DNA of 64,000 bases from Cytophagaceae bacterium (GTDB lineage: Bacteria > Bacteroidota > Bacteroidia > Cytophagales > UBA9547): positions 316,359 to 380,358 of the forward strand of contig JAIYAU010000025.1 in assembly GCA_027488865.1 (NCBI GenBank). The letters are read 5' to 3'. Both the position numbers and the translations under genes were made by a program. Positions 1 through 64,000 of the stretch are shown in pieces (positions within the stretch are counted from its first letter, which is position 1; each line of letters begins with the position of its first letter). Under the pieces are notes generated by a model that ran no database searches, was not told the DNA's origin, and worked only from the letters and a program-made list of their open reading frames with translations.

Positions 1-2220
1 GTAGCACAAGAAATTCCAATACCGATAACTGTAATCAGTGGGCAACAAGCTGAAGATGCAGGGGCGTTTAATGTAAACCGATTGAAGGAATTGGTTCCAT
101 CTGTACAGTTGTATTCATCTAACGCAAGAAATACCACGCTGAATATAAGAGGCTTAGGTTCTACATTTGGCCTTACTAATGACGGAATAGACCCAGGTGT
201 AGGTTTTTACATAGACGGTGTTTACCATGCAAGACCTGCAGCAACTTCTTTAGATTTTGTAGATATTGATCAAATTGAAGTATTAAGAGGTCCGCAGGGA
301 ACACTATTTGGAAAAAACACCACAGCAGGTGCTTTTAACATTACAACAAAAAAACCAAGCTTTAAGCCAGGAGGAACAGCAGAAATAAGTTATGGTAACT
401 ATAATTTCATTCAAGCAAAAACAACCTACACTGGCGCCATTGCACCAAATCTAGCGGCAAGATTCTCATTTTCTGGAACACAAAGACAAGGAACCATTTA
501 TAACCCTATTGATCGGCAACACTATAATGGTCAGAATAACTTAGGATTTAAAGGACAGTTGTATTACAATCCAACCAACAAATTGGAAATATTGGTTTCA
601 GGTGACCAAAACATTCAGCGTCCTGACGGCTTTTCTCTTGTACCAGCTGGTATCACTTCTACCATGAGAAGTGACTTTAGACAATACAACAAAATAATCA
701 CTGATTTGGGTTATGGAGAAATTAAAATTGATCCTTTCAAAAGAAATGTTTTAACAAATACACCTTGGAGACATGATCAAGAAATAGGTGGAGTGTCGTT
801 GAATATTGATTATAAAATTGGTAAAGGAACTTTAACTTCAACAAGTGCTTGGAGATATTGGAACTGGAGACCAGTAAATGACAGAGATTTTACGCAGGTA
901 GCTGCTTTAACTAAATCACAAGCCAATTCACGTCATGATCAATTTTCTCAGGAAATTAGATATGCTGGAAATATTACCGAAAAAATAAGCGGGGTGGTTG
1001 GTTTATATTTACTAAGTCAAAATTTACAAGGTCTTGATCAAACCGAAGAGGTAGGAAAAGATCAATGGAGATTTCAACAGAGAGACAATTCAGCCGCTCA
1101 AGCGGGTTGGTCTACTCCTGGTTTGTTAGATGGATTTGGTACAAGAACAAATTCTACAATTAAATCCACCAGTGCAGCAATATTTGCTCAAGCTGATTGG
1201 GAATTTCTAAAAGGATTCCATTTCTTGCCAGGTATTAGATATACTTATGACAGCAAAGAGGTAGATTATGATAGACAAACATATGGTGGATTAGAAACTA
1301 CCAATAGTACGTTGTTAGGATTTAAAAGACAAGTGTACACCCCACAAGCATTTAAAGCAAATACTACAAATAATAACATTTCTGGTAATATTACAGTATC
1401 ATATAGACCTTCTGATAAATTAAATACGTTTGTCACCTACTCTACTGGCTATAAGCCAATAGGTGTAAACGTGGGCGGCTTGCCAACCATTAATGGAAGA
1501 CCAGACTCTACAGTAGCTGTAGTAAAGCCTGAGTTTGTACAACATTATGAACTTGGTATCAAAACCAAACCTTTTAAAGGCGCTTTTATTAATGTGACTG
1601 TGTTTAATACGGACATCAAAGATTATCAAACCAGTGTACAATCACAAGAACTAGGTGCAGGTAGAGGCTATTTAGCAAATGCGGAAAAAGTCAACGTGAA
1701 AGGTTTGGAAGTGGACGGAAGTTATCAATTGAAGAAGTTTTTAACCCTCAATGCCGCTTTGGCTTATACAGATGGCAAATACGTTACTTTCAAAAATGCC
1801 CCTTTACCTCTGGAGGATACAGGTAACACTGCTGCGACAGCACAAAATTTTAAAGATATTTCTGGTGGGGTATTGCCAGGTATTTCTAATTGGAATGTAT
1901 CTGGAGGTGCGGACATAAGTATAAAAGGTAACTTATTTGGTAAACAAGGAAGATTCTTTGTAGCTTCTGATGCATCTCATCGTTCAAAATATTCTTCAAA
2001 TCCTACACCTTCTAAAGTGTTAAATATTGAAGGCTATACCTTAGTCAATGGCAGAATAGGATTTAGATCATCTAGTGTTACTTTCTTCTTATGGTCTCGT
2101 AATCTTGCCAACACTAATTATTTTGAACAATTACAGTCAGCGCCAGGTAACTTCGGTCTATACGTTGGTGTGTTAGGTGACCCTCGTACTTATGGAGCAA
2201 CATTAAGATATAATTTTTAA
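1..2220 (+). CDS. TonB-dependent outer-membrane receptor, 5' end outside the window
   Basis: Open from the first base, so signal peptide, any carboxypeptidase-like N-domain and the TonB box lie upstream; 739 residues are visible. The visible start is already inside the plug domain (IPITVISGQQ, then IRGLG, then EVLRGPQGTLFGKNTTAGA near residue 100), followed by a long barrel rich in alternating aromatic strands and ending in the outer-membrane C-terminal phenylalanine (ATLRYNF). The family imports scarce large nutrients (siderophores, cobalamin, glycans) across the outer membrane using TonB-ExbBD energy. The plug resembles siderophore-type receptors more than SusC, but no substrate can be assigned and no partner gene is next to it. 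Confidence 0.93.
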   Translation, partial: VAQEIPIPITVISGQQAEDAGAFNVNRLKELVPSVQLYSSNARNTTLNIRGLGSTFGLTNDGIDPGVGFYIDGVYHARPAATSLDFVDIDQIEVLRGPQGTLFGKNTTAGAFNITTKKPSFKPGGTAEISYGNYNFIQAKTTYTGAIAPNLAARFSFSGTQRQGTIYNPIDRQHYNGQNNLGFKGQLYYNPTNKLEILVSGDQNIQRPDGFSLVPAGITSTMRSDFRQYNKIITDLGYGEIKIDPFKRNVLTNTPWRHDQEIGGVSLNIDYKIGKGTLTSTSAWRYWNWRPVNDRDFTQVAALTKSQANSRHDQFSQEIRYAGNITEKISGVVGLYLLSQNLQGLDQTEEVGKDQWRFQQRDNSAAQAGWSTPGLLDGFGTRTNSTIKSTSAAIFAQADWEFLKGFHFLPGIRYTYDSKEVDYDRQTYGGLETTNSTLLGFKRQVYTPQAFKANTTNNNISGNITVSYRPSDKLNTFVTYSTGYKPIGVNVGGLPTINGRPDSTVAVVKPEFVQHYELGIKTKPFKGAFINVTVFNTDIKDYQTSVQSQELGAGRGYLANAEKVNVKGLEVDGSYQLKKFLTLNAALAYTDGKYVTFKNAPLPLEDTGNTAATAQNFKDISGGVLPGISNWNVSGGADISIKGNLFGKQGRFFVASDASHRSKYSSNPTPSKVLNIEGYTLVNGRIGFRSSSVTFFLWSRNLANTNYFEQLQSAPGNFGLYVGVLGDPRTYGATLRYNF

Positions 2221-2241
2221 TTAGTAATAAGCATTTTTTTC

Positions 2242-2294
2242 ACAAACCTTCTCGTTATTGTTTTACACAATATACGAGAAGGTTTGTTTTTTTT
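2242..2294 (+). terminator. Rho-independent terminator of the TonB receptor
   Basis: A perfect 14-bp stem (2242-2255 pairs with 2274-2287) with an 18-nt loop is followed by a run of eight T. It lies 21 bp after the receptor stop codon. Confidence 0.9.
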
Positions 2295-2530
2295 GGAGTT
2301 AAGCAAAGCACAAAAATTTCAACTAATCCTATCGATAGGTTTAAAACTAAGAAATAACTTTCCCAATTTTAATCTAAATAAATTTTCACATTGCACATTT
2401 TTTGACAACATAATTTTTAATTGGGTTAATAAGCCAAAGAAGTATTTTCCAATACTTACCTTAACTAAATGGAACACCTTCTTTTTGGTTATCAACCAAA
2501 GTAGTATATTTGAAACTTGATTAAATTATA
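2295..2530. other. AT-rich intergenic stretch, no gene seen
   Basis: This stretch separates the receptor terminator from the glycosyltransferase. It can be read open on the plus strand, but that reading starts in the terminator arm and has no family resemblance, so I do not call it. It presumably holds the glycosyltransferase promoter, though no clear TTTG/TAnnTTTG pair stands out. Confidence 0.5.
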
Positions 2531-3706
2531 ATGGGTAAGGTTATTTTAAATGCTTCATATGGGTATTTTCCAAGTATTTCTGGTGTAGGTGAGATAATAA
2601 GGGCAACTTATACTAAACTACTTGAGCAAGGCCATATTGATAAAGTAATCCTTTTGTGCGCTGACACTGAAAAAACAGGTGTTTATTATGAAAATCAAAA
2701 CGGTATTGAAATCTACCGTTTTAAAATGATTCAAATATTAAATGGACGTATTCCACTACCTAGTTACGATATGTGGAGGAAATTATGTTGGTTAATAAAA
2801 GAATTTAAACCTTATCAAATTCATACCCATACCAGATTTCAGTTTCTTAATATTTTTGCATTAATAGCAAGCAGGCTATTCAAAACAGAGATTGTACATG
2901 TGGAATATTTGGCCTCACACGTTAAAGGTGAGTCTTTACCCATTACTTTGGCCTCTTATCTTTGGGATAAAACTATTAGTAAATTTGTTTTTGCTAAATC
3001 ACATCGAATTGTATCAACCAGTGAATCAATTACTGAGTTTATTTGTGGCACATTAAAAGCACCAAAGGGCAAAGTTGTTACCATACCAAATGCCTCAACG
3101 ATAGCAGTATATCCTGTATCATATCAACAAAAATTTGAAGGAGTTACTTTATTTAAAATTGCTTATATAGGCCGTTTCGTAAAATTAAAGAACCTAATGA
3201 CAATTATAAAGGCCGTTCACTTATTAATTGATAAAAAACTACCTGTTCAATTTAATTTGGCAGGAGACGGAGCATTAAAAAATGAAATTTTGCAATATAT
3301 CGAACTTCATAATTTGCATCCATACGTCAATTATTTAGGCAAAATTAGCAAGGAGGATGTGCGATCGTTATTAGTTGATAACCATATCTTTCTAAATCCA
3401 TCTAACCTCGAAGGATTGCCTAACACGGTATTAGAAGCCATATCTTGTTCCAATTTTGTGGTTACTACCAACGTAGGAGGCAACAAAGATCTTATTAAAG
3501 TTGATGACTGTTTGATAGATCTTAACATACTTTCACCTGAGGTACTGGCTGAACGCATAGAAACACTAATAAAAAATAGTGCTTACTACGTGCCACTTTT
3601 TGAAAGTAATAAAAGCTATGTGATAAATAATTTTAGTTGGGACAATGTAGTTCAATTGTATTGTGACCACATTATTCATAGCGAAGTCACCATTTCGGTA
3701 GATTAA
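2531..3706 (+). CDS. Glycosyltransferase family 4 (GT-B fold)
   Basis: A 391-residue GT-B glycosyltransferase. The N-terminal Rossmann half begins MGKVILNASYGYFPSISGVG, with the glycine-rich acceptor loop; the C-terminal nucleotide-sugar half has IAYIGRFVKLKNL, then the EX7E motif (E294 and E302 in NLEGLPNTVLEA), then TTNVGGNKDLI. Such retaining enzymes move a sugar from a nucleotide donor to a glycan, usually for surface polysaccharide. It is a single gene between two terminators, so neither donor nor acceptor can be read from context. The ATG start follows an in-frame stop closely and matches the family N-terminus. Confidence 0.9.
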   Translation: MGKVILNASYGYFPSISGVGEIIRATYTKLLEQGHIDKVILLCADTEKTGVYYENQNGIEIYRFKMIQILNGRIPLPSYDMWRKLCWLIKEFKPYQIHTHTRFQFLNIFALIASRLFKTEIVHVEYLASHVKGESLPITLASYLWDKTISKFVFAKSHRIVSTSESITEFICGTLKAPKGKVVTIPNASTIAVYPVSYQQKFEGVTLFKIAYIGRFVKLKNLMTIIKAVHLLIDKKLPVQFNLAGDGALKNEILQYIELHNLHPYVNYLGKISKEDVRSLLVDNHIFLNPSNLEGLPNTVLEAISCSNFVVTTNVGGNKDLIKVDDCLIDLNILSPEVLAERIETLIKNSAYYVPLFESNKSYVINNFSWDNVVQLYCDHIIHSEVTISVD

Positions 3707-3739
3707 CAAAAATCACTTTAAGATTGTCCTAAAATTAAA

Positions 3740-3764
3740 AAGGACTGCATTTATTGCAGCCCTT
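3740..3764 (-). terminator. Terminator of the rplT transcript
   Basis: A 10-bp stem with one G-T pair (3740-3749 with 3755-3764) and a 5-nt loop. Read on the minus strand it is followed by a T-rich run, so it ends the infC-rpmI-rplT transcript; it may also stop the convergent glycosyltransferase message. Confidence 0.75.
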
Positions 3765-3785
3765 ATTAATATATCAAATATTATA

Positions 3786-4130
3786 TTATTTCAATTTTGC
3801 TACAACCGCTTGAAAAGCTGTAGGTTTATTTAATGCTAAATCGGCTAAAACCTTCCTATTAAGTGTTAAACCCGATTTTCTTAATTTACCAATAAATTGT
3901 GAGTATGAAATTCCTTGTTCACGTACGGCTGCATTAATACGTTGTATCCATAAGCTGCGCATCTCTCTTTTCTTTGCTTTTCTATCACGGTAAGCGTAAG
4001 TTCCACCCTTTTCTAAGGTGTTTTTAGCTACAGTGTATACATTACCACGAGAAAGGAAATTACCTTTGGTTTCCTTTAATATTCTCTTTCTTTTTTCTCT
4101 CGATGCAACGGAGTTTACTGACCTAGGCAT
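3786..4130 (-). CDS. rplT: 50S ribosomal protein L20
   Basis: A 114-residue basic protein with the L20 signature throughout: [19 protein letters not shown] at the start, [15 protein letters not shown], the conserved centre [18 protein letters not shown], and [13 protein letters not shown] near the end. L20 binds 23S rRNA and is needed early in large-subunit assembly. It is last in the order infC-rpmI-rplT, 127 bp after rpmI. In several bacteria L20 represses its own operon by binding the leader RNA; no such site was checked here. Confidence 0.98.
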
Positions 4131-4257
4131 AAATTTAATTGTTTTGACAACCGGAGAATCAATTGATTACTTTAATCCGGGTATCGGGTTGAACATGATT
4201 TACTATTTTTTTTGTTTACCTTAAAGTTATTATTTTACTTGTTGTAAAACAAACACC

Positions 4258-4452
4258 TCATATTTTTAACAATGCCCTTACTCTTGGCATATCTGACTCG
4301 CTTACCATAGTAAAACCAGTAAGATTTCTCTTTTGTTTGGTTGTTTTTTTGGTAAGAATGTGGTTCTTAAAAGCCTGCTTTCTTTTTATTTTACCTGAAC
4401 CGGTAATTTTGAAGCGCTTTTTGGCACCTGAATTGGTTTTTACTGACGGCAT
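4258..4452 (-). CDS. rpmI: 50S ribosomal protein L35
   Basis: A 64-residue, very basic protein starting [20 protein letters not shown], with the family's [11 protein letters not shown] and a normal length. It is a small large-subunit protein lying 28 bp after infC, in the conserved infC-rpmI-rplT order. The ATG start matches the universal N-terminus. Confidence 0.98.
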
Positions 4453-4480
4453 ACTACTATTTATTTAAATTAAACTCGTT

Positions 4481-5083
4481 TTATTTTTTAGTTGCTACTT
4501 TTGGAGCCAATAATAAAATCATTTTTTTACCCTCTAACATTGGTAACTGCTCGACCTTAGCCACTTCGGCTAATTCTTGTGCAAACTTTAGCAACAATAT
4601 TTCCCCTCTCTCTTTGTAAACAATGGTTCTACCAACAAAAAATACATACGCCTTTACTTTTGATCCTTCCTTAAGAAAGTTTATAGCGTGTTTTAATTTA
4701 AATTCAAAATCGTGGTCGTCGGTATTAGGTCCGAACCTAATTTCCTTAACTACTACTTTTTGTGTTTTGGCTTTTATTTCCTTTTGTTTCTTCTTTTGCT
4801 CGTACTTAAATTTAGAATAATCTACAACTTTACAAACAGGAGGGTCTGCATTAGGAGATATTTCTACCAAATCTAAATTAAGGTTAGCGGCAATTTGTAT
4901 TGCTTGTTGAATTGGATACACGCCTACCTCCACATTTTCACCCACTACCCGTACTTGTGGGGCCTTAATCCTATCATTGATTTTATAAGGCTCCTCTTGC
5001 TGTACACGACCTCTAAAATTTGGTCTTCCTTGATTGCTACGATTAGCGTTATTACTTGAATTGTTAAAATTATTCCCTGCCAA
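4481..5083 (-). CDS. infC: Translation initiation factor IF-3
   Basis: 200 residues. A low-complexity Asn/Ser/Arg tail of about 30 residues precedes the IF3-N domain ([40 protein letters not shown]), then a linker and the IF3-C domain ([18 protein letters not shown]). IF-3 binds the 30S subunit and enforces start-codon choice. The called start is TTG at 5083; infC often uses a rare start for self-control, so a non-ATG start is expected, but the exact position is uncertain because the N-tail is not conserved. thrS, the usual upstream partner, is absent: the next gene upstream is prmC, 144 bp away. Confidence 0.95.
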
Positions 5084-5227
5084 ACTGTATGATTTTAAAA
5101 CAGGCTGCGAATATCGTGATTTATATTAATAATTGAAACAGAAGTAGTAAAAATATTATCGTATTTCATTTAATTGTAGAATATTGACTCAAAAAATGTG
5201 TTTTATCCAATTAATTTTCTCTAGAAC

Positions 5228-6082
5228 TTAACTACAAGGTTTAACTGCACTTACAATTCTGTCCTTCTGATAAATATCTTTAACAACTTCCACTTTACAA
5301 AATCCGTGATTTTCAAAAAGTTCTTTAACCATTCCTCCATAGGATTCATTAATTTCAACATATAAACAGCCCTGTTCGTTTAAATGCCTTTGAGAAAATT
5401 TAGCGATTTTTTGATAAAATAAAAGAGGATTGGTGTCTGGTACAAATAAGGCTAGGGCTGGTTCGTAGCCAACTACATTCTCATGCATTAGCTGTTTTTC
5501 TTCTAAAGTTATATAAGGTGGATTGCTGACAATTACATCGAATTTTGAAAGCTCCAAGGTATCATCTAATATACTCTTGATCAATAATTCGACACTTGCA
5601 TTCAATAATTGAGCATTTTTTGTTGCAATCGCTATGGCCGCCTCTGACACATCTAACGCAGTTACCTTACTTAGGGGTAGTTTTTTAGCAAGAGATATAG
5701 CTATGCAACCGCTACCAGTACCAATATCCAAAATGGATAACTCTTTATTAGGATGAGCATTAATAATCAAATTCACAAGTTCTTCAGTTTCTGGGCGGGG
5801 AATTAAAACAGAAGGATCTACACAAAAATCAAAACCAAAAAAATGTGAGGTGCCTACTATATATTGAATTGGCTCATGATTTAACAACCTAATAAGAGCA
5901 GTTTCAATAGATTCATCCACGTCAAATTCCGAGGTTTTTATTGCATAATTAGCTAAAACCTGTGATTTGGTTAGCTTAAATAGATGTTCTAAAAGCAAAA
6001 AGGCAATATTCCTAGCTTCTGCTATTGGATATATTGCCTTTAGTCTTTCAATTATCTTTTGAAGTGCTTTAGCAGCTTGCAT
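5228..6082 (-). CDS. prmC: Peptide chain release factor N5-glutamine methyltransferase
   Basis: A 284-residue HemK/PrmC protein that methylates the glutamine of the GGQ motif in release factors RF1 and RF2. The N-terminal helical substrate domain is followed by PSVLIPRPETEELV, SAM motif I (LDIGTGSGCIAI) and the catalytic NPPY motif (VSNPPYITLEE), in full-length form. I place the start at the ATG at 6082, which overlaps the upstream stop as TAATG and implies coupled translation. A TTG five codons further upstream (6097) is also open. Confidence 0.95.
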   Translation of the reverse strand: MQAAKALQKIIERLKAIYPIAEARNIAFLLLEHLFKLTKSQVLANYAIKTSEFDVDESIETALIRLLNHEPIQYIVGTSHFFGFDFCVDPSVLIPRPETEELVNLIINAHPNKELSILDIGTGSGCIAISLAKKLPLSKVTALDVSEAAIAIATKNAQLLNASVELLIKSILDDTLELSKFDVIVSNPPYITLEEKQLMHENVVGYEPALALFVPDTNPLLFYQKIAKFSQRHLNEQGCLYVEINESYGGMVKELFENHGFCKVEVVKDIYQKDRIVSAVKPCS

Positions 6083-6483
6083 TATTCTCCATTCCAAATA
6101 ACCTGTTTTTCTTTACCCACCACCAACAGAATTCTCACTGGTGAAGGTAGCAATACAAGTCTCACATCTTTGCCGGGATATTTATCTGAGTCCACTACTA
6201 CACCTTCTTTACCATCAACATCAAATTTACCATCCACCAAATTAGCTTTTTTAGGTAAATACCCAGTAGCTAACAGTACATCGGTATCAGGACAGTGTTT
6301 TTCGTGAATTTCTGTAAATATTTCCTCAAGTTCATCACCATATTCATCTACCAAATCATCTTCTAAATCATGAAGCTCTTCTTCGATTTGGTCGTAAGTT
6401 TTATCGTCATAACTTAGCTTACTTAAAGCGATTCTTTTATTTAAAATAGCTATAAGAGCTAAATTTAATTCTTTAATATCCAT
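6082..6483 (-). CDS. Conserved acidic protein of unknown function
   Basis: 133 residues, strongly acidic in the middle (EEELHDLEDDLVDEYGDELE) with a basic/hydrophobic C-terminal half (VRLVLLPSPVRILLVVGKE). There is no signal peptide or membrane segment, so it is probably cytosolic. I recognise no family with certainty. Its stop overlaps the prmC start (TAATG), so the two are co-translated, but this does not prove a role in release-factor modification. Confidence 0.75.
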   Translation of the reverse strand: MDIKELNLALIAILNKRIALSKLSYDDKTYDQIEEELHDLEDDLVDEYGDELEEIFTEIHEKHCPDTDVLLATGYLPKKANLVDGKFDVDGKEGVVVDSDKYPGKDVRLVLLPSPVRILLVVGKEKQVIWNGE

Positions 6484-6718
6484 TACAGTTCCTTTTGAAT
6501 AACCTATGCCACAAAGTTGAAAGAATTTAGTTTTATTACAAAATTGTTTTAGAATATTATCTTTATTATAATTCTATTTTAATATCTTGGTTGATTAGGT
6601 GCTTTTATTATTTGCTTTTGACTTAAAATAAAATATTACAAACACATTTTTTGAAATACTCCTTAGAAATGCTTTATTTGCTTTTGTATATTTATAAAAT
6701 CTGTTTATTCTAGTTAAT

Positions 6719-8476
6719 ATGGAATTAGTACCTACCTCTTTACATCTCGAAGACAAAGTGAAGACTAACATTAGCTTGTGGCTTAACGGCAACTATGATG
6801 AAGCCACAAAGGCAGAAATCAAATCGTTGATAAGTGCTAATAATGTGGAAGAGCTTACCAATGCATTTTACAAAGATTTAGAATTTGGTACGGGAGGTTT
6901 AAGAGGAATAATGGGTGTAGGATGTAACAAAATGAATAAATACACCATAGGTGCTGCCACTCAAGGACTTGCTAACTATTTGAAGATATGTTATCCAAAC
7001 CAAAATATTAAAGTTGCTATCGCATACGATAGTAGGAACAATTCTAAATATTTTGGTGATATTACTGCAGATGTATTTAGTGCCAACGGTATAAGTGTAT
7101 TTTTATTTTCAGAACTAAGACCAACCCCAGAGCTATCATTTGCAATACGTTATTTTGGTTGTCAGAGTGGGGTGGTAATTACTGCTTCACATAATCCAAA
7201 AGAATACAACGGCTACAAGGCCTATTGGAATGATGGTGCACAAATGATAGATCCACATGATGTTAATGTAATAAATGAAGTTACAAAAATTAAAGATGTG
7301 GCAGATATTAAATTTACTAGAAATAGTGATTTGGTTAAATACGTTTTAGACGAAGTAGATCAAGCTTATATAGAAAAGACCGCGTCACTTTCTGTTTCAC
7401 CAGAAGCTATTAAACGCCAAAATAATTTAAAAATTGTCTACACTCCTATCCATGGAACAGGCGTGAAGGTGGTTCCGCCTATGTTACATAAATTTGGGTT
7501 TACTAATGTAAATGTATTAGCATCTCAAAGTGAACCTGATGGTAATTTTCCTACAGTAGTTTATCCTAACCCCGAAGAAAGCGAAGCCCTAAGTTTGGCG
7601 ATAGACGAAGCTAAAAAAATAGATGCTGATTTAGTATTGGCTACTGACCCTGACGCGGACCGAGTGGGAATTGCCGTTAAGAATATTAAAAATGAATGGC
7701 AACTGTTGAATGGAAATCAAACAGGAAGTTTGTTACTATATTATCTACTTTCTGCATGGGATAAAGCTGGCAAGCTAGATGGAAATCAATATATAGTAAA
7801 AACTATTGTTACTACTGATATAATAGATAAGATAGCCATAAAATTTGGAGTTGACTATTTTAACACACTTACAGGCTTCAAATATATTGCAGGTATAATA
7901 AGAGACCTTGAGGGTAAAAAAACCTTTATCGCAGGTGGTGAGGAGAGTTACGGGTATCTCGTAGGTGAATTTGTCCGCGATAAAGATGCAGTAAGTGCTT
8001 GTGCATTTATCGCAGAAATGACAGCATGGGCTAAGGACAAAGGTACTTCATTGTATGACTTGTTATTAGATATGTATGTTGAATTTGGCTTATTTAAAGA
8101 AAAGCTAATTTCGATAACCAAAAAAGGTAAAACAGGTGCAGAGGAAATTAAAGAAATGATGAAAACATTGCGTCAAAATCCTCCAGCTTATGTGGCTGGT
8201 TCTCCCTTGTTGACGATGTATGACTATGAAAATTCAGTTCAAAAGGACTTAAAAACTGGTCAAATCACAGTTTTAGATTATCCTAAATCTGATGTTCTTC
8301 AATTTATTACAGAGGATGGTACGAAAATTTCTGCAAGGCCATCAGGCACAGAGCCAAAAATAAAATTCTACTTTAGTGTTAATTCTCCATTGGATTCCAA
8401 AGATAATTTCGAAAAAATAGATAACTTGCTCGCCGAAAAAATAAAATTGGTAATTACAGACCTGAAATTAGACTAG
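6719..8476 (+). CDS. Phospho-sugar mutase (phosphoglucomutase/phosphomannomutase family)
   Basis: A 585-residue alpha-D-phosphohexomutase interconverting hexose 1- and 6-phosphates in the cytosol. All four signatures are present: GTGGLRGIMG near the N-terminus, the phosphoserine loop TASHNPKEYNGYK (Ser157), the Mg-binding DPDADRVG, the sugar loop GGEESYGY, and the C-terminal phosphate-binding ARPSGTEPKIKFY. Length fits the PgcA-like long group. The N-terminus of the protein is preceded by AT-rich sequence. The GtrA gene starts 2 bp after its stop, so both are probably in one transcript feeding glycan synthesis. Confidence 0.96.
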   Translation: MELVPTSLHLEDKVKTNISLWLNGNYDEATKAEIKSLISANNVEELTNAFYKDLEFGTGGLRGIMGVGCNKMNKYTIGAATQGLANYLKICYPNQNIKVAIAYDSRNNSKYFGDITADVFSANGISVFLFSELRPTPELSFAIRYFGCQSGVVITASHNPKEYNGYKAYWNDGAQMIDPHDVNVINEVTKIKDVADIKFTRNSDLVKYVLDEVDQAYIEKTASLSVSPEAIKRQNNLKIVYTPIHGTGVKVVPPMLHKFGFTNVNVLASQSEPDGNFPTVVYPNPEESEALSLAIDEAKKIDADLVLATDPDADRVGIAVKNIKNEWQLLNGNQTGSLLLYYLLSAWDKAGKLDGNQYIVKTIVTTDIIDKIAIKFGVDYFNTLTGFKYIAGIIRDLEGKKTFIAGGEESYGYLVGEFVRDKDAVSACAFIAEMTAWAKDKGTSLYDLLLDMYVEFGLFKEKLISITKKGKTGAEEIKEMMKTLRQNPPAYVAGSPLLTMYDYENSVQKDLKTGQITVLDYPKSDVLQFITEDGTKISARPSGTEPKIKFYFSVNSPLDSKDNFEKIDNLLAEKIKLVITDLKLD

Positions 8477-8478
8477 TT

Positions 8479-9018
8479 TTGAGCAAAAGAAAAGAATTAA
8501 AACAACTTAGTAAAGAGTTAATAAAATACGGAATGGTGGGTGTGGTAAACACGTTCATTTCGTTTTGCATTATTTATGTGCTTATTGAGTTGTTATTTGT
8601 ACATGACCTGTTAGCCAATTTTTTAGGTTATGTTTCTGGTTTTATTTCTAGCTTTTTCCTGAATAGAGCATGGACGTTTAAAAGTGAAGGGTCAGTAAAA
8701 AAAGAAGGTTTAGGTTTTGTAATTGTATTTAGTATTTGTTATTGCATACAATTCCTTTGGCAGTTACTTTTACATGCCAACGTAGAGGTAATGGTTAATT
8801 TATCTCAATATGTCTTTGACACAACCCCAGATTTTATTAAATCCATTTTAAGAGAAGACCGTTTTAAACGCCTTACCTCAGCTAAAATGCTAATGCAGAT
8901 ATCTGGTATATTTATTTTCTCCACATTAAATTTTTCTTTTAATAAGATTTTCACCTTTAAAAAAGGAAACACCCTTAACACCTTAGAACCATCCACTAGG
9001 CAATCAATCGAAGGGTAA
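8479..9018 (+). CDS. GtrA family membrane protein
   Basis: 179 residues with about four membrane segments and the GtrA pattern: YGMVGVVNTFISF in the first helix, GYVSGFISSFFLNRAWTF in the second, and FNKIFTFK at the C-terminus. GtrA proteins are small membrane proteins thought to help flip or move polyprenyl-phosphate-linked sugars. A loop of about 45 residues between helices three and four is longer than usual. The TTG start lies 2 bp after the phosphomutase stop; an internal ATG (MVGVV) would cut off the conserved beginning of helix one. Confidence 0.88.
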   Translation: MSKRKELKQLSKELIKYGMVGVVNTFISFCIIYVLIELLFVHDLLANFLGYVSGFISSFFLNRAWTFKSEGSVKKEGLGFVIVFSICYCIQFLWQLLLHANVEVMVNLSQYVFDTTPDFIKSILREDRFKRLTSAKMLMQISGIFIFSTLNFSFNKIFTFKKGNTLNTLEPSTRQSIEG

Positions 9019-9020
9019 GT

Positions 9021-9569
9021 CTATTTTTCACAAAGGTCATGAGGCAAAACATACAACAAATGTTTGTTTCTACATAAAGGAGGAATAATTTTTTCATCCA
9101 AAATGGTTTTATCTCCTTCTGTTAATGGATGTATTTGGTCATCAGGAATTAGTTTGTAAATTTTTGACTTGGTTTCGTTTATAAGATAATATTCATTGTT
9201 GCTAATTGGGAAAAAGCCGTTTTGATTATAATAAACTAAAAAAGCCTCAGTGTTATACAAATAATAACTTCTACCCGCATCTGCCAAACTCATGTATTGA
9301 GCAGATACATAATGTTCTAGTATAAATATGTTTTCATTTATCTCATTATGTTGAATAGCTAATCGATAAGTATTGGGCTCCCCCTTTTTAAATATCACTT
9401 TAATCTTCTTTTCCTCAAACTTCAAAACTCTTTCTGGAACCTTAACTACACGGTGGTCTGGAATATCTAAGTGATAAAAGTAGATACTACTATAATAGGG
9501 TTCTTCATCAGCTTGTGAAAATGCAAAAATTAAAAGGAAAAATAATAAAAATGCTACTTTCTTAAACAT
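9021..9569 (-). CDS. Secreted protein of unknown function
   Basis: 183 residues with a clear Sec signal peptide (MFKKVAFLLFFLLIFAFSQA, cleavage after about residue 20) and a beta-rich, Tyr-rich mature part with no recognisable domain. Two cysteines near the C-terminus (LCRNKH, LCEK) could form a disulfide. I use the ATG at 9569 rather than a GTG two codons upstream. It converges on the GtrA gene with only 2 bp between stops and no visible terminator. Confidence 0.75.
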   Translation of the reverse strand: MFKKVAFLLFFLLIFAFSQADEEPYYSSIYFYHLDIPDHRVVKVPERVLKFEEKKIKVIFKKGEPNTYRLAIQHNEINENIFILEHYVSAQYMSLADAGRSYYLYNTEAFLVYYNQNGFFPISNNEYYLINETKSKIYKLIPDDQIHPLTEGDKTILDEKIIPPLCRNKHLLYVLPHDLCEK

Positions 9570-9852
9570 AACCACTAGTAATACACAAACTTATATTGCA
9601 AGATGCTAATATATATACAATTTACAAAAATTATTATGAAGGTGATGAAGTTCAAACAATGTTTAAAATAGGCTTTAGCTTTATGTCAAAATAAAAAGCA
9701 CCAACTTGAAACATGTTCTCAAAAAATATTAAATCATTTGAAGTTATAATTTTATTTTTAACACTTAATTAAGATATTTATCGTTTAGGAGATAAAGTGG
9801 ATTTATGAAAACTTTTAAGCACTTTTGAATGTTAAATCAAAAAGTCACAAAT

Positions 9853-10239
9853 ATGGTTACTCAAATCACTGATGGCATTAAAATTACCGTAATCACAGCA
9901 TATCAGGCTAGTTATTCTAATGTAGAGCAGAATCATTATGTATTCACATACGACATTGCTATCGAAAACAAAAGTGATTTTACAGTTCAACTGATAAAAA
10001 GGCATTGGACAATTTTCGATTCTAATGGCGAAATTCGTCAAGTAGAAGGAGAAGGTGTCGTTGGACAACAACCTATATTAGAACCAAGCCAATCGCATAG
10101 ATATGTTTCAGGTTGCAATTTAAAAACCAACATTGGTAAAATGCACGGCTTCTATGAAATGGAGCGTCAAATTGATGGAACTAAGTTTAAAGTAACTATT
10201 CCTGAATTCAATTTGATTGTTCCTTATAAATTAAATTAA
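9853..10239 (+). CDS. apaG: ApaG domain protein
   Basis: 128 residues matching ApaG from end to end: MVTQITDGIKITVITAYQ, YDIAIENKSDFTVQL, LIKRHWTIFDSNGE, VEGEGVVGQQPILEPSQSH and the final GTKFKVTIPEF. ApaG is a single fibronectin-III-like domain linked in enteric bacteria to Co/Mg tolerance and diadenosine tetraphosphate metabolism; the biochemical role is unsettled. I choose the ATG at 9853 because it gives the usual family N-terminus; an ATG eight codons upstream (9829) is also open. The next gene begins 26 bp downstream. Confidence 0.93.
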   Translation: MVTQITDGIKITVITAYQASYSNVEQNHYVFTYDIAIENKSDFTVQLIKRHWTIFDSNGEIRQVEGEGVVGQQPILEPSQSHRYVSGCNLKTNIGKMHGFYEMERQIDGTKFKVTIPEFNLIVPYKLN

Positions 10240-10265
10240 ATTTAGTCTGAATATCAGCTTTTTGT

Positions 10266-11066
10266 TTGAATAAACTTTTATCCAAATTCGATCTTCTCTA
10301 TGCCTACCTGCAACATCAATTGTTTGCAGGAAATGAACATACCATCCACCCACCTTTTGTTTTTGAGTTATACTGCGATCTAATTAAGGAAACAAAATAC
10401 TATATTGATTTTCAGACACTTAACCAGACGAGAGGGGATATATTAAAAGATCGTACAATAATACAAATTAACGATTTTGGTGCAGGATCGATAATCGATT
10501 CAGCTAAAAAAAGAAAGGTAAAAGATATTGCTAGTTCTGTGTGTAAACCCATATTTGTTTCACAATTTTTATACAAACTTGTAAATAAGTATCAACCCAA
10601 GGTGGTTATTGAATTAGGCACATCTCTAGGGATTACAACGAGCTATTTGGCAATGCCTTATCAAAAAAATACAGTGTACACCTTAGAGGGTTGTGAAGAA
10701 ACACTACATTATGCCAAAAACAATAATACCATTTTTAGTTCGTTACCTAATATCAAACCCATTTTGGGTAACTTTGACCTTACCCTTCCTGATTTAATGA
10801 ACGAAATATCACAGGTGGATTTGGTTTATGTTGATGGAAACCATCGATTGGAGCCAACCGTAAGGTATTTTGAATTATTGTTAAAAAAGTCAAGTGCCAA
10901 TACAATACTTATTTTTGACGACATCCATTGGAGTAAAGAAATGATCCAAGCTTGGCAATATATAACACAACATACTGCCATCAGCACCCATATTGATTTA
11001 TTTTATTTTGGTATAGCATTTTTGAATCCAACTAGACCCAAACAAGGATTCAAACTTCGATTTTAA
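10266..11066 (+). CDS. Class I SAM-dependent methyltransferase, O-methyltransferase-like
   Basis: 266 residues. A helical N-terminal part (HTIHPPFVFELYCDLI) precedes SAM motif I (VVIELGTSLGITTSYLA), an acidic strand end (TLEGCEETLHYAKNN), motif IV (QVDLVYVDGNHRLEPTVRYF) and FDDIHWS. The D-G-N-H and FDDIHW signature is typical of catechol-type O-methyltransferase relatives that use a metal. The substrate is unknown. TTG start; it probably follows apaG in the same transcript. Confidence 0.85.
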   Translation: MNKLLSKFDLLYAYLQHQLFAGNEHTIHPPFVFELYCDLIKETKYYIDFQTLNQTRGDILKDRTIIQINDFGAGSIIDSAKKRKVKDIASSVCKPIFVSQFLYKLVNKYQPKVVIELGTSLGITTSYLAMPYQKNTVYTLEGCEETLHYAKNNNTIFSSLPNIKPILGNFDLTLPDLMNEISQVDLVYVDGNHRLEPTVRYFELLLKKSSANTILIFDDIHWSKEMIQAWQYITQHTAISTHIDLFYFGIAFLNPTRPKQGFKLRF

Positions 11067-11095
11067 CCTTTAATTTTAAGCATATTGGTCAAAAA

Positions 11096-11126
11096 TTTGT
11101 ATTAATTCAAGTTTTTTTTAATCTTG
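11096..11126 (+). promoter_or_regulatory. Bacteroidota-type promoter
   Basis: TTTG at 11096-11099 and TAATCTTG at 11119-11126 are 19 bp apart, matching the Bacteroidota sigma-A pattern (TTTG, 17-23 bp, TAnnTTTG) with one mismatch. It lies 29 bp upstream of the ATG of the coiled-coil protein. Confidence 0.65.
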
Positions 11127-11155
11127 CAGGATAATACATTCAAAAATAAAATAAG

Positions 11156-12103
11156 ATGGCTGAGGCAACTAATTCTGAAAAAGAAAAGTCAGGTGGTAAT
11201 TTAAAAATTGTTTTAATAATAATTATTGCATTTCTACTTATCACCAACGGTTTTACTGCATTTAATTATATTACCAAGGAAAAAGAGAATAAAGAACAAG
11301 TAATAGTAATAAAAGAAAAAGAAGAGGCCAATCAAGGTCTTATTGCCAAATTGGACTCTATTGGAAAAGAATACCAAACACTCTTAGAAGCGAATCAAAA
11401 GCTTGGTCTTGATGTAACTGATTTAAATTCAAAAATTGAGGCACTTAATAAGGACAAAGAAGCTCTAAGAAGACAAGCTAATGCAGTGGGTGCAATTAAG
11501 GCGAAATATGAATCGAAAATAAAATCGTATGAAAATGATTTGAGCGACTTAAGAACCAAATTAGAAAACGCCGAGAAAGAGAGAGAGGCATTATTTGCAG
11601 AAAATACTGAAATAAAACAACAAAAAGAACAGCTTAAAGACTCAATCAATTTAATTTCGGCAAAAAAAGAAGAACTTGCCCAAAAAGTAGCTGTAGCATC
11701 TATATTAAAAGCTGATAATTTTAAGGTAACTGTACTTACTAAAAAAGGAAAAGAAAAAAATGACAGTGAAATGTCATATAAAGCTAAAAACATTGATAAG
11801 ATTAAAGTAAACTTTGCCGTTTTTGAAAATAAAGTAGCAAAAGTAGAAACTAAAACCTTCTATTTGAGAGTTGTTGGACCAGACGGAGCAGCTTTGTATG
11901 ACGAAAGTACAGGTGGCGGATCCATTACTGTTGAAGGAAATCAAGTTTATTATACTGCTAAACAGGATATCCTTTATGATGGAAAAAAACAGCCAGTAAC
12001 GTTTTTATACCACAAAGGTAATGAATGGAAAAAAGGTGGACACAAGGTGGAGGTTTTGTGTGAAGAAAATAAAATCGGCGAAGGAAGTTTTACAGTAAGA
12101 TAA
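11156..12103 (+). CDS. Membrane-anchored coiled-coil protein of unknown function
   Basis: 315 residues: a short polar N-terminus, one membrane helix (about residues 17-35, LKIVLIIIIAFLLITNGFTA), a long heptad-rich coiled coil (about 40-180, rich in E/K/Q/L), then a beta-rich domain with VTVLTKKGK, TFYLRVVGPDG and VTFLYHKGNEWKKGGH that looks like an Ig-like or FxL-type extracytoplasmic fold. The topology (N-in, coiled coil and beta domain in the periplasm) suggests a structural envelope protein. Close homologues are, to my memory, conserved in Bacteroidota without assigned function. It has its own promoter and terminator. Confidence 0.82.
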   Translation: MAEATNSEKEKSGGNLKIVLIIIIAFLLITNGFTAFNYITKEKENKEQVIVIKEKEEANQGLIAKLDSIGKEYQTLLEANQKLGLDVTDLNSKIEALNKDKEALRRQANAVGAIKAKYESKIKSYENDLSDLRTKLENAEKEREALFAENTEIKQQKEQLKDSINLISAKKEELAQKVAVASILKADNFKVTVLTKKGKEKNDSEMSYKAKNIDKIKVNFAVFENKVAKVETKTFYLRVVGPDGAALYDESTGGGSITVEGNQVYYTAKQDILYDGKKQPVTFLYHKGNEWKKGGHKVEVLCEENKIGEGSFTVR

Positions 12104-12110
12104 TTAATTA

Positions 12111-12143
12111 AAAGTCCGACTAAAATGTCGGACTTTATTTTTC
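12111..12143 (+). terminator. Rho-independent terminator
   Basis: A perfect 10-bp stem (12111-12120 with 12127-12136), 6-nt loop, followed by ATTTTTC. It separates the coiled-coil gene from the lpx operon. Confidence 0.88.
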
Positions 12144-12193
12144 TGGTGTTATCAATATCCTGCATTAACTAGGATAATCTTGAGTTATTAAAT

Positions 12194-13237
12194 ATGGAAT
12201 TTTCGGTAGAACAAATCGCCTTAATGCTTGGTGGAGAGCTTGTTGGAAATAAAGCGGTTAAAATAAACAATATTGGTAAAATAGAATCAGCCATCGGTAA
12301 TGAGATTACATTTTTTGCCAATCCCAAATACGAAAGTTTTGTATATTCTTCCCAAGCTGGTGCCATTTTAGTTGCAAAATCATTTGAGCCAAAACATGCA
12401 GTTAATACAGTCCTTATAAAAGTAGTTGACCCGTATTTGGCATTTACCAAGCTTTTAGAAGAATATCACAAGTTTTTAGTTTTTAGCAAAGTGGGAATTG
12501 AATCGCCCAGCTATCAAGATGAAACAGCACAAGTAGGTCAAAACAGCTACAGGGGAGCATTTTCCTATATTGGCAAGGCTTGTAAAATTGGAAATAATGT
12601 TAAAATTTATCCTCAAGTATATATTGGCGACAACGTTACTATAGGTGACAACACGGTATTGTATGCTGGGGTAAAAATATATGCCAACTGCCAAATTGGA
12701 AATGGATGTACCCTACAAGCCGGCGTAGTTATAGGAAGTGATGGTTTTGGATTTGCTCCACAAACAGATGGCACTTACAAAACAATTCCTCAATTGGGTA
12801 ATGTTATACTTGAGGACAATGTAGATATTGGAGCCAACACTGTTATTGATTGTGCTACTATAGGTTCTACGATCATAAAGAAAGGTGCCAAACTCGATAA
12901 TTTAATCCAAGTGGCACATAATGTTGTAATTGGTAAAAATACGGTAATTGCAGCACAGGCAGGTATATCTGGTTCCAGCAAAATTGGAGATAACTCCATG
13001 ATAGGTGGTCAAGTAGGTATAGTGGGACATATAGAATTAGCAAATAAAACTAAAATTGGTGCTCAATCTGGCGTGTCAAAATCTATCGACAAAGAGGGAT
13101 TGGCAATTCAAGGTTCCCCAGCTTTTGATTACAAGCAAAACTTAAAGTCACAAGTTATTTTTAAAAAATTACCTGAATTGGTAAAACGTGTTGAGGAATT
13201 GGAAGAAAAATTAATAAATTTGCCCGCTACTAAATAA
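12194..13237 (+). CDS. lpxD: UDP-3-O-(3-hydroxyacyl)glucosamine N-acyltransferase
   Basis: 347 residues; third step of lipid A synthesis, adding the N-linked hydroxyacyl chain from acyl-ACP. An N-terminal uridine-binding domain (about 1-100) leads into a left-handed beta-helix of hexapeptide repeats (about 105-310), with the catalytic histidine in NLIQVAHNVVIG (His242), then a C-terminal helix. The N-terminus (EFSVEQIALMLGGELVGN) matches the family and supports the ATG. It is first in lpxD-lpxC/fabZ-lpxA, with 62 bp to the next gene. Confidence 0.97.
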   Translation: MEFSVEQIALMLGGELVGNKAVKINNIGKIESAIGNEITFFANPKYESFVYSSQAGAILVAKSFEPKHAVNTVLIKVVDPYLAFTKLLEEYHKFLVFSKVGIESPSYQDETAQVGQNSYRGAFSYIGKACKIGNNVKIYPQVYIGDNVTIGDNTVLYAGVKIYANCQIGNGCTLQAGVVIGSDGFGFAPQTDGTYKTIPQLGNVILEDNVDIGANTVIDCATIGSTIIKKGAKLDNLIQVAHNVVIGKNTVIAAQAGISGSSKIGDNSMIGGQVGIVGHIELANKTKIGAQSGVSKSIDKEGLAIQGSPAFDYKQNLKSQVIFKKLPELVKRVEELEEKLINLPATK

Positions 13238-13299
13238 GTAGATACAAAAAATTATAAGAAATAATAGCCAGTTGGCAGCGCCATCGACATTTTAATATT

Positions 13300-14691
13300 A
13301 TGAACGTAAAACAACGAACAATCCAAAAATCTGTTACCATATCAGGAGTAGGATTGCATACGGGTGTAGTTTCAAACATGACCTTTTTGCCAGCTCAAGC
13401 AAATCATGGATTTAAATTTCAACGTGTTGATGTTGAAGGCCAGCCGATTATTGAGGCCGATGTAGATTTTGTGGTAGATACCTCAAGAGGTACCGTGTTA
13501 GAAAAAAGTGGTGCTAGAGTGCATACTGTCGAACATGTATTAGCAGCTTTAGTAGGCTTAGAAATTGATAATGTTTTAATCCAAATTGATGGCCCAGAGC
13601 CTCCTATAATGGATGGAAGTTCCATCCAGTTTTTAGACGCCCTTAAAGATGCTGGTTTTGAGGAACAAAATACATTCCGTAATTTTTATGAAGTACCAGA
13701 GAGCATTATTTATAAAGAAAGTGGAAAGGATATCGAAATTGCAGCTCTGCCATTAGATGACTACCGACTTACGGTTATGGTAGATTACAATTCTCCTGTA
13801 TTGGGAAGTCAACATGCTTCAATTACCCACATTTCACAGTTTGAAAAAGAAATTGCTCCTTGCCGAACATTTTGTTTTTTACATGAACTAGAAATGCTTG
13901 TAAAACACAATTTGATTAAAGGTGGTAATATCGACAACGCCATTGTAATTGTGGACAGAATGGTGAGCGATGAGGAATTAGATGGTTTGGCTAAGTTGTT
14001 AAACAAACCAAGAATTGAGGTACGGAAAGAAGGTATTCTCAATAATGTGGAGCTACGCTTTAAAAACGAACCAGCAAGACATAAATTGCTTGATGTAGTA
14101 GGAGATTTAGCACTTATTGGCAGACCCATCAAAGCACAAATACTAGCAGCAAGACCAGGACATTCAGCCAATGTCGCATTTGCAAAAAAAATCAAGAAGA
14201 GCATAGAGGATAAGATTAAGAGTAGCGCTGTCAATTATGACCCCACCCAGCCTGCCATAATGGATGCCAACCAAATTTATAAAATGCTCCCTCATGATTA
14301 TCCATTCAAAATGGTGGATAAAATAGTGTATCTTAGTGAAACAACTGTACTTGGCGTCAAAAACGTTAGCATTAATGAACCATATTTTACAGGACACTTC
14401 CCAGGAAATCCAGTTTTCCCAGGCGTTTATATAGTGGAGGGAATGGCACAAACAGGTGGTGTGCTAGTTTTAAGTGGCACTTCCGATCCTTATAATTATT
14501 GGACCTATTTTCTAGGAATAGAAAATTGTAGATTTAAAAAAATGGTTTCACCTGGTGACCAAATAGTATACAAAGGACAATTATTAGGTCCAGTTAAAAG
14601 AGGTATTGTAAAAATGCAGTTTGAGGCACTTGTGAATGGCATTGTTGTATGTGAAGCCACCATGTCAGCTGCAATAGTAAAAAAATCATAA
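13300..14691 (+). CDS. lpxC: Bifunctional LpxC deacetylase / FabZ dehydratase
   Basis: 463 residues joining two enzymes. LpxC (about 1-310), the zinc-dependent committed step of lipid A synthesis, shows VGLHTG, VHTVEHVLAAL with the zinc His, DGPEPPIMDGSS, GGNIDNAIV and RHKLLDVVGDLAL. FabZ (about 325-463) shows LPHDYPFKMVDKI and the active-site GHFPGNPVFPGVYIVEGMAQ. FabZ dehydrates 3-hydroxyacyl-ACP and competes with lipid A synthesis for that substrate. The fusion is standard in Bacteroidota and keeps the two fluxes at equal protein dosage. Confidence 0.97.
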   Translation: MNVKQRTIQKSVTISGVGLHTGVVSNMTFLPAQANHGFKFQRVDVEGQPIIEADVDFVVDTSRGTVLEKSGARVHTVEHVLAALVGLEIDNVLIQIDGPEPPIMDGSSIQFLDALKDAGFEEQNTFRNFYEVPESIIYKESGKDIEIAALPLDDYRLTVMVDYNSPVLGSQHASITHISQFEKEIAPCRTFCFLHELEMLVKHNLIKGGNIDNAIVIVDRMVSDEELDGLAKLLNKPRIEVRKEGILNNVELRFKNEPARHKLLDVVGDLALIGRPIKAQILAARPGHSANVAFAKKIKKSIEDKIKSSAVNYDPTQPAIMDANQIYKMLPHDYPFKMVDKIVYLSETTVLGVKNVSINEPYFTGHFPGNPVFPGVYIVEGMAQTGGVLVLSGTSDPYNYWTYFLGIENCRFKKMVSPGDQIVYKGQLLGPVKRGIVKMQFEALVNGIVVCEATMSAAIVKKS

Positions 14692-14757
14692 TTGTATTGT
14701 TAATCACCACACCTGCCTTTAATTCAAGTCAGGTTTTAAGATTTAGAAATAAAGGAC

Positions 14758-15555
14758 ATGAATCAACCCTTAGCATATATCCATCCACAAGCTAAGATAG
14801 CCAATAATGTAGTTATTGAGCCGTTTGCAACCATTCACAAAAATGTAGAAATAGGTGAAGGCACTTGGATCGGATCACATGTAACAATCATGGAAGGTGC
14901 AAGAATAGGTAAAAACTGTAAAATCTATCCTGGAGCTGTTGTTTCTGGTGTGCCACAAGATCTAAAGTTTGAAGGAGAAGATACTATTACAGTTATTGGC
15001 GATAATACTACCATAAGAGAATTTGTAACCATCAGTCGTGGCACAAAAGATCGTTTTAAAACAGTTGTTGGAAGCAATTGTCTCATTATGGCCTATGTAC
15101 ATATTGCTCACGATTGTATTATTGGAGATAATTGTATACTTGTTAATGCTGTGCAACTTGCTGGACATGTGGTGGTTGACGATTTCGCAATATTGGGCGG
15201 AGCATCAGTAGTTCATCAGTTCACACATATTGGTGCCCATGCTATTTTGGCTGGTGGATCATTGGTAGGTAAAGATATTCCTCCTTTTACCAAAGCAGCT
15301 AGGTATCCAATAAGCTATTGCGGTATTAATTCAGTAGGACTTCGCAGAAGAGGTTTTAGTAATGACCAAATCAATCAAATACAAGATATCTATAGAACCA
15401 TTTACTTAAGAGGGCATAATAATACCAAAGCAGTTCAACTTGTAGAACTTGAGTTTCCTGCAACACAAGAACGAGACGAAATTATAAACTTCATAAAAAA
15501 TTCACCACGAGGCATCATGCGTGGTATTAATAGAAATAGCTCAAAACCAGAATAA
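14758..15555 (+). CDS. lpxA: Acyl-ACP--UDP-N-acetylglucosamine O-acyltransferase
   Basis: 265 residues; first step of lipid A synthesis. An N-terminal hexapeptide-repeat beta-helix (IHPQAKIANNVVIEPFATI onwards) carries the catalytic His in VHIAHDCIIGDN (His118); the helical C-terminal domain contains GLRRRGFSNDQINQIQDIYR, typical of LpxA. It starts 66 bp after lpxC-fabZ and ends the operon. An AT-only 9-bp hairpin overlaps its stop (15548-15568) but has no T-run, so termination there is doubtful. Confidence 0.97.
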   Translation: MNQPLAYIHPQAKIANNVVIEPFATIHKNVEIGEGTWIGSHVTIMEGARIGKNCKIYPGAVVSGVPQDLKFEGEDTITVIGDNTTIREFVTISRGTKDRFKTVVGSNCLIMAYVHIAHDCIIGDNCILVNAVQLAGHVVVDDFAILGGASVVHQFTHIGAHAILAGGSLVGKDIPPFTKAARYPISYCGINSVGLRRRGFSNDQINQIQDIYRTIYLRGHNNTKAVQLVELEFPATQERDEIINFIKNSPRGIMRGINRNSSKPE

Positions 15556-15777
15556 ATATTTTATTCTGTGTATCTTTAAATCAATGGTACTTAATTCAGA
15601 ATTAAGCGCCATTTTGAGACTAACTTTTGGGCAATTATTGAATAAGAAGGGTAATTATTTAGTTTCAATAAACCTTCTAAATAAAGTAACTTTATTTGCA
15701 TAAGCCCAAATATTTAGCTTATTGATTCGTTGGAATATTGAAGTAATATCAAATTTCTGAAGAATTATATGGTATTT

Positions 15778-16416
15778 TCAAAACGAAGGTTTAGCAGCTG
15801 GATTTCCAAAAACTGTTGCTTTGGCAGCTACTGATTGAATTACCACCGAACCAGCCCCTACTCTTGCATTTTTACCGATTGTAACCCCTCCGACGATTAC
15901 AGCTCCACTACCAATAAACGCCCCTTCCTCTATCACTGCACCCGAAGATACAATAGCACCTGTACCAAGTTGTACAAAATCGCCCAAAATGGTGTCATTT
16001 TCAATAATAACACCTGCATTTACCAACAAATGATTCCCTAATTGAGCACCCGCATTTACAACCACATTGGCACTTATAAAATTCCCGTGTCCAATACTTG
16101 CCATAGATGAAATAATAGCACTTTTATGAATCGCATTTATAGGCATTATGCTTCTTCTTTCGTTTAAAAGTTCCACATAATGAATACGTTCTTTAGTGTC
16201 GTCACATGCCACAAAAGCATCACACTTTTTCCCAATTAATTTTAAGTAACCATCATCATCGGTGGCTCCAAGTACAGAAACCTCTCCTATTTCAGTATTA
16301 TGAAGTTGAAGGTCATCATCAAGAAAACAGTACACCTCTATTCCATTACTTTTAAAAATATCCAGTGCAACTTTGGCTAGGCCTTTCGCCCCAAATATGA
16401 TAACAGGATTAATCAT
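15778..16416 (-). CDS. NeuD/PglD-type sugar O- or N-acetyltransferase
   Basis: 212 residues: an N-terminal Rossmann-like part (VIIFGAKGLAKVALDIFKSNG) that binds the nucleotide sugar, then a left-handed beta-helix (about 95-205: ISSMASIGHGNFISANVVVN to GVTIGKNARVGAGSVVIQSV) ending in VFGNPAAK, typical of the NeuD/PglD group. The active-site His is in SIGHGNF. Such enzymes acetylate amino- or sialic-acid-type sugars before they enter surface glycans. It lies 36 bp upstream of the moxR-type gene on the opposite side of that operon's end, possibly as a last cistron. Confidence 0.88.
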   Translation of the reverse strand: MINPVIIFGAKGLAKVALDIFKSNGIEVYCFLDDDLQLHNTEIGEVSVLGATDDDGYLKLIGKKCDAFVACDDTKERIHYVELLNERRSIMPINAIHKSAIISSMASIGHGNFISANVVVNAGAQLGNHLLVNAGVIIENDTILGDFVQLGTGAIVSSGAVIEEGAFIGSGAVIVGGVTIGKNARVGAGSVVIQSVAAKATVFGNPAAKPSF

Positions 16417-16452
16417 TTACTAATCAAATTGATGTGAATAAATAGAATGAGA

Positions 16453-17418
16453 TTAAAGAATATCCTTAATGATTTGATCTACAGTCATACCTTCCGCTTC
16501 GGCCTTAAAATTACGTACAACACGATGTCTTAAAATAGATTTAGCTACCGCCTGAACATCCTCAATATCTGGTGAATATTTTCCATTGATTAAAGCATTA
16601 CATTTTGCTCCAATCACCAAAAACTGTGAAGCTCTTGGTCCGGCACCCCATTCTAGATATTTATTAGCCAAAGGTGAAGCCAAAATCGTATTAGGCCGAG
16701 TTTTACTAGCCAATTTTACAGCGTATTCTACAACATTATCTGCTACTGGAACCTTTCTCACGAGTTGCTGAAATTGAATAATTTCATCTTTCCCAAGCAC
16801 TTTAGAAGCTTTATTAATAACAGATGAAGTAGTATTTTTTACTACTTGAAGTTCAGCATCATAAGTTGGGTAGTCCAATTGTAAATTAAACATAAACCTA
16901 TCCAATTGGGCCTCTGGTAGAGGATAAGTACCTTCTTGCTCAATGGGATTTTGAGTGGCAAGTACAAAAAATGGTGGAGTTAAAGTAAACGTTTGACCAG
17001 CTATAGTTACCGACTGTTCTTGCATCGCCTCTAATAACGCAGCTTGTGTTTTTGGTGGTGTTCTATTTATTTCATCTGCAAGAATAATATTGGCAAAAAT
17101 TGGCCCTTTTATAAATTTAAATTCCCTATTTGCATCCATCGTTTCCGCACCTAAAATATCCGTTGGCATCAAATCGGGTGTAAATTGGATTCTATTAAAA
17201 TTCAAATCTAAGGAGGATGCAATCGTCTGGATAAGTAAAGTTTTGGCTAAGCCAGGAACCCCCACCAATAAACAATGTCCTTTACAAAACAACGCAGTTA
17301 ATACAAGTCTTACTGTATCCTCCTGACCAATTATTACTTTATGTATTTCCTTTTGTAAATCTTTAAACTTGGCAGTAAATTGATCTGCCAAGGCTACATC
17401 TGAATGCTGGATTTCCAT
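16453..17418 (-). CDS. MoxR family AAA+ ATPase
   Basis: 321 residues with Walker A (GVPGLAKT, 53-60), Walker B (IILADEINRTPPKTQAALLEAMQE), sensor 1 (VLATQNPIEQEGTYPLPEAQLDRFMF) and the MoxR lid domain near the C-terminus (GAGPRASQFLV). MoxR ATPases are chaperone-like and usually sit with DUF58 and VWA proteins; none is here. It is instead 3 bp downstream of a SurA-like foldase, which points to an envelope role. ATG start. Confidence 0.93.
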   Translation of the reverse strand: MEIQHSDVALADQFTAKFKDLQKEIHKVIIGQEDTVRLVLTALFCKGHCLLVGVPGLAKTLLIQTIASSLDLNFNRIQFTPDLMPTDILGAETMDANREFKFIKGPIFANIILADEINRTPPKTQAALLEAMQEQSVTIAGQTFTLTPPFFVLATQNPIEQEGTYPLPEAQLDRFMFNLQLDYPTYDAELQVVKNTTSSVINKASKVLGKDEIIQFQQLVRKVPVADNVVEYAVKLASKTRPNTILASPLANKYLEWGAGPRASQFLVIGAKCNALINGKYSPDIEDVQAVAKSILRHRVVRNFKAEAEGMTVDQIIKDIL

Positions 17419-17421
17419 ACC

Positions 17422-18774
17422 TTACTCCAATTTTAATATTTCACAATGATTGAATTCCTTATCCACATCAATAAAAACCTCTCCTCTAGTTTTTTTGAAC
17501 CATTCTTCCAATATTCCAGATTTCTTTTCGCTAATTGCTGCTGATGCTATCTTTTGATAATCATCTTTGAGGTTAGCCACATGTGGCGCTGTTTTTGATT
17601 TAAACCAAACTATCCTTGTTGCTTCTTTGCCATCTTCAGTTCTAAAAGGAAGGGGTCTAGTTATATTCCCAACGGTCATAGTATCTATAATAAAGAATAT
17701 TCCCGGATCAATGTTTTCCATGGCTATTCTCTGGCTTCCTGTTTCTGCATCAATAAATATCCCCCCATTATCTTTGGTGGCTTTGTCATCAGAATATTTT
17801 TTTGCCGCATTTTCAAATGAAATACTATCCGCCAAAATTCTACTTCTTAGACTATCCAAGAAAGTTGTAGAAGCACCTACATCCACGCTAGAAGAACTAG
17901 CTTTTATTAAAATATGCCTGGTATTGTATTCATTACCACGCCTTTCTATTAATTGAATCAGGTGAAAACCAAATTGAGATTCTACAATGTCCGAAAGTTC
18001 GTTGGGTTTAAGTTTAAAGGACGCTGCCTCGTATTCAGGTACTAATTCGCCTCTTTTAAAAAATCCTAACTCGCCACCTCCTCTGGCTGATACGTAATCC
18101 TCAGAGAACTGCTTGGCTAACTCCATAAAACTTTCTCCAGCAACTATTCTATCCTTAATTTTTTGAAGTTTTTCACGTGCCAGGGCTTTTTGATTTTTAC
18201 TGACCCCAGCAATAACGACAATTTGGCCAATTTCAACTTCTTTAGAAAAATAGGGTAAACTGTCCTTTGGTATTTCTTCATAAAACTTTTTAACTTCTCC
18301 TGGTGTAACTTTAATTTTCCCAGAAATTTGGTCTTGCATTTTTTGAGCCAACATTTGCTCCTTTACTTGCCTTCTAAGGTCTGCTTTTAGTTTTTCAACC
18401 GGTTTGTTATAATATTCTTCTAATTTCTTTTCAGAACCAATCTGGGCAATAAAATACTCCATTCTTCGGGTTAACTGATCCTCTACTGCTTTATCATCAA
18501 CTACCACAGAGTCAATATCTGCTTTTGCTAATAACAACTTACTTACGAGAAGATTTTCTAATATCTGGCAAGTTAGGTTTGCGCTACCCTTTTGGCCTGA
18601 TGCCACAGCTTGCAAAAATGCCAAATCTAATTCAGACTTTAACAGTATGTAGTTATCTACTTTACCAATAATTTTATCCAGCACCACCATATTTTTAGTG
18701 GTATCAATTTGAGAATAAACACTTCCATAGACAGCAAGAAGTGGAATTAATATGTATTTAAGGGAAAATTTCAA
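17422..18774 (-). CDS. SurA-like periplasmic peptidyl-prolyl isomerase/chaperone
   Basis: 450 residues: a signal peptide (MKFSLKYILIPLLAVYGSVY), a SurA N-terminal helical chaperone domain (about 30-165: KIIGKVDNYILLKSELD), then two parvulin domains (about 175-275 with GGGELGFFKRGELVPEYEAA and FGFHLIQLIERR, and about 280-390 with TRHILIKAS). SurA guides outer-membrane proteins to the BAM complex. The TTG start overlaps the upstream lipoprotein gene by 17 bp, so they are co-translated. The second parvulin domain is divergent after the opening strand. Confidence 0.9.
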   Translation of the reverse strand: MKFSLKYILIPLLAVYGSVYSQIDTTKNMVVLDKIIGKVDNYILLKSELDLAFLQAVASGQKGSANLTCQILENLLVSKLLLAKADIDSVVVDDKAVEDQLTRRMEYFIAQIGSEKKLEEYYNKPVEKLKADLRRQVKEQMLAQKMQDQISGKIKVTPGEVKKFYEEIPKDSLPYFSKEVEIGQIVVIAGVSKNQKALAREKLQKIKDRIVAGESFMELAKQFSEDYVSARGGGELGFFKRGELVPEYEAASFKLKPNELSDIVESQFGFHLIQLIERRGNEYNTRHILIKASSSSVDVGASTTFLDSLRSRILADSISFENAAKKYSDDKATKDNGGIFIDAETGSQRIAMENIDPGIFFIIDTMTVGNITRPLPFRTEDGKEATRIVWFKSKTAPHVANLKDDYQKIASAAISEKKSGILEEWFKKTRGEVFIDVDKEFNHCEILKLE

Positions 18775-19612
18775 TGTTTTTGTTGCTTTTGGCTTTAATC
18801 AATGTTTCACTTTCTAGTTTAGCAATTAATTTTAATTTACGTTCATTTACTATAATGTTAGTGATTTGTGATTTTACATACTCTAAGGGCGAAATTTGAT
18901 CGGATATTTTATAATCCTTAATACCCAAAAGATATATAAAATTGTCATCCTTTATTTCATAAAATTTATTACTACGTACAAAATCAGCACTATTGGCTAA
19001 CTCTGAAAAAGGAGTGTTTTTTACAATTTTATCAATATCTATCCAATTGTTTTCAGAAAGATAATAACTATTTGCAAATCTAAAACAATAGGACTTTAAT
19101 TCTACCATATCCTTAGCTTCGCAATTTGCAACTAAATCTTTTATTCGCTGCATTTTTGGAGCATCCAGCGGAAATCTTGCAAAAACCCCCTTAACAATAT
19201 TTTGCTTTAACTCGAAGTTTGCTCTGTGTTTTTGGTAGTAAGATACAATTTGAGAATCAACAACTATAGTATCGAGATTTTGATAAATATACTGCTTTTC
19301 AAACTCATACAAAATAAGTGATTCTTTATATAATTGTACTTTTTTTGATATTTCTTCACCTTCTGCATCGACTTTACTACTGGCTAATTCGACCAGTATT
19401 TGGCGTTTAACCCAATTATCAATATACCTTTTGGTAAAATCAATACTATCTTTACGGGTGGCGTTATGAGGTATAAGTCCTTTTAAATTTTCAGCGAATA
19501 GAATTTTATTATTTACCTTGGCTAACATTTTTTTATCAGCCTTTTCATTCTCAATCGGGTTACAACCCAATAAGATATATACCAACAATAAATAGGTTAT
19601 AAATTTCAACAA
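18758..19612 (-). CDS. Lipoprotein, SurA-N/parvulin-related foldase helper
   Basis: 284 residues with a lipobox (VYILLGC, Cys about residue 17) and a helical segment MLAKVNNKILFAENL followed by FTKRYIDNWVKRQILVELA, which resembles SurA-type N-terminal chaperone domains. No intact parvulin active site is visible. The start is one of two adjacent TTG codons. Sitting between two parvulin genes, it is likely a periplasm-facing partner in the same folding pathway; that role is inferred from context. Confidence 0.8.
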   Translation of the reverse strand: MLKFITYLLLVYILLGCNPIENEKADKKMLAKVNNKILFAENLKGLIPHNATRKDSIDFTKRYIDNWVKRQILVELASSKVDAEGEEISKKVQLYKESLILYEFEKQYIYQNLDTIVVDSQIVSYYQKHRANFELKQNIVKGVFARFPLDAPKMQRIKDLVANCEAKDMVELKSYCFRFANSYYLSENNWIDIDKIVKNTPFSELANSADFVRSNKFYEIKDDNFIYLLGIKDYKISDQISPLEYVKSQITNIIVNERKLKLIAKLESETLIKAKSNKNIEIFP

Positions 19613-19671
19613 TAAAAGTTTAGATAATCCTCCAAATAACTCTAAAAGGACATTTGGAGGACAAGACTGAA

Positions 19672-21960
19672 TTATTTTGTTACAAGTTTTTTAAACTCTT
19701 CATTATTTACCACTATAGGATATTTTCTACGAAGCTCTTCCAACCATTTCTTCTCAAGATAATTTTGAAAATCAGAAATAACCATACCTCTTGACTCTTC
19801 GAAAGTTTTTTGACGAGGAGCTTCTATGGCATTAATCACTACATAAACAAGGCGATCATTTTCTTTTAGGGTATAATTACCATATTTCCATTCTACTTTA
19901 TCAACAAACTGGTTTTCAGTTTTTTGAAACTTACTTTCGGTAATCTGAAGATTTAATGCTTTACCTTCATTTAAAATCTTTTCAAGTGATTTTTTTGAAT
20001 TTGAGTATAATTTGGCTTTCGCAACCGCTGGGAAAGTTTTCAAAACCAATCCATTATCGCTCAATACAAATTTAGCTGTATCAATTCCCTTTTTAGTTAA
20101 ATATGACTTAATGGTGTTTAAACGTTTGGCTCCAATGTCGCGTTTTTCGCCTTTTACACCACCTACTTGAATTTCGGTGTAAATATGTTTATCTCTTACC
20201 ATTGTATTCGCAATAAGGTCTAATACTGATCTGCCTTTAGCATCCAAGGAATCAATATTTTTTGCAAATGAAATAGCATCAGGCTTTGGCTCATTTAATG
20301 GATACAGATTTTTTTGTAAAAATATTTTCAATTTATCTAAAATATCATTGTTAGCACAATTGTAAACCACAGCGTCAGCGCGTTCATTCCAGCGATATTG
20401 CTCACGATTATTTGCAAAATATTCTTTAAGTCCAGCAGTATCTTGTACAGCTTTTGTCCAAACCTTCTCGTCCATTAATTGAAACAGCAATATGCCGTCC
20501 CTATATTCTTTGACCAAATTTTTGTAATCCGGATATTTTGCGGGTAAATTTTGTTCTTCATTCTCAATTAAAGTCTTGTCTACATATTCGTTATACAATT
20601 GTTTCATCAAAAATCCTGGGGTGTGATTTACCTTTGGTTTTTGACGTTCTTTTACAAACTTATAAAAGTCCCTTACTAAGTATTTTTGACCCTTAATTGA
20701 AAATAAATCCAAAGTAGTTTCGACAGCAGTTTCACTATAAGTCCATTGACCTTTTACCAAATTAGAATCCGCTTTGGCCACTACAATTTGTAAATTTTTA
20801 GCATTTTCAACCAAATTATTTTCCCTTTTAAGTCTTTTTAAGAAAAAAGCCTTGTTTAAATCTGACCTTGAGTCTTTTGATACTTTAGTTTTTAATGTTG
20901 GTTCCAAATTAGCAAAAGAATCTAGTCCTTTTCTTTCAAGTAATTTGATAATATGCCAGCCATAAGGAGTTTGAATCGGTTGGGTATAGTCACCAACATT
21001 CTTAAGGCTAAACGCGGCATCTTCAAAGGTAGGTATCATATTACCAGTTCCAAACCAAGGTAGTTCACCTCCATTGCTTTTAGAGCGTTGATCATCAGAA
21101 AATTGACTACAAAGTGTTTCCCATTTTTCTCCACTTTTTAATTTTTCATAAATTTCATTTACCTTCTTTACAGCCGCCAATGAATCTTCAACAGCCTCTC
21201 CTTCCGTAGACCTAACCATAATATGAGCAGCTCGTACTTGTCCTTGAGAGGGGCGTTTATTATGTACCTTTATTAAATGATATCCAAACTTAGTTCTAAC
21301 TGGGTAAGAAACCTCTCCCACCTTGGTTTTAAATGCAGCGTCCTCAAATGGATAGACCATTTGTAACGAAGTAAAATAGCCCAAATTCCCTAAATTAGTT
21401 TTGGCTGATGGATCTTGTGAATTAGCCTTGGCAACAGCACCGAAGTCCTCTCCCTTTAAAATTCTGGCTCTTAGGTCCATTATTTTTGTGTAAGCTTTTA
21501 AGGTATCCTCGGGTTCCGCATCTTCTGCTAGGTTAATTAAGAGGTGTGATGCATTAATTTCCTCACTCATTCTCTGATAAGCCTCATTTACCAGCTTTTC
21601 TGTAACACCCTTCTCCTTTAAATAAGGTTGTGCCAATTGTTTTTTATAACCATCCAACTCCTTGTTAAAGGAAGCAGCTGTATCGTATCCTAGTGATTCA
21701 GCCTCAATAACCTTTAGTTTAAAATTTTTATATAGCTCTAGATATTCATTGAGGCTTTTTTCAGTAAAAGCACTATCCTCCTTTGAATTATTTTTATTAT
21801 AAACGTATAAAAACTCTGATGTATTTACAGTTTTGTTTCCCACTGTTAAAAGAGAGGGTTCTTGTTTTACGACTGATGTAGTCGTTTTGGTAGATTTACA
21901 GCCATATATAAGTGCTAAAGAAATCAAAACTATCGCACCAAAAAACTTAATCATTTTCAT
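19672..21960 (-). CDS. Lipoprotein with two parvulin domains (PpiC type)
   Basis: 762 residues from the ATG at 21960; a GTG eleven codons upstream is also open but would spoil the signal peptide. Lipobox ALIYGC, a helical SurA-like N-part, then parvulin 1 (INASHLLINLAEDAEPEDT ... FGYHLIKVHNKRP) and parvulin 2 (VRAAHIMVRSTEGEAVEDS ... YGWHIIKLLERKG) ending near residue 345. The C-terminal 400 residues are helical with no known domain. It is the first gene of the minus-strand foldase operon and likely the main outer-membrane-protein chaperone encoded here. Confidence 0.9.
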   Translation of the reverse strand: MKMIKFFGAIVLISLALIYGCKSTKTTTSVVKQEPSLLTVGNKTVNTSEFLYVYNKNNSKEDSAFTEKSLNEYLELYKNFKLKVIEAESLGYDTAASFNKELDGYKKQLAQPYLKEKGVTEKLVNEAYQRMSEEINASHLLINLAEDAEPEDTLKAYTKIMDLRARILKGEDFGAVAKANSQDPSAKTNLGNLGYFTSLQMVYPFEDAAFKTKVGEVSYPVRTKFGYHLIKVHNKRPSQGQVRAAHIMVRSTEGEAVEDSLAAVKKVNEIYEKLKSGEKWETLCSQFSDDQRSKSNGGELPWFGTGNMIPTFEDAAFSLKNVGDYTQPIQTPYGWHIIKLLERKGLDSFANLEPTLKTKVSKDSRSDLNKAFFLKRLKRENNLVENAKNLQIVVAKADSNLVKGQWTYSETAVETTLDLFSIKGQKYLVRDFYKFVKERQKPKVNHTPGFLMKQLYNEYVDKTLIENEEQNLPAKYPDYKNLVKEYRDGILLFQLMDEKVWTKAVQDTAGLKEYFANNREQYRWNERADAVVYNCANNDILDKLKIFLQKNLYPLNEPKPDAISFAKNIDSLDAKGRSVLDLIANTMVRDKHIYTEIQVGGVKGEKRDIGAKRLNTIKSYLTKKGIDTAKFVLSDNGLVLKTFPAVAKAKLYSNSKKSLEKILNEGKALNLQITESKFQKTENQFVDKVEWKYGNYTLKENDRLVYVVINAIEAPRQKTFEESRGMVISDFQNYLEKKWLEELRRKYPIVVNNEEFKKLVTK

Positions 21961-22203
21961 AAGATTAAAAAGCAATTTTGAAATTAACCACAAGTTTAGT
22001 AATTTTTATGTTAACAAGTCAATACAATTAATTATTTGTTATCCACATTTATTAAAATTTACATCATAACGATATAAATCTTTGGATATTGTATAACCCG
22101 ATTCATTCTATCAACCTTTTGGCTATTAATTTAATAAATGTGAAGATTATTCTTTTTTTTTTAAGATTAATAGATGAATTTTGGCGCTCAAAACAAAAAA
22201 TAA

Positions 22204-22635
22204 ATGAAAGCAGAAATACATACCGAAAAAGGTGTAATGAAAGTAGAATTTTTTGAAAAGGATGCTCCATTAGCAGTTAAAAACTTCACGGATTTAGCCA
22301 AAAAGGGATTTTATGATGGACTAGTTTTTCATAGGGTGATTCCAAATTTTATGGTTCAAGGTGGTTGTCCTAACGGCCTTGGTAATGGAGGTCCAGGTTA
22401 TACCATCCCTTGCGAACTTACTGGAGAAAATCAATATCATGATAGAGGTGTGTTATCCATGGCTCATGCTGGCAGAAATACAGGTGGTTCACAGTTCTTT
22501 ATTTGTCATAATCGAGAAAACACCAAACACCTTGACCGTAACCATACAGTATTTGGCAAGGTGGTAGATGGAGTTGAAATCGTAGACCAAATCAAACAAA
22601 GGGATAAAATAGTAAAAATTCTAGTAACTGATTAG
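22204..22635 (+). CDS. Cyclophilin-type peptidyl-prolyl isomerase
   Basis: 143 residues, a compact bacterial cyclophilin: GLVFHRVIPNFMVQGGCPNG, GVLSMAHAGRNTGGSQFFI (active-site Arg, Phe, Gln) and HTVFGKVVDGVEIVDQI. There is no signal peptide, so it acts in the cytosol. Unrelated in fold to the parvulins encoded opposite it, yet divergent from them across about 240 bp, so two prolyl-isomerase families share an intergenic region. Confidence 0.96.
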   Translation: MKAEIHTEKGVMKVEFFEKDAPLAVKNFTDLAKKGFYDGLVFHRVIPNFMVQGGCPNGLGNGGPGYTIPCELTGENQYHDRGVLSMAHAGRNTGGSQFFICHNRENTKHLDRNHTVFGKVVDGVEIVDQIKQRDKIVKILVTD

Positions 22636-22647
22636 TCTAAATACAAG

Positions 22648-22686
22648 AACAGATTAGGGTATTTGAATTATTTACCTTAATCTGTT
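22648..22686. terminator. Bidirectional terminator candidate
   Basis: A 14-bp stem with one G-T pair (22648-22661 with 22673-22686) between the convergent cyclophilin and proline dehydrogenase genes. The right arm covers the proline dehydrogenase stop codon. T-tracts are modest on both sides. Confidence 0.65.
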
Positions 22687-23872
22687 AATCTAATTTTGCA
22701 GACTTTCGTCTCCTTATCTCCTCTTTAATTATCTGCAGCTCCTTACTTGCTTGTCCATTTATGGATTTGTTTTCCTCCGCTCTTCGAAACAAATAAGGTA
22801 GCAATTTATAAATTGGACCATATGGTAAATACTTTGAAACCTGAAACCCATAATTTGCCAAGTTATAAGAAATATGATCTCCCATACCATAAAGCTGTGC
22901 AAAGTAGATTCTCTTAGAAAATTCTTGATCCATTTCCGCCGTCAGCGAGGCCAAAAGTTCGTTACTTTTTTCATTGTGGCTACCAGCACATAGATATATG
23001 AATGGAATGTAAATACAACAAAAAGCCAAAGCTGCGTTATATGCCCTATCCGTTTCTCCTTTGGAACGATGAATTTTAGAAACAATATCATTTTTAGCTG
23101 CATAGGCATTCTCCTTTTCCAAATAAGCCCCCCTAACTAGTTTTACACCTAAATAAAAGCCATTCGCAAGAGCCATTTCATAACATTCCTGTAAATGAGA
23201 CAACTTGTCTTCGCGGTACATTTGAAAAGTATTAAAAACTATTGCTTGTTCCTTATTATGTTTTTTCATTGCCTCTAACGACAATGAATCAATAACATCT
23301 TGAATCCAACTTTCTTCAGCATCTATGAGCAGTTTTACTTTGTATGCAGCTGCTGTTTCACAAATTTTATAAAATCTATCTTTAAACTCCTGATACTCGA
23401 TAGACTCTTTTGCAGTTAATGTCTGTTGGCTTTGTACCTTTTGTATTAAATCAAAATTGCCGATTGCTGTACATTTAAAAACAGCAAAGCTAGCCTCTGG
23501 ATTATCACGAACCCATTTGATGCTTTTTAATATTTCATGCATTGAGTTTAGAAATGCCTTTTTAGAATTTTCTCCTTCAATGGAATAATCTGGAATTATA
23601 CCAATTTTAGACTTTACTAATAAATTGGCCGTATTTTTACAATCATCTAGCGATTCACCCCCACAAAATTGCTTAAAAAGTGTATGTTTTATTATAAATT
23701 TTATAGGAATATGAAACAATAAAGCGGATTTTATTAAAAATGTGCCTATCTTTGTAAACATTTCACTATTCATAACTGCAAATATCCAGCGGGTTATAAA
23801 CAACTCCCAATTGGATTTAGCAACAAATGCTATAGTGGTATTTTCAAAAGAAATTGTGAATCTTTTATTCAT
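22685..23872 (-). CDS. Proline dehydrogenase
   Basis: 395 residues, monofunctional PutA-type flavoenzyme oxidising proline to pyrroline-5-carboxylate and feeding electrons to quinone. Key features of the TIM barrel are LLIDAEESW, GVKLVRGAYLEKE, the FAQLYGMGDH stretch and the C-terminal YLPYGPIYKLLPYLFRRAEEN. The partner P5C dehydrogenase is not nearby. It diverges from the DAHP synthase gene over 62 bp. ATG start. Confidence 0.93.
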   Translation of the reverse strand: MNKRFTISFENTTIAFVAKSNWELFITRWIFAVMNSEMFTKIGTFLIKSALLFHIPIKFIIKHTLFKQFCGGESLDDCKNTANLLVKSKIGIIPDYSIEGENSKKAFLNSMHEILKSIKWVRDNPEASFAVFKCTAIGNFDLIQKVQSQQTLTAKESIEYQEFKDRFYKICETAAAYKVKLLIDAEESWIQDVIDSLSLEAMKKHNKEQAIVFNTFQMYREDKLSHLQECYEMALANGFYLGVKLVRGAYLEKENAYAAKNDIVSKIHRSKGETDRAYNAALAFCCIYIPFIYLCAGSHNEKSNELLASLTAEMDQEFSKRIYFAQLYGMGDHISYNLANYGFQVSKYLPYGPIYKLLPYLFRRAEENKSINGQASKELQIIKEEIRRRKSAKLD

Positions 23873-23934
23873 AGTGGTTGTTTGATGTAATTAGTACGAA
23901 AAATTGAGATTTCCGATTTAAAAAATTTGCGATT

Positions 23935-25035
23935 ATGGGTTTAGAAGAGATTAGGCCGATTGAACAGTGGACAGGAAATAATGGTATAAAACCTTTTGTA
24001 ATAGCTGGTCCTTGTAGTGCAGAAACTCCAGAACAATTGATGGAGACTGCCAAATTATTAAAAAAGCACAACGTAGACGCACTTCGCGCTGGTATTTGGA
24101 AACCACGCACAAGACCAAATGGCTTTGAAGGAAATGGAGTTGAAGCCCTAAAATGGATTGCAGAGGTAAAAAAAGAAACTGGACTACCATTTGCAACAGA
24201 AGTAGGTTCGGCGTTACACGTAGAAGTAGCGTTAAAATACGGATGTGACATTTTATGGATTGGTGCTCGCACTACCGTAAATCCATTTAGTGTTCAAGAA
24301 ATTGCTGATTCGCTTAAAGGTGTTGATATTCCTGTTTTGGTTAAAAACCCAATGAATCCTGATTTGAATCTTTGGATTGGCGCCTTAGAAAGGATTTATA
24401 ACGCAGGTATCCGCAGTGTTGGCGCAATACATAGAGGATTTTCAAGCTTTGAAAAAACAAAATTCAGAAATGTCCCTAACTGGATGATTCCTTTGGAATT
24501 AAAGCGTCAATTCCCTCATTTACCGTTATTATGTGATCCAAGTCATATAGGTGGTAGTCGTGACCTAATTTATGACATAAGCCAACGTGCGTTAGACTTA
24601 AATTTTGATGGATTAATTGTTGAATCACATATCGATCCTGACAAAGCTTGGAGCGATGCTGCACAACAAGTTACTCCTGAGGTTTTTGGAAATATAATGG
24701 CAGAGTTAAAGGTTCGTAAAGAGTCATCTGACAATGTAGAATTTACTAGCCAACTAGAGCAACTGAGGGGCAAAATAAATAATCTTGATAAAGAATTTGT
24801 TGAGTTGATGGGTCAAAGAATGGCGTTAGCTGAGAAAATCGGTGAATATAAAAAAGAAAACAATGTCGCCACCTACCAAGTAGATCGTTGGACAGAAATA
24901 TTCAACACGCGTAAAGAGTGGGCCAAAAAAATGGGCGTTAATGAAGACTTCGTTGCTGAAATGTTCAAATTGATTCATGAGGAATCAGTAAGAAAGCAAG
25001 AGGAAATCATTAATAACCTTACAGAAAATGCTTAA
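23935..25035 (+). CDS. Bifunctional DAHP synthase / chorismate mutase
   Basis: 366 residues joining a type I-beta DAHP synthase (about 1-260: FVIAGPCSAETPEQL, RAGIWKPRTRPNGFEG, ILWIGARTTVNPFSVQ, PLLCDPSHIGGSRDL) to an AroQ-type chorismate mutase (about 275-366: LRGKINNLDKEFVELMGQR, LAEKIGEYKKE). The first half makes DAHP for the shikimate pathway; the second converts chorismate to prephenate and usually serves as the allosteric sensor for prephenate. The C-terminal placement of the mutase is the known Bacteroidota arrangement. Confidence 0.96.
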   Translation: MGLEEIRPIEQWTGNNGIKPFVIAGPCSAETPEQLMETAKLLKKHNVDALRAGIWKPRTRPNGFEGNGVEALKWIAEVKKETGLPFATEVGSALHVEVALKYGCDILWIGARTTVNPFSVQEIADSLKGVDIPVLVKNPMNPDLNLWIGALERIYNAGIRSVGAIHRGFSSFEKTKFRNVPNWMIPLELKRQFPHLPLLCDPSHIGGSRDLIYDISQRALDLNFDGLIVESHIDPDKAWSDAAQQVTPEVFGNIMAELKVRKESSDNVEFTSQLEQLRGKINNLDKEFVELMGQRMALAEKIGEYKKENNVATYQVDRWTEIFNTRKEWAKKMGVNEDFVAEMFKLIHEESVRKQEEIINNLTENA

Positions 25036-25051
25036 GTAAATCTTAACATCT

Positions 25052-25090
25052 AAAAAAAGGGGGCTGATTAAAATCAGCCCCCTTTTTTTT
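25052..25090 (+). terminator. Strong Rho-independent terminator
   Basis: A perfect GC-rich stem (GGGGGCTGAT with ATCAGCCCCC, extended by A-T pairs) around a 4-nt loop and followed by eight T. It ends the DAHPS-CM transcript and could also act on the minus strand. Confidence 0.93.
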
Positions 25091-25100
25091 GCTACTAAGA

Positions 25101-25165
25101 TCGTACTACAATTTTAACTTAGCATTTGATTTTTAACTAGTTAAAAGCCTATAATTGAAATTTCT
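25101..25165 (+). repeat. Direct repeat, left copy (65 bp)
   Basis: Sixty of 65 bases match 26618-26682. The right copy covers the upstream region and first codons of the outer-membrane gene at 26672; this left copy ends in the same TTG AAA TTT CT start, then runs into an unrelated 19-codon reading. It looks like a duplicated promoter/start segment left when the DUF4274 islet arrived. Confidence 0.85.
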
Positions 25166-25230
25166 AATGGCCTTCGAGAATGCTAAAGCATTTCATCTCT
25201 TGTTTTTCAAATAAGACGAAACCTCAGTTG

Positions 25231-25794
25231 TTAAGTGCTGTTTTTCTCTTTTCTTTTTAGCTTTTTTGCTTCTCGCTTTAAGTATCTTCGTCTACTACGC
25301 CACATCATAATGTCTTGAATTATACGACTCAAATAAAAAGGAACAAATCCTTTTGTTGGTGATTTGAGTTCCGAAGGCATTTTGCCCCAACCTTCATAAG
25401 TTTTTTCCCAATCAATACAATGTGATTTTAAGGTAGGATCAAATTTTAAGCGACTTTGCTTAAATGAATTATTATTAAACTTTGAAACAATTTTTTGCAA
25501 TAGTTCAAACGTCTTTATTTCATAAGACGCAATCGTTTTATTTGTATATCTTAAGTAAAAATCAGGTTCAGCTCGCCAAAATATTAAACTAGCAGTTCCT
25601 TTGTCACACTTTTCGCTATCAATAATCAAATTCAATATTTCATCTCCATCATCCCAATTGTATTTGTCCGCAAGATAATATTGCTCTATTGAGCTAAGTT
25701 TCTTGAACAAGGTTATGTCAACCTGTTTCTCCTGAACAGAAAGTTCTATGAAATTATCAAGAATGTATTTTTCCCTTGTTGGTAATATAATCAT
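25231..25794 (-). CDS. DUF4274-like protein
   Basis: 187 residues, soluble, with a very basic C-terminus (SRRRYLKREAKKLKRKEK). The centre matches the DUF4274 pattern: YYLADKYNWDDGDEILNLII followed by SEKCDKGTASLIFWRAEPDF. The function of that domain is unknown to me; similar small cytosolic proteins often appear as immunity or accessory proteins, but nothing here proves that. It is the only gene inside the repeat-flanked islet (25101-26682). Confidence 0.72.
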   Translation of the reverse strand: MIILPTREKYILDNFIELSVQEKQVDITLFKKLSSIEQYYLADKYNWDDGDEILNLIIDSEKCDKGTASLIFWRAEPDFYLRYTNKTIASYEIKTFELLQKIVSKFNNNSFKQSRLKFDPTLKSHCIDWEKTYEGWGKMPSELKSPTKGFVPFYLSRIIQDIMMWRSRRRYLKREAKKLKRKEKNST

Positions 25795-26617
25795 CTTGTT
25801 TTTGAAATTAAAATACCAGCCAACAATTATGTTTCCGAAATTTCATAAATATCCGCTACATGAGTTATTGGCTTTTAAGTTAATATTTTGATTTATTAAA
25901 CAAGTTTACTCCAAATTTTCTACAAATCCAATCTATCCAAAGGCGAAATAATTTGTTTAAATCCTTTGTTGGTTACCTGTGTATTAATCTTTGTCGTTTT
26001 ACTGCATCTATTCCCTAACTGGCTTTAGTATGCATGAGTTCTTTATCTTTTAGCTTTCGATTTCTGCATTTAAATACATACAAGTTACAGATTTAAGCCT
26101 CCATATTTTACTAACTCATGGGTTGCGAAAATATCAGTATATGGAGGGGTTTACGCAATAGAAATTGTCTGAACCAAGTTGTAGCGAATTTAAGAATTGG
26201 CATAATTATGCATTTGATTCGAAGCTTTTTAAATATTGAGCGCAATTAAAAACTTTAATCTCTAAGAATTATCCTATTGTATGGTTATCGAATGATGCTT
26301 GGAAGATCATTGGATGATGACCGTAGGATAGGCTGCATTTTGAGGTTTTGAGTTATCCTTTATATACACTTTTTACAATCGGAAATCTTTGTTAAATCTA
26401 ATTTTTCAATAAACGGTCTCAAAATTGTAATTTCATACACATAAATTACTCATAATTGAATCTCTTTTTTTAAGTTTTCCTACCCAGTGTTTTCAAACAA
26501 AAACCCACCAAAAAAGCAAGATCAGTATAAACATGCTAAATTTCAGGTTGTTACAGTTGAAATATCTGTTTCCTTACAAAGCTTAACTAAAAGTAATTTT
26601 ATCAAAATTTTTAATTA
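25795..26617. other. AT-rich gene-free part of the islet
   Basis: About 820 bp with no open frame worth calling on either strand. The only structure I see is a 9-bp inverted repeat (26098-26106 with 26139-26147) around a 32-nt loop. No transposase or integrase remnant is visible. Confidence 0.5.
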
Positions 26618-26682
26618 TCGTATTACAATTTTAACTTAGCATTTGATTTTTAACTAATTAAAACCCAAGAATTGAAATTTCT
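26618..26682 (+). repeat. Direct repeat, right copy (65 bp)
   Basis: Partner of 25101-25165 with five mismatches. It holds the region just upstream of, and the first four codons of, the DUF6268-like gene, so this is probably the original copy. Confidence 0.85.
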
Positions 26683-27718
26683 TTACCTTCTCATATTTAA
26701 TCTATTATTTTTGGTAATCATGTCCTTTGGCCAAGAGGATAGTCTCAACTCTATTGAAGATTTTTCACAATTTTCTGGAGAAATGGAAGAGTTATCTAAT
26801 GCCTCTTCTTTTTGCACCTCAAAAATTCTTGGTGGTACCCCTTCTAAACTGATTTCGTTGGGTTATGATGTAATAGGGCCTACAACCATAACCGCAACAG
26901 AAGGTAACGAAAAGTCTGAAATGAGGTTTATACATGGAACAAGGGCGTTGGCTAATTTTCCAGTAATTTCTAAAAGCAAACTAACGGTCAACCTTGGTGC
27001 CAATTACTGGCAAACAACTTTTCAACCAAGAAATATTGGCAATAATTCTTATTATTATCACACGCTCCTTGAAAAGTGGCACAGTGCTGGAATCAATTTT
27101 ACCATTTTTAAGCCATTAGATCGTAAACACTACCTATTGCTTAATACCACACATGATTACAACAGTAACTTCATCAATGGGTTTATTCCGACATTTGAAG
27201 ATGTTAAACATGGAGCTACCTTGGCCTTTGGCTGGAAAAAACATGACCGATCTATGTTTGCAATTGGAATCTCTCGAACTTATCGAGCTGGTCAGCCTAA
27301 TATTGTACCTATAATACTATATAATTACTCCGCACCAAATCGTAAATGGGGTGTAGAGCTACTCATGCCTGCAAGGGCCCACTACAGACGAAATGTAAAC
27401 GCTAGAAGTATTTTCCTGCTTGGATACGAACTTGAGGGCAACAGTTACACCTTGTATGAACAAAAAATCGCCACTACCGGCAATCGTCAAAAAGTAGAAT
27501 GGAGGCGATCAGAATTAAGATTTAGGGCAATTTATGAAATATCTTTACAAAAATTTATTTGGCTTTCAGTTCAAGCCGGATATTGTCATTTTAATACCTT
27601 TAATATAGACCAAACTGATATATTTAGGGGATTTGGAGGCAACCAATCCTATTTATTGGAAAACAATGTAAATGGTACCCCTTACGCCCAAGTAAGTATA
27701 AATCTTGTAAGTCCTTAA
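26672..27718 (+). CDS. DUF6268-type outer-membrane beta-barrel protein
   Basis: 348 residues with a signal peptide (MKFLYLLIFNLLFLVIMSFG) and a series of amphipathic strands ending at YAQVSINLVSP. The pattern of the mature part (LTVNLGANYWQTTF, AGINFTIFKPLDRKHYLLL, WGVELLMPARAHYRRN) matches the DUF6268 barrel family as I remember it. Function is unknown. The TTG start lies within the direct repeat, and the DUF2147 gene follows after 13 bp, so the two are probably co-transcribed. Confidence 0.82.
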   Translation: MKFLYLLIFNLLFLVIMSFGQEDSLNSIEDFSQFSGEMEELSNASSFCTSKILGGTPSKLISLGYDVIGPTTITATEGNEKSEMRFIHGTRALANFPVISKSKLTVNLGANYWQTTFQPRNIGNNSYYYHTLLEKWHSAGINFTIFKPLDRKHYLLLNTTHDYNSNFINGFIPTFEDVKHGATLAFGWKKHDRSMFAIGISRTYRAGQPNIVPIILYNYSAPNRKWGVELLMPARAHYRRNVNARSIFLLGYELEGNSYTLYEQKIATTGNRQKVEWRRSELRFRAIYEISLQKFIWLSVQAGYCHFNTFNIDQTDIFRGFGGNQSYLLENNVNGTPYAQVSINLVSP

Positions 27719-27731
27719 TTTAATTAACCAT

Positions 27732-28184
27732 ATGAACAAAATAATATTCCCTTTCATCTGTATACTTCTAATAGGCATTAGCACACTCAAAGCACAAAAT
27801 AATGCCGACGACATTATAGGTATTTGGCTACCCGGCCATGGCAAAGCCAGAATACATATTACCAAAAAAGATAATAAATATAATGGACGAATTGTATGGC
27901 TTAAAGAACCTAATAATAGCGAGGGAAAACCCAAAGTTGACAAAAACAACCCAGATGAAAGTAAAAGAACTGTTCCGTTGCTAGGTTATTATATTTTAAA
28001 AAACTTTGAATATACAGATCAAGCATGGGAAAAAGGCACCATATATGACCCAGACAATGGGAGTGTGTATGACTGTGTTATTAAAATGAGTGACAATAAT
28101 ACCCTAGACGTTCGTGGGTACATAGGTGTATCTTTATTTGGCAGGACCGATACTTGGAAAAGACTCAAAGTAAAAGGCCAGTAA
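27732..28184 (+). CDS. DUF2147 secreted protein
   Basis: 150 residues: a signal peptide (MNKIIFPFICILLIGISTLKA) and a single DUF2147 domain with IIGIWLPGHGKARIHI, YNGRIVWLKEP, YILKNFEYTDQAWEKGTIYDP and LDVRGYIGVSLFGRTDTWKR. The domain is a small lipocalin-like beta-barrel common in periplasms; its ligand is unknown. It is the second gene after the outer-membrane barrel. Confidence 0.92.
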   Translation: MNKIIFPFICILLIGISTLKAQNNADDIIGIWLPGHGKARIHITKKDNKYNGRIVWLKEPNNSEGKPKVDKNNPDESKRTVPLLGYYILKNFEYTDQAWEKGTIYDPDNGSVYDCVIKMSDNNTLDVRGYIGVSLFGRTDTWKRLKVKGQ

Positions 28185-28259
28185 GGAATATCTTACTCTA
28201 CAGGTACATTTATTATTAAGGTTAATATATTTTACTTCATAAAAAAACTAATTGCAATA

Positions 28260-29690
28260 TTGAACCTTACTACACATATCCAAGAGAATCCTATTTTTGA
28301 GGTGATTGCCCAAAGTGCAAAAGAACTCGGTTATGACACCTATGCGGTAGGTGGATTTGTAAGAGATATTATTTTAAAACGTACTTGTAAAGATATTGAC
28401 ATCGTATGTGTTGGCTCAGGTATTGCCTTGGCCGAAAAAGTAGCCATCAAATCGGGTCGTGCTGATAGCATCGCCATATTTAAAAATTTTGGCACGGCCA
28501 TGATTAAAATTGGTGATTGGGAAGTAGAATTTGTGGGTGCAAGAAAAGAATCTTATCGCTCAGAATCTCGAAAGCCTATTGTGGAAGATGGCACCCTTGA
28601 GGATGACCAAAACAGACGAGACTTTACAATTAATGCCCTGTCCATCAGCCTCAATGAAAACGATTTTGGTCAAGTACACGACCCTTTTGGCGGTTTGATT
28701 CATTTACAACAAAAAATAATCAAAACACCTCTTGATCCCGACATCACCTTCAGCGACGATCCACTCCGCATATTAAGAGCCATTCGTTTTGCTTCTCAAC
28801 TAGGTTTTGATATCGATCCAGACACTTTTTCATCAATTGAAAAAAACGTTGAAAGACTTCAAATTATTTCGCAAGAGCGCATTATCGAAGAGCTGAATAA
28901 AATTATTCTCTCTAAAACACCCTCTTATGGCTTCAAGTTACTATTTCATAGCAAGGTGTTGCACCAAATTTTTCCAGAAATGGTGTTACTTCAAGGCGTG
29001 GAAATAATTGATGGCAAAGCGCATAAAGACAATTTTTATCATACGCTCAAAGTACTAGACAATGTTGCTTCGGTATCGAATGATCTCTGGCTCAGATGGT
29101 CAGCTATTTTACATGATATAGCCAAACCAGCTACTAAAAGATTTGATAAAAAAGTTGGTTGGACGTTTCATGGTCATGAAGAACGAGGCGCGCGCATGAC
29201 AGCCCAAATATTTAAAAAATTAAAACTGCCTTTGGGCGAGCCACTTCGTTTTGTTCAAAGCTTGGTAAGGTTGCACTTAAGACCCATCGCCTTATCCAAA
29301 GATACCATCACAGACTCTGCAATTAGGCGATTACTTTTTGAGGCAGGAAACGACATTGATGGTCTAATGGCACTTTGCAGAGCCGATATTACAAGTAAAG
29401 ACGACCTCAAAGTAAAAAGATACCTTGCTAATTTTGATAAGGTAGAAAAAAGAATGAAAGAGGTGGAAGAAATTGATCATCTTAGAAACTGGCAACCAGC
29501 CATTACAGGTGAACATATTATGAAGGCCTTTCAATTAAAACCAGGTAAGGAGGTAGGTATTATTAAAAACCAACTAAAAGAGGCCATTTTAGATGGTAAA
29601 ATAAAAAACGAGTTTAACGAAAGTTACCAAGCTATGCTTGAAATAGGAACAAAAATAGGTCTTGAACCAGTTGCCACCTTTAACGAATGA
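28260..29690 (+). CDS. CCA tRNA nucleotidyltransferase with HD domain
   Basis: 476 residues. The class II nucleotidyltransferase head shows YAVGGFVRDIILKR and the catalytic DIDIV, then the DDQNRRDFTINALS motif, DDPLRILRAIRFASQLGF, and an HD phosphohydrolase domain (WSAILHDIAKPATK, TFHGHEERGARM). The enzyme adds or repairs the 3' CCA of tRNAs. The TTG start gives the usual short N-terminus. The LysR gene overlaps its end by ATGA. Confidence 0.95.
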   Translation: MNLTTHIQENPIFEVIAQSAKELGYDTYAVGGFVRDIILKRTCKDIDIVCVGSGIALAEKVAIKSGRADSIAIFKNFGTAMIKIGDWEVEFVGARKESYRSESRKPIVEDGTLEDDQNRRDFTINALSISLNENDFGQVHDPFGGLIHLQQKIIKTPLDPDITFSDDPLRILRAIRFASQLGFDIDPDTFSSIEKNVERLQIISQERIIEELNKIILSKTPSYGFKLLFHSKVLHQIFPEMVLLQGVEIIDGKAHKDNFYHTLKVLDNVASVSNDLWLRWSAILHDIAKPATKRFDKKVGWTFHGHEERGARMTAQIFKKLKLPLGEPLRFVQSLVRLHLRPIALSKDTITDSAIRRLLFEAGNDIDGLMALCRADITSKDDLKVKRYLANFDKVEKRMKEVEEIDHLRNWQPAITGEHIMKAFQLKPGKEVGIIKNQLKEAILDGKIKNEFNESYQAMLEIGTKIGLEPVATFNE

Positions 29691-30586
29691 TTTTCGATTT
29701 TAGACTCAAGGTATTTATAACTGTGGCCAAAAAACTAAGCTTTACGAAGGCCGCTAACGAACTTTTTATAACCCAACCAGCTGTAACAAAACATATTAAT
29801 GAATTAGAATCTCAACTGCATAGTCGATTATTTTCAAGAAACGGAAGTACGATTTCACTCACTCCAGCAGGGCTAGTACTTCTTAAACATGCAGATCAAA
29901 TATTTAAACAGTACGCTGCTTTAGAAAATGACATTGCGCAATTGACCAATATAGAAAGTGGCACATTAAGAATTGGGGCAAGTACCACCCTAGCTCAGTA
30001 TGTGTTACCAAGAATTTTGGCCATCTTTAAATCCAACTATCCTGCCATACAAATCAACTTCTTGCACGGCAATAGTGAGTTTATCGAACAACAAATTATT
30101 GATGACCGTATAGATCTTGCCTTGGTAGAAGGAATTTCGCATCATCCCCAAATCAACTATGAGCCTTTTGTAAAAGATGAAATTGTGATGGTTTTACGGT
30201 CTGGTCAGCGATTGCTCAATAAATCCGAAATTAAACCTGAACAGTTGTTAACCATTCCATTGGCCATGCGAGAACAAGGCTCTGGTACACTTGACGTTAT
30301 ATATGAAGCACTACATACTATAAATATTCATCCTAAAGATTTACTGGTGGACATACAATTGGACAGTACAGAAAGCATAAAACAATATATAATGTTTACC
30401 GATTGTGGAGCATTTTTGTCTGTACATAGTATAACCAAAGAGCTCCAAAACAAAGAACTTGCTATATTTGAAATAAAGGGAATCGATATACAAAGAACTT
30501 TCCAATTTATTGAATTACATGGCCAAAACAAACCTTTGCCAAGTCTATTTAAACGATTTTGTTTAAATCATTATAACTTTAAGTAA
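29687..30586 (+). CDS. LysR family transcriptional regulator
   Basis: 299 residues: winged HTH at 1-60 (KKLSFTKAANELFITQPAVT, KHINELESQLHSRLF) and a LysR substrate-binding domain (LRIGASTTLAQYVLPRILAIF, IDLALVEGI, REQGSG). The effector fold looks like the CysB/CysL-type group, which often senses sulfur or nitrogen compounds, but the ligand is unknown. It overlaps cca by 4 bp (ATGA) and runs in the same direction as the ferredoxin genes, which could be its targets. Confidence 0.93.
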   Translation: MIFDFRLKVFITVAKKLSFTKAANELFITQPAVTKHINELESQLHSRLFSRNGSTISLTPAGLVLLKHADQIFKQYAALENDIAQLTNIESGTLRIGASTTLAQYVLPRILAIFKSNYPAIQINFLHGNSEFIEQQIIDDRIDLALVEGISHHPQINYEPFVKDEIVMVLRSGQRLLNKSEIKPEQLLTIPLAMREQGSGTLDVIYEALHTINIHPKDLLVDIQLDSTESIKQYIMFTDCGAFLSVHSITKELQNKELAIFEIKGIDIQRTFQFIELHGQNKPLPSLFKRFCLNHYNFK

Positions 30587-30660
30587 TAGACGATAATATT
30601 TTTTGATTGGTTTTACAAATAACTTAGTTGCATCTTTGTGCCATACTAATCGCAAAAGAA

Positions 30661-31008
30661 ATGGCAATTATAATAACCAATGACTGTATCAATTGTGGCG
30701 CTTGTGAGCCAGAATGCCCCAACACCGCAATCTATGAAAATGGCGTTACTTGGACATGGTCAAAAGGCACCAAACTAACACAAGTGGAAATGGAAGATGG
30801 AACGGTAGTAGCAGGAGATTTACCAAACGAACCAATAAATCCAGACTATTTCTACATTGTACCGATGAAATGCACAGAATGTAAAGGTTTTCATGAAGAA
30901 CCACAATGTGCCGCTGTTTGCCCAGTAGATTGTTGTGTCCCTGACCCTGATTATGTTGAATCAGAAGAAGAATTATTAGCTAAAAAGGCATGGCTTCATG
31001 CTGAATAG
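30661..31008 (+). CDS. Two-cluster 4Fe-4S ferredoxin
   Basis: 115 residues from the ATG at 30661; an open frame 33 bp upstream adds no family sequence. The first cluster motif is [12 protein letters not shown] and the second [20 protein letters not shown], with an insert of about 45 residues between them as in the long Bacteroidota ferredoxins. It is acidic and soluble. It heads a set of three redox genes (ferredoxin, ferredoxin reductase, 2Fe-2S ferredoxin) 74 bp after the LysR gene. Confidence 0.93.
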
Positions 31009-31046
31009 TGTTAAAGAAGAAAATCTACTAAAATTTTAATATCCCC

Positions 31047-32060
31047 ATGAGCGATTTAATAAAAACAGATATTTGTGTAATTGGTGCTGGCCCTGTTGGG
31101 CTATTCAGCGTTTTTGAAGCTGGTTTATTAAAAATGCGATGTCACCTGATTGACGCCCTTCCACAAGTTGGGGGTCAACTATCAGAAATATACCCACAAA
31201 AACCGATTTATGATATTCCGGGGTATCCTACGATTAAAGCTCAAGAACTAGTAGACAATTTGATGCTTCAAATTGAGCCTTTTAAACCAACCTTCACCCT
31301 AGGAGAAAGGGTGGAAACAATCCAAAGAATCGAAGACAACTCCTTTATTATCAGTACAAACGAAAATACCCAAGTACATGCAAAGGTGCTGGTGATAGCT
31401 GGGGGGTTAGGATGTTTTGAACCTCGTAAACCAGAGATTAAATCCTTAGAACAATTTGAGGGAAAAGGTGTAGCCTACATGGTTCGCGACCCAGAAAAAT
31501 TCAGAGATAAAGATATTGTGATTGCAGGAGGTGGTGATTCTGCCTTAGATTGGACTATTTATTTATCTAAAATTGCTAAAAGTACCACCTTAATTCACAG
31601 AAACGAGACTTTTAGAGGTGCGCCTGATTCTACCGAAAAAGTGTTTGAATTGGCCTCTGAAAACAAAATTAAACTACTATTACAATCAAATGTAACTACA
31701 TTAGCTGGCAATGGTCACTTGAAAGAGCTTCAGGTACAAGCAAAAGACCAAAGCCTTACGACCTTAAAAGTAGATTATTTTATCCCTTTGTTTGGCTTAA
31801 GTCCAAAGCTTGGCCCTATTGCGAATTGGGGATTAAATATTAATAAATCTGCTATAGAAGTAGATACTTTTGATTACCAAACCAATGTAGAAGGAATTTA
31901 TGCCATTGGCGATATTAATACTTATCCTGGCAAATTAAAGTTGATTCTTACTGGCTTCCACGAGGCGGCCATGATGTGCCAAAGTGCGTTTAAATTTGTG
32001 TATCCTGATCAACACCTTAGTTTTAAATACACCACTGTAAACGGAATAAATACTTTTTAA
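31047..32060 (+). CDS. Thioredoxin-reductase-like ferredoxin-NADP+ reductase
   Basis: 337 residues with an FAD-binding GAGPVGLFSVFEAG at the N-terminus, LPQVGGQLSEIYPQK, DIPGYP, the NADPH-binding IAGGGDSALDWTIYL and the C-terminal IYAIGDINTYPGKLKLILTG. It lacks the CxxC pair of thioredoxin reductases, which fits the YumC-type reductase that links NADPH to ferredoxins or flavodoxins. It lies between two ferredoxin genes, 38 bp and 23 bp apart, so the partners are clear. Confidence 0.93.
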   Translation: MSDLIKTDICVIGAGPVGLFSVFEAGLLKMRCHLIDALPQVGGQLSEIYPQKPIYDIPGYPTIKAQELVDNLMLQIEPFKPTFTLGERVETIQRIEDNSFIISTNENTQVHAKVLVIAGGLGCFEPRKPEIKSLEQFEGKGVAYMVRDPEKFRDKDIVIAGGGDSALDWTIYLSKIAKSTTLIHRNETFRGAPDSTEKVFELASENKIKLLLQSNVTTLAGNGHLKELQVQAKDQSLTTLKVDYFIPLFGLSPKLGPIANWGLNINKSAIEVDTFDYQTNVEGIYAIGDINTYPGKLKLILTGFHEAAMMCQSAFKFVYPDQHLSFKYTTVNGINTF

Positions 32061-32083
32061 AATAAAAATAGACACGATACGCT

Positions 32084-32404
32084 ATGATTACATTTATTAT
32101 TGAAGATAGAGATGGCTCGCAAAATACGCTGGAAATACCAGAGGGTATAAATCTGAGCTTGATGGAGGTACTTAAAGCCTCTGATTATAATATTTTGGCC
32201 ACATGTGGCGGCATGGCTCTTTGCGCGACTTGTCATGTGCAAGTGATTGCTGGCGGCGAAAATCTTCCGTCAGTTAGCGATGCTGAATTAGATATTTTGG
32301 ACACCTTACCTTCGGCTAGCCATCAAAGTCGATTAGCCTGCCAGCTAAAAGTAGATAATAATTTGGCTCATACCACCTTTAAAATATGTGGAGAAGACGC
32401 TTAA
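32084..32404 (+). CDS. Adrenodoxin-type 2Fe-2S ferredoxin
   Basis: 106 residues with the plant/adrenodoxin ferredoxin fold: cluster ligands in CGGMALCATC (C-x5-C-x2-C) and a fourth cysteine in SRLACQLKV about 38 residues on. These proteins carry electrons to oxygenases, P450s or Fe-S assembly. It is the last of the three redox genes. Its substrate enzyme is not encoded nearby. Confidence 0.94.
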   Translation: MITFIIEDRDGSQNTLEIPEGINLSLMEVLKASDYNILATCGGMALCATCHVQVIAGGENLPSVSDAELDILDTLPSASHQSRLACQLKVDNNLAHTTFKICGEDA

Positions 32405-32515
32405 ATTGAGATTTTGTGTAAATATTGCCTATAACTTAGCTCAATAAATTTAATTTTATGTGGAAATAAAATTTAAAACCATTTTTTGTATTATTATCTA
32501 AATAGCAGGGTTAAA

Positions 32516-32549
32516 TTTGAGCTACTTTGATTATAATAAGCTAGTTTTG
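32516..32549 (+). promoter_or_regulatory. Possible Bacteroidota promoter
   Basis: TTTG (32516-32519) and TAGTTTTG (32542-32549) are 22 bp apart; the second is an exact TAnnTTTG match. It sits 23 bp upstream of the TTG start of the HExxH protein. Confidence 0.4.
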
Positions 32550-32572
32550 AGGTTTAAAATCAATTATTCAAA

Positions 32573-32959
32573 TTGAACCCAACTTTACTTTTTCGCATTA
32601 GGACAATTACTTTTTACAAACGGGGTGTCTTTATTGTGATTTTTAAAGAAAATTTAAAAACGCGTTACGCCGCCATGGCGCTGCTTCCCCCTTTTATCAT
32701 AGTATGGAAGCAGAAAAGTTTAACAGATCACGAAATGTACAACCATGAGGCCATTCATCATCGGCAAATGCTAGAGATGTTGATTATACCCTTTTTATGT
32801 TGGTACGGGTGTGAATATATTCTTGGCCGAATAAAAGGGTTAAATCATCACAGTGCTTATAGAAACATTAGTTTTGAAAGAGAGGCGTACGCAAATGAGA
32901 AAGAACCGAATTATCTTGCAAAACGTAAATGGTTGAGTTTTACAAGATTTTTACAATAA
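32573..32959 (+). CDS. Small protein with an HExxH motif
   Basis: 128 residues with a zinc-protease-like motif HEAIHHRQMLEML (His-Glu-x-x-His), a hydrophobic stretch IIPFLCWYGCEYILG and a downstream FEREAYANE that could offer the third ligand. Proteins of this pattern are, as I recall, common and uncharacterised in Bacteroidota. There is no signal peptide. The TTG start is the only one that keeps the whole frame, and an internal start is possible. Peptidase activity is not proven. Confidence 0.72.
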   Translation: MNPTLLFRIRTITFYKRGVFIVIFKENLKTRYAAMALLPPFIIVWKQKSLTDHEMYNHEAIHHRQMLEMLIIPFLCWYGCEYILGRIKGLNHHSAYRNISFEREAYANEKEPNYLAKRKWLSFTRFLQ

Positions 32960-33159
32960 AAAGGGCTCAAATTAAGGCTTGAAAAATTAATTCGCATTTA
33001 TCTTGTAAGTTGGCCTTTTTTAAAATCCCCATTCCTTAATTTTATTCACCAATGCTATACTTCCAAAATGGCAAAATCGTCCATTCAGATTGTCGTTGTT
33101 GATAATTTGTTTTCTTGTCCATTTATCCAAAAAAAATATCAGATTATTCTTAAAATAAT

Positions 33160-33167
33160 TAAATTTG
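33160..33167 (+). promoter_or_regulatory. -7 element candidate
   Basis: TAAATTTG is an exact TAnnTTTG match 22 bp upstream of the outer-membrane gene at 33190. No TTG lies at the expected -33 spacing, so this is weak. Confidence 0.3.
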
Positions 33168-33189
33168 TACTTGAATTAAATCGTGTCTA

Positions 33190-34140
33190 ATGTATAATAA
33201 ATTCTTAGGTGGCCTTTTGTTGTCGCTCATTTTTGTAGGAACTGCAGTAGCTCAGAAAAAAAATGACTCTGAATATTCTGGTTTTTTTGACACCTACTAT
33301 TTTAAAGGCCCTTGGAATTTTACGGCTGGTGGTGGTATAGCGCAATACAACGGAGATATTAAGAATTCCAAAATAGGCAATACTTTTGGCTTAGGTGCTA
33401 GTTATAAATTTTGGCCAAGAACTTATTTTGGTGGACAACTAAATATGATCAGCTTTTCAGCAACGGACAGCGACAAAACACGCAATATAAGTTTTAGTAC
33501 TAAGCTAACGGAAATTTACGGTTTCGTAAGATTCAATATTCTGGATAAAAAAATGTTGAAAAACCGTGATATGTTTCAAAAAGAACTGCGTGTGAGGCCT
33601 TACATACAAGTAGGTGTGGGTGTGAATAGATTTAAAGCGGTATCAGATACAGATAACCCAGACTGGAAAGCACCTAATAGAACAGAAAATGTAAGTTATC
33701 CCAAAATTGGATTCGCTGTACCTGTTGGTGGTGGGGTAGCGGTTTTTGTAACACATCGTGTAAGTGTTTTGGGCGAATTTAACCTTAGACTTCCTTTAAA
33801 TGATTACCTAGACGATGTAAGCGCTCGTGGCAAAGACAAAAAAGATTCATATTTTACAGCTGAGATAAAAATACAATATTCTCCATTTGCTCCAAAAATG
33901 AAGAAAAAAATGAAATTTAACAGCAACCCAGAACCTGGGCCACCTGCACCGCCGAGACCTCCTAAGGTAGAAACTCCAGCAAACGAGACGCCTCCACCTG
34001 CGGCTGAGCCAGATCCTTACGCACCTACTGAGCCAAAACCTGAAGAAAAACAAGAGGATATTTGGGGCACGCCAGAAGAAAAACCTAAAGAAGCCCCTAA
34101 ACCTGACCCAAATAAAAAGGCAGATGACCCATGGTATTAA
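33190..34140 (+). CDS. Outer-membrane beta-barrel protein with Pro/Glu/Lys-rich tail
   Basis: 316 residues: signal peptide (MYNKFLGGLLLSLIFVGTAVA), an eight-strand-like barrel (about 35-235; FTAGGGIAQYNGDI, FGLGASYKFWPRTYFGG, RPYIQVGVGVNRF, VGGGVAVFVTHRVSVLGEF) and a tail of about 70 residues rich in P, E and K (EPGPPAPPRPP, PKPEEKQEDIWG) ending DDPWY. The barrel resembles OmpA/PorG-like Bacteroidota proteins. The charged tail is probably periplasmic or cell-wall associated. The tRNA methyltransferase begins 3 bp after its stop. Confidence 0.85.
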   Translation: MYNKFLGGLLLSLIFVGTAVAQKKNDSEYSGFFDTYYFKGPWNFTAGGGIAQYNGDIKNSKIGNTFGLGASYKFWPRTYFGGQLNMISFSATDSDKTRNISFSTKLTEIYGFVRFNILDKKMLKNRDMFQKELRVRPYIQVGVGVNRFKAVSDTDNPDWKAPNRTENVSYPKIGFAVPVGGGVAVFVTHRVSVLGEFNLRLPLNDYLDDVSARGKDKKDSYFTAEIKIQYSPFAPKMKKKMKFNSNPEPGPPAPPRPPKVETPANETPPPAAEPDPYAPTEPKPEEKQEDIWGTPEEKPKEAPKPDPNKKADDPWY

Positions 34141-34143
34141 TAA

Positions 34144-34863
34144 ATGGGTAATAACTGGTTTCATTTTAAGCAGTTTACTGTTTTACAAGACAATACAAGC
34201 TTCAGGGTAACTACTGAAGCTTGTCTTTTTGGGGCTTTAATTGAAACTGAAAATCACCATAACATTTTGGATATTGGTACAGGAACTGGCCTCTTAACGC
34301 TGATGTTGGCACAGAAAACTCCTGATGCGCAATTATATGGCGTTGAAATTGACCCCAACTCAGCCAACTTAGCTTCTATAAATTTTGAAAATTCGCCTTG
34401 GAAAGAAAGGTTGGTTGTAGTAAACCAAGATATAGCTACGTATTCTCAGGAACATCTGGAACAATACGATCTTGTAATATCCAATCCTCCATTTTATGCC
34501 AATTCGCTTAAATCTAACAAGGAAGATAGAAATCGTGCGATGCACAACGCCTCGCTTTCTCATGAACAATTGTCCAACTCCATTGATCAGCTTTTAACAG
34601 AAAATGGCAAAGCTTGGGTTTTGCTACCACCTCAAGAAGCAATTAATTTCAAAGGTTGGTTGAATTCAAAAAACTTGTTTGTTTTACAAACTTTAAAAAT
34701 ATTCAATTTCAAAGACAAACCAATTTTTAGAGAAATAGTGGTTTTGAGCAAAAAACAACCTTTGGAAGTTTTGATAAAAGAAATAATTATTTACAAGAAC
34801 CAAAAAGAATATTCGGAGGAGTTTATTCAATTATTAAGGCCTTATTATGCGTCATTAGCATAA
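34144..34863 (+). CDS. trmN6: tRNA1(Val) adenine-37 N6-methyltransferase
   Basis: 239 residues: FHFKQFTVLQDNTSFRVTTEACLFG at the start is typical of YfiC/TrmN6, followed by SAM motif I (ILDIGTGTGLLTLML) and the catalytic NPPF (LVISNPPFYANS). It methylates A37 of tRNA-Val1. It starts 3 bp after the outer-membrane gene. It converges on kmo with 17 bp between stops. Confidence 0.92.
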   Translation: MGNNWFHFKQFTVLQDNTSFRVTTEACLFGALIETENHHNILDIGTGTGLLTLMLAQKTPDAQLYGVEIDPNSANLASINFENSPWKERLVVVNQDIATYSQEHLEQYDLVISNPPFYANSLKSNKEDRNRAMHNASLSHEQLSNSIDQLLTENGKAWVLLPPQEAINFKGWLNSKNLFVLQTLKIFNFKDKPIFREIVVLSKKQPLEVLIKEIIIYKNQKEYSEEFIQLLRPYYASLA

Positions 34864-34880
34864 AATTTAAAAAAAACGAA

Positions 34881-36212
34881 CTACTTATTATCCAAATATT
34901 CCTTAAAATCCATCTCTTGCCAATTTTCTTCAATTCCAGGAATATTTAAAATTTTCTCCATGATGGCATCCTCTTTCAATCCCTTGTGTAATGCTTGACT
35001 GTAGCTAATATGTGGCGAAAAAGTTACCATTGTGTAAAGTGGTATCCATTGGTCGGGATATAATGTATTCATTCTCCCTTCTATCTTTTTGCGCAACTGA
35101 AACCGCTTATTGGCTACCAATTCACTCATTTCTACAAAATTTCTTCTTGCTAACTCTGCAATGGCGTCTGCATTGGGCTTCCTTGATTTCTGAAAATTTT
35201 CTAGAATATCCTCCCAGCTGTTGTAGTTATCCATCATGTCATTTAAAATCCTACAATCTTCAAATCCAGCGTTCATCCCTTGGCCATAAAAAGGAACAAT
35301 GGAATGGGCTGCATCACCTATTAAAAATGCGCGGTTATGTACCCATGGATAACAACTTATATTGACCAAAGAAGAAACTGGGTTATGTTCAAACTCTTCC
35401 AGCAACTGTGGCATTAATTCAAATGCATCTAAAAAATTATCTTTAAAGAATTGGATGATATTTTCAGTACTGTGAAGATTTGCAAATGACACTGTGCCTT
35501 CATAGGGTAAAAACAAAGTACACGTAAAACTACCGTCCAAATTGGGTAAGGCTATTAACATAAATTGACCTCTGGGCCAAATGTGCAATGCATTTGGTTC
35601 TAATTGATACTCCCCATTTTTTGCAGGAATGGTCAATTCTTTGTACCCGTGTGGTAAATACCATTGGTGATAGTCAAAACGATCTGTTTTTTGCATGGCA
35701 CTTCTAAGCACAGAGAACGCCCCATCTGCACCCAATACCAGATCTGGATTGATGGTAGAATTGCGATTGGTGGTAGAATTAACAAAGGACAACTCATTTG
35801 TATGGAGATCTATATGCTCACACTTTTCATTAAAATGAAATTTTACTAAATCATTTGAATCTGCTAAAGTGATAAGTTCTGTATTGAGTAACCCACGTGA
35901 TACCGAATAAATTGCTTGTCCTTCAAGCCCATATTTTTGTAATTGGGTTTGCCCATCTTGATAATGCACCATTCGTCCATACATGGGTATGGATATTTTT
36001 TTAATGTTTTCGGCAATTCCTACTTGTTCTAATGCCAACCATCCCCTATCGCTCAAAGCTAAGTTGATAGACCTGCCTCCGTAAGAGTTGGTAATTCGAA
36101 AATCTGGTCTTTTTTCAAATACATCAACCTTAAACCCCCTCTTGGCAAAATATATACTCGCCAAGGCCCCAACTAGCCCCGCTCCTAGTATACTTATATT
36201 TTTATTCTCCAT
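34881..36212 (-). CDS. kmo: Kynurenine 3-monooxygenase
   Basis: 443 residues, FAD-dependent hydroxylase of the tryptophan-to-kynurenine pathway toward quinolinate and NAD. It shows the FAD loop ISILGAGLVGALASIYFAK, the Kmo motifs GRSINLALSDRGWLALE and YSVSRGLLN, LVLGADGAFSVLR, and the second FAD motif FLIGDAAHSIVPFYGQGMNAGFEDC with its conserved fingerprint. Full length. No other kyn genes are adjacent. Bacteroidota often make NAD from tryptophan this way, and the PnuC-NadR operon at 59.5 kb gives a second, salvage route. Confidence 0.96.
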   Translation of the reverse strand: MENKNISILGAGLVGALASIYFAKRGFKVDVFEKRPDFRITNSYGGRSINLALSDRGWLALEQVGIAENIKKISIPMYGRMVHYQDGQTQLQKYGLEGQAIYSVSRGLLNTELITLADSNDLVKFHFNEKCEHIDLHTNELSFVNSTTNRNSTINPDLVLGADGAFSVLRSAMQKTDRFDYHQWYLPHGYKELTIPAKNGEYQLEPNALHIWPRGQFMLIALPNLDGSFTCTLFLPYEGTVSFANLHSTENIIQFFKDNFLDAFELMPQLLEEFEHNPVSSLVNISCYPWVHNRAFLIGDAAHSIVPFYGQGMNAGFEDCRILNDMMDNYNSWEDILENFQKSRKPNADAIAELARRNFVEMSELVANKRFQLRKKIEGRMNTLYPDQWIPLYTMVTFSPHISYSQALHKGLKEDAIMEKILNIPGIEENWQEMDFKEYLDNK

Positions 36213-36285
36213 TGTGAATCTTATTTGTTAGTTATAAGTTGTATGTTATGAATTGAAAATTGATAATTGATAACCTTTCGTAAAG

Positions 36286-37086
36286 ATGAATAAAATCATT
36301 TTTGTTTTTGCATCTATAGTTCTCATAAATAAAATAAGTTTAGCTCAATCAAATAAAGTACAAACAAATAATATAATCAAAATGAAAGTAGAAATTTGGA
36401 GTGATGTCATGTGTCCTTTTTGTTACATTGGAAAAAGAAAATTTGAGCAAGCGTTAACACAGTTTAGCCATAAAGATAAAATAGAAGTGGAATGGAAAAG
36501 TTTTGAGCTGGACCCTACCCTTAAAACTGATCCTAATACAAGCATATACCAATATTTATCTAAAAGAAAAGGTTGGTCATTAGATCAAACAAAACAAATT
36601 AGTCAACAAGTGGTGGATATGGCCAAACAAGTTGGTCTTACCTATCATATGGATAAGGCAGTGGTTGCCAATTCATTTGACGCCCATCGCATCTCGCATT
36701 TGGCCAAAAGTAAAGGACTTCAAGACCAAATGGAAGAAAGACTTTTTAGTGCTTACTTTACAGAAGGCAAAAACACGGGTGACCAAGCCACTTTAACACA
36801 ACTTGGTGTAGAAATTGGCTTAAACGAAGCGGACATTAAAGCGATGTTTTCGAGTGATTTATATACAAACGAAGTAAAACAGGACGAAATAAAAGCCCAA
36901 CAAGTTGGCGCAAGAGGTGTACCATTTTTTGTGTTGGACAATAAGTACGCTATCTCTGGTGCACAAGAACCACAAACGTTTTTAAATGCGCTTACCAAGG
37001 CATATCAAGAATGGCTCAAAGAAAATCCAGCAGCTATAACTTCCATAGCTGAAGGAGCGGTTTGTACCCCAGAAGGATGTGATTAA
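36286..37086 (+). CDS. FrnE-like DsbA family thiol oxidoreductase with an N-terminal signal-like extension
   Basis: 266 residues. From residue 33 (MKVEIWSDVMCPFCYIGKR) it is a DsbA/FrnE-type thioredoxin fold with CPFC at 43-46, an inserted helical domain and the cis-Pro loop ARGVPFFVLDNKYAISGAQ near residue 210. FrnE proteins are normally cytosolic; here about 32 residues come first, including a convincing signal peptide (MNKIIFVFASIVLINKISLA). Either the protein is exported, or translation starts at the internal ATG (36382). A C-terminal pair CTPEGC is also present. 61-bp tandem repeats begin right after the stop. Confidence 0.88.
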   Translation: MNKIIFVFASIVLINKISLAQSNKVQTNNIIKMKVEIWSDVMCPFCYIGKRKFEQALTQFSHKDKIEVEWKSFELDPTLKTDPNTSIYQYLSKRKGWSLDQTKQISQQVVDMAKQVGLTYHMDKAVVANSFDAHRISHLAKSKGLQDQMEERLFSAYFTEGKNTGDQATLTQLGVEIGLNEADIKAMFSSDLYTNEVKQDEIKAQQVGARGVPFFVLDNKYAISGAQEPQTFLNALTKAYQEWLKENPAAITSIAEGAVCTPEGCD

Positions 37087-37285
37087 AAATCTGAAACAAA
37101 TTTGCCTCCAGATAAATCTGGAGACAATTCAAATCTGGAGACAATTCAAATCTGAAACAAATTTCCCTCCAGATAAATCTGGAGGCAATTCAAATCTGGA
37201 GGCAATTCAAATCTGGAGACAATTTACCATTCACAATTTACAATTCACCATTCACTATTTACAATTCACTATTCACTATTCACAC
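37087..37285 (+). repeat. 61-bp tandem repeat and simple-sequence tract
   Basis: Copies at 37087-37147 and 37148-37208, then a 17-bp partial unit (37209-37225). Each unit contains the palindrome CCTCCAGATAAATCTGGAGR-type arms, giving a hairpin. A tract of CATTCAC/AATTCAC-like words follows to about 37285. The open reading through it is an artefact of the repeat. Confidence 0.8.
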
Positions 37286-37405
37286 AATCAACTCACCTTA
37301 TTTAGAAATTTACAATTGATTGTAACATTTACCTAAAGATTACCATTTTTTGACGTTAATTTGTACTTTGATTTGTTCCTTGAACAAATTTTTGGTTCTC
37401 CATTT

Positions 37406-38347
37406 ATGCAGGTACATTACGATCTAGCTTCTTTTGAAGCAAATTTTTCTTGTGTGAGTACAGTAGGGATGTTTGATGGAGTACACTTAGGGCATCAAAA
37501 AATTCTATTTCAAGTAAAAGAACTCGCCTCTCAATTGGGTTTGCCAAGTGTTGTTTTTACGTTTCATCCCCATCCGAAATATGTTTTAAATCCTGAGAAA
37601 TCACAAGGCGATGAACTAAAAATGCTAACCTCTCTCGAAGAAAAAATAAAACAACTTTCTTTACTTGGGCTCGATCATCTTTGTATTATCCCCTTTACGG
37701 AGGAATTTTCTCAATGGAGCTCAGCAGATTTTATCCAAAAAATAATAATTGACCAAGTTCATACAAAAAAACTGGTGATAGGCTACGACCACCGCTTTGG
37801 AAAAAATCGAGAAGGAAGTTTTGAATATTTAAAATCTAATGAAAAAACTTTGGGGCTCGAGGTGGTAGAAATTTCAAGACATGATATAGACGAAGCCACG
37901 GTGAGTTCTTCTAGAATTAGAAATTGTATCGCTAAAGGAGATTTAGAACAGTCCAAAAAGTTATTGGGAAGATATTATACCGTTACGGGCAAGGTAGTAA
38001 AGGGGAAACAACTTGGCCGTACCATAGGTTACCCTACGGCCAACATTGAAATTGACGATAAAAATAAGCTTATCCCTTTGGATGGAGTTTATGCTGTAAG
38101 AGTTTCGATTGGGGATACCCTAAAAACTGGCATGCTCAATATTGGCAACAATCCAACCGTGCCAAATAAAGGACGCAGCATAGAAGTAAATATTTTTGAA
38201 TTTGACCAAGATATTTACGACATAACCATTTCTATTGAGTTTGTAAAATACCTTAGGCCCGAACTTAAATTTGAAAGTTTAGACCAATTAAAATCTCAGT
38301 TAGCCCAAGATAAAATTGCCACGCTAGCAGTAGAACCTATCCTTTAA
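37406..38347 (+). CDS. ribF: Bifunctional riboflavin kinase / FAD synthetase
   Basis: 313 residues from the ATG at 37406 (MQVHYDLASFEANFSCVSTV), which fits the family; the open frame starts 45 bp earlier with no homology. The FAD-synthetase domain shows GMFDGVHLGHQKILF and the VIGYDHRFGKNREG motif; the riboflavin kinase domain shows YTVTGKVVKGKQLGRTIGYPTANI. It makes FMN and FAD from riboflavin, needed by several flavoenzymes in the window (Kmo, proline dehydrogenase, ferredoxin reductase). Confidence 0.96.
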   Translation: MQVHYDLASFEANFSCVSTVGMFDGVHLGHQKILFQVKELASQLGLPSVVFTFHPHPKYVLNPEKSQGDELKMLTSLEEKIKQLSLLGLDHLCIIPFTEEFSQWSSADFIQKIIIDQVHTKKLVIGYDHRFGKNREGSFEYLKSNEKTLGLEVVEISRHDIDEATVSSSRIRNCIAKGDLEQSKKLLGRYYTVTGKVVKGKQLGRTIGYPTANIEIDDKNKLIPLDGVYAVRVSIGDTLKTGMLNIGNNPTVPNKGRSIEVNIFEFDQDIYDITISIEFVKYLRPELKFESLDQLKSQLAQDKIATLAVEPIL

Positions 38348-38360
38348 AAGAATTACAGCG

Positions 38361-38455
38361 TTAAAATAATTTAGTTTTGCAATTTCTAACCAGTGGTGAC
38401 TATATTGTATATTTGTAGAGTAAACGCAGGTTTTGATTGATAAATGGAATAGTTA
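38361..38455 (+). repeat. Dispersed repeat, tail-only copy (copy 4)
   Basis: About 95 bp similar to the last third of the copies at 40.7, 46.8 and 53.4 kb, ending in ATAAATGGAATAGTTAAG, the same phrase seen near 46907-46925. The hairpin core is missing. It sits 51 bp upstream of the Fic gene, as copies 2 and 3 sit just upstream of other accessory genes. It contains TATATTTG (38408-38415), a -7-like octamer. Confidence 0.6.
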
Positions 38456-38505
38456 AGTGAGTGCGAATCTTGTTTGAGATTTAAAAAACAAACCCAATAA
38501 AGACA

Positions 38506-39870
38506 ATGATTACACTTGATAAAACACTTTTAAGTCCCGATTTGCTTCAAAGAATTGAAAGCCTGAATATTGAGATTATTAATTTTCGCAATGAAGGCGA
38601 ACTAGACCAACTCTCAAAGGAAAACTTAAAAGAGTATTTTCGAACACAACATATTTTTCATAGTGCGGGTATTGAGGGCAACCGACTAACTTTGCAAGAA
38701 ACAATGCTTGTTTTAAAAGAAGGCATTACCATTTCTGAAAAGTCAATCCAAGATACTGTTGAAGTAAAAAATTTGGGAGTTGCCTTTGATTTTTTTTATG
38801 AATTGGCACAACAAGATACGCCTATTACAGAAAATTACATCAAACAAATACATCAGTTGGTTGTTGGAAATGATACGCATGTAAATGCTGGTAATTACCG
38901 AAATGTAGGCGTTGTTATTACAGGTTCTGAACATACGCCACCTGAGCCATTTGAAGTACCTTTAAAAATGCAGGAGCTGATCGATTGGCTAAACGAAAAT
39001 TTAAACCAAGAAAATCCAGTTATTTTGGCGGCGGTAACGCATCACGAAATGGCCAAAATACACCCTTTTGCAGATGGCAATGGTAGGACAGCAAGGCTTT
39101 TACTTAATCTTATTTTGATGAAACAAGGTTATCCTATTTGTAGCATCAAAAGAACGGAGAGGCCAAGATATTACGAAGCAATGTCGGAAGCAGATAAAGG
39201 CAATTATCACCAAATTGTTGAATTGGTTACTGAAAGTTGTGCAGAACTTTTTTCGATTTACGTAAGAATAAGAGAAGAAAGTAACCGTAAAACTCAATTT
39301 GCTAAAAAATGGGGCAGCCACGATGTAGAGGGTAGACTACGCAAAGAAAAAAGCAGATTTGAACTTTGGCTAAACAGAATGAACCAAATCAAATTGGAGT
39401 TTAGACAATTTACTGACTTACTTAATGATAACTTAGAGACTTATAGTGTAACCTACTACGAATATCCATCTATTACTTTTGATACCTTTCAAGAATTAGA
39501 AGAAAGAGGGAATTCTCAAAATACTTTCTTTTTCTCAATTCGTTTTGTAAATAGAGAAGGTAAAAAAATTGTTAAAACATTTGTATTTAGATTTTTTAGA
39601 GAACATAATAATTATTCTTCAAATGGCACCATAATTCCTTTAGAATTGACCTGTTACAACCCTGAAACAAAAAGTTTTTTGGTAATAGACAAATTTCAAT
39701 GGGCTGACAGAGTTCAACTACGCTCATTTTATTTCAATTCAACTAATGAATTGATTATAAGTAGATACAACAGAATACAAAGAAAAACTATTGAAGAAAG
39801 TAACCTAAAATTAAACGAAATTGTAGAAACATTTTTAGATGAAGTCTTATCAAATGTGCTTGGACTTTAA
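38506..39870 (+). CDS. Fic family protein with N-terminal inhibitory motif
   Basis: 454 residues. The inhibitory motif (S/T)xxxE(G/N) appears as SAGIEGN (53-59), making it a class II Fic protein. The catalytic motif HPFADGNGRTAR starts at His186. These enzymes transfer AMP (or another nucleotide group) to target hydroxyls, and Glu57 is expected to hold the enzyme off by clashing with ATP binding. The last 180 residues (from about HDVEGRLRKEK) form a beta-rich domain I do not recognise. It is the first gene of the accessory region. Confidence 0.92.
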   Translation: MITLDKTLLSPDLLQRIESLNIEIINFRNEGELDQLSKENLKEYFRTQHIFHSAGIEGNRLTLQETMLVLKEGITISEKSIQDTVEVKNLGVAFDFFYELAQQDTPITENYIKQIHQLVVGNDTHVNAGNYRNVGVVITGSEHTPPEPFEVPLKMQELIDWLNENLNQENPVILAAVTHHEMAKIHPFADGNGRTARLLLNLILMKQGYPICSIKRTERPRYYEAMSEADKGNYHQIVELVTESCAELFSIYVRIREESNRKTQFAKKWGSHDVEGRLRKEKSRFELWLNRMNQIKLEFRQFTDLLNDNLETYSVTYYEYPSITFDTFQELEERGNSQNTFFFSIRFVNREGKKIVKTFVFRFFREHNNYSSNGTIIPLELTCYNPETKSFLVIDKFQWADRVQLRSFYFNSTNELIISRYNRIQRKTIEESNLKLNEIVETFLDEVLSNVLGL

Positions 39871-39996
39871 AACAAAAACTACTTATAATAACAAAAATTT
39901 AGTGAACTCTTCAGTAGCGTTATAATCTGTATTTATGAAGTTTTTATAAAGATTTGACAATTCCTTTTAAGGTATATCTTAATTTATTCCTAAGTA

Positions 39997-40551
39997 ATGG
40001 ACGATAAATCTGACAAACTTTTGATTCTTGACTTGGATGAAACTCTGGTTCATGCAACTGAAAAAGAATTGATGTTCTCAGCAGATTTTAAATTTGACAA
40101 GTATTATGTTCATAAGCGACCTTACTTAGAAAAATTTCTATTGGATATTTCAAAACACTATTCACTCGGTATATGGAGTTCGGCAAACGATGAATATGTA
40201 AAAGAAATTGTAAAAAACATAAAACCAGATGGTGTAGCGTTTGAAATTGTATGGGGACGAAGTCGTTGCTCCATTAAAAGAGATGAAGATTTAGATAGTT
40301 ACATTTTTGAAAAGCGACTTTACAAATTACAAAAGAAAGGCTTTAAACTTGAGCAAATAATTATTGTGGACGACACACCCAAAAAATCAAGAAATAATTA
40401 TGGAAACGCCATTTATATTCATGAATTTTCAGGCAACACAACTGACGAAGAACTTAAACATTTACACGATTATTTACTCACATTAAAGAAAGTAGAAAAT
40501 ATTCGAACAATAGAAAAACGAGGTTGGAGAATAAACAACGTCAGTAAATAA
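39997..40551 (+). CDS. FCP1/SCP-type (NIF) HAD phosphatase
   Basis: 184 residues with HAD motif I LDLDETLVHA (Asp12, Asp14; DxDxT form typical of FCP1/SCP protein phosphatases), YVHKRPYLEKFL, motif II-like LGIWSSANDEY, and motif III/IV IIIVDDTPKKS. Eukaryotic members dephosphorylate Ser of the RNA polymerase II tail; bacterial targets are unknown. It lies 126 bp after the Fic gene on the same strand, so writer and phosphatase-like eraser are neighbours, though no common transcript is proven. Confidence 0.88.
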   Translation: MDDKSDKLLILDLDETLVHATEKELMFSADFKFDKYYVHKRPYLEKFLLDISKHYSLGIWSSANDEYVKEIVKNIKPDGVAFEIVWGRSRCSIKRDEDLDSYIFEKRLYKLQKKGFKLEQIIIVDDTPKKSRNNYGNAIYIHEFSGNTTDEELKHLHDYLLTLKKVENIRTIEKRGWRINNVSK

Positions 40552-40633
40552 TGAAGTAGTCCGCTATCATAGAAGAAAAACTTTTCCCATTTTTCCCAAA
40601 TTACAAAACCCAAAAAACACTCTTATTCCTAAA

Positions 40634-40898
40634 TCATGGACTTTTTTCCATATTTTTTTAATTGTCGTATTTACGGGCAATTTTTTTCGGGCAAAAATAA
40701 TTGCCCGTAAATTTTTGCCCGTAGTTTAGGGGCAAAATAAAATGATCAATAAAAATTGCCCGTAAAAAATATAAAAATTAGTTGTATGACCTAAAAATTC
40801 AAAAATTATGTCCATTTCAAATCAAAGCTACATTACTTGATATTTAAAAATGATTTACTTTTATCGCTTTAAGCATTTTCATTTGTATCGTATCTTGG
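40634..40898 (+). repeat. Dispersed hairpin repeat, copy 1
   Basis: Lead-in (ATGGACTTTTTTCCAT, itself palindromic) to a core at 40673-40763 with alternating GGGCAA and TTGCCC arms able to fold in several ways, then an AT-rich tail to about 40898. Core and copy 2 (46660-46750) are almost identical, including the stretch GGGGCAAAATAAAATGATCA. The tail ends inside the start of the VanW fragment. Confidence 0.88.
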
Positions 40899-41046
40899 CA
40901 AAATCAATGCATGGGAATTCAATATTTGGATAAACCAAGAAGTTATAAACCATTTTAGAACGCGAGTGAAACAACGAAAACTACTAAGTCAACGACATCC
41001 AATTTTATATTATTTAGCCGTTTGGGCAAGACGGCTAAGACGTTAT
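40895..41046 (+). pseudogene. Displaced fragment of the VanW-family gene
   Basis: 152 bp aligned without gaps to 47480-47631 of the complete VanW gene, with about six mismatches. It encodes residues about 22-71 of that protein in frame (NAWEFNIWI, QRKLLSQRHPILY, ARRLRRY) and then leaves homology abruptly, running to a stop near 41143. It has neither start nor VanW domain. Its left edge merges with the repeat tail, suggesting recombination or an insertion-deletion at the repeat. Confidence 0.88.
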
Positions 41047-41072
41047 AATGTAACCCCGTGCCATCCGTATCC

Positions 41073-41315
41073 CTACCCTTGGGTCTTTCCGCTTTGGTTT
41101 TTGTTTGGCATAAAAACAAACTCCGAGCGAAGAGATTGGTAACCCGGCAAACCACTTAACAGCGCCAATATAAAATAAACAAGTCCATAACTTAGAATAG
41201 ATTGCTCATGATAAACCACGCCCTCGCTTTCACAATAGTAATTCCCTTTCGAGTTAATTGGCATCGATAATCGGCCTAGGAATACAAAGACAAACATAGC
41301 CGAAAGCACCGCCAA
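41073..41315 (-). CDS. Possible small two-helix membrane protein
   Basis: 80 residues with two hydrophobic segments (AMFVFVFLG and LSYGLVYFILALLSGLPG) and a loop with NSKGNYYC. Composition is visibly richer in G and C than the neighbours. The TTG start is doubtful: the frame runs further upstream as IILTIILAVL without an ATG, so the 5' end may be lost. No family recognised. It may be a fragment. Confidence 0.35.
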   Translation of the reverse strand: MAVLSAMFVFVFLGRLSMPINSKGNYYCESEGVVYHEQSILSYGLVYFILALLSGLPGYQSLRSEFVFMPNKNQSGKTQG

Positions 41316-41653
41316 GATGATTGTTAAAATGATTCATGTATTTTTTCACCTTGAAGTTGATTGCTTACCCCCTGCTAGCGCCCAAGTCCGTCTACGTCAG
41401 TCAGTGCCCCAATTTCTTACCGATCAAAACGTATGTCTAGAACCGAAGGCAATTTAGCATAATTCCTTGCACAGCTGTCCCCAAACCTGTTTTTACTGCT
41501 CATGTTCATCTAAAAAATAATATCAAGATATTGATTTTACATCTTATTTTAAATAGCGTGCGGAAGCCATTTTATTTAAAGTAGTACTGACGGATGTTGA
41601 CTGATGTTGGCTCTAGCAGGAATATAAAAAATACTTCGGAAAAATTTCAAAAA
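41316..41653. other. Gene-free stretch of mixed composition
   Basis: The part to about 41510 is GC-richer than its surroundings and shows short open frames only; the remainder is AT-rich. Nothing recognisable. It looks like decayed foreign DNA next to the VanW fragment. Confidence 0.4.
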
Positions 41654-42580
41654 CTATAAATTTGATTCTTGAATGAGATAAAGTGGACGTTTTTTTACAT
41701 TTTGTGATATACGACTTACATATTCTCCAATAATTCCAATTGATAGCAATTGTACCCCTCCAATAAATAATACAGAAACTATAATAGAAGCCCAGCCGGG
41801 TTCGTAGTCTTTTGTAATTATGCGGGAATATAATGCGTATAAAATAACTACAAATGATACAAAAGAAAAAATAAACCCACTCAAAGTGGCAATTCTTAAA
41901 GGAAAATCAGAAAATGAGGTAATTCCATCTATTGCCAAACGCCACATTTTCTTAAAAGTATATCCGGTTTTTCCACCATACCTTCTATCACGATCGTATT
42001 CAACAAAAGTTTGGCGAAAACCAATCCATGCAATTTGACCTCGTAAAAATTTGTTTGCCTCTGTCATGGTTTTTAAAGCTTCTACCACTTTTCTATCTAT
42101 AAGCCTAAAATCCCCAGAATCAACAGGTATTGAAATGTTGGTTATCCTTATTAAAATTCTATAAAAGAGTTTAGCTGTAATTAACTTAAAAAAATTTTCA
42201 CCTTGTCTTTGTTTTCTCTTAGCATAAACAACCTCAAATCCTTTTAATGAAGTATTATACAAATCAATAATTAATTCCGGAGGATCTTGAAGATCGGCGT
42301 CTATAATAACCACCTTATCTCCAGATGAAAAATCTAATCCGCAGGTAACTGCTATTTGATGTCCAAAATTTCTGCTTAAATCAATGTATTTTATGTTGGA
42401 GTTATTTATGCACAACTGTTTAACTAAATCTAGTGAATTATCTACGCTTCCATCATTTACGTAAATAAACTCATAATTTAAGTTTAGAGTATTAACAACA
42501 TTTATTAACCTCTCATGTATGAGATTAATATTCGACGATTCATTATAAATGGGAATAATTACCGAAAGTGATTTTTTCAT
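41654..42580 (-). CDS. GtrB/DPM-type polyprenyl-phosphate glycosyltransferase
   Basis: 308 residues: GT2 domain (LSVIIPIYNESSNI, YVNDGSVDNS, the DxD-type VVIIDADLQDPPEL, and the RYGGKTGYTFKKM motif that marks this group) followed by two C-terminal membrane helices (about 230-255 and 265-288). These enzymes load a sugar onto undecaprenyl phosphate for later use in the periplasm, for example glucosylation of O-antigen or lipid A decoration with aminoarabinose. It runs away from the acyltransferase gene, separated by 1 kb of AT-rich DNA. Confidence 0.93.
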   Translation of the reverse strand: MKKSLSVIIPIYNESSNINLIHERLINVVNTLNLNYEFIYVNDGSVDNSLDLVKQLCINNSNIKYIDLSRNFGHQIAVTCGLDFSSGDKVVIIDADLQDPPELIIDLYNTSLKGFEVVYAKRKQRQGENFFKLITAKLFYRILIRITNISIPVDSGDFRLIDRKVVEALKTMTEANKFLRGQIAWIGFRQTFVEYDRDRRYGGKTGYTFKKMWRLAIDGITSFSDFPLRIATLSGFIFSFVSFVVILYALYSRIITKDYEPGWASIIVSVLFIGGVQLLSIGIIGEYVSRISQNVKKRPLYLIQESNL

Positions 42581-43581
42581 TTTAGGTCCAAAAATTTTAT
42601 AACTATTAATGTTAATTAATAGCTGTTAATTTATTTCAAGGATGTAACCACTGGTAAGTTTAAACCTATTTTCGATAAAATCCAATTCAAAAAAAAATAA
42701 TGCTAAAAATTAATTGTGGACCTTGCTTAAAAAGACCCAATAGTTAGTTAAAATTATCCTATAATCAAACTCTAAATACGTCGAAAAAAATAATAGGTGT
42801 CATTTTAAGCTTAACATTTGTAGTACCTCTGGATAATGGCTATAATGAAATTTTCAATTAATTTGGCTGTCTTAAAAATACATTACAAACTACTAACCAA
42901 TTATTTAATATTATTTTAAATTTAATCAGATTAATATAAACACCAACATATGTTAAATTTATTTCCGTTATTAAGTGATTAATTTTCAGTGATTGTCTTG
43001 GCTAAAAATGACTGCTTTTTAGTTTAATATACTTACTGATTGACGAAGGCAGCGTTTTGTTTTTTAGTTAACCATCTTTAATAGATGATTAATTGGCTTT
43101 TTTAGACTTGAATAAAAAAAATCTTCATTTTGTTTTCAACTTTTTTATTGAAAATATCTAAATATTTTCGAAGTTATGGCATTTGCTATCTTTAATCAAT
43201 TGACATTAGTTTGTATTATGATTTCTTAGTCCAGTCGATTTCTTATAACTAGATAATGATTTCTATTACTATTATTAATCTTAGCATCATCCAAATTCAT
43301 TTATCGAAAAGAAAATAATTAATTTTAAAACTGTTATTAAATTTTGAATGAATCTTATAGATATATAGTGTTAAAATAATATTAAACAAATTGGAATAAT
43401 AACCTACCATCCATCAAAATGAATTATTTTTTTATATTCGTAAAAATATTTGTATTTTAATGGATGTAATATTTTTGTGAATCAAAGTCGGCATTTCTTC
43501 ATTGAATATCTATTATTTAGTTATTAACATTATTATCTAGAGTAAAATAGTACAGTATAATTTAAATTATTTGAATAATAT
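42581..43581. other. 1-kb extremely AT-rich intergenic region
   Basis: No open frame, repeat or RNA-like element that I can support on either strand. It contains many A/T runs and short self-complementary words. It separates the divergent GtrB-like and acyltransferase genes and probably holds both promoters. Possible xenogeneic DNA. Confidence 0.5.
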
Positions 43582-44685
43582 ATGCGAATGCATCAACAAT
43601 TACCACATTTTGACTTTTTTCGAGGTATTGCGGCTATTTTAGTTTATTTTTTTCATTATTTGTTTATTGTTGATTTTCATTTCAGAGAAATAAGTGAATA
43701 TAATTTTATTGGAGATGTCCCAAACAAGTTGAGAATAATATTTAATTTAATTCCAATAGGTTATGGAAATACAGGTGTTCATCTATTTCTGGTAATAAGT
43801 GGCTTTTTAATTTATTATGGTTATTTAAATTCTAAAAATACTTTTTCGTGGCCAAATTATGTAATAAGACGATTTTGGAGAATTTATCCTCCTTATTTTA
43901 TTACACTTGTTTTTTTTTCAACTTATCATTGCAGTTGGGATGTAATTACCTTTAAAGATATTTTGACTCACTTATTGTTTATTCACAATCTCGAACTAAC
44001 AACATTCTATACTATTAATGCTACATTTTGGTCTCTAGGTCTTGAAGTACAATTGTATATTTTTTTTCCTTTACTTGTATTTATCTTAACTAAATTGTCA
44101 CTTAAACAATTTCTTATCTTTTCAATTATTTTAAGTGCTAGTATAAATCTTATATTTATACAAATGGGTTTAATTGGGCCTAATTTTGAAAAATCAATAT
44201 TAACTTATGGATTTTTATGGTTCTTAGGTGCATATGGTGCTGAACAGTACTTTCTCCAAAAGCCATTATGGAATTCAAGCTTTCCAAAAATTTCATTAAT
44301 TGTTATACTATTTTACCTTATACTTATCTTTTTTAGACATGCCCTTCCTTACGTTGAGGTCATTTATTTAGGGATATTTTGGGCATTATTAATAGATTTG
44401 TTTCTTTGGAAAGTAGATCCTAACAAGTGCAAAAAGAATTTAGCCTACGAATTTATTTCTTTTTGTGGCAAAATTAGCTTTGGAATTTATCTATTTCATG
44501 CCCCATTTTTGTTGCCTCTACATTTATGGTTTAAAGAAAATGGACCCCAATTACCATTTTATGGATCACATATCTTAGCCTCAATTACCATATTTCTTTT
44601 AATAATAATGGTATCCTATTTCTTTTATGAAATCATTGAGAAGAAATCAATTGAAATTGGCAAGAACCTATTAAAAAACAAATAG
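43582..44685 (+). CDS. Acyltransferase family 3 membrane protein (OafA/YrhL type)
   Basis: 367 residues, about ten membrane helices. The family signature is at the start (HFDFFRGIAAILVYFFHYLF with the first catalytic His region), with RRFWRIYPPYFITL and, near the end, GKISFGIYLFHAPFLLPL. These enzymes O-acetylate sugars of surface polysaccharides, using a cytosolic acyl donor. Codons are markedly AT-rich, like the neighbouring 44771 gene. Confidence 0.93.
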   Translation: MRMHQQLPHFDFFRGIAAILVYFFHYLFIVDFHFREISEYNFIGDVPNKLRIIFNLIPIGYGNTGVHLFLVISGFLIYYGYLNSKNTFSWPNYVIRRFWRIYPPYFITLVFFSTYHCSWDVITFKDILTHLLFIHNLELTTFYTINATFWSLGLEVQLYIFFPLLVFILTKLSLKQFLIFSIILSASINLIFIQMGLIGPNFEKSILTYGFLWFLGAYGAEQYFLQKPLWNSSFPKISLIVILFYLILIFFRHALPYVEVIYLGIFWALLIDLFLWKVDPNKCKKNLAYEFISFCGKISFGIYLFHAPFLLPLHLWFKENGPQLPFYGSHILASITIFLLIIMVSYFFYEIIEKKSIEIGKNLLKNK

Positions 44686-44770
44686 TTCGTTTTAACTTTT
44701 TTGCTTTCTGTCTTATTATTAAAATAATTCAAATGATAAGCGTTGGTAATTTATTATTTATAAATATTAT

Positions 44771-46198
44771 ATGAAAAAAATCATTCTTTTATCTGTTTGT
44801 TATCTAGCAATCCCATCGATAATATTCTCCATATTTTGGTTTAAACCATTCATAAGTATAATTATGATTTTAGGAATTATATATGCTTTCGTTACATTTT
44901 GTAAAGATTTAAAATATACAAATTTCAATTTTCCTGATGTTAGTATAACTATTAAAGATATATTAATAATTGCTATTTTAAGCCTAATTTGGTCCGCATT
45001 GGCTGGAGTTGGGGGTATATTTCTTCAAAGTACAGATTGGTTAGGACATAGTTCTAAATTTTACTCTTTAGCTACCTCAAAATGGCCTCTTTGTTTTTCT
45101 AATAACAATAGCCCAGTTATCTATTATTTTGGTTTTTATTTAGCTCCTGCCTTATTAACTAAATATACAAACACATCCTTACTTGGGTTTTTTATATGGA
45201 TATGGACTTATCTTGGTTTTTTTATTGTTAGTTGTTATTTGTATTTACTTCTACGGAAGAAAACTATTCACTTTATATTTTTTACATTTATTGGAGGCAT
45301 TAGTACTTTTTTGGTTTGGATTGGTTGGCAATTTAATCTTTTCAATTCTTTACTTCACGATAAGATTAATTTGTATGTTATGACAATATTTGAGCAAAGC
45401 TGCTGGGCTCCTAATCAATTGATACCGGTTTTAATTGTTTCTAGCATTTTACTTATTACAATACAAAATAGGCTTTCTCCTTCTTTACTAATTCTGCCTT
45501 TAGCAACTATGATTTTCTGGACAGTTTTTCCAACATTAATTCTTATAATAATTATAGCTTACTATTGCATTAAGGAAAAATATTACTTAGATCTTAACCA
45601 CATTAAAACGGTAGCTTCAAAAGCAATTATACCCTTTATTACAACAATAATTCCTATTCTTATTTATTACTCAAGTTCACAAGGAGGCACGGTTAAGGGT
45701 TTTATTTATCAATTTGGTATCCCAAAAGTATTTACGAACTATTCTTTTCTGATTATTGATGTAATATGTATGCAGTTTCTTGCCCACCTTTTAATAAAAG
45801 ACGCAAATAATAAGAAGTGGGTAGCATTTATTAATATTTTGATTTTAATTGCCGGACTTTATCGAATAGGGTTATATAACGATTTCTTTACACGCACCGC
45901 AATCGTGTTCAAGTTTTTCCAAATAATACCATTTTTCCTAGATTTTGAATATCTAATAGAAAATTTAAAGAAACATAAAATTGTATATCTAGTAATTATT
46001 ATATTCCTAATCCAGCCCACATTTTTGCTGATTCCTAAATTAAAAACCAACATTTTTACGGAAACCGATATAAGAAAAATTAAGTTTGAAAAAAATTTAC
46101 CTTTTGACGAGATACTTAGAATATACCATTCTCAGATTGAGTTAAAACAGTATAGTTGTAAACCAAATTCCATATACGAACACTACTTATCACCATAA
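44771..46198 (+). CDS. Polytopic membrane protein, possibly GT-C-like
   Basis: 475 residues with about eleven membrane helices and a short hydrophilic C-terminus. An extracytoplasmic loop after helix three holds STDWLGHSSKFYSLATSKWP, which resembles the acceptor loop of GT-C glycosyltransferases or O-antigen-type proteins, but no known signature is clear. It starts 85 bp after the acyltransferase gene in the same AT-rich DNA, so both may act on one surface glycan. Function unknown. Confidence 0.75.
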   Translation: MKKIILLSVCYLAIPSIIFSIFWFKPFISIIMILGIIYAFVTFCKDLKYTNFNFPDVSITIKDILIIAILSLIWSALAGVGGIFLQSTDWLGHSSKFYSLATSKWPLCFSNNNSPVIYYFGFYLAPALLTKYTNTSLLGFFIWIWTYLGFFIVSCYLYLLLRKKTIHFIFFTFIGGISTFLVWIGWQFNLFNSLLHDKINLYVMTIFEQSCWAPNQLIPVLIVSSILLITIQNRLSPSLLILPLATMIFWTVFPTLILIIIIAYYCIKEKYYLDLNHIKTVASKAIIPFITTIIPILIYYSSSQGGTVKGFIYQFGIPKVFTNYSFLIIDVICMQFLAHLLIKDANNKKWVAFINILILIAGLYRIGLYNDFFTRTAIVFKFFQIIPFFLDFEYLIENLKKHKIVYLVIIIFLIQPTFLLIPKLKTNIFTETDIRKIKFEKNLPFDEILRIYHSQIELKQYSCKPNSIYEHYLSP

Positions 46199-46220
46199 AT
46201 TAATAGCATAAACAATAACC

Positions 46221-46589
46221 ATGAAAAATCTCCTTTTTATTACGCTTTGCTTTTTTTGCATGAATGCTAACGCACAGCAAGATATGTTTGGTAAAACACT
46301 CACAACAGCCTCTGAACAGAAAGCGCAAATTATGATCAGCAAGCTCGGTCAGCAGTTGAGCCTAGCAGAAGAACAAAAAAAGGCCTTGGAAGAAATCACC
46401 AGCGAATACCTGGATAATTTGCAGGAAATCAGTGGCGACGAAGACTATGCGGCGTTATCTCAAAAAATCACTGAAAGAAGGGACAAAAAAGTTAAAATAA
46501 TCCTACTCAATGATACTGATCTATTTGAATATCAAAAATGTATTACAGAAATATTGGCGTCACAGCGAAGAGGGTATGGACGTAGATAA
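46221..46589 (+). CDS. Spy/LTxxQ-like secreted protein, copy A
   Basis: 122 residues: signal peptide (MKNLLFITLCFFCMNANA, cleavage before QQ) and an all-helical mature part with SLAEEQKKALEEITSEYLD, then RRDKKVKIIL, reminiscent of Spy/CpxP-type periplasmic proteins and their LTxxQ repeats; that family link is inference. The protein ends RRGYGRR. About 90% identical to copy B at 52816, also with identical downstream sequence over about 25 bp and a dispersed repeat 63 bp after the stop. Confidence 0.8.
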   Translation: MKNLLFITLCFFCMNANAQQDMFGKTLTTASEQKAQIMISKLGQQLSLAEEQKKALEEITSEYLDNLQEISGDEDYAALSQKITERRDKKVKIILLNDTDLFEYQKCITEILASQRRGYGRR

Positions 46590-46651
46590 TTGACAAACAA
46601 CTAACGTTTTGTGTTGTCCTCTAGGATCATTCCCAATAAATTTTTTAAATA

Positions 46652-46920
46652 ATGCATTTACGGGCAATTTTTTTCGGGCAAAAAAAATTGCCCGTAAATT
46701 TTTGCCCGTAGTTTTGGGGCAAAATAAAATGATCAATAAAAATTGCCCGTAAAAAAATATAAAAATAGTTTTAAAACCTACAGGCTATTAAATTCGGCAA
46801 TTGTAAATCAATGCTACTTTACTTGCAACTAAAATAATTTAATATTGCAAACTTCAATCGCTTGTAGTTACATCGTATATTGGCGGAATAACCAAAGGGT
46901 TTGAATAATAAATGGAATGA
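46652..46920 (+). repeat. Dispersed hairpin repeat, copy 2
   Basis: Core 46660-46750 (ACGGGCAATTTTTTTCGGGC at its start) followed by an AT-rich tail to 46920 that ends ATAAATGGAATGATTAAG, 11 bp before the broken gene at 46936. Core arms are complementary (TTTTTTGCCCGT-like and ACGGGCAA). The tail holds TATATTGG at 46876-46883, matching the -7-like word of copy 4. Confidence 0.9.
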
Positions 46921-46935
46921 TTAAGGTTTATTAAA

Positions 46936-47340
46936 ATGAAAGCAAGACCTTTAAGCGAAACTGATTCGTATGTTCTTTTTCAAGAATATGAATATGTATT
47001 TTTATTTGACAAGGATATCAATAATGAAATCTGGAAGACTTACATGGTGTATGGAGATGCTACCTGTGGAGTAATAGGCCTTTCAAATGAATGGGCATTA
47101 ATTGGTGGGTAATGTTTGATATTGTGGAAAAATAATCAATTGAAGACAATTGAGGACAGTTCCCTTCAGTGGATTCATGACATGAGGCAAGTAGGAGAAA
47201 ATGAAGTTGAAATTCTTACCGATCCATGGAGCGATAATTCTGCCATTTGGTTGTTTAACATTATAAGAGAGAGCAAAATAAAAATCAGAGAGTTCAAGGA
47301 CTATAAATCTAAGGAATACACCGAGGACGTTAAGTGGTGA
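46936..47340 (+). pseudogene. Small gene interrupted by an in-frame stop
   Basis: An ATG at 46936 opens MKARPLSETDSYVLFQEYEY and reads to GLSNEWALIGG, where TAA (47110-47112, codon 59) stops it; the same frame continues at once with LILWKNNQLKTIEDSS to VKW and a stop at 47338-47340. Without the TAA it is a 134-residue soluble protein. The unbroken continuation in the same frame argues for a single recent nonsense change (for example from GAA). The family is not recognised; size and setting resemble small immunity-type proteins. Confidence 0.7.
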
Positions 47341-47418
47341 AATTTTAGCTAAAAAACTAACTAGAATTGATTTATAGACAAAATGCCTATGGTATGACTC
47401 TCATAACACCTTACTTTC

Positions 47419-48381
47419 TTGTCTCGAATTCAGCAGTTCTCTAAAAAAGGCCTCAGATTGAGGTTTAGCCTCATTTCCCTTAGCAAAATAAATGCTTGGG
47501 AATTCAATATTTGGATAAAACAGGAAGTTATAAACCATTTTAGAACGCGAGTGAAACAACGAAAACTACTAAGTCAACGACATCCAATTTTATATTTTTT
47601 AGCCGTTTGGGCAAGACGGCTAAGACGTTATGCCGTCTGGTATTTTGACAATAAAAAATACGCTAAACAGCGGTCGACCGAAAAATTGGCTTTTAGAATT
47701 AAAAAACACCAATCTGTATTATTAAAAAAACTTGGTGAAAGCGATATGCAACTACAAGTAAATAAAATAACTAACTTGAAAATAGCAACAAAACGAATTG
47801 ACGGAATACTTATAAGACCAGGAGAAACTTTATCGTTCTGTAAACTTGTTGGCTTACCTACAAAACGAAAAGGATATTTACTAGGAATGGAACTGACTTT
47901 TGGCGAGGCAAAAGCAGGAATTGGTGGTGGCATTTGCCAAATTTCAAATTTAATTCATTGGCTTGTCATTCACAGTCCTTTGACCGTTACAGAACGATAT
48001 CATCATTCATTTGACCCTTTCCCTGACGATGGACGAGTTTTGCCATTCGGCAGTGGTGCAACAGTCTTTTATAATTACCGTGACTATCAATTTACGAACA
48101 ACACAAACTATACTTTCCAAATAAATTTATGGTTTACCGACAAATGTTTGGAAGGAGAACTTCGCATTGATAATGAACTAGACTATAGTTATCATGTAAC
48201 CGAAAAAGATCATCAATTTTTAAAAATAGACGGGCAATTTTATAGAAAAAACGAAATTTGGCGTGATAAAATTTTGAAATTCAAAAGCGGACAAATTGTG
48301 GAAACGGAATTAATAACTAAAAACTTTGCTCGAGTGATTTATACGCCTGACAATTATTTGGACCAAAATAAAAACGGCTAA
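47419..48381 (+). CDS. VanW family protein
   Basis: 320 residues. The VanW domain covers about 125-250: ILIRPGETLSFCKLVGLPTK, RKGYLLGMELTFGE, GIGGGICQISNLIHWLVI, then RYHHSFDPFPDDGRVLPFGS and ATVFYNYRDYQF. VanW occurs in some vancomycin-resistance clusters, but most homologues have no such context and no known function. The N-terminal 100 residues are very basic (RRLRRY, RVKQRKLL). TTG start. A 152-bp piece is duplicated at 40895-41046. Confidence 0.9.
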   Translation: MSRIQQFSKKGLRLRFSLISLSKINAWEFNIWIKQEVINHFRTRVKQRKLLSQRHPILYFLAVWARRLRRYAVWYFDNKKYAKQRSTEKLAFRIKKHQSVLLKKLGESDMQLQVNKITNLKIATKRIDGILIRPGETLSFCKLVGLPTKRKGYLLGMELTFGEAKAGIGGGICQISNLIHWLVIHSPLTVTERYHHSFDPFPDDGRVLPFGSGATVFYNYRDYQFTNNTNYTFQINLWFTDKCLEGELRIDNELDYSYHVTEKDHQFLKIDGQFYRKNEIWRDKILKFKSGQIVETELITKNFARVIYTPDNYLDQNKNG

Positions 48382-48700
48382 TAATCTCAGATTTCATCTG
48401 GTCTGAAATACAATATAACCCAGGTGAGAGTAATCTTGGAAAGGAATTGTAGCAGTATTATTATAATTTTAGCCTTTCTTCTTACATAATTCTTCTCTTC
48501 TCAATAAGACCAGCTTTAGTTGCTTATCCTCGCTTATTCAAAATAATCTATTCATTGTGAATTGTTTGTGCAATTTTAATCAAATATTTAAAACCTGTTA
48601 TGGATAAAATCATTTTTCAATTTTAAAATATTTTCAAAATAATACCGTGACCTTTTCAGATTTTGACATTAAGTCTATAGAAAGCGATTAATTTTATAAA
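48382..48700. other. Upstream region of the ECF sigma locus
   Basis: No gene. An inverted repeat ATTTCAtctggtcTGAAAT-like lies near 48391. GAC-N5-GTC at 48665-48675, about 26 bp before the sigma ATG, resembles the conserved segment I associate with ECF sigma leaders in Bacteroidota; it may be an auto-regulated promoter, but this is inference. Confidence 0.35.
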
Positions 48701-49240
48701 ATGAATGATCAGGAAATCATAAGCATTTTGAAATCTAGGAATCCTCAAATCGGACTCAAAGAATTATATAAACAATATACACCTATCAAAAAATTTATCA
48801 TCCATCATGGTGGTTCGGCTGACGATGCTTACGATACTTTTCAAGAAGCGATATTGGTTTTTTATGACAAAGTTCTACATACTGATTTCCAACTTACTAG
48901 TAGTATTGGCACCTATTTATTTAGTGTTTCCAAATACAAATGGAAAACGGTGTTAATAGCAAAAAACAGAATAAATGAATTTAAGAATATGTTTTCGGAA
49001 GTGGAAAATATTGTTGAAGAAAATGAATCTTATTTTGAAATGGCAGAAAATGCACTAGCAGAAATTGGCGAAAAGTGTAAATCTATTTTAGTCTCTTTCT
49101 ACCATCATAAACACAGTATGTCAATTATCGCAAGCAAGTATGGTTTTTCCTCTGAAAATGCTGCTAAAAATCAGAAATACAAATGCATAGAAAAAGCTCG
49201 AAATATATTTAAATCTCTTTTAGTTCAAACACTCATTTAA
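48701..49240 (+). CDS. ECF-type RNA polymerase sigma factor
   Basis: 179 residues: region 2 (LKELYKQYTPIKKFIIHHGG, SADDAYDTFQEAILVFYDKV, then GTYLFSVSKYKWKTVL) and region 4 HTH (KCKSILVSFYHHKHSMSIIA, SKYGFSSENAAKNQKYKCIEK). Sequence is divergent, as in the large family of Bacteroidota ECF factors. It is followed after 11 bp by a membrane protein whose N-terminus looks like an anti-sigma domain, the usual gene order. Confidence 0.9.
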   Translation: MNDQEIISILKSRNPQIGLKELYKQYTPIKKFIIHHGGSADDAYDTFQEAILVFYDKVLHTDFQLTSSIGTYLFSVSKYKWKTVLIAKNRINEFKNMFSEVENIVEENESYFEMAENALAEIGEKCKSILVSFYHHKHSMSIIASKYGFSSENAAKNQKYKCIEKARNIFKSLLVQTLI

Positions 49241-49251
49241 AGATTGTAAGT

Positions 49252-50520
49252 ATGAGAAATGAATTATATATGATAGAGCAGATTGAGCGTTTTTTAAATA
49301 ATGAACTCAATACCGAAGAAAAAGAATCTTTTACTAAAGAAATGGCTTTGGATAAAAACTTACACGAGAATGTGATGGCTCAGGAGGCGTTACAAAGGGC
49401 AATTACTAAACTCGGCCTACAAGAAGAAATTATCAAGGCGGGTAAAAGTTACCGTAAAGCAATAAAAATCAAAATCGCGGTTGGGATTATTGCAGGTTTA
49501 GGTTTGGCTGGTGTTGCTGGATTTGCCATTTTTAAACTTTTACAACAAGATGTTGCGGCAAGCCCCGAAATTAAATTTGACAATAGTACTCAAAAAACTA
49601 GTATTCAGGGTACAAATAAGATTTTGAATTCTGAAATAATAGATAGTACCAATCATGTTGTTGCTCCAAAATCTACTATTCATATTACAGCAGAAAATAA
49701 GGAAAATAGCAAACTAACTGTTGTTTCTAAACTTTCAACCATTAGTTCAGATACTCTTTCAAATAATGCAATTACGGAAAATATTGAACAAAAGAACAGT
49801 TTAAATGTGGTGGATAATCCAAATATCAAAATTGCAAAGTCAGAAACGGTTTCTTTACATAATGCAAAATATATCCCTCAAAAACCGAACAGAAAAGGTG
49901 AAACCAAATTTGACGATTGGATTGAAAGTATTGGGGGTGTTTTTTATAATTGGGGATCGTTTTTTAAATCAAAACAAAAAAATGATAAAAACAAAATTGA
50001 AACTGCCACTATCACCATTGCCAATAAACTTAAAGAAGATATCAATATTTTTTGGGTCAATGATAAGAACACAGAAATTTACTATAAGTCACTCAGGCCC
50101 AACGCAGGGTATGTTCAAGAAACATACCTTGGGCACCTGTGGAGAATTAAAACCAACAATAAGCTTGATAAAGTTATTGAATTTAGAATCACCAAACGTA
50201 ATCAACATTTTGATAACCAGGGGGTAGTTTCACAGGAGAAATATAAAAAAACGCAAAAGGATATATTTTGGGAACCAGTTTTTAAAGAGGCCATTACTGC
50301 AAGTACTATAACTGTAAAAAATGCTTTGAAAGAAGCGGTGGCAGTTTACTGGTTAGATTATAGAAATGATGAAATACAATATTTCAAACTGGCACCTGAT
50401 GAAGAAATACAACAACAAACTTTTCTTGATCAGAATTGGCGCATTAGGAAGCAAAGTGATTCTACATTAGTGCTCCAATTCACAGTTAAAAAACTGGAAG
50501 AATATTTTGAAGTAAAGTAA
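49252..50520 (+). CDS. Anti-sigma-like membrane protein with two VHL-beta-like domains
   Basis: 422 residues. An N-terminal helical cytosolic part (about 1-68, IERFLNNELNTEEKESFTKE), one membrane helix (75-96), a long low-complexity periplasmic stretch rich in Ser, Asn and Thr, and two repeats (about 250-318 and 350-420). Repeat 1 has INIFWVNDKN, YYKSLRPNAGYVQETYLGHL then WRIK; repeat 2 has VAVYWLDYRN, YFKLAPDEEIQQQTFLDQNW then RIRK. This closely follows the VHL beta domain (WLNFDG, LPPGT, YRGHLWLFR). The order suggests an envelope-sensing anti-sigma factor. The N-terminus lacks a zinc anti-sigma motif. Confidence 0.82.
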   Translation: MRNELYMIEQIERFLNNELNTEEKESFTKEMALDKNLHENVMAQEALQRAITKLGLQEEIIKAGKSYRKAIKIKIAVGIIAGLGLAGVAGFAIFKLLQQDVAASPEIKFDNSTQKTSIQGTNKILNSEIIDSTNHVVAPKSTIHITAENKENSKLTVVSKLSTISSDTLSNNAITENIEQKNSLNVVDNPNIKIAKSETVSLHNAKYIPQKPNRKGETKFDDWIESIGGVFYNWGSFFKSKQKNDKNKIETATITIANKLKEDINIFWVNDKNTEIYYKSLRPNAGYVQETYLGHLWRIKTNNKLDKVIEFRITKRNQHFDNQGVVSQEKYKKTQKDIFWEPVFKEAITASTITVKNALKEAVAVYWLDYRNDEIQYFKLAPDEEIQQQTFLDQNWRIRKQSDSTLVLQFTVKKLEEYFEVK

Positions 50521-50613
50521 CTCGAAGAGATATGTTTGTCTTTCTTGGGATGATAAACAAATTACTTTAAAGGCACTTTACTAATTTAATTGACTCGTTA
50601 ATATACAATTACA

Positions 50614-52632
50614 ATGAATAATAAAATGATAAAAACAGCGGTATTTGTGTTGTTTTTAATTAATACAATTACAGCCAATGGGCAAGGAAATAACACCTTA
50701 TTGGTAGATGATTTTGAGGTCTTTGGATTCAAAAATAAATTTAACCTGTATTGGCAATATTACACTGATGTAGTTAATAAAGGGAAGTCTGAAATAAAAT
50801 TTTACGATGAAACCGAAGGGAATAACAAGGTAATGCGAGTTGATTACAAATTGAATAAAGCGGACTGTCCTTTTAAGGCTTACGTTGTTATAAGTAGTCC
50901 TGTAAAACCCGAAACGGTTGATTCTGCTAATTTTAAAGCGATCGCTTATGATTTTAAAGGTGATGAGCACACATTTATGTACCGACTTACTACAGTGAAA
51001 GATTATGCATTTCACGAAAAAACTATCAATTTTTCTGACGATTGGCAAACTGTTATTATTCCTTTTTCGGAGTTAAAACAACCATGGGGTAACCCTGTGC
51101 CATTTAATAAAAATTTAGTTGAAACCTTACAATGGCAAGTGGTTAGTTATAGCAATGATACTGGTTATTTTCATCTGGATAATGTGCGTTTGGTAAAAGA
51201 TATTGACAAATTCAAAGCTGATTTAAAACGGACAAATCCACCTTATAATTTTGACACCACTTTCTCTGCTGAGGCTGTGAAGAAAGATATAATTTCATTC
51301 AAAAATGGATTAGAAGAGGTACATCCTAACCTATATCGTTACATTTCTAAACAATCGTTAGATTCCTTATTTAATACGACAATACAATCAATCAACACAC
51401 CTCTTACTGCGGCCCAAGCTTTACTAAAAATAAAACCTTTAAAGATTGCCATAAAAGATGGTTTTGAAGTTGCAATGCCAAGTAAATTTGTTTCTGAGCT
51501 TGAACTCAATAAATTATTTCCTTTTGATATTAAAATATTCAATGGTAAACTCTATGTATTCAGAAATTATTCTTCTGATTTGTCAATTAAAAAAGGTGAT
51601 GAAATAGTTTCTATTAATAATCAGTCTTCATCAGAAATTATAAAAAATATGATTGCTCAATGTTCGAATACTGGCTACATTACTTCAAAATCAAAATACT
51701 ACGTTGAATGGGGGTTTAATACATTATTTCCCACACTTTATGGTATTAGTGAGTCTTTTCAATTAGAATTTAAAAATTCCAAAGGGGTAATATTAACGCA
51801 AAAAATAAAAGGTCAAAGTGCTGACAGCATAGCGTATTATAAAAAAAATAGATTTAAAGAATACGATATTGAACCTTACAAATTAAGCATTGATAAAAAG
51901 AAAAGTGTTGCTACTTTAAAAATTTCAAGCTTTAGGGATGAGGATTTATACACTTATAAATATAATTTTTACTTATTCTTGCAGGCGTCATTTACTGAAA
52001 TCAGTAAGAAAAAAATTGAAAATCTAATTCTAGATTTACGCAATGCCAAAGGTGGAGACGGCTTTAATGCTTTAGAACTTATGAAATATGTAAGTGTAAA
52101 AGATTTTTATTTTTTGGATTCATTACGATTAAAAATCAATAAAAAGCCTTCTTTTTTTAAAGGAAGAAACCCAATACATATTGGGAGTGGTTTTGTAAAG
52201 CGAGGGACTGGCTATTATGGATATGAATCTATGATAAAGAATTATGAAAACAAATCACCCATTAGTCACTATAAATCTAATTTTACTGGAAAAATATTTG
52301 TGTTGATTAATGGAGAAAGTTATTCTCCATCTAACATGCTAAGCTCTGTATTAAAAGCGCAGCCAAAAGTAGTTTTTATTGGAGATGAGTTAATAAGTGA
52401 ACGTTTGGAACATTGTGGTTACGGTGCACCTTATATTTTACCAAACACCAAAATAATCGCCTACATTCCCGTTCAAAACTATTATTATTCAAAATCAGCT
52501 CATGAGAAATATCAAAAAGGGAGAGGTTTAATGCCTGATTATGAAATGCAAGAAGATCTTGAGAGTTTCATAAAAGGAAAAGATAATATTATGGAATTCA
52601 CTTTAGATCTCATTAAAAAATCAGTTCATTAA
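50614..52632 (+). CDS. Secreted CIA30-like / S41-peptidase-like fusion protein
   Basis: 672 residues: signal peptide (MNNKMIKTAVFVLFLINTIT), a CIA30-like beta-sandwich (about 30-195, from LLVDDFEVFG to YFHLDNVRLVKD), a helical linker with HPNLYRYIS, a short PDZ-like segment (LSIKKGDEIVSINNQSSSEI) and a C-terminal S41-type core (LILDLRNAKGGDGF about residue 470; INGESYSPSNMLSS about 565-580 with the expected nucleophile serine, then YGAPYILPNTKI). The catalytic Lys/Glu were not confirmed. It lies 93 bp after the sigma/anti-sigma pair on the same strand and may be its target or sensor protease. Confidence 0.85.
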   Translation: MNNKMIKTAVFVLFLINTITANGQGNNTLLVDDFEVFGFKNKFNLYWQYYTDVVNKGKSEIKFYDETEGNNKVMRVDYKLNKADCPFKAYVVISSPVKPETVDSANFKAIAYDFKGDEHTFMYRLTTVKDYAFHEKTINFSDDWQTVIIPFSELKQPWGNPVPFNKNLVETLQWQVVSYSNDTGYFHLDNVRLVKDIDKFKADLKRTNPPYNFDTTFSAEAVKKDIISFKNGLEEVHPNLYRYISKQSLDSLFNTTIQSINTPLTAAQALLKIKPLKIAIKDGFEVAMPSKFVSELELNKLFPFDIKIFNGKLYVFRNYSSDLSIKKGDEIVSINNQSSSEIIKNMIAQCSNTGYITSKSKYYVEWGFNTLFPTLYGISESFQLEFKNSKGVILTQKIKGQSADSIAYYKKNRFKEYDIEPYKLSIDKKKSVATLKISSFRDEDLYTYKYNFYLFLQASFTEISKKKIENLILDLRNAKGGDGFNALELMKYVSVKDFYFLDSLRLKINKKPSFFKGRNPIHIGSGFVKRGTGYYGYESMIKNYENKSPISHYKSNFTGKIFVLINGESYSPSNMLSSVLKAQPKVVFIGDELISERLEHCGYGAPYILPNTKIIAYIPVQNYYYSKSAHEKYQKGRGLMPDYEMQEDLESFIKGKDNIMEFTLDLIKKSVH

Positions 52633-52688
52633 ATACTACCTGTACATCTATTAACTGGAGTGTTCACTTAAAGTATATTAAAGGTGAA

Positions 52689-52830
52689 AATGAAAACACT
52701 TCTATTATCCTGATGGACTAATAAAACAAACAATAGCAATGAAAATTCTCTTTTTAATTCAAAACAAATAATAACCATGAAAAATCTCTTTTTTAATTCA
52801 AAAGAAACAACAACCATGAAAAATCTCCTT
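52689..52830 (+). repeat. Reiterated translation-start segments
   Basis: ATG codons with near-identical following bases (ATGAAAAWTCTCYTTTTTA-type) occur at 52739, 52777 and 52816, spaced 38 and 39 bp, each preceded by an ACAAnna-type word; a weaker relative is at 52689. The copies at 52739 and 52689 read only 10 and 7 codons. Copy A at 46221 has a single such start. This looks like tandem duplication of the 5' end of the Spy-like gene. Confidence 0.7.
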
Positions 52831-53184
52831 TTTATTACACTTTGCTTTTTTTGCATGAATGCCAACGCACAGCAAGGTATGTTTGGTAAAACACTTACCA
52901 CAGCGTCTGAACAAAAAGCGCAAATTATGATCAGCAAGCTCAGTCAGCAGTTGAGCATATCGGAAGAACAAAAAAAGGCCTTGGAAGAAATCACCAGCGA
53001 ATATCTTGATAATTTGCAGGAAATCAGCGGCGACGAAGACTATGCGGCGTTATCTCAAAAAATCACTGAAAGAAGAGACAAAAAAGTTAAATTGATCCTA
53101 ATTAATGATACTGATGTACTTGAATATCAGAAATGTATTGCTGAAATTTTAGCGTCTCAGAAAAGAGGCTATGGACGAAGATAA
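52816..53184 (+). CDS. Spy/LTxxQ-like secreted protein, copy B
   Basis: 122 residues from the ATG at 52816, which gives the same signal peptide as copy A; an in-frame ATG 39 bp upstream would add 13 residues from the reiterated start segments (MKNLFFNSKETTT) and is less likely used. It differs from copy A at a few positions (for example SISEEQ for SLAEEQ, RGYGRR unchanged). Mature protein all-helical and charged. The dispersed repeat copy 3 begins 45 bp after its stop. Confidence 0.8.
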   Translation: MKNLLFITLCFFCMNANAQQGMFGKTLTTASEQKAQIMISKLSQQLSISEEQKKALEEITSEYLDNLQEISGDEDYAALSQKITERRDKKVKLILINDTDVLEYQKCIAEILASQKRGYGRR

Positions 53185-53228
53185 TAGGCAAACAACGAAC
53201 GTTTTGTGTTGCCATGGCCTGTGGCACT

Positions 53229-53465
53229 GGATAAACTTTTTTCCATTATTTTTTTTAATCGTCGCATTTACGGGCAATTTTTTACGGGCAAAAAAAATTG
53301 CCCGTAAAAAAAATTTAAATCAGTTGTAAAACCTTTAGACAAATAAATTACGACCATAGTAAATCAACGCTACTTTACTAGCAATTAAAATGATTTACTT
53401 TTGATTTTTTAAGCACTTGTGATTAACTTGTATTGGCGGAATAAACGTAGGTTTTAATAGATAAG
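53229..53465 (+). repeat. Dispersed hairpin repeat, copy 3
   Basis: Lead-in TGGATAAACTTTTTTCCATT as in copy 1, then a shortened core (53270-53307; ACGGGCAA with TTGCCCGT, one hairpin only) and an AT-rich tail with GTAAATCAACGCTACTTTAC-like words shared with copy 2. It ends 47 bp before the Crp-type gene. Confidence 0.85.
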
Positions 53466-53511
53466 CTAGTAGCTATCCAACAGAAAAAATTTATCAAATT
53501 GACGTTTTAGA

Positions 53512-54081
53512 ATGGATATTTTATTCAAAACCTTTATAGACTATTTTTCTACTAACTACCCATTAACCGACCACACAAAAGCAGAAATTTGTAGTCATTT
53601 GTCTATTTTGAACTTGGACAAAAAGCACATCCTTGTTAAAGAAAACCAACGACACGACTTTGCCTACTTTGTAATTAAAGGTGCGGTGAGAAGTTATTAC
53701 CTGAAGGATGGCATAGAAGTGAATACTTGGTTTGCTTTAGAAAATGATATGGTGGGTTCATTACAAAACTTCCAAGACAATCCTTCAAGAGAAACGATGG
53801 AGTTATTAGAAATTAGCACCTTAATTTCAATCAATTTGAAACAGATTAAGCCTTTAATGTTTTCAAATATTCAAATTGCTCATTTTATCAACGCTATTAT
53901 AATAGAGTATGCGTTATTCTTGGAAGACAAGATTTTCTTTTCACAAATGATGAATTCCATTGATAAATATCAAATATTACTTGAAAGAGAGCCACAACTT
54001 TTCCAACGTGTCCCTTTGACGTACATTGCCTCCTTTCTTGGAATTTCGAGGGAAACACTGAGCCGATTGAGAGCAAAATGA
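53512..54081 (+). CDS. Crp/Fnr family transcriptional regulator
   Basis: 189 residues: cyclic-nucleotide-type effector domain (about 15-115, HILVKENQRHDFAYFVIKGA, then ENDMVGS) and a C-terminal HTH with VPLTYIASFLGISRETLSRL at residues about 167-186. It is short at the C-terminus: the recognition helix ends in RAK with almost no tail. Effector residues of true cAMP binding are not conserved, so the signal is unknown. The gene sits 70 bp upstream of the acyltransferase-like gene. Confidence 0.9.
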   Translation: MDILFKTFIDYFSTNYPLTDHTKAEICSHLSILNLDKKHILVKENQRHDFAYFVIKGAVRSYYLKDGIEVNTWFALENDMVGSLQNFQDNPSRETMELLEISTLISINLKQIKPLMFSNIQIAHFINAIIIEYALFLEDKIFFSQMMNSIDKYQILLEREPQLFQRVPLTYIASFLGISRETLSRLRAK

Positions 54082-54086
54082 TTTTG

Positions 54087-54121
54087 TGACATTTGTCAAA
54101 TGAAATCTTTTTTTAGCATTG
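54087..54121 (+). promoter_or_regulatory. Promoter with overlapping Crp-type palindrome
   Basis: TGAC-ATTT-GTCA (54087-54098) is a perfect inverted repeat starting 6 bp after the regulator stop codon; its centre contains TTTG (54092-54095), which with TAGCATTG (54114-54121, one mismatch to TAnnTTTG) 18 bp on forms a Bacteroidota promoter. A regulator bound here would overlap the -33 element, so repression of the downstream gene is the simplest model. Confidence 0.5.
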
Positions 54122-54151
54122 CAATTTTGTAGTCTAAAAAAGATATCAAAA

Positions 54152-55258
54152 ATGACTACAACAACTCAAAACAACAGACTTTTGTCCATAGACCTTGCGA
54201 GAGGCTTGGCCGTATTTTTTATGATTGCGGTGCACACACTCGAGTTATTTGCAAACGAAGAAGTAAAAACCTCGGTATTCGGACAAATCATAGAATTTTT
54301 GGGTGGGCCACCAGCTGCGCCCGTCTTCATGACTTTGATGGGATTTTCGTTTATCTATTCAAGGAAATCAGATTTGAAACCTAAATTATGGCGTGGCTTC
54401 AACATATTTTTGTCAGGCTACATTTTAAATATACTCAGAGGGGTTATTCCATTTACCCTTGCCACTAATCTAAACATGGATATTGTAAAATCACTCCCTT
54501 TAGATAAACTGAATACATACACCATTTTAACCACCATAGATATTTTGCAATTTGCAGGCATTGCATTGATGATTATGGCGCTGATTCAGGAGTTCAAAAT
54601 CAACAAGTATGTTATTTTACTCTCTGCATTTGTGATAAGTATGGTTTCGCCATTTCTCTGGGGCTTACACTTAAACATGCCAGTAATAGACCAAATTTTA
54701 GAACTGTTTTGGGGAGATCAACCCATTGGTTTTAGTTTTATTGGCAACAAAATTGCTTTTCCTGTATTCCCTTGGCTTGCTTTTCCACTCATGGGAATGT
54801 TTCTTGGTGAAATAATGAAAAACTCAACCAACCAAAATACTACGTTTAAATATTTTGGCGTATGTGGCATTTTGGTTCTGCTTACTGGCGTTGCTATTTC
54901 TTATTTTGACTATGAATATCATTTCAACGATTATTATCACAGCCGACAAGGTGCGATGTTATTTATGTGCGGGTTTGTAGCTTTTTGGCTTTATCTGAAT
55001 AAGTTAGTGATTGATATAACACCGACAAATAAGTTTTTTGACTTACTATTCAAGTGGAGCAAAGGGGTTACAAACATTTATTTTGTTCAATGGATTATTA
55101 TTATTTGGAGCATTGCTTTTTTTGGTATTAACCAAAGCTCGTTCGTTACCGTTATTTTATTAATCATAACCTTCACGTTAATATCCCATTTTACAGACAA
55201 TTTTATTATTTACATTGGAAATAAAGAAAAAAATAAAATAGATAAATTAAGAGAATAG
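54152..55258 (+). CDS. DUF1624/HGSNAT-like multi-pass acyltransferase-type protein
   Basis: 368 residues from the ATG at 54152 (MTTTTQNNRLLSIDLARGLA); the open frame starts 33 bp earlier but lacks homology. LLSIDLARGLAVFFMIAVHT is the family hallmark with the conserved Asp-x-x-Arg-Gly and His; about ten membrane helices follow, with RQGAMLFMCGF near residue 270. Relatives move acyl groups across membranes onto sugars. It is probably controlled by the adjacent Crp-type regulator. Its last 18 bp are part of a 203-bp tandem duplication. Confidence 0.87.
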   Translation: MTTTTQNNRLLSIDLARGLAVFFMIAVHTLELFANEEVKTSVFGQIIEFLGGPPAAPVFMTLMGFSFIYSRKSDLKPKLWRGFNIFLSGYILNILRGVIPFTLATNLNMDIVKSLPLDKLNTYTILTTIDILQFAGIALMIMALIQEFKINKYVILLSAFVISMVSPFLWGLHLNMPVIDQILELFWGDQPIGFSFIGNKIAFPVFPWLAFPLMGMFLGEIMKNSTNQNTTFKYFGVCGILVLLTGVAISYFDYEYHFNDYYHSRQGAMLFMCGFVAFWLYLNKLVIDITPTNKFFDLLFKWSKGVTNIYFVQWIIIIWSIAFFGINQSSFVTVILLIITFTLISHFTDNFIIYIGNKEKNKIDKLRE

Positions 55259-55602
55259 ATGGTGGAAGGAAGAATAAAACTTGCCGATTTTATTATTTCC
55301 TAGGTCAGTGGCATAAAGGACGAAAAATTAATGTCCTGTGTGCGACAGGCTACGGTGGAAGGACAATTTACTAACGTGTTAACACTTAATTGGGAGCAAA
55401 ACGACTTAATTGCTTGTTTGTGAAGACACAAACAAGGGCGAAAGATAAATTGATAGAATAGATAGTGGAAGGAAGAATAAAACTTGCAGATTTTATTATT
55501 TCCTTGGTCAGTGGCATACAGAACGAAAAATTAATGTCCCGTGTGCGACAGGCTACGGTGGAAGGGCAATTTACTAACGTGTTAACACTTAATTGGGAGC
55601 AA
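55241..55602 (+). repeat. Tandem duplication with 203-bp period
   Basis: Unit 1 55241-55399 and unit 2 55444-55602, nearly identical and separated by a short linker holding a perfect 10-bp hairpin (55413-55422 with 55427-55436, loop AAGA). Unit 1 begins inside the 3' end of the acyltransferase-like gene. Both units contain the words GTGTGCGACAGGCTACGGTG and TAACGTGTTAACACTTAATT. Confidence 0.88.
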
Positions 55603-55638
55603 GGAATTGCGGTTGGTGACGCCCTTTTAGTGCATTAA
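55465..55638 (+). CDS. Possible 57-residue protein in the second unit
   Basis: A GTG at 55465 opens a frame of 57 codons (VEGRIKLADFIISLVSGIQN, then EKLMSRVRQATVEGQ, then LTLNWEQGIAVGDALLVH). Unit 1 encodes the same peptide but with TAG after LADFIIS and a different end, so unit 1 is dead. The amphipathic pattern looks real, but the family is unknown to me, and an ATG start would only cover the last 45 residues. Confidence 0.35.
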   Translation: MEGRIKLADFIISLVSGIQNEKLMSRVRQATVEGQFTNVLTLNWEQGIAVGDALLVH

Positions 55639-55696
55639 AACTGAAAAAGACTTGTGGGCTAAACACCAACTGCGGCGAAAATTAATTAAATAACTT

Positions 55697-57241
55697 TTAT
55701 TCGTCAATAATAAATTTAACAGTTTCTTGATTGCCAGCTTCTGTAAATACTTTTAGAAAATACATCCCTTTGCGTAAGTTCTCTAGTATGATCATGTCTT
55801 TTTCTGAATTATAATTACTACAATAAATAGACTTACCGGTAATATCAACGACCACGATTTTACCATTTTCGGGCATCTTAATATTTACCTTTCCAGAAGA
55901 AGGATTTGGATAGATTTGTACATGAGGCCCAATTTCTAACTTGTCTTCATTTGACAGTATCCTTGAGGAACTATCTCCATATATTTTTCCACCTATATTT
56001 GCAAAGTATAAGGTATTATCCAATTGATGCGAACCGCAAACACCAATCTCTCCTTCGTAAAAAAAATTTCTACCCTCTACGATGCCTAGGTTGTTTTGTA
56101 AAACAAACGTTTCCCTATCTTTAAATCCACCGCCGCTAATTATCTTTGCATATTTTAGTGTATCCGTAGAACAAATCGCTACAAATTTTGATGGACCTGG
56201 AAATATATAATTGGTTTCCCAAGTGTTAATATCCATTCCAAAAGAAAGCAACATATTACTACGATAAAATGCATTGAAACTAGCCAATAGGCCAAATGCG
56301 GCAAAACCATCATTATAGTAAAAATCTCCGTAATTAGATCTTGATCGAATTTTGGATTTGTTTATATAAAAGGTATCAATGGAGGTAGTTGTATCCAAAG
56401 GCTTACGTAAATATTTAACATATTGGGTGCTTGAGTATATAAATACCAAAGAATCATTATTGGGATAATCAAATCGCTTTAGGATCCGCATGTTATATAA
56501 GCATTTCTGTACTCCACAACGGTTCATCTCTTGGTAGTACCTTAATTCATCTCCTGGTTGGTAGTTGAAATACTCGCGTAGATCCCATGCAGGCTTAGAT
56601 GAAGTCACATTGGCAATAGAGTTCAAGGTAATGGAAGAATATTCAATAGGACTTTTATCGTTTTCCTCCCCATAGACAAAGGTAGTTCCTTCCACGATTC
56701 CATATTGCTTCGAGATCTTGATTTCAAGCCCGTTGCTCAGTTCGATATGCATGATACTATCTTGCAAACCCAAAAAAGATGTATAGCTTTTGCCTCTATA
56801 AGTCGCTTCCAATATTTTTGATTTATTAACTTTCCAGCTTGTATTTAACGGCACCTGAGTTTTAATCAAAAAAGTATCTTTGTTCTTATTAGCCAAGAAA
56901 TAAACATCACCATTTTGTTTTAAAACCATTTTAGTACCAAAAATACCCTCTGATTTGTTATCATAAGAGTAATATACTTTTTCAAATTTATCGGGGTTGA
57001 CTGTAGGATTAAAAACATATAAAGAGTCACCATTGCCCAAAGCCCAAGCTGAATCAATTTTATAACTTAGTAAAAGCTTGGTAGAAACCTCTCGATTGCT
57101 CACGGGATAGTTAAGTATAAATGGTTTGGTAGTATTATATTCATACACCAAAGATTTCCGAATGGGCTGAAAAGGAAATGAAAACGAAATTTGGTAAAGA
57201 CCTACCAATAAAATTAAAAAGTACTTAAATATGCTGTTCAT
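55697..57241 (-). CDS. Protein exported by the type IX secretion system
   Basis: 514 residues from the ATG at 57241, which begins a signal peptide (MNSIFKYFLILLVGLYQISF); 34 codons of open frame upstream have no signal features. The C-terminal 75 residues are a type A sorting domain: VQIYPNPSSGKVNIKM, IVVVDITGKSIY, then LRKGMYFLKVFTEAGN. This targets the protein through the outer membrane by the Por system. The 430-residue centre contains repeated beta motifs around FVYGEE, EGRNFFYEGEIG and YFANIGGKIYGDSS, but no known fold. Confidence 0.87.
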   Translation of the reverse strand: MNSIFKYFLILLVGLYQISFSFPFQPIRKSLVYEYNTTKPFILNYPVSNREVSTKLLLSYKIDSAWALGNGDSLYVFNPTVNPDKFEKVYYSYDNKSEGIFGTKMVLKQNGDVYFLANKNKDTFLIKTQVPLNTSWKVNKSKILEATYRGKSYTSFLGLQDSIMHIELSNGLEIKISKQYGIVEGTTFVYGEENDKSPIEYSSITLNSIANVTSSKPAWDLREYFNYQPGDELRYYQEMNRCGVQKCLYNMRILKRFDYPNNDSLVFIYSSTQYVKYLRKPLDTTTSIDTFYINKSKIRSRSNYGDFYYNDGFAAFGLLASFNAFYRSNMLLSFGMDINTWETNYIFPGPSKFVAICSTDTLKYAKIISGGGFKDRETFVLQNNLGIVEGRNFFYEGEIGVCGSHQLDNTLYFANIGGKIYGDSSSRILSNEDKLEIGPHVQIYPNPSSGKVNIKMPENGKIVVVDITGKSIYCSNYNSEKDMIILENLRKGMYFLKVFTEAGNQETVKFIIDE

Positions 57242-57530
57242 CTGGTTTGAAAATTGATCTAAAAAACTTACCAAATATATCTTATTATAGACTAAAAGCA
57301 AATTAGTTTGTGTTGATTTTTTTATTTTTGATCTCCTTCCCACACAAATGTCTCACCTGACACCTTTTGCTATTATAACCAAATGTTGTGTCGCCTGCGT
57401 CAGCCAAAAACTTTGTTCCAAAAACTCTTTCTACTTCACAGATTTACTGTTATACTTCCTCTTCAAAACAATTTTTACTATTTTGCAAAGTGTTTGTGTG
57501 TTTTATCATGAACTAAAATGACCCTAGAGC

Positions 57531-59525
57531 ATGACGAAATATATTATACTTTTCCTTTTTGCAATTTTAACTAGCCGACAACTTAAAGCCCAAGACACCA
57601 CAAAACTTGAGAATTCAAAAATATTACCAGAAGCTTTTATCATCTATCAAGCGGATAAACTGACGCCAATCACTTTTCAAAACCTAAATTTAAAAGACCT
57701 TAAAACAAAATCAACTGGTCAAGAGCCTTCGTTTTTGCTTTCTGAAACGCCATCTATCACCAACTATTCAGACGCTGGAAATTCACAAGGTTATTCTTAT
57801 TTCAGATTAAGAGGCATTGACCAGACGAGAATTAACATGACGCTTGACGGAGTACCCTTAAACGAACCCGAAGACCAAGGCGCCTATTTTTCAAATTATC
57901 CTGACATTTTAAATTCTGTCAACAAAATTCAAATCCAACGAGGGGTGGGAACTTCTAAAAACGGAGTGGCCAGTTATGGCGGGAGCGTTCAACTATTTTC
58001 TCCCAATCTTTACGATTCAACCAAAACAACTTTTGGTTTAGGATACGGTTCGTTCAACAGTTTACGAGCTTTTGCAGAATACAACAGTGGCGTTAAAAAC
58101 CGCAAAGCACTTTATGTGAGGGCATCTCAAATATATGCTGAGGGTTACAAATATCATTCTTCAAACAACTCTCAATCGGTTTTTATCAGCAGCGGTTTGT
58201 TTTACGACAAATCAACGTGGAAAGTAAATTTATTGGCTGGTCACCAACAAAATCAATTAGCGTGGCTAGGCGTTTCCGATTCCTTGATTGAAACGGACAG
58301 AAAAACAAACGCCAACAAAAATGAAAGAGACCAGTTCACCCAATGTCTGGCGCAACTTCAAAACACTTGGCGTCCAAATAATTCTTCCTCTGTCCAATCA
58401 AGTGTTTATTATACTTTTTTAAAAGGCAACTACGATTTTAATTTGAACGGCTTTTTAGGATTGCCGACCACCAACGAACTTTACAATTATGCTTTTCAGT
58501 CCAACCTCTTTGGCTTTTTTAGCAATTATACCTTTTCAACAAAACAATTGAACTGGACTACAGGAATTCACGGAAATACCTACGGCCGTCAACATCTCGG
58601 CAGCGAAAAAACTTTGGGCCAACTCTACACTAACACGGGCTACAAAAATGAAGTCAGTGTTTTCACCAAAGCCGATTACACTTTCAAATGGTTTACATTT
58701 TTTGCTGATATTCAATATCGTTATTCATCGTTTGACTATAAAGGAACGGTAACATGGGATAAAGTACACTGGCATTTTATCAATCCAAAAGCAGGTTTGA
58801 GTATTGCTCTAAAACCAAACTCAGTCATTTATTATAGCCTTGGGAGCATGGGCAGAGAGCCAACAAGAAACGATATGTTTGGCGGAAATGATGATTTGTT
58901 GGCCGATAGTTTGGGCAATTCAATAGTTTCTATCAAAACGCCGGAATATGTTCTTAATCATGAATTAGGTTTCAGACACCAAACCAATAAACTAAATTTC
59001 AACTTGAATCTGTATTACATGGATTTCAAAAATGAAATTGTGCTTGACGGAAAGTTTGGGCCTAATGGTTTGGCACTTACCAACAAAGTTGAGCAGAGTA
59101 TCAGAACAGGTGTGGAGTCGAGCATTACCTACAAAGTGAGCAGAAGTTTTTCACTTATTAATAATTCTTCTTTTAATTACAGTCGCATCAAGGAGCAACA
59201 AGAAATATTTAGCCCAATTCTTACGCCACCTTTCATCTTCAATCAAGAAGCAGTTTATTTTTACAAAGGTTTTGGAGTGGCGGTTTCAGCGAGGTATCAA
59301 GACAAGTCGTTTATTGATTTTGCAAATACTGCTAAAGTAAACAGTTATTTTCTTTTAAATGGACGAGTGAGTTACGAGCTCAATCGTTTTCAGTTTTGTG
59401 TTTTTGTAAACAACATTACCAATACAAAATATTTCAACAACGGCTACGTAGATCTTGACGGAAGTAAAAAATATTTTGTGCAGGCACTCACAAATTTTTA
59501 TGCTTCCATAAAATATAGCTTCTGA
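57531..59525 (+). CDS. TonB-dependent receptor, probably for nicotinamide riboside-type compounds
   Basis: 664 residues: signal peptide (MTKYIILFLFAILTSRQLKA), plug domain (YSYFRLRGIDQTRINMTLDG, VPLNEPEDQGAYFSNYPD, VGTSKNGVASYGGSVQLFSP) and a barrel ending in YASIKYSF. It lacks the carboxypeptidase-like N-domain of SusC proteins. Its stop overlaps the pnuC start (TGATG), so it is translated with PnuC and NadR. The substrate, nicotinamide riboside or NMN, follows from that context. Confidence 0.9.
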   Translation: MTKYIILFLFAILTSRQLKAQDTTKLENSKILPEAFIIYQADKLTPITFQNLNLKDLKTKSTGQEPSFLLSETPSITNYSDAGNSQGYSYFRLRGIDQTRINMTLDGVPLNEPEDQGAYFSNYPDILNSVNKIQIQRGVGTSKNGVASYGGSVQLFSPNLYDSTKTTFGLGYGSFNSLRAFAEYNSGVKNRKALYVRASQIYAEGYKYHSSNNSQSVFISSGLFYDKSTWKVNLLAGHQQNQLAWLGVSDSLIETDRKTNANKNERDQFTQCLAQLQNTWRPNNSSSVQSSVYYTFLKGNYDFNLNGFLGLPTTNELYNYAFQSNLFGFFSNYTFSTKQLNWTTGIHGNTYGRQHLGSEKTLGQLYTNTGYKNEVSVFTKADYTFKWFTFFADIQYRYSSFDYKGTVTWDKVHWHFINPKAGLSIALKPNSVIYYSLGSMGREPTRNDMFGGNDDLLADSLGNSIVSIKTPEYVLNHELGFRHQTNKLNFNLNLYYMDFKNEIVLDGKFGPNGLALTNKVEQSIRTGVESSITYKVSRSFSLINNSSFNYSRIKEQQEIFSPILTPPFIFNQEAVYFYKGFGVAVSARYQDKSFIDFANTAKVNSYFLLNGRVSYELNRFQFCVFVNNITNTKYFNNGYVDLDGSKKYFVQALTNFYASIKYSF

Positions 59526-60154
59526 TGCACTTCTTTGAAATAGAAAATGTCGCCTTTCAAATTTGGGCTTATCCCATCAGCTATGTTGAATTGATTGGAA
59601 CAGTTTTCGGTTTAGTTTCAGTTTACTTGGCTTCGAGGGCAAATATTTTAACTTGGGGAACAGGAATAGTTAATGAAGTTTTTCTTTTTATGCTGTTCTT
59701 TCAAGTTCAGCTTTATGCAGACATGTTTCTGCAAATTTATTTTTTTGTTGTTACGGTTTACGGCTGGTATAATTGGAACAAAACGACAAGAGAAATAAAA
59801 ATTTCCCAAATAAGCTTCAGAAACAAAATATTTCTTGTGTTAGCTATAATAATCGGAACTTTGATAGCAGGTTTTCTTTTTACCAACATTCATGTGTATT
59901 TGCCCACCTATTTTAAAATAAAAGCGGCTTATCCTTTCACAGATTCGTTTGTAATGGTTGCAAGCATTGTTGCCACAATCCTCCTCGCCAAAAAGAAAAT
60001 TGAAAATTGGTATTTGTGGATTGCCGTTGATTTGGTTTGTGTTGTTTTGTATTTCAAAAAAGGAATTTATTTTCTCTCCTTAGAATATTTTATTTTTCTT
60101 GGCCTAACATCCTACGGACTGTATCATTGGAAACAACAATTGAGTAATGACTAA
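59525..60154 (+). CDS. pnuC: PnuC nicotinamide riboside transporter
   Basis: 209 residues with about seven membrane helices; PnuC hallmarks YGWYNWNKTTREIK and the late WYLWIAVDLVCVVLYFKKG, with the final LGLTSYGLYHWKQQL. PnuC moves nicotinamide riboside through the inner membrane by facilitated diffusion, trapped by phosphorylation inside. It overlaps the receptor by 1 bp and nadR by 8 bp. Confidence 0.95.
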   Translation: MHFFEIENVAFQIWAYPISYVELIGTVFGLVSVYLASRANILTWGTGIVNEVFLFMLFFQVQLYADMFLQIYFFVVTVYGWYNWNKTTREIKISQISFRNKIFLVLAIIIGTLIAGFLFTNIHVYLPTYFKIKAAYPFTDSFVMVASIVATILLAKKKIENWYLWIAVDLVCVVLYFKKGIYFLSLEYFIFLGLTSYGLYHWKQQLSND

Positions 60155-61148
60155 AGCATTTGTTTTTGGTAAGTTTTTGCCTTTTCACAAAGGACACGAA
60201 GCAATGATACATTTTGCCTTGAGCCAATGTGATTTTTTAACAGTTTTGGTTTGTTGCAGCGAGAAAGAAAGTATTCCTGACACCGTTCGAACAGCTTGGA
60301 TTAAAAAGGCTTTCGATACCCAGAAAAATATTGAAGTACAAGCTTTTAAGTATTTAGAAAGTGAACTACCCAACACTTCCACCTCTTCAATTGAAGTTTC
60401 AGCTATCTGGGCTGACATTTTCAAAAAACTGTTTCCTGATTATTCGCTGCTGATTACCTCAGAAGAATACGGCAACTTTGTGGCTGATTTTATGAATATC
60501 CAGCATATTGCTTTTGATATTCCTAAACAACTTTTTCCAGTTTCTGCCACTGCCGTTCGTAATGATGTGTTTGCAAATTGGAAATATTTACCCGCCAGTG
60601 TGAAGCCCGACTTTGCTATAAAGGTTGTGATTTTAGGAACAGAATGCACTGGCAAGACTACCTTAACACAAAAACTAGCGATGCACTTCAAGTGCAGCTT
60701 TGTTTCGGAAGCAGGAAGAGATATTATCGCCAACTCAAACTCATTTACCTTTGAGGATTTACACCTTGTTGCCAAAGAACATGCAAAAAGGATTGACCAA
60801 ACGGTACTAGCCAACAGTCCGCTGATGATCGTTGACACAGACGTACATATTACAAAATCTTATGCGCAATTTACCTTTCAAAAGGAACTAGCTGTGAGCG
60901 ATGAAATTTACAAAGCCAACAAAGCAAATCTTTATCTTTACCTTAACAACGATGTGGAATATTTCCAAGACGGAACAAGATTAAGTGAAGCAGAAAGAAA
61001 TTTATTGGACATCTCACACCGACAAGCATTAACCGATTATAAAGTTGAAATTGTTGAAATAAAAGGCAACTGGGACGAGAGATTTGCACACTCCGTAATA
61101 GAAATAAACAAACTTATTGTAAGGAACGGACAAAAGCGTTGGATGTAA
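60147..61148 (+). CDS. nadR: NadR: NMN adenylyltransferase / nicotinamide riboside kinase
   Basis: 333 residues, two enzymes: an N-terminal nucleotidyltransferase with FGKFLPFHKGHEAMIHFALS (HxGH) and a C-terminal kinase with P-loop VILGTECTGKTTLTQKLA and LYLYLNNDVEYFQDG. The kinase traps nicotinamide riboside as NMN and the transferase makes NAD. It has no HTH domain, so it is an enzyme only and does not act as a repressor. Third in receptor-pnuC-nadR. Confidence 0.95.
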   Translation: MTKAFVFGKFLPFHKGHEAMIHFALSQCDFLTVLVCCSEKESIPDTVRTAWIKKAFDTQKNIEVQAFKYLESELPNTSTSSIEVSAIWADIFKKLFPDYSLLITSEEYGNFVADFMNIQHIAFDIPKQLFPVSATAVRNDVFANWKYLPASVKPDFAIKVVILGTECTGKTTLTQKLAMHFKCSFVSEAGRDIIANSNSFTFEDLHLVAKEHAKRIDQTVLANSPLMIVDTDVHITKSYAQFTFQKELAVSDEIYKANKANLYLYLNNDVEYFQDGTRLSEAERNLLDISHRQALTDYKVEIVEIKGNWDERFAHSVIEINKLIVRNGQKRWM

Positions 61149-61184
61149 TAATATTTGGAGAATTTAAATTAGCGTTGCAAACGC

Positions 61185-61390
61185 TGTTCTAGTGAGCCTC
61201 TCGTTACAAAGGAGGGCTAGTGAGGGCTTTCTTTTGTGTTTTACTTTAATTCGAAGAGCTACACCCTTCGTTACGATAGCTCGACCTTTCAGGGCTCAAA
61301 TAGCTAAAAGCCCCAACGGGGCGTCATATCTAAACGATGGGAGAAGCCCATCGTACGGGAGAAGCCCATCATATGGCTAAAAGCCCCAAC
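61185..61390 (+). repeat. REP-like element
   Basis: GAGGGCTAGTGAGGGC and AGCCCCAACGGGGCG (a GCCCC/GGGGC hairpin) followed by GGGAGAAGCCCATCGTACG and a second GGAGAAGCCCATCATATGG. This style of GC-rich, palindromic, CATATC-containing sequence is typical of REP elements moved by tyrosine transposases. No transposase is near. It merges directly into the broken DUF262 gene. Confidence 0.65.
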
Positions 61391-61978
61391 TGGATTATGG
61401 TTATTTCATTTCGATACAATGTAATAGGTAGGTTACAAACCAACGAAATGGAAAAGTCTTATAATAAAACTGCAAATAAAGTTTTTGCTGGCGCTATACA
61501 GAATGCAAACGCGGCTTTAGATGATTTAAAAGATTTATATATTGCCGATGACGTATTCCGAAATTATTTTGAACTAAAAAGCTTTAATACCACCAATAGT
61601 CAACAAAAGAAAATTGCCCGTTACATTTTATATAAAATTGAAGCTCAGTTAGAAGACGGCATTAAAACTGAGTATCAAATTGACGAAGGTACTATTGAAC
61701 ACATTCTACCAGAGAATATGGATGCACATTGGAACAGTTTATTCAACGATGAAGATCATTTGAGAATGGTATATATGTTGGGAAACCTTTCACTACTTGA
61801 AGCCAAATTGAATACCAGACAAGCAGGTCAAAAGCCATTTGCAGATAAGAAAACAGTGTACCATAAAAGCCGATATGCCTTAAGCAAACTAATTGGAGGA
61901 GAAGAATGGACCATACAAATGATAAAACATAGACAAGCCACACTTGCAAAAACTGCCGCAGGAATTTGGAAACGATAA
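61391..61978 (+). pseudogene. 3' remnant of a DUF262/DUF1524 (GmrSD-like) gene
   Basis: About 195 residues matching only the C-terminal third of GmrSD-like proteins: SFRYNVIGRLQTNEMEKSYN, KKIARYILYKIEAQLEDG, the HNH-type nuclease motif GTIEHILPENMDAHW, MLGNLSLLEAKLN and WTIQMIKHRQATLAKTA ending IWKR. The N-terminal DUF262 (ParB-like NTPase) domain is missing; the frame instead runs back into the REP-like element. GmrSD proteins are type IV restriction enzymes of modified DNA, so this is a dead defense gene. The remaining reading is otherwise open. Confidence 0.82.
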
Positions 61979-62107
61979 TTTCTCGCTTTATCTTATTGTA
62001 ATATCTGCACTGCCTACCTTTGTTGGTTCTTATTGGCAATTTATCCTTTTGGAAGTTGGGGCGATTTGGTACATTGCATACATATTGAATTAATACATGA
62101 GCCAAAA

Positions 62108-63451
62108 TTGAATTTTTGTACCCACAAATATCGAAAGCTGATCTTTATGCTTTTGCAGTTTTTGTCAGTTTATAATTTAAAAGCACAGCCATTTCTCATT
62201 AAGAAGATTTCTGGAGGTTTATCGCCTAAATCTATTGTGCACAACGGACAAGGATTGTTTTTTGCTCAAAATATGATTTATAACCATACCGTCACCGTAT
62301 TCAATAGGAAGTTACAACTAATTAAAAGAATTTCAGATAGAGTACCAGGTTCACTACTAGATTCGATTTTTAAGGGTAAATTCATTAAAGGCTCACCTGT
62401 AGAAGTGGCATTTTCGCACAATGGTAAATATGCTTGGGTTAGTAACTATAGGATGTACGGCCATGGTTTTAACAAAACCATTTATGATACATGCAGGGGA
62501 CAAGCTAGTTGTGATAATAGCTTTATTTATAAAATCAATACTGAAACATTTGTTATAGAAAAGGCAATAAAAGTAGGTTGCGTTCCTAAATTTTTAGCAA
62601 CTTCCCCTAATGATAAATATTTAATTGTAAGTAATTGGTGTAGCGGGTCTATAAGTATAGTAGATATTGAGAAAGAAGAAAGTGTAAAAGAAATTAGTGT
62701 TGGTTCTTATCCACGTGGGATAGCGATTGACTCGAAATCAAATTATGCTTATGTTTCTGTAATGAGTTCATACCATGTGACGATAATTAATCTTTCAACT
62801 TTTAAAGTATCTGGTAAAATTAAATGTGGTCAATCGCCGAGGCATTTAAATATCGATAGCAAAGATCAATTTTTATATGCTACCTTAAATGGAGAAAATG
62901 CCATCTGCAAGATTGACTTGTCTCGAAAAAAAGTGATTTCAAAAATCTCAACAGGTAAAAATCCACGAAGTATGGTGTTAACTCCGGATGATAGTCTACT
63001 ATATGTTGTTAATTATTCATCACATACATTTTCAAAAATTGAAACATCTGAGATGAAAATATTGAAAACGATTAAAACTGAAACTTATCCTATCGGTATC
63101 ACCTACGATCCTTTAGATAAGAATATTTGGGTTTCATGTTACACAGGTTACATATGCATTTATTCAGAAGCACCTCCAAGCTTTACAAATAAAGAAAATG
63201 AAATAGATAAAAAATCAGTCGATATATATACCATCGTAGTTGGAGCTTTTAAAGAAGCAGATAATGCTGAGGTATTTATAGGTCAATTAAATACAAATGA
63301 AATGGAATTTTTTATTGATTTTGATACAACTAAAGAAATTTTTAGGGTATGTTGCGGAAAATACAAAACCAAAAAAGAGACAATTATACCATTGAATAGC
63401 TTAAAGAAACTTTATCCTGATTCTTGGGTCAAAAGGGCTGTCGTTCAGTAG
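62108..63451 (+). CDS. Secreted YVTN beta-propeller protein with a C-terminal SPOR-like domain
   Basis: 447 residues from a TTG at 62108 that gives a signal peptide (THKYRKLIFMLLQFLSVYNL ... KAQ); an ATG at 62147 would cut it short. The mature part is a seven-bladed-type propeller of YncE/YVTN repeats (AIDSKSNYAYVSVMSSYHVT, LNIDSKDQFLYATLNGENAI, LTPDDSLLYVVNYSS) with several WVSNY-type blades. After about residue 370 it has a SPOR-like end (IYTIVVGAFKEADNAEVFIG, ... FRVCCGKYKTKKE). SPOR domains bind denuded peptidoglycan, so it may sit at division sites. Confidence 0.82.
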   Translation: MNFCTHKYRKLIFMLLQFLSVYNLKAQPFLIKKISGGLSPKSIVHNGQGLFFAQNMIYNHTVTVFNRKLQLIKRISDRVPGSLLDSIFKGKFIKGSPVEVAFSHNGKYAWVSNYRMYGHGFNKTIYDTCRGQASCDNSFIYKINTETFVIEKAIKVGCVPKFLATSPNDKYLIVSNWCSGSISIVDIEKEESVKEISVGSYPRGIAIDSKSNYAYVSVMSSYHVTIINLSTFKVSGKIKCGQSPRHLNIDSKDQFLYATLNGENAICKIDLSRKKVISKISTGKNPRSMVLTPDDSLLYVVNYSSHTFSKIETSEMKILKTIKTETYPIGITYDPLDKNIWVSCYTGYICIYSEAPPSFTNKENEIDKKSVDIYTIVVGAFKEADNAEVFIGQLNTNEMEFFIDFDTTKEIFRVCCGKYKTKKETIIPLNSLKKLYPDSWVKRAVVQ

Positions 63452-63732
63452 CCCTAGTAATTATGACCATTCACTTTTTGTAATTATATTCCTTCTAAAT
63501 AAATTCCTAATACTCAGTTATTTGCTTAACTTAGCCAAATGACTTCAATAAAAACAATGGAGACTACCATTGATTTAAGAAGGTTCTAGCATAGTTATCG
63601 AAATGCACATAAGTGATATTGGTGCAAAAAGGAGAAATTATGCTTAGGATTGTTTTAAAGCACTATTGCCCTATTTGTAATCTCTTGCCATCAACTCTGA
63701 AAAATTATTGATTGCAGTTACTCCACTACAAA
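63452..63732. other. Gene-free stretch before the PAS gene
   Basis: About 280 bp with no convincing open frame. No terminator hairpin is obvious after the propeller gene. Confidence 0.4.
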
Positions 63733-64000
63733 ATGCTAAAACCGATGAAACTAATTTCTGATAAAAACAAATCTCCCACCCAAAAGGAAGTTAGACAAGA
63801 ATTAAGAACTTGGAAAGCCAAAATAAAAAATGCCAACGAGTTACTTACTTTAACCAATCAAAAATTACAAATACACAACGATTTACTTAAGGAAGCATAT
63901 GATTTTTCTGAGGCAGTATTGGCTACTATACATGAGCCCATGTTGGTTTTGGATAAAAATCTACGTGTAAAATCGGCCAACCAGACCTTTTATGAGGTCT
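63733..64000 (+). CDS. PAS-domain signalling protein, 3' end outside the window
   Basis: 89 residues visible from the ATG at 63733 (a second in-frame ATG at 63745 is possible). A basic helical N-part with QELRTWKAKIKNANELLTLT (coiled-coil-like) is followed by the start of a PAS domain (AVLATIHEPMLVLDKNLRVK then SANQTFYEV). This PAS beginning is typical of sensor histidine kinases and CheB/CheR-PAS hybrids; the output domain is not visible. Confidence 0.75.
   Translation, partial: MLKPMKLISDKNKSPTQKEVRQELRTWKAKIKNANELLTLTNQKLQIHNDLLKEAYDFSEAVLATIHEPMLVLDKNLRVKSANQTFYEV

Follow-up and report, generated by a model that had tools for sequence, protein, structure and literature searches.

What do two domains of the VHL type do on a bacterial membrane protein whose gene lies directly behind that of an ECF sigma factor? 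VHL is known as the protein that reads hydroxyproline when animal cells sense oxygen, and the pair is encoded here in a window of 64,000 nucleotides (the whole stretch of DNA that was analysed) from a Cytophagaceae bacterium. Our main reading, to which we give a probability of roughly 65%, is that the first two genes of the locus, P0001 and P0002, encode a sigma/anti-sigma pair in which the two VHL domains would form the outer sensor and a ligand would trigger release of the sigma factor. The locus consists of three co-directional open reading frames (ORFs), whose positions in the ORF list are those given in an earlier note on this DNA, and its features are as follows:

48701..49240, + strand: ECF-type sigma factor P0001 (ORF1), 179 aa, from a TIGR02937 match and homologous sigma genes at related loci
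49252..50520, + strand: transmembrane anti-sigma-like receptor P0002 (ORF2), 422 aa
49252..49461, + strand: putative cytoplasmic anti-sigma-like region, residues 1-70 of P0002, homologous by alignment to the N-termini of ECF-linked membrane proteins
49468..49542, + strand: single predicted membrane helix, residues ~73-97, the hydrophobic stretch IKIAVGIIAGLGLAGVAGFAIFKLL, read from the sequence
49543..49998, + strand: low-complexity linker, residues 98-249 (~150 residues), from the sequence
49999..50214, + strand: VHL beta domain 1, residues 250-321, from Pfam, profiles, predicted structure and pocket residues
50299..50493, + strand: predicted VHL beta domain 2, residues 350-414, from a 54.1-bit score against a profile built without window sequences
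50506..50538, + strand: promoter-like site, TTTG-N21-TATGTTTG, a pattern match whose position is suggestive only
50614..52632, + strand: secreted CIA30-like module and degenerate S41 peptidase-like domain, P0003 (ORF3), 672 aa, from Pfam

The sigma gene and its membrane neighbour

Against TIGR02937 (sigma70-ECF), the model of the ECF sigma superfamily, P0001 scores 37.1 bits (2.3e-9), slightly below the cut-off of 42.9, in agreement with its first identification as an ECF sigma factor. The P0002 gene starts 11 bases past the P0001 stop codon, with the sigma gene directly upstream. When the whole of P0002 was searched against 390 genomes of the order, the loci recovered matched either its N-terminal region or its VHL part. 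An ORF1 homologue lies directly upstream, on the same strand, in 17 of the 18 distinct non-self loci with a P0002-type N-terminus; the single exception looks like a spurious match to another kind of membrane protein. One such pair of sigma gene and N-terminus is a second pair in the window's own genome, where the C-terminal part is a cytochrome c domain. The N-terminal homologues carry a similar helix at the equivalent place of the alignment, and their C-terminal parts vary (cytochrome c, TPR, FlgD/CHU_C-like), VHL being absent from the C-termini at all 18 non-self loci. That these homologues adjoin ECF sigma genes bears out the anti-sigma-like N-terminus that the earlier note had read in P0002.

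Residues 1-110 gave no Pfam match to any named anti-sigma family, and a PDB profile search with the P0002 N-terminus returned RsrA as its top anti-sigma match at a non-significant E value of 0.36; models may be lacking for anti-sigma domains of the short helical kind in Bacteroidota. The linker (residues 98-249) has no family match in Pfam. Basic residues N-terminal of the helix suggest that the VHL domains lie outside the cytoplasm, so the VHL part of P0002 should be extracytoplasmic or periplasmic, and this predicted topology supports the periplasmic placement of the repeats proposed at the outset.

VHL beta domains and their pocket

P0002 matches the Pfam VHL family (PF01847) in two stretches, with an E value of 1.6e-7 and 31.6 bits against a cut-off of 21; taken singly, repeat 1 scores 21.3 bits and repeat 2 17.3. 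Because each repeat alone is near threshold, a Pfam VHL search of the window's own genome returned nothing at the default limit, recovery coming at E=0.0013. To avoid circularity, window sequences were left out of the profiles used to score the repeats, which gave 45.9 bits for repeat 1 and 54.1 for repeat 2; profiles built from non-Bacteroidota VHL domains only gave 36.1 and 37.3 bits, respectively. The top scores in 2000 shuffles of P0002 were 9.1 and 8.6 bits, placing the real repeats far above chance. Moreover, a five-domain profile (the two window repeats and three domains from other genomes) found human pVHL as its best PDB match (E=0.006).

Given repeat 1 and an alignment of 31 domains, AlphaFold2 produced a seven-stranded model (pLDDT 88.6, pTM 0.76). 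The best 50 Foldseek matches listed for this model are all pVHL, with E values down to 1.3e-5, and VIA-align superimposes it on pVHL residues 68-155 with a Z score of 11.8 and an rmsd of 1.7 Å over 79 residues; VIA-align ranked tied pVHL chains, and only pVHL occurs among its matches listed. A transthyretin-type or other beta-sandwich was dropped as a candidate, the top structural matches all being pVHL. The profile scores and the fold of repeat 1 together confirm the VHL assignment. Two VHL-beta repeats had been proposed from the letters at residues 250-318 and 350-420; Pfam and the window-free profiles find both, with boundaries that agree with these, and the repeat 1 model has the VHL beta-sandwich. 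Repeat 2 is assigned to the VHL beta domains from its profile score and is best called a predicted one. The alpha domain that binds elongin C in pVHL was not found: P0002 stops inside repeat 2 or directly behind it and has no further Pfam match. We class P0002 among the proteins with a VHL beta domain and do not call it an orthologue of pVHL.

The hydroxyproline site of pVHL comprises Trp88, Tyr98, His110, Ser111, His115 and Trp117, with the hydroxyl of hydroxyproline held by Ser111 and His115 (PMC9528729), and the pocket positions, Ile109 included and His110 not, are nearly invariant in animals (PMC6650433). Repeat 1 keeps five of these residues: W268, Y278, T291, H295 and W297 correspond to pVHL W88, Y98, S111, H115 and W117. 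The equivalents in repeat 2 are W367, Y377, T390, Q394 and W396, Gln replacing His at the H115 position. Among 31 bacterial VHL domains, the five columns of lowest entropy are N78 (31/31), W88 (30/31), S111 (26 Thr and 5 Ser), H115 (27/31) and W117 (26/31). Tyr occupies the Y98 column in 20 of the 31 domains (conservation rank 15 of 57), P99 and R108 are variable (ranks 53 and 51 of 57), the Ile109 column is mostly Gln (Gln289 in repeat 1), and His110 is not conserved. Ten of the 31 domains came from a motif-pattern scan with hand-made motif rows, which biases those loci toward the motifs; conservation was therefore recounted without them, and the pattern stays in the 21 remaining domains (W88 in 20, Thr or Ser at 111 in 21, H115 in 18, W117 in 16). 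The retention of the pocket residues favours a genuine ligand site in repeat 1, and the repeats may sense a peptide or glycan, as the earlier note proposed. A conserved pocket does not prove a ligand, and the Ser-to-Thr and Ile109-to-Gln changes could alter what is bound.

Few Bacteroidota genomes have a VHL beta domain: 7 of 311 genomes of the order, 7 of 385 of the class and, with a narrower profile, 3 of 395 of a phylum sample, the window's genome being counted each time. When 84,980 species were scanned by pattern, VHL beta domains also turned up in Nannocystis and other proteobacteria, Actinoplanes, Planctomycetia and Herpetosiphon. The hosts are secreted metallopeptidase-like proteins, a CAP protein, a DUF4440 protein and small lipoproteins, and one frame of 2002 residues has up to nine tandem VHL copies. 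Bacterial VHL proteins other than P0002 begin with a signal peptide or like a lipoprotein, and VHL is often the C-terminal module of secreted enzymes; a binding role outside the cytoplasm would fit with this. EMK97_00595 of Litorilituus sediminis is a bacterial VHL case already in print, read there as a tumour suppressor (PMC9002001), a reading that the secretion of the protein does not support. Like P0002 it carries a bacterial extracytoplasmic VHL beta domain, but it is soluble and secreted and lacks both membrane helix and anti-sigma region.

Neither the Bacteroidota genomes that we searched nor the 84,980-species pattern scan yielded a second fusion of VHL to an anti-sigma region, which leaves the pairing of the VHL sensor with P0001 without support from synteny; P0002 itself, used as the query of a pattern scan, gave no relative in genome contigs, viral contigs or plasmids. 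Several kb of flank were read around 21 further VHL regions, and a P0001-type sigma gene was near just one, by a profile built from the ORF1 group that could miss more distant sigma factors. That gene lies on the opposite strand, beside a TonB receptor gene, and the sister locus has a different sigma-like ORF at that place; we regard it as coincidence. This survey does not bear out a tie of VHL domains to sigma factors in general. For the refuting condition of the earlier note, homologues whose context lacks sigma factors, the outcome divides by the part of P0002 considered: homologues of the N-terminus adjoin sigma genes, and those of the VHL part do not.

A putative receptor and the readings that compete with it

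The arrangement would work as follows. In the resting state, P0001 would be kept at the inner membrane by the cytoplasmic N-terminus of P0002, and the sensor would be a flexible tether ending in the two VHL beta domains. Domain 1 would hold a ligand in its aromatic pocket, a peptide or glycopeptide being the likeliest kind; engagement of the ligand would alter or expose the tether, P0002 would then be cleaved or rearranged, and P0001, once freed, would transcribe its target genes, the putative regulon. The VHL pair would be a sensor module swapped onto a modular anti-sigma scaffold, relatives of which carry other C-terminal parts.

Similar plans have been described. RsgI anti-sigma factors of Clostridium thermocellum have an N-terminal sigma-binding region, one helix and an outer sensor that varies between paralogues (PMC12203970). 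P0002 shares this layout, with a putative sigma-binding region, the one membrane helix and a putative outer C-terminal sensor, and by analogy its sigma factor may be released in a comparable way. In contrast to RsgI, the partner of P0002 is of the ECF type and not SigI, and VHL replaces carbohydrate-binding modules; Pfam found no RsgI-type N-terminal domain in P0002. The Dma dual membrane-spanning anti-sigma factors of Bacteroides have a long disordered tether, an ECF partner and an outer-membrane beta-barrel as C-terminus (PMC13088901). P0002 resembles them in its anti-sigma-like region, one helix, long tether, ECF partner and Bacteroidota host, but ends in two VHL domains instead of the barrel. 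Human pVHL is like repeat 1 in the fold of the whole domain and in the five pocket residues, with S111 as Thr, whereas P0002 has no elongin C-binding alpha domain, should be extracytoplasmic and has no ubiquitin context; Ile109 is changed to Gln in repeat 1 and H115 to Gln in domain 2.

The pocket could be read otherwise. W88, T111, H115 and W117 might be conserved for folding, as the core of the beta-sandwich and with no fixed ligand; the invariant N78 and a glycine near position 93 do look structural, and Y98 is variable in the tandem-repeat VHL protein. In pVHL, however, W88, S111, H115 and W117 line and contact the hydroxyproline site (PMC9528729), and the neighbouring columns P99 and R108 vary freely, and we think a purely structural role unlikely. 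The VHL pair might instead be an anchor or scaffold on one of the cell's own envelope proteins, the real signal (envelope stress or protease access) acting on the tether. The missing pocket histidine of domain 2 and the long, low-complexity tether fit such a role, as does the frequent attachment of VHL to enzymes and lipoproteins, where docking is as easy as sensing. Against this, domain 1 retains five pocket residues, which besides N78 are the most conserved positions in bacteria (Y98 less so), a pattern that speaks for a small ligand in common and against varied protein surfaces; docking, too, seems to us improbable. Much further from our expectation is that P0002 is a membrane-anchored VHL protein which happens to lie beside a sigma gene and whose N-terminus is not anti-sigma. 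The failure of the named anti-sigma families in Pfam and the PDB to match would agree with this, but a homologous sigma gene stands upstream on the same strand at 17 of the 18 other loci, the second pair in the window's genome included.

Within the sensor reading, hydroxyproline in an external protein is the sharpest testable guess for the P0002 ligand, and a long shot. Somewhat more doubtful still is the broader proposal that bacterial VHL domains are a wide family of extracytoplasmic modules for recognising hydroxyproline, placed here on an anti-sigma factor that would switch genes upon meeting an external hydroxyproline protein such as collagen or the hydroxyproline-rich glycoproteins of plants and algae. 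An intracellular prolyl hydroxylase as the source of the ligand was discarded after a search of the window's own genome with PF13640, the one family used, gave no match.

Bacterial VHL is already known, from Pfam and from print, as are anti-sigma factors with exchangeable sensors. In the literature searched, from which many subscription papers are missing, we came across neither a VHL sensor on an anti-sigma factor nor an account of pocket conservation in bacterial VHL. A VHL pocket kept in secreted or periplasmic proteins of several bacterial phyla makes it testable what VHL binds beyond the HIF pathway, and its fusion to a putative gene switch makes it testable whether bacteria sense proteins that contain hydroxyproline. 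Anti-sigma factors may also be able to take up VHL as a plug-in sensor.

The third gene

P0003 has a signal peptide and Pfam matches to S41 (1.7e-13) and CIA30 (1.1e-7). In its S41 domain S571 is kept, the His of 18 of 19 homologues is replaced by F284, and the GEETGG motif is gone; with the catalytic His lost, P0003 is probably not an active protease. TTTG-N21-TATGTTTG is the promoter pattern of Bacteroidota, and the 93-base gap before P0003 contains a perfect match to it; the window holds 10 such matches against 7.4 expected by chance. The third gene had been put forward as protease-like and as part of a signal-transduction unit. The replaced His and the gap with its own promoter-like site led us to drop a three-gene signalling unit with an active protease, and a link between P0003 and the P0002 receptor is uncertain. 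In the window's own genome the P0003-type N-terminal module also precedes polysaccharide deacetylase-like and GH5-type glycosidase-like parts, names that rest on motifs read by eye, and its association with these enzyme-like parts suggests that the CIA30-like module may bind carbohydrate.

Third gene and its neighbourhood

The third gene of the locus, downstream of the sigma factor and its VHL-bearing membrane partner, encodes a CIA30-like module and an S41 peptidase-like domain. Features of this gene and of its surroundings:

51214-52632, + strand: S41 domain of the third protein (residues 201-672)
47419-48381, same strand as the sigma gene and upstream of it: VanW-like protein gene (PF04294, 1e-38)
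46210-46509 and 52805-53104: two copies of a small secreted-protein gene, 93% identical to each other

The S41 domain has Phe (F284) at the catalytic His position and has lost the GEETGG motif; the protein is likely a pseudo-peptidase fused to the CIA30-like module, which possibly binds carbohydrate. The small secreted-protein genes, spaced ~6.6 kb apart and each followed further behind by weaker repeats (46630-46794 and 53240-53349), enclose the genes for the VanW-like protein, the sigma factor, its anti-sigma partner and the S41 protein; this module may be part of a region that has undergone duplication or recombination.

Related architectures elsewhere

L003:2130-5129: second sigma/anti-sigma pair of this type in the genome that the window comes from
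L102:6396-12401 (genome G705): tandem VHL-like domain frame, 2002 residues

At L003 the anti-sigma protein is 818 residues long and has a cytochrome c domain at its C-terminus, which suggests a redox or haem-linked sensor. Up to nine VHL-like domains, several of them degenerate, stand in tandem in the L102 frame. Enzyme-plus-VHL is an architecture that recurs among secreted HExxH metallopeptidase-like proteins, with a C-terminal VHL domain in all five (loci L006, L009, L029, L046 and L047; hosts from Bacteroidota and one planctomycete).
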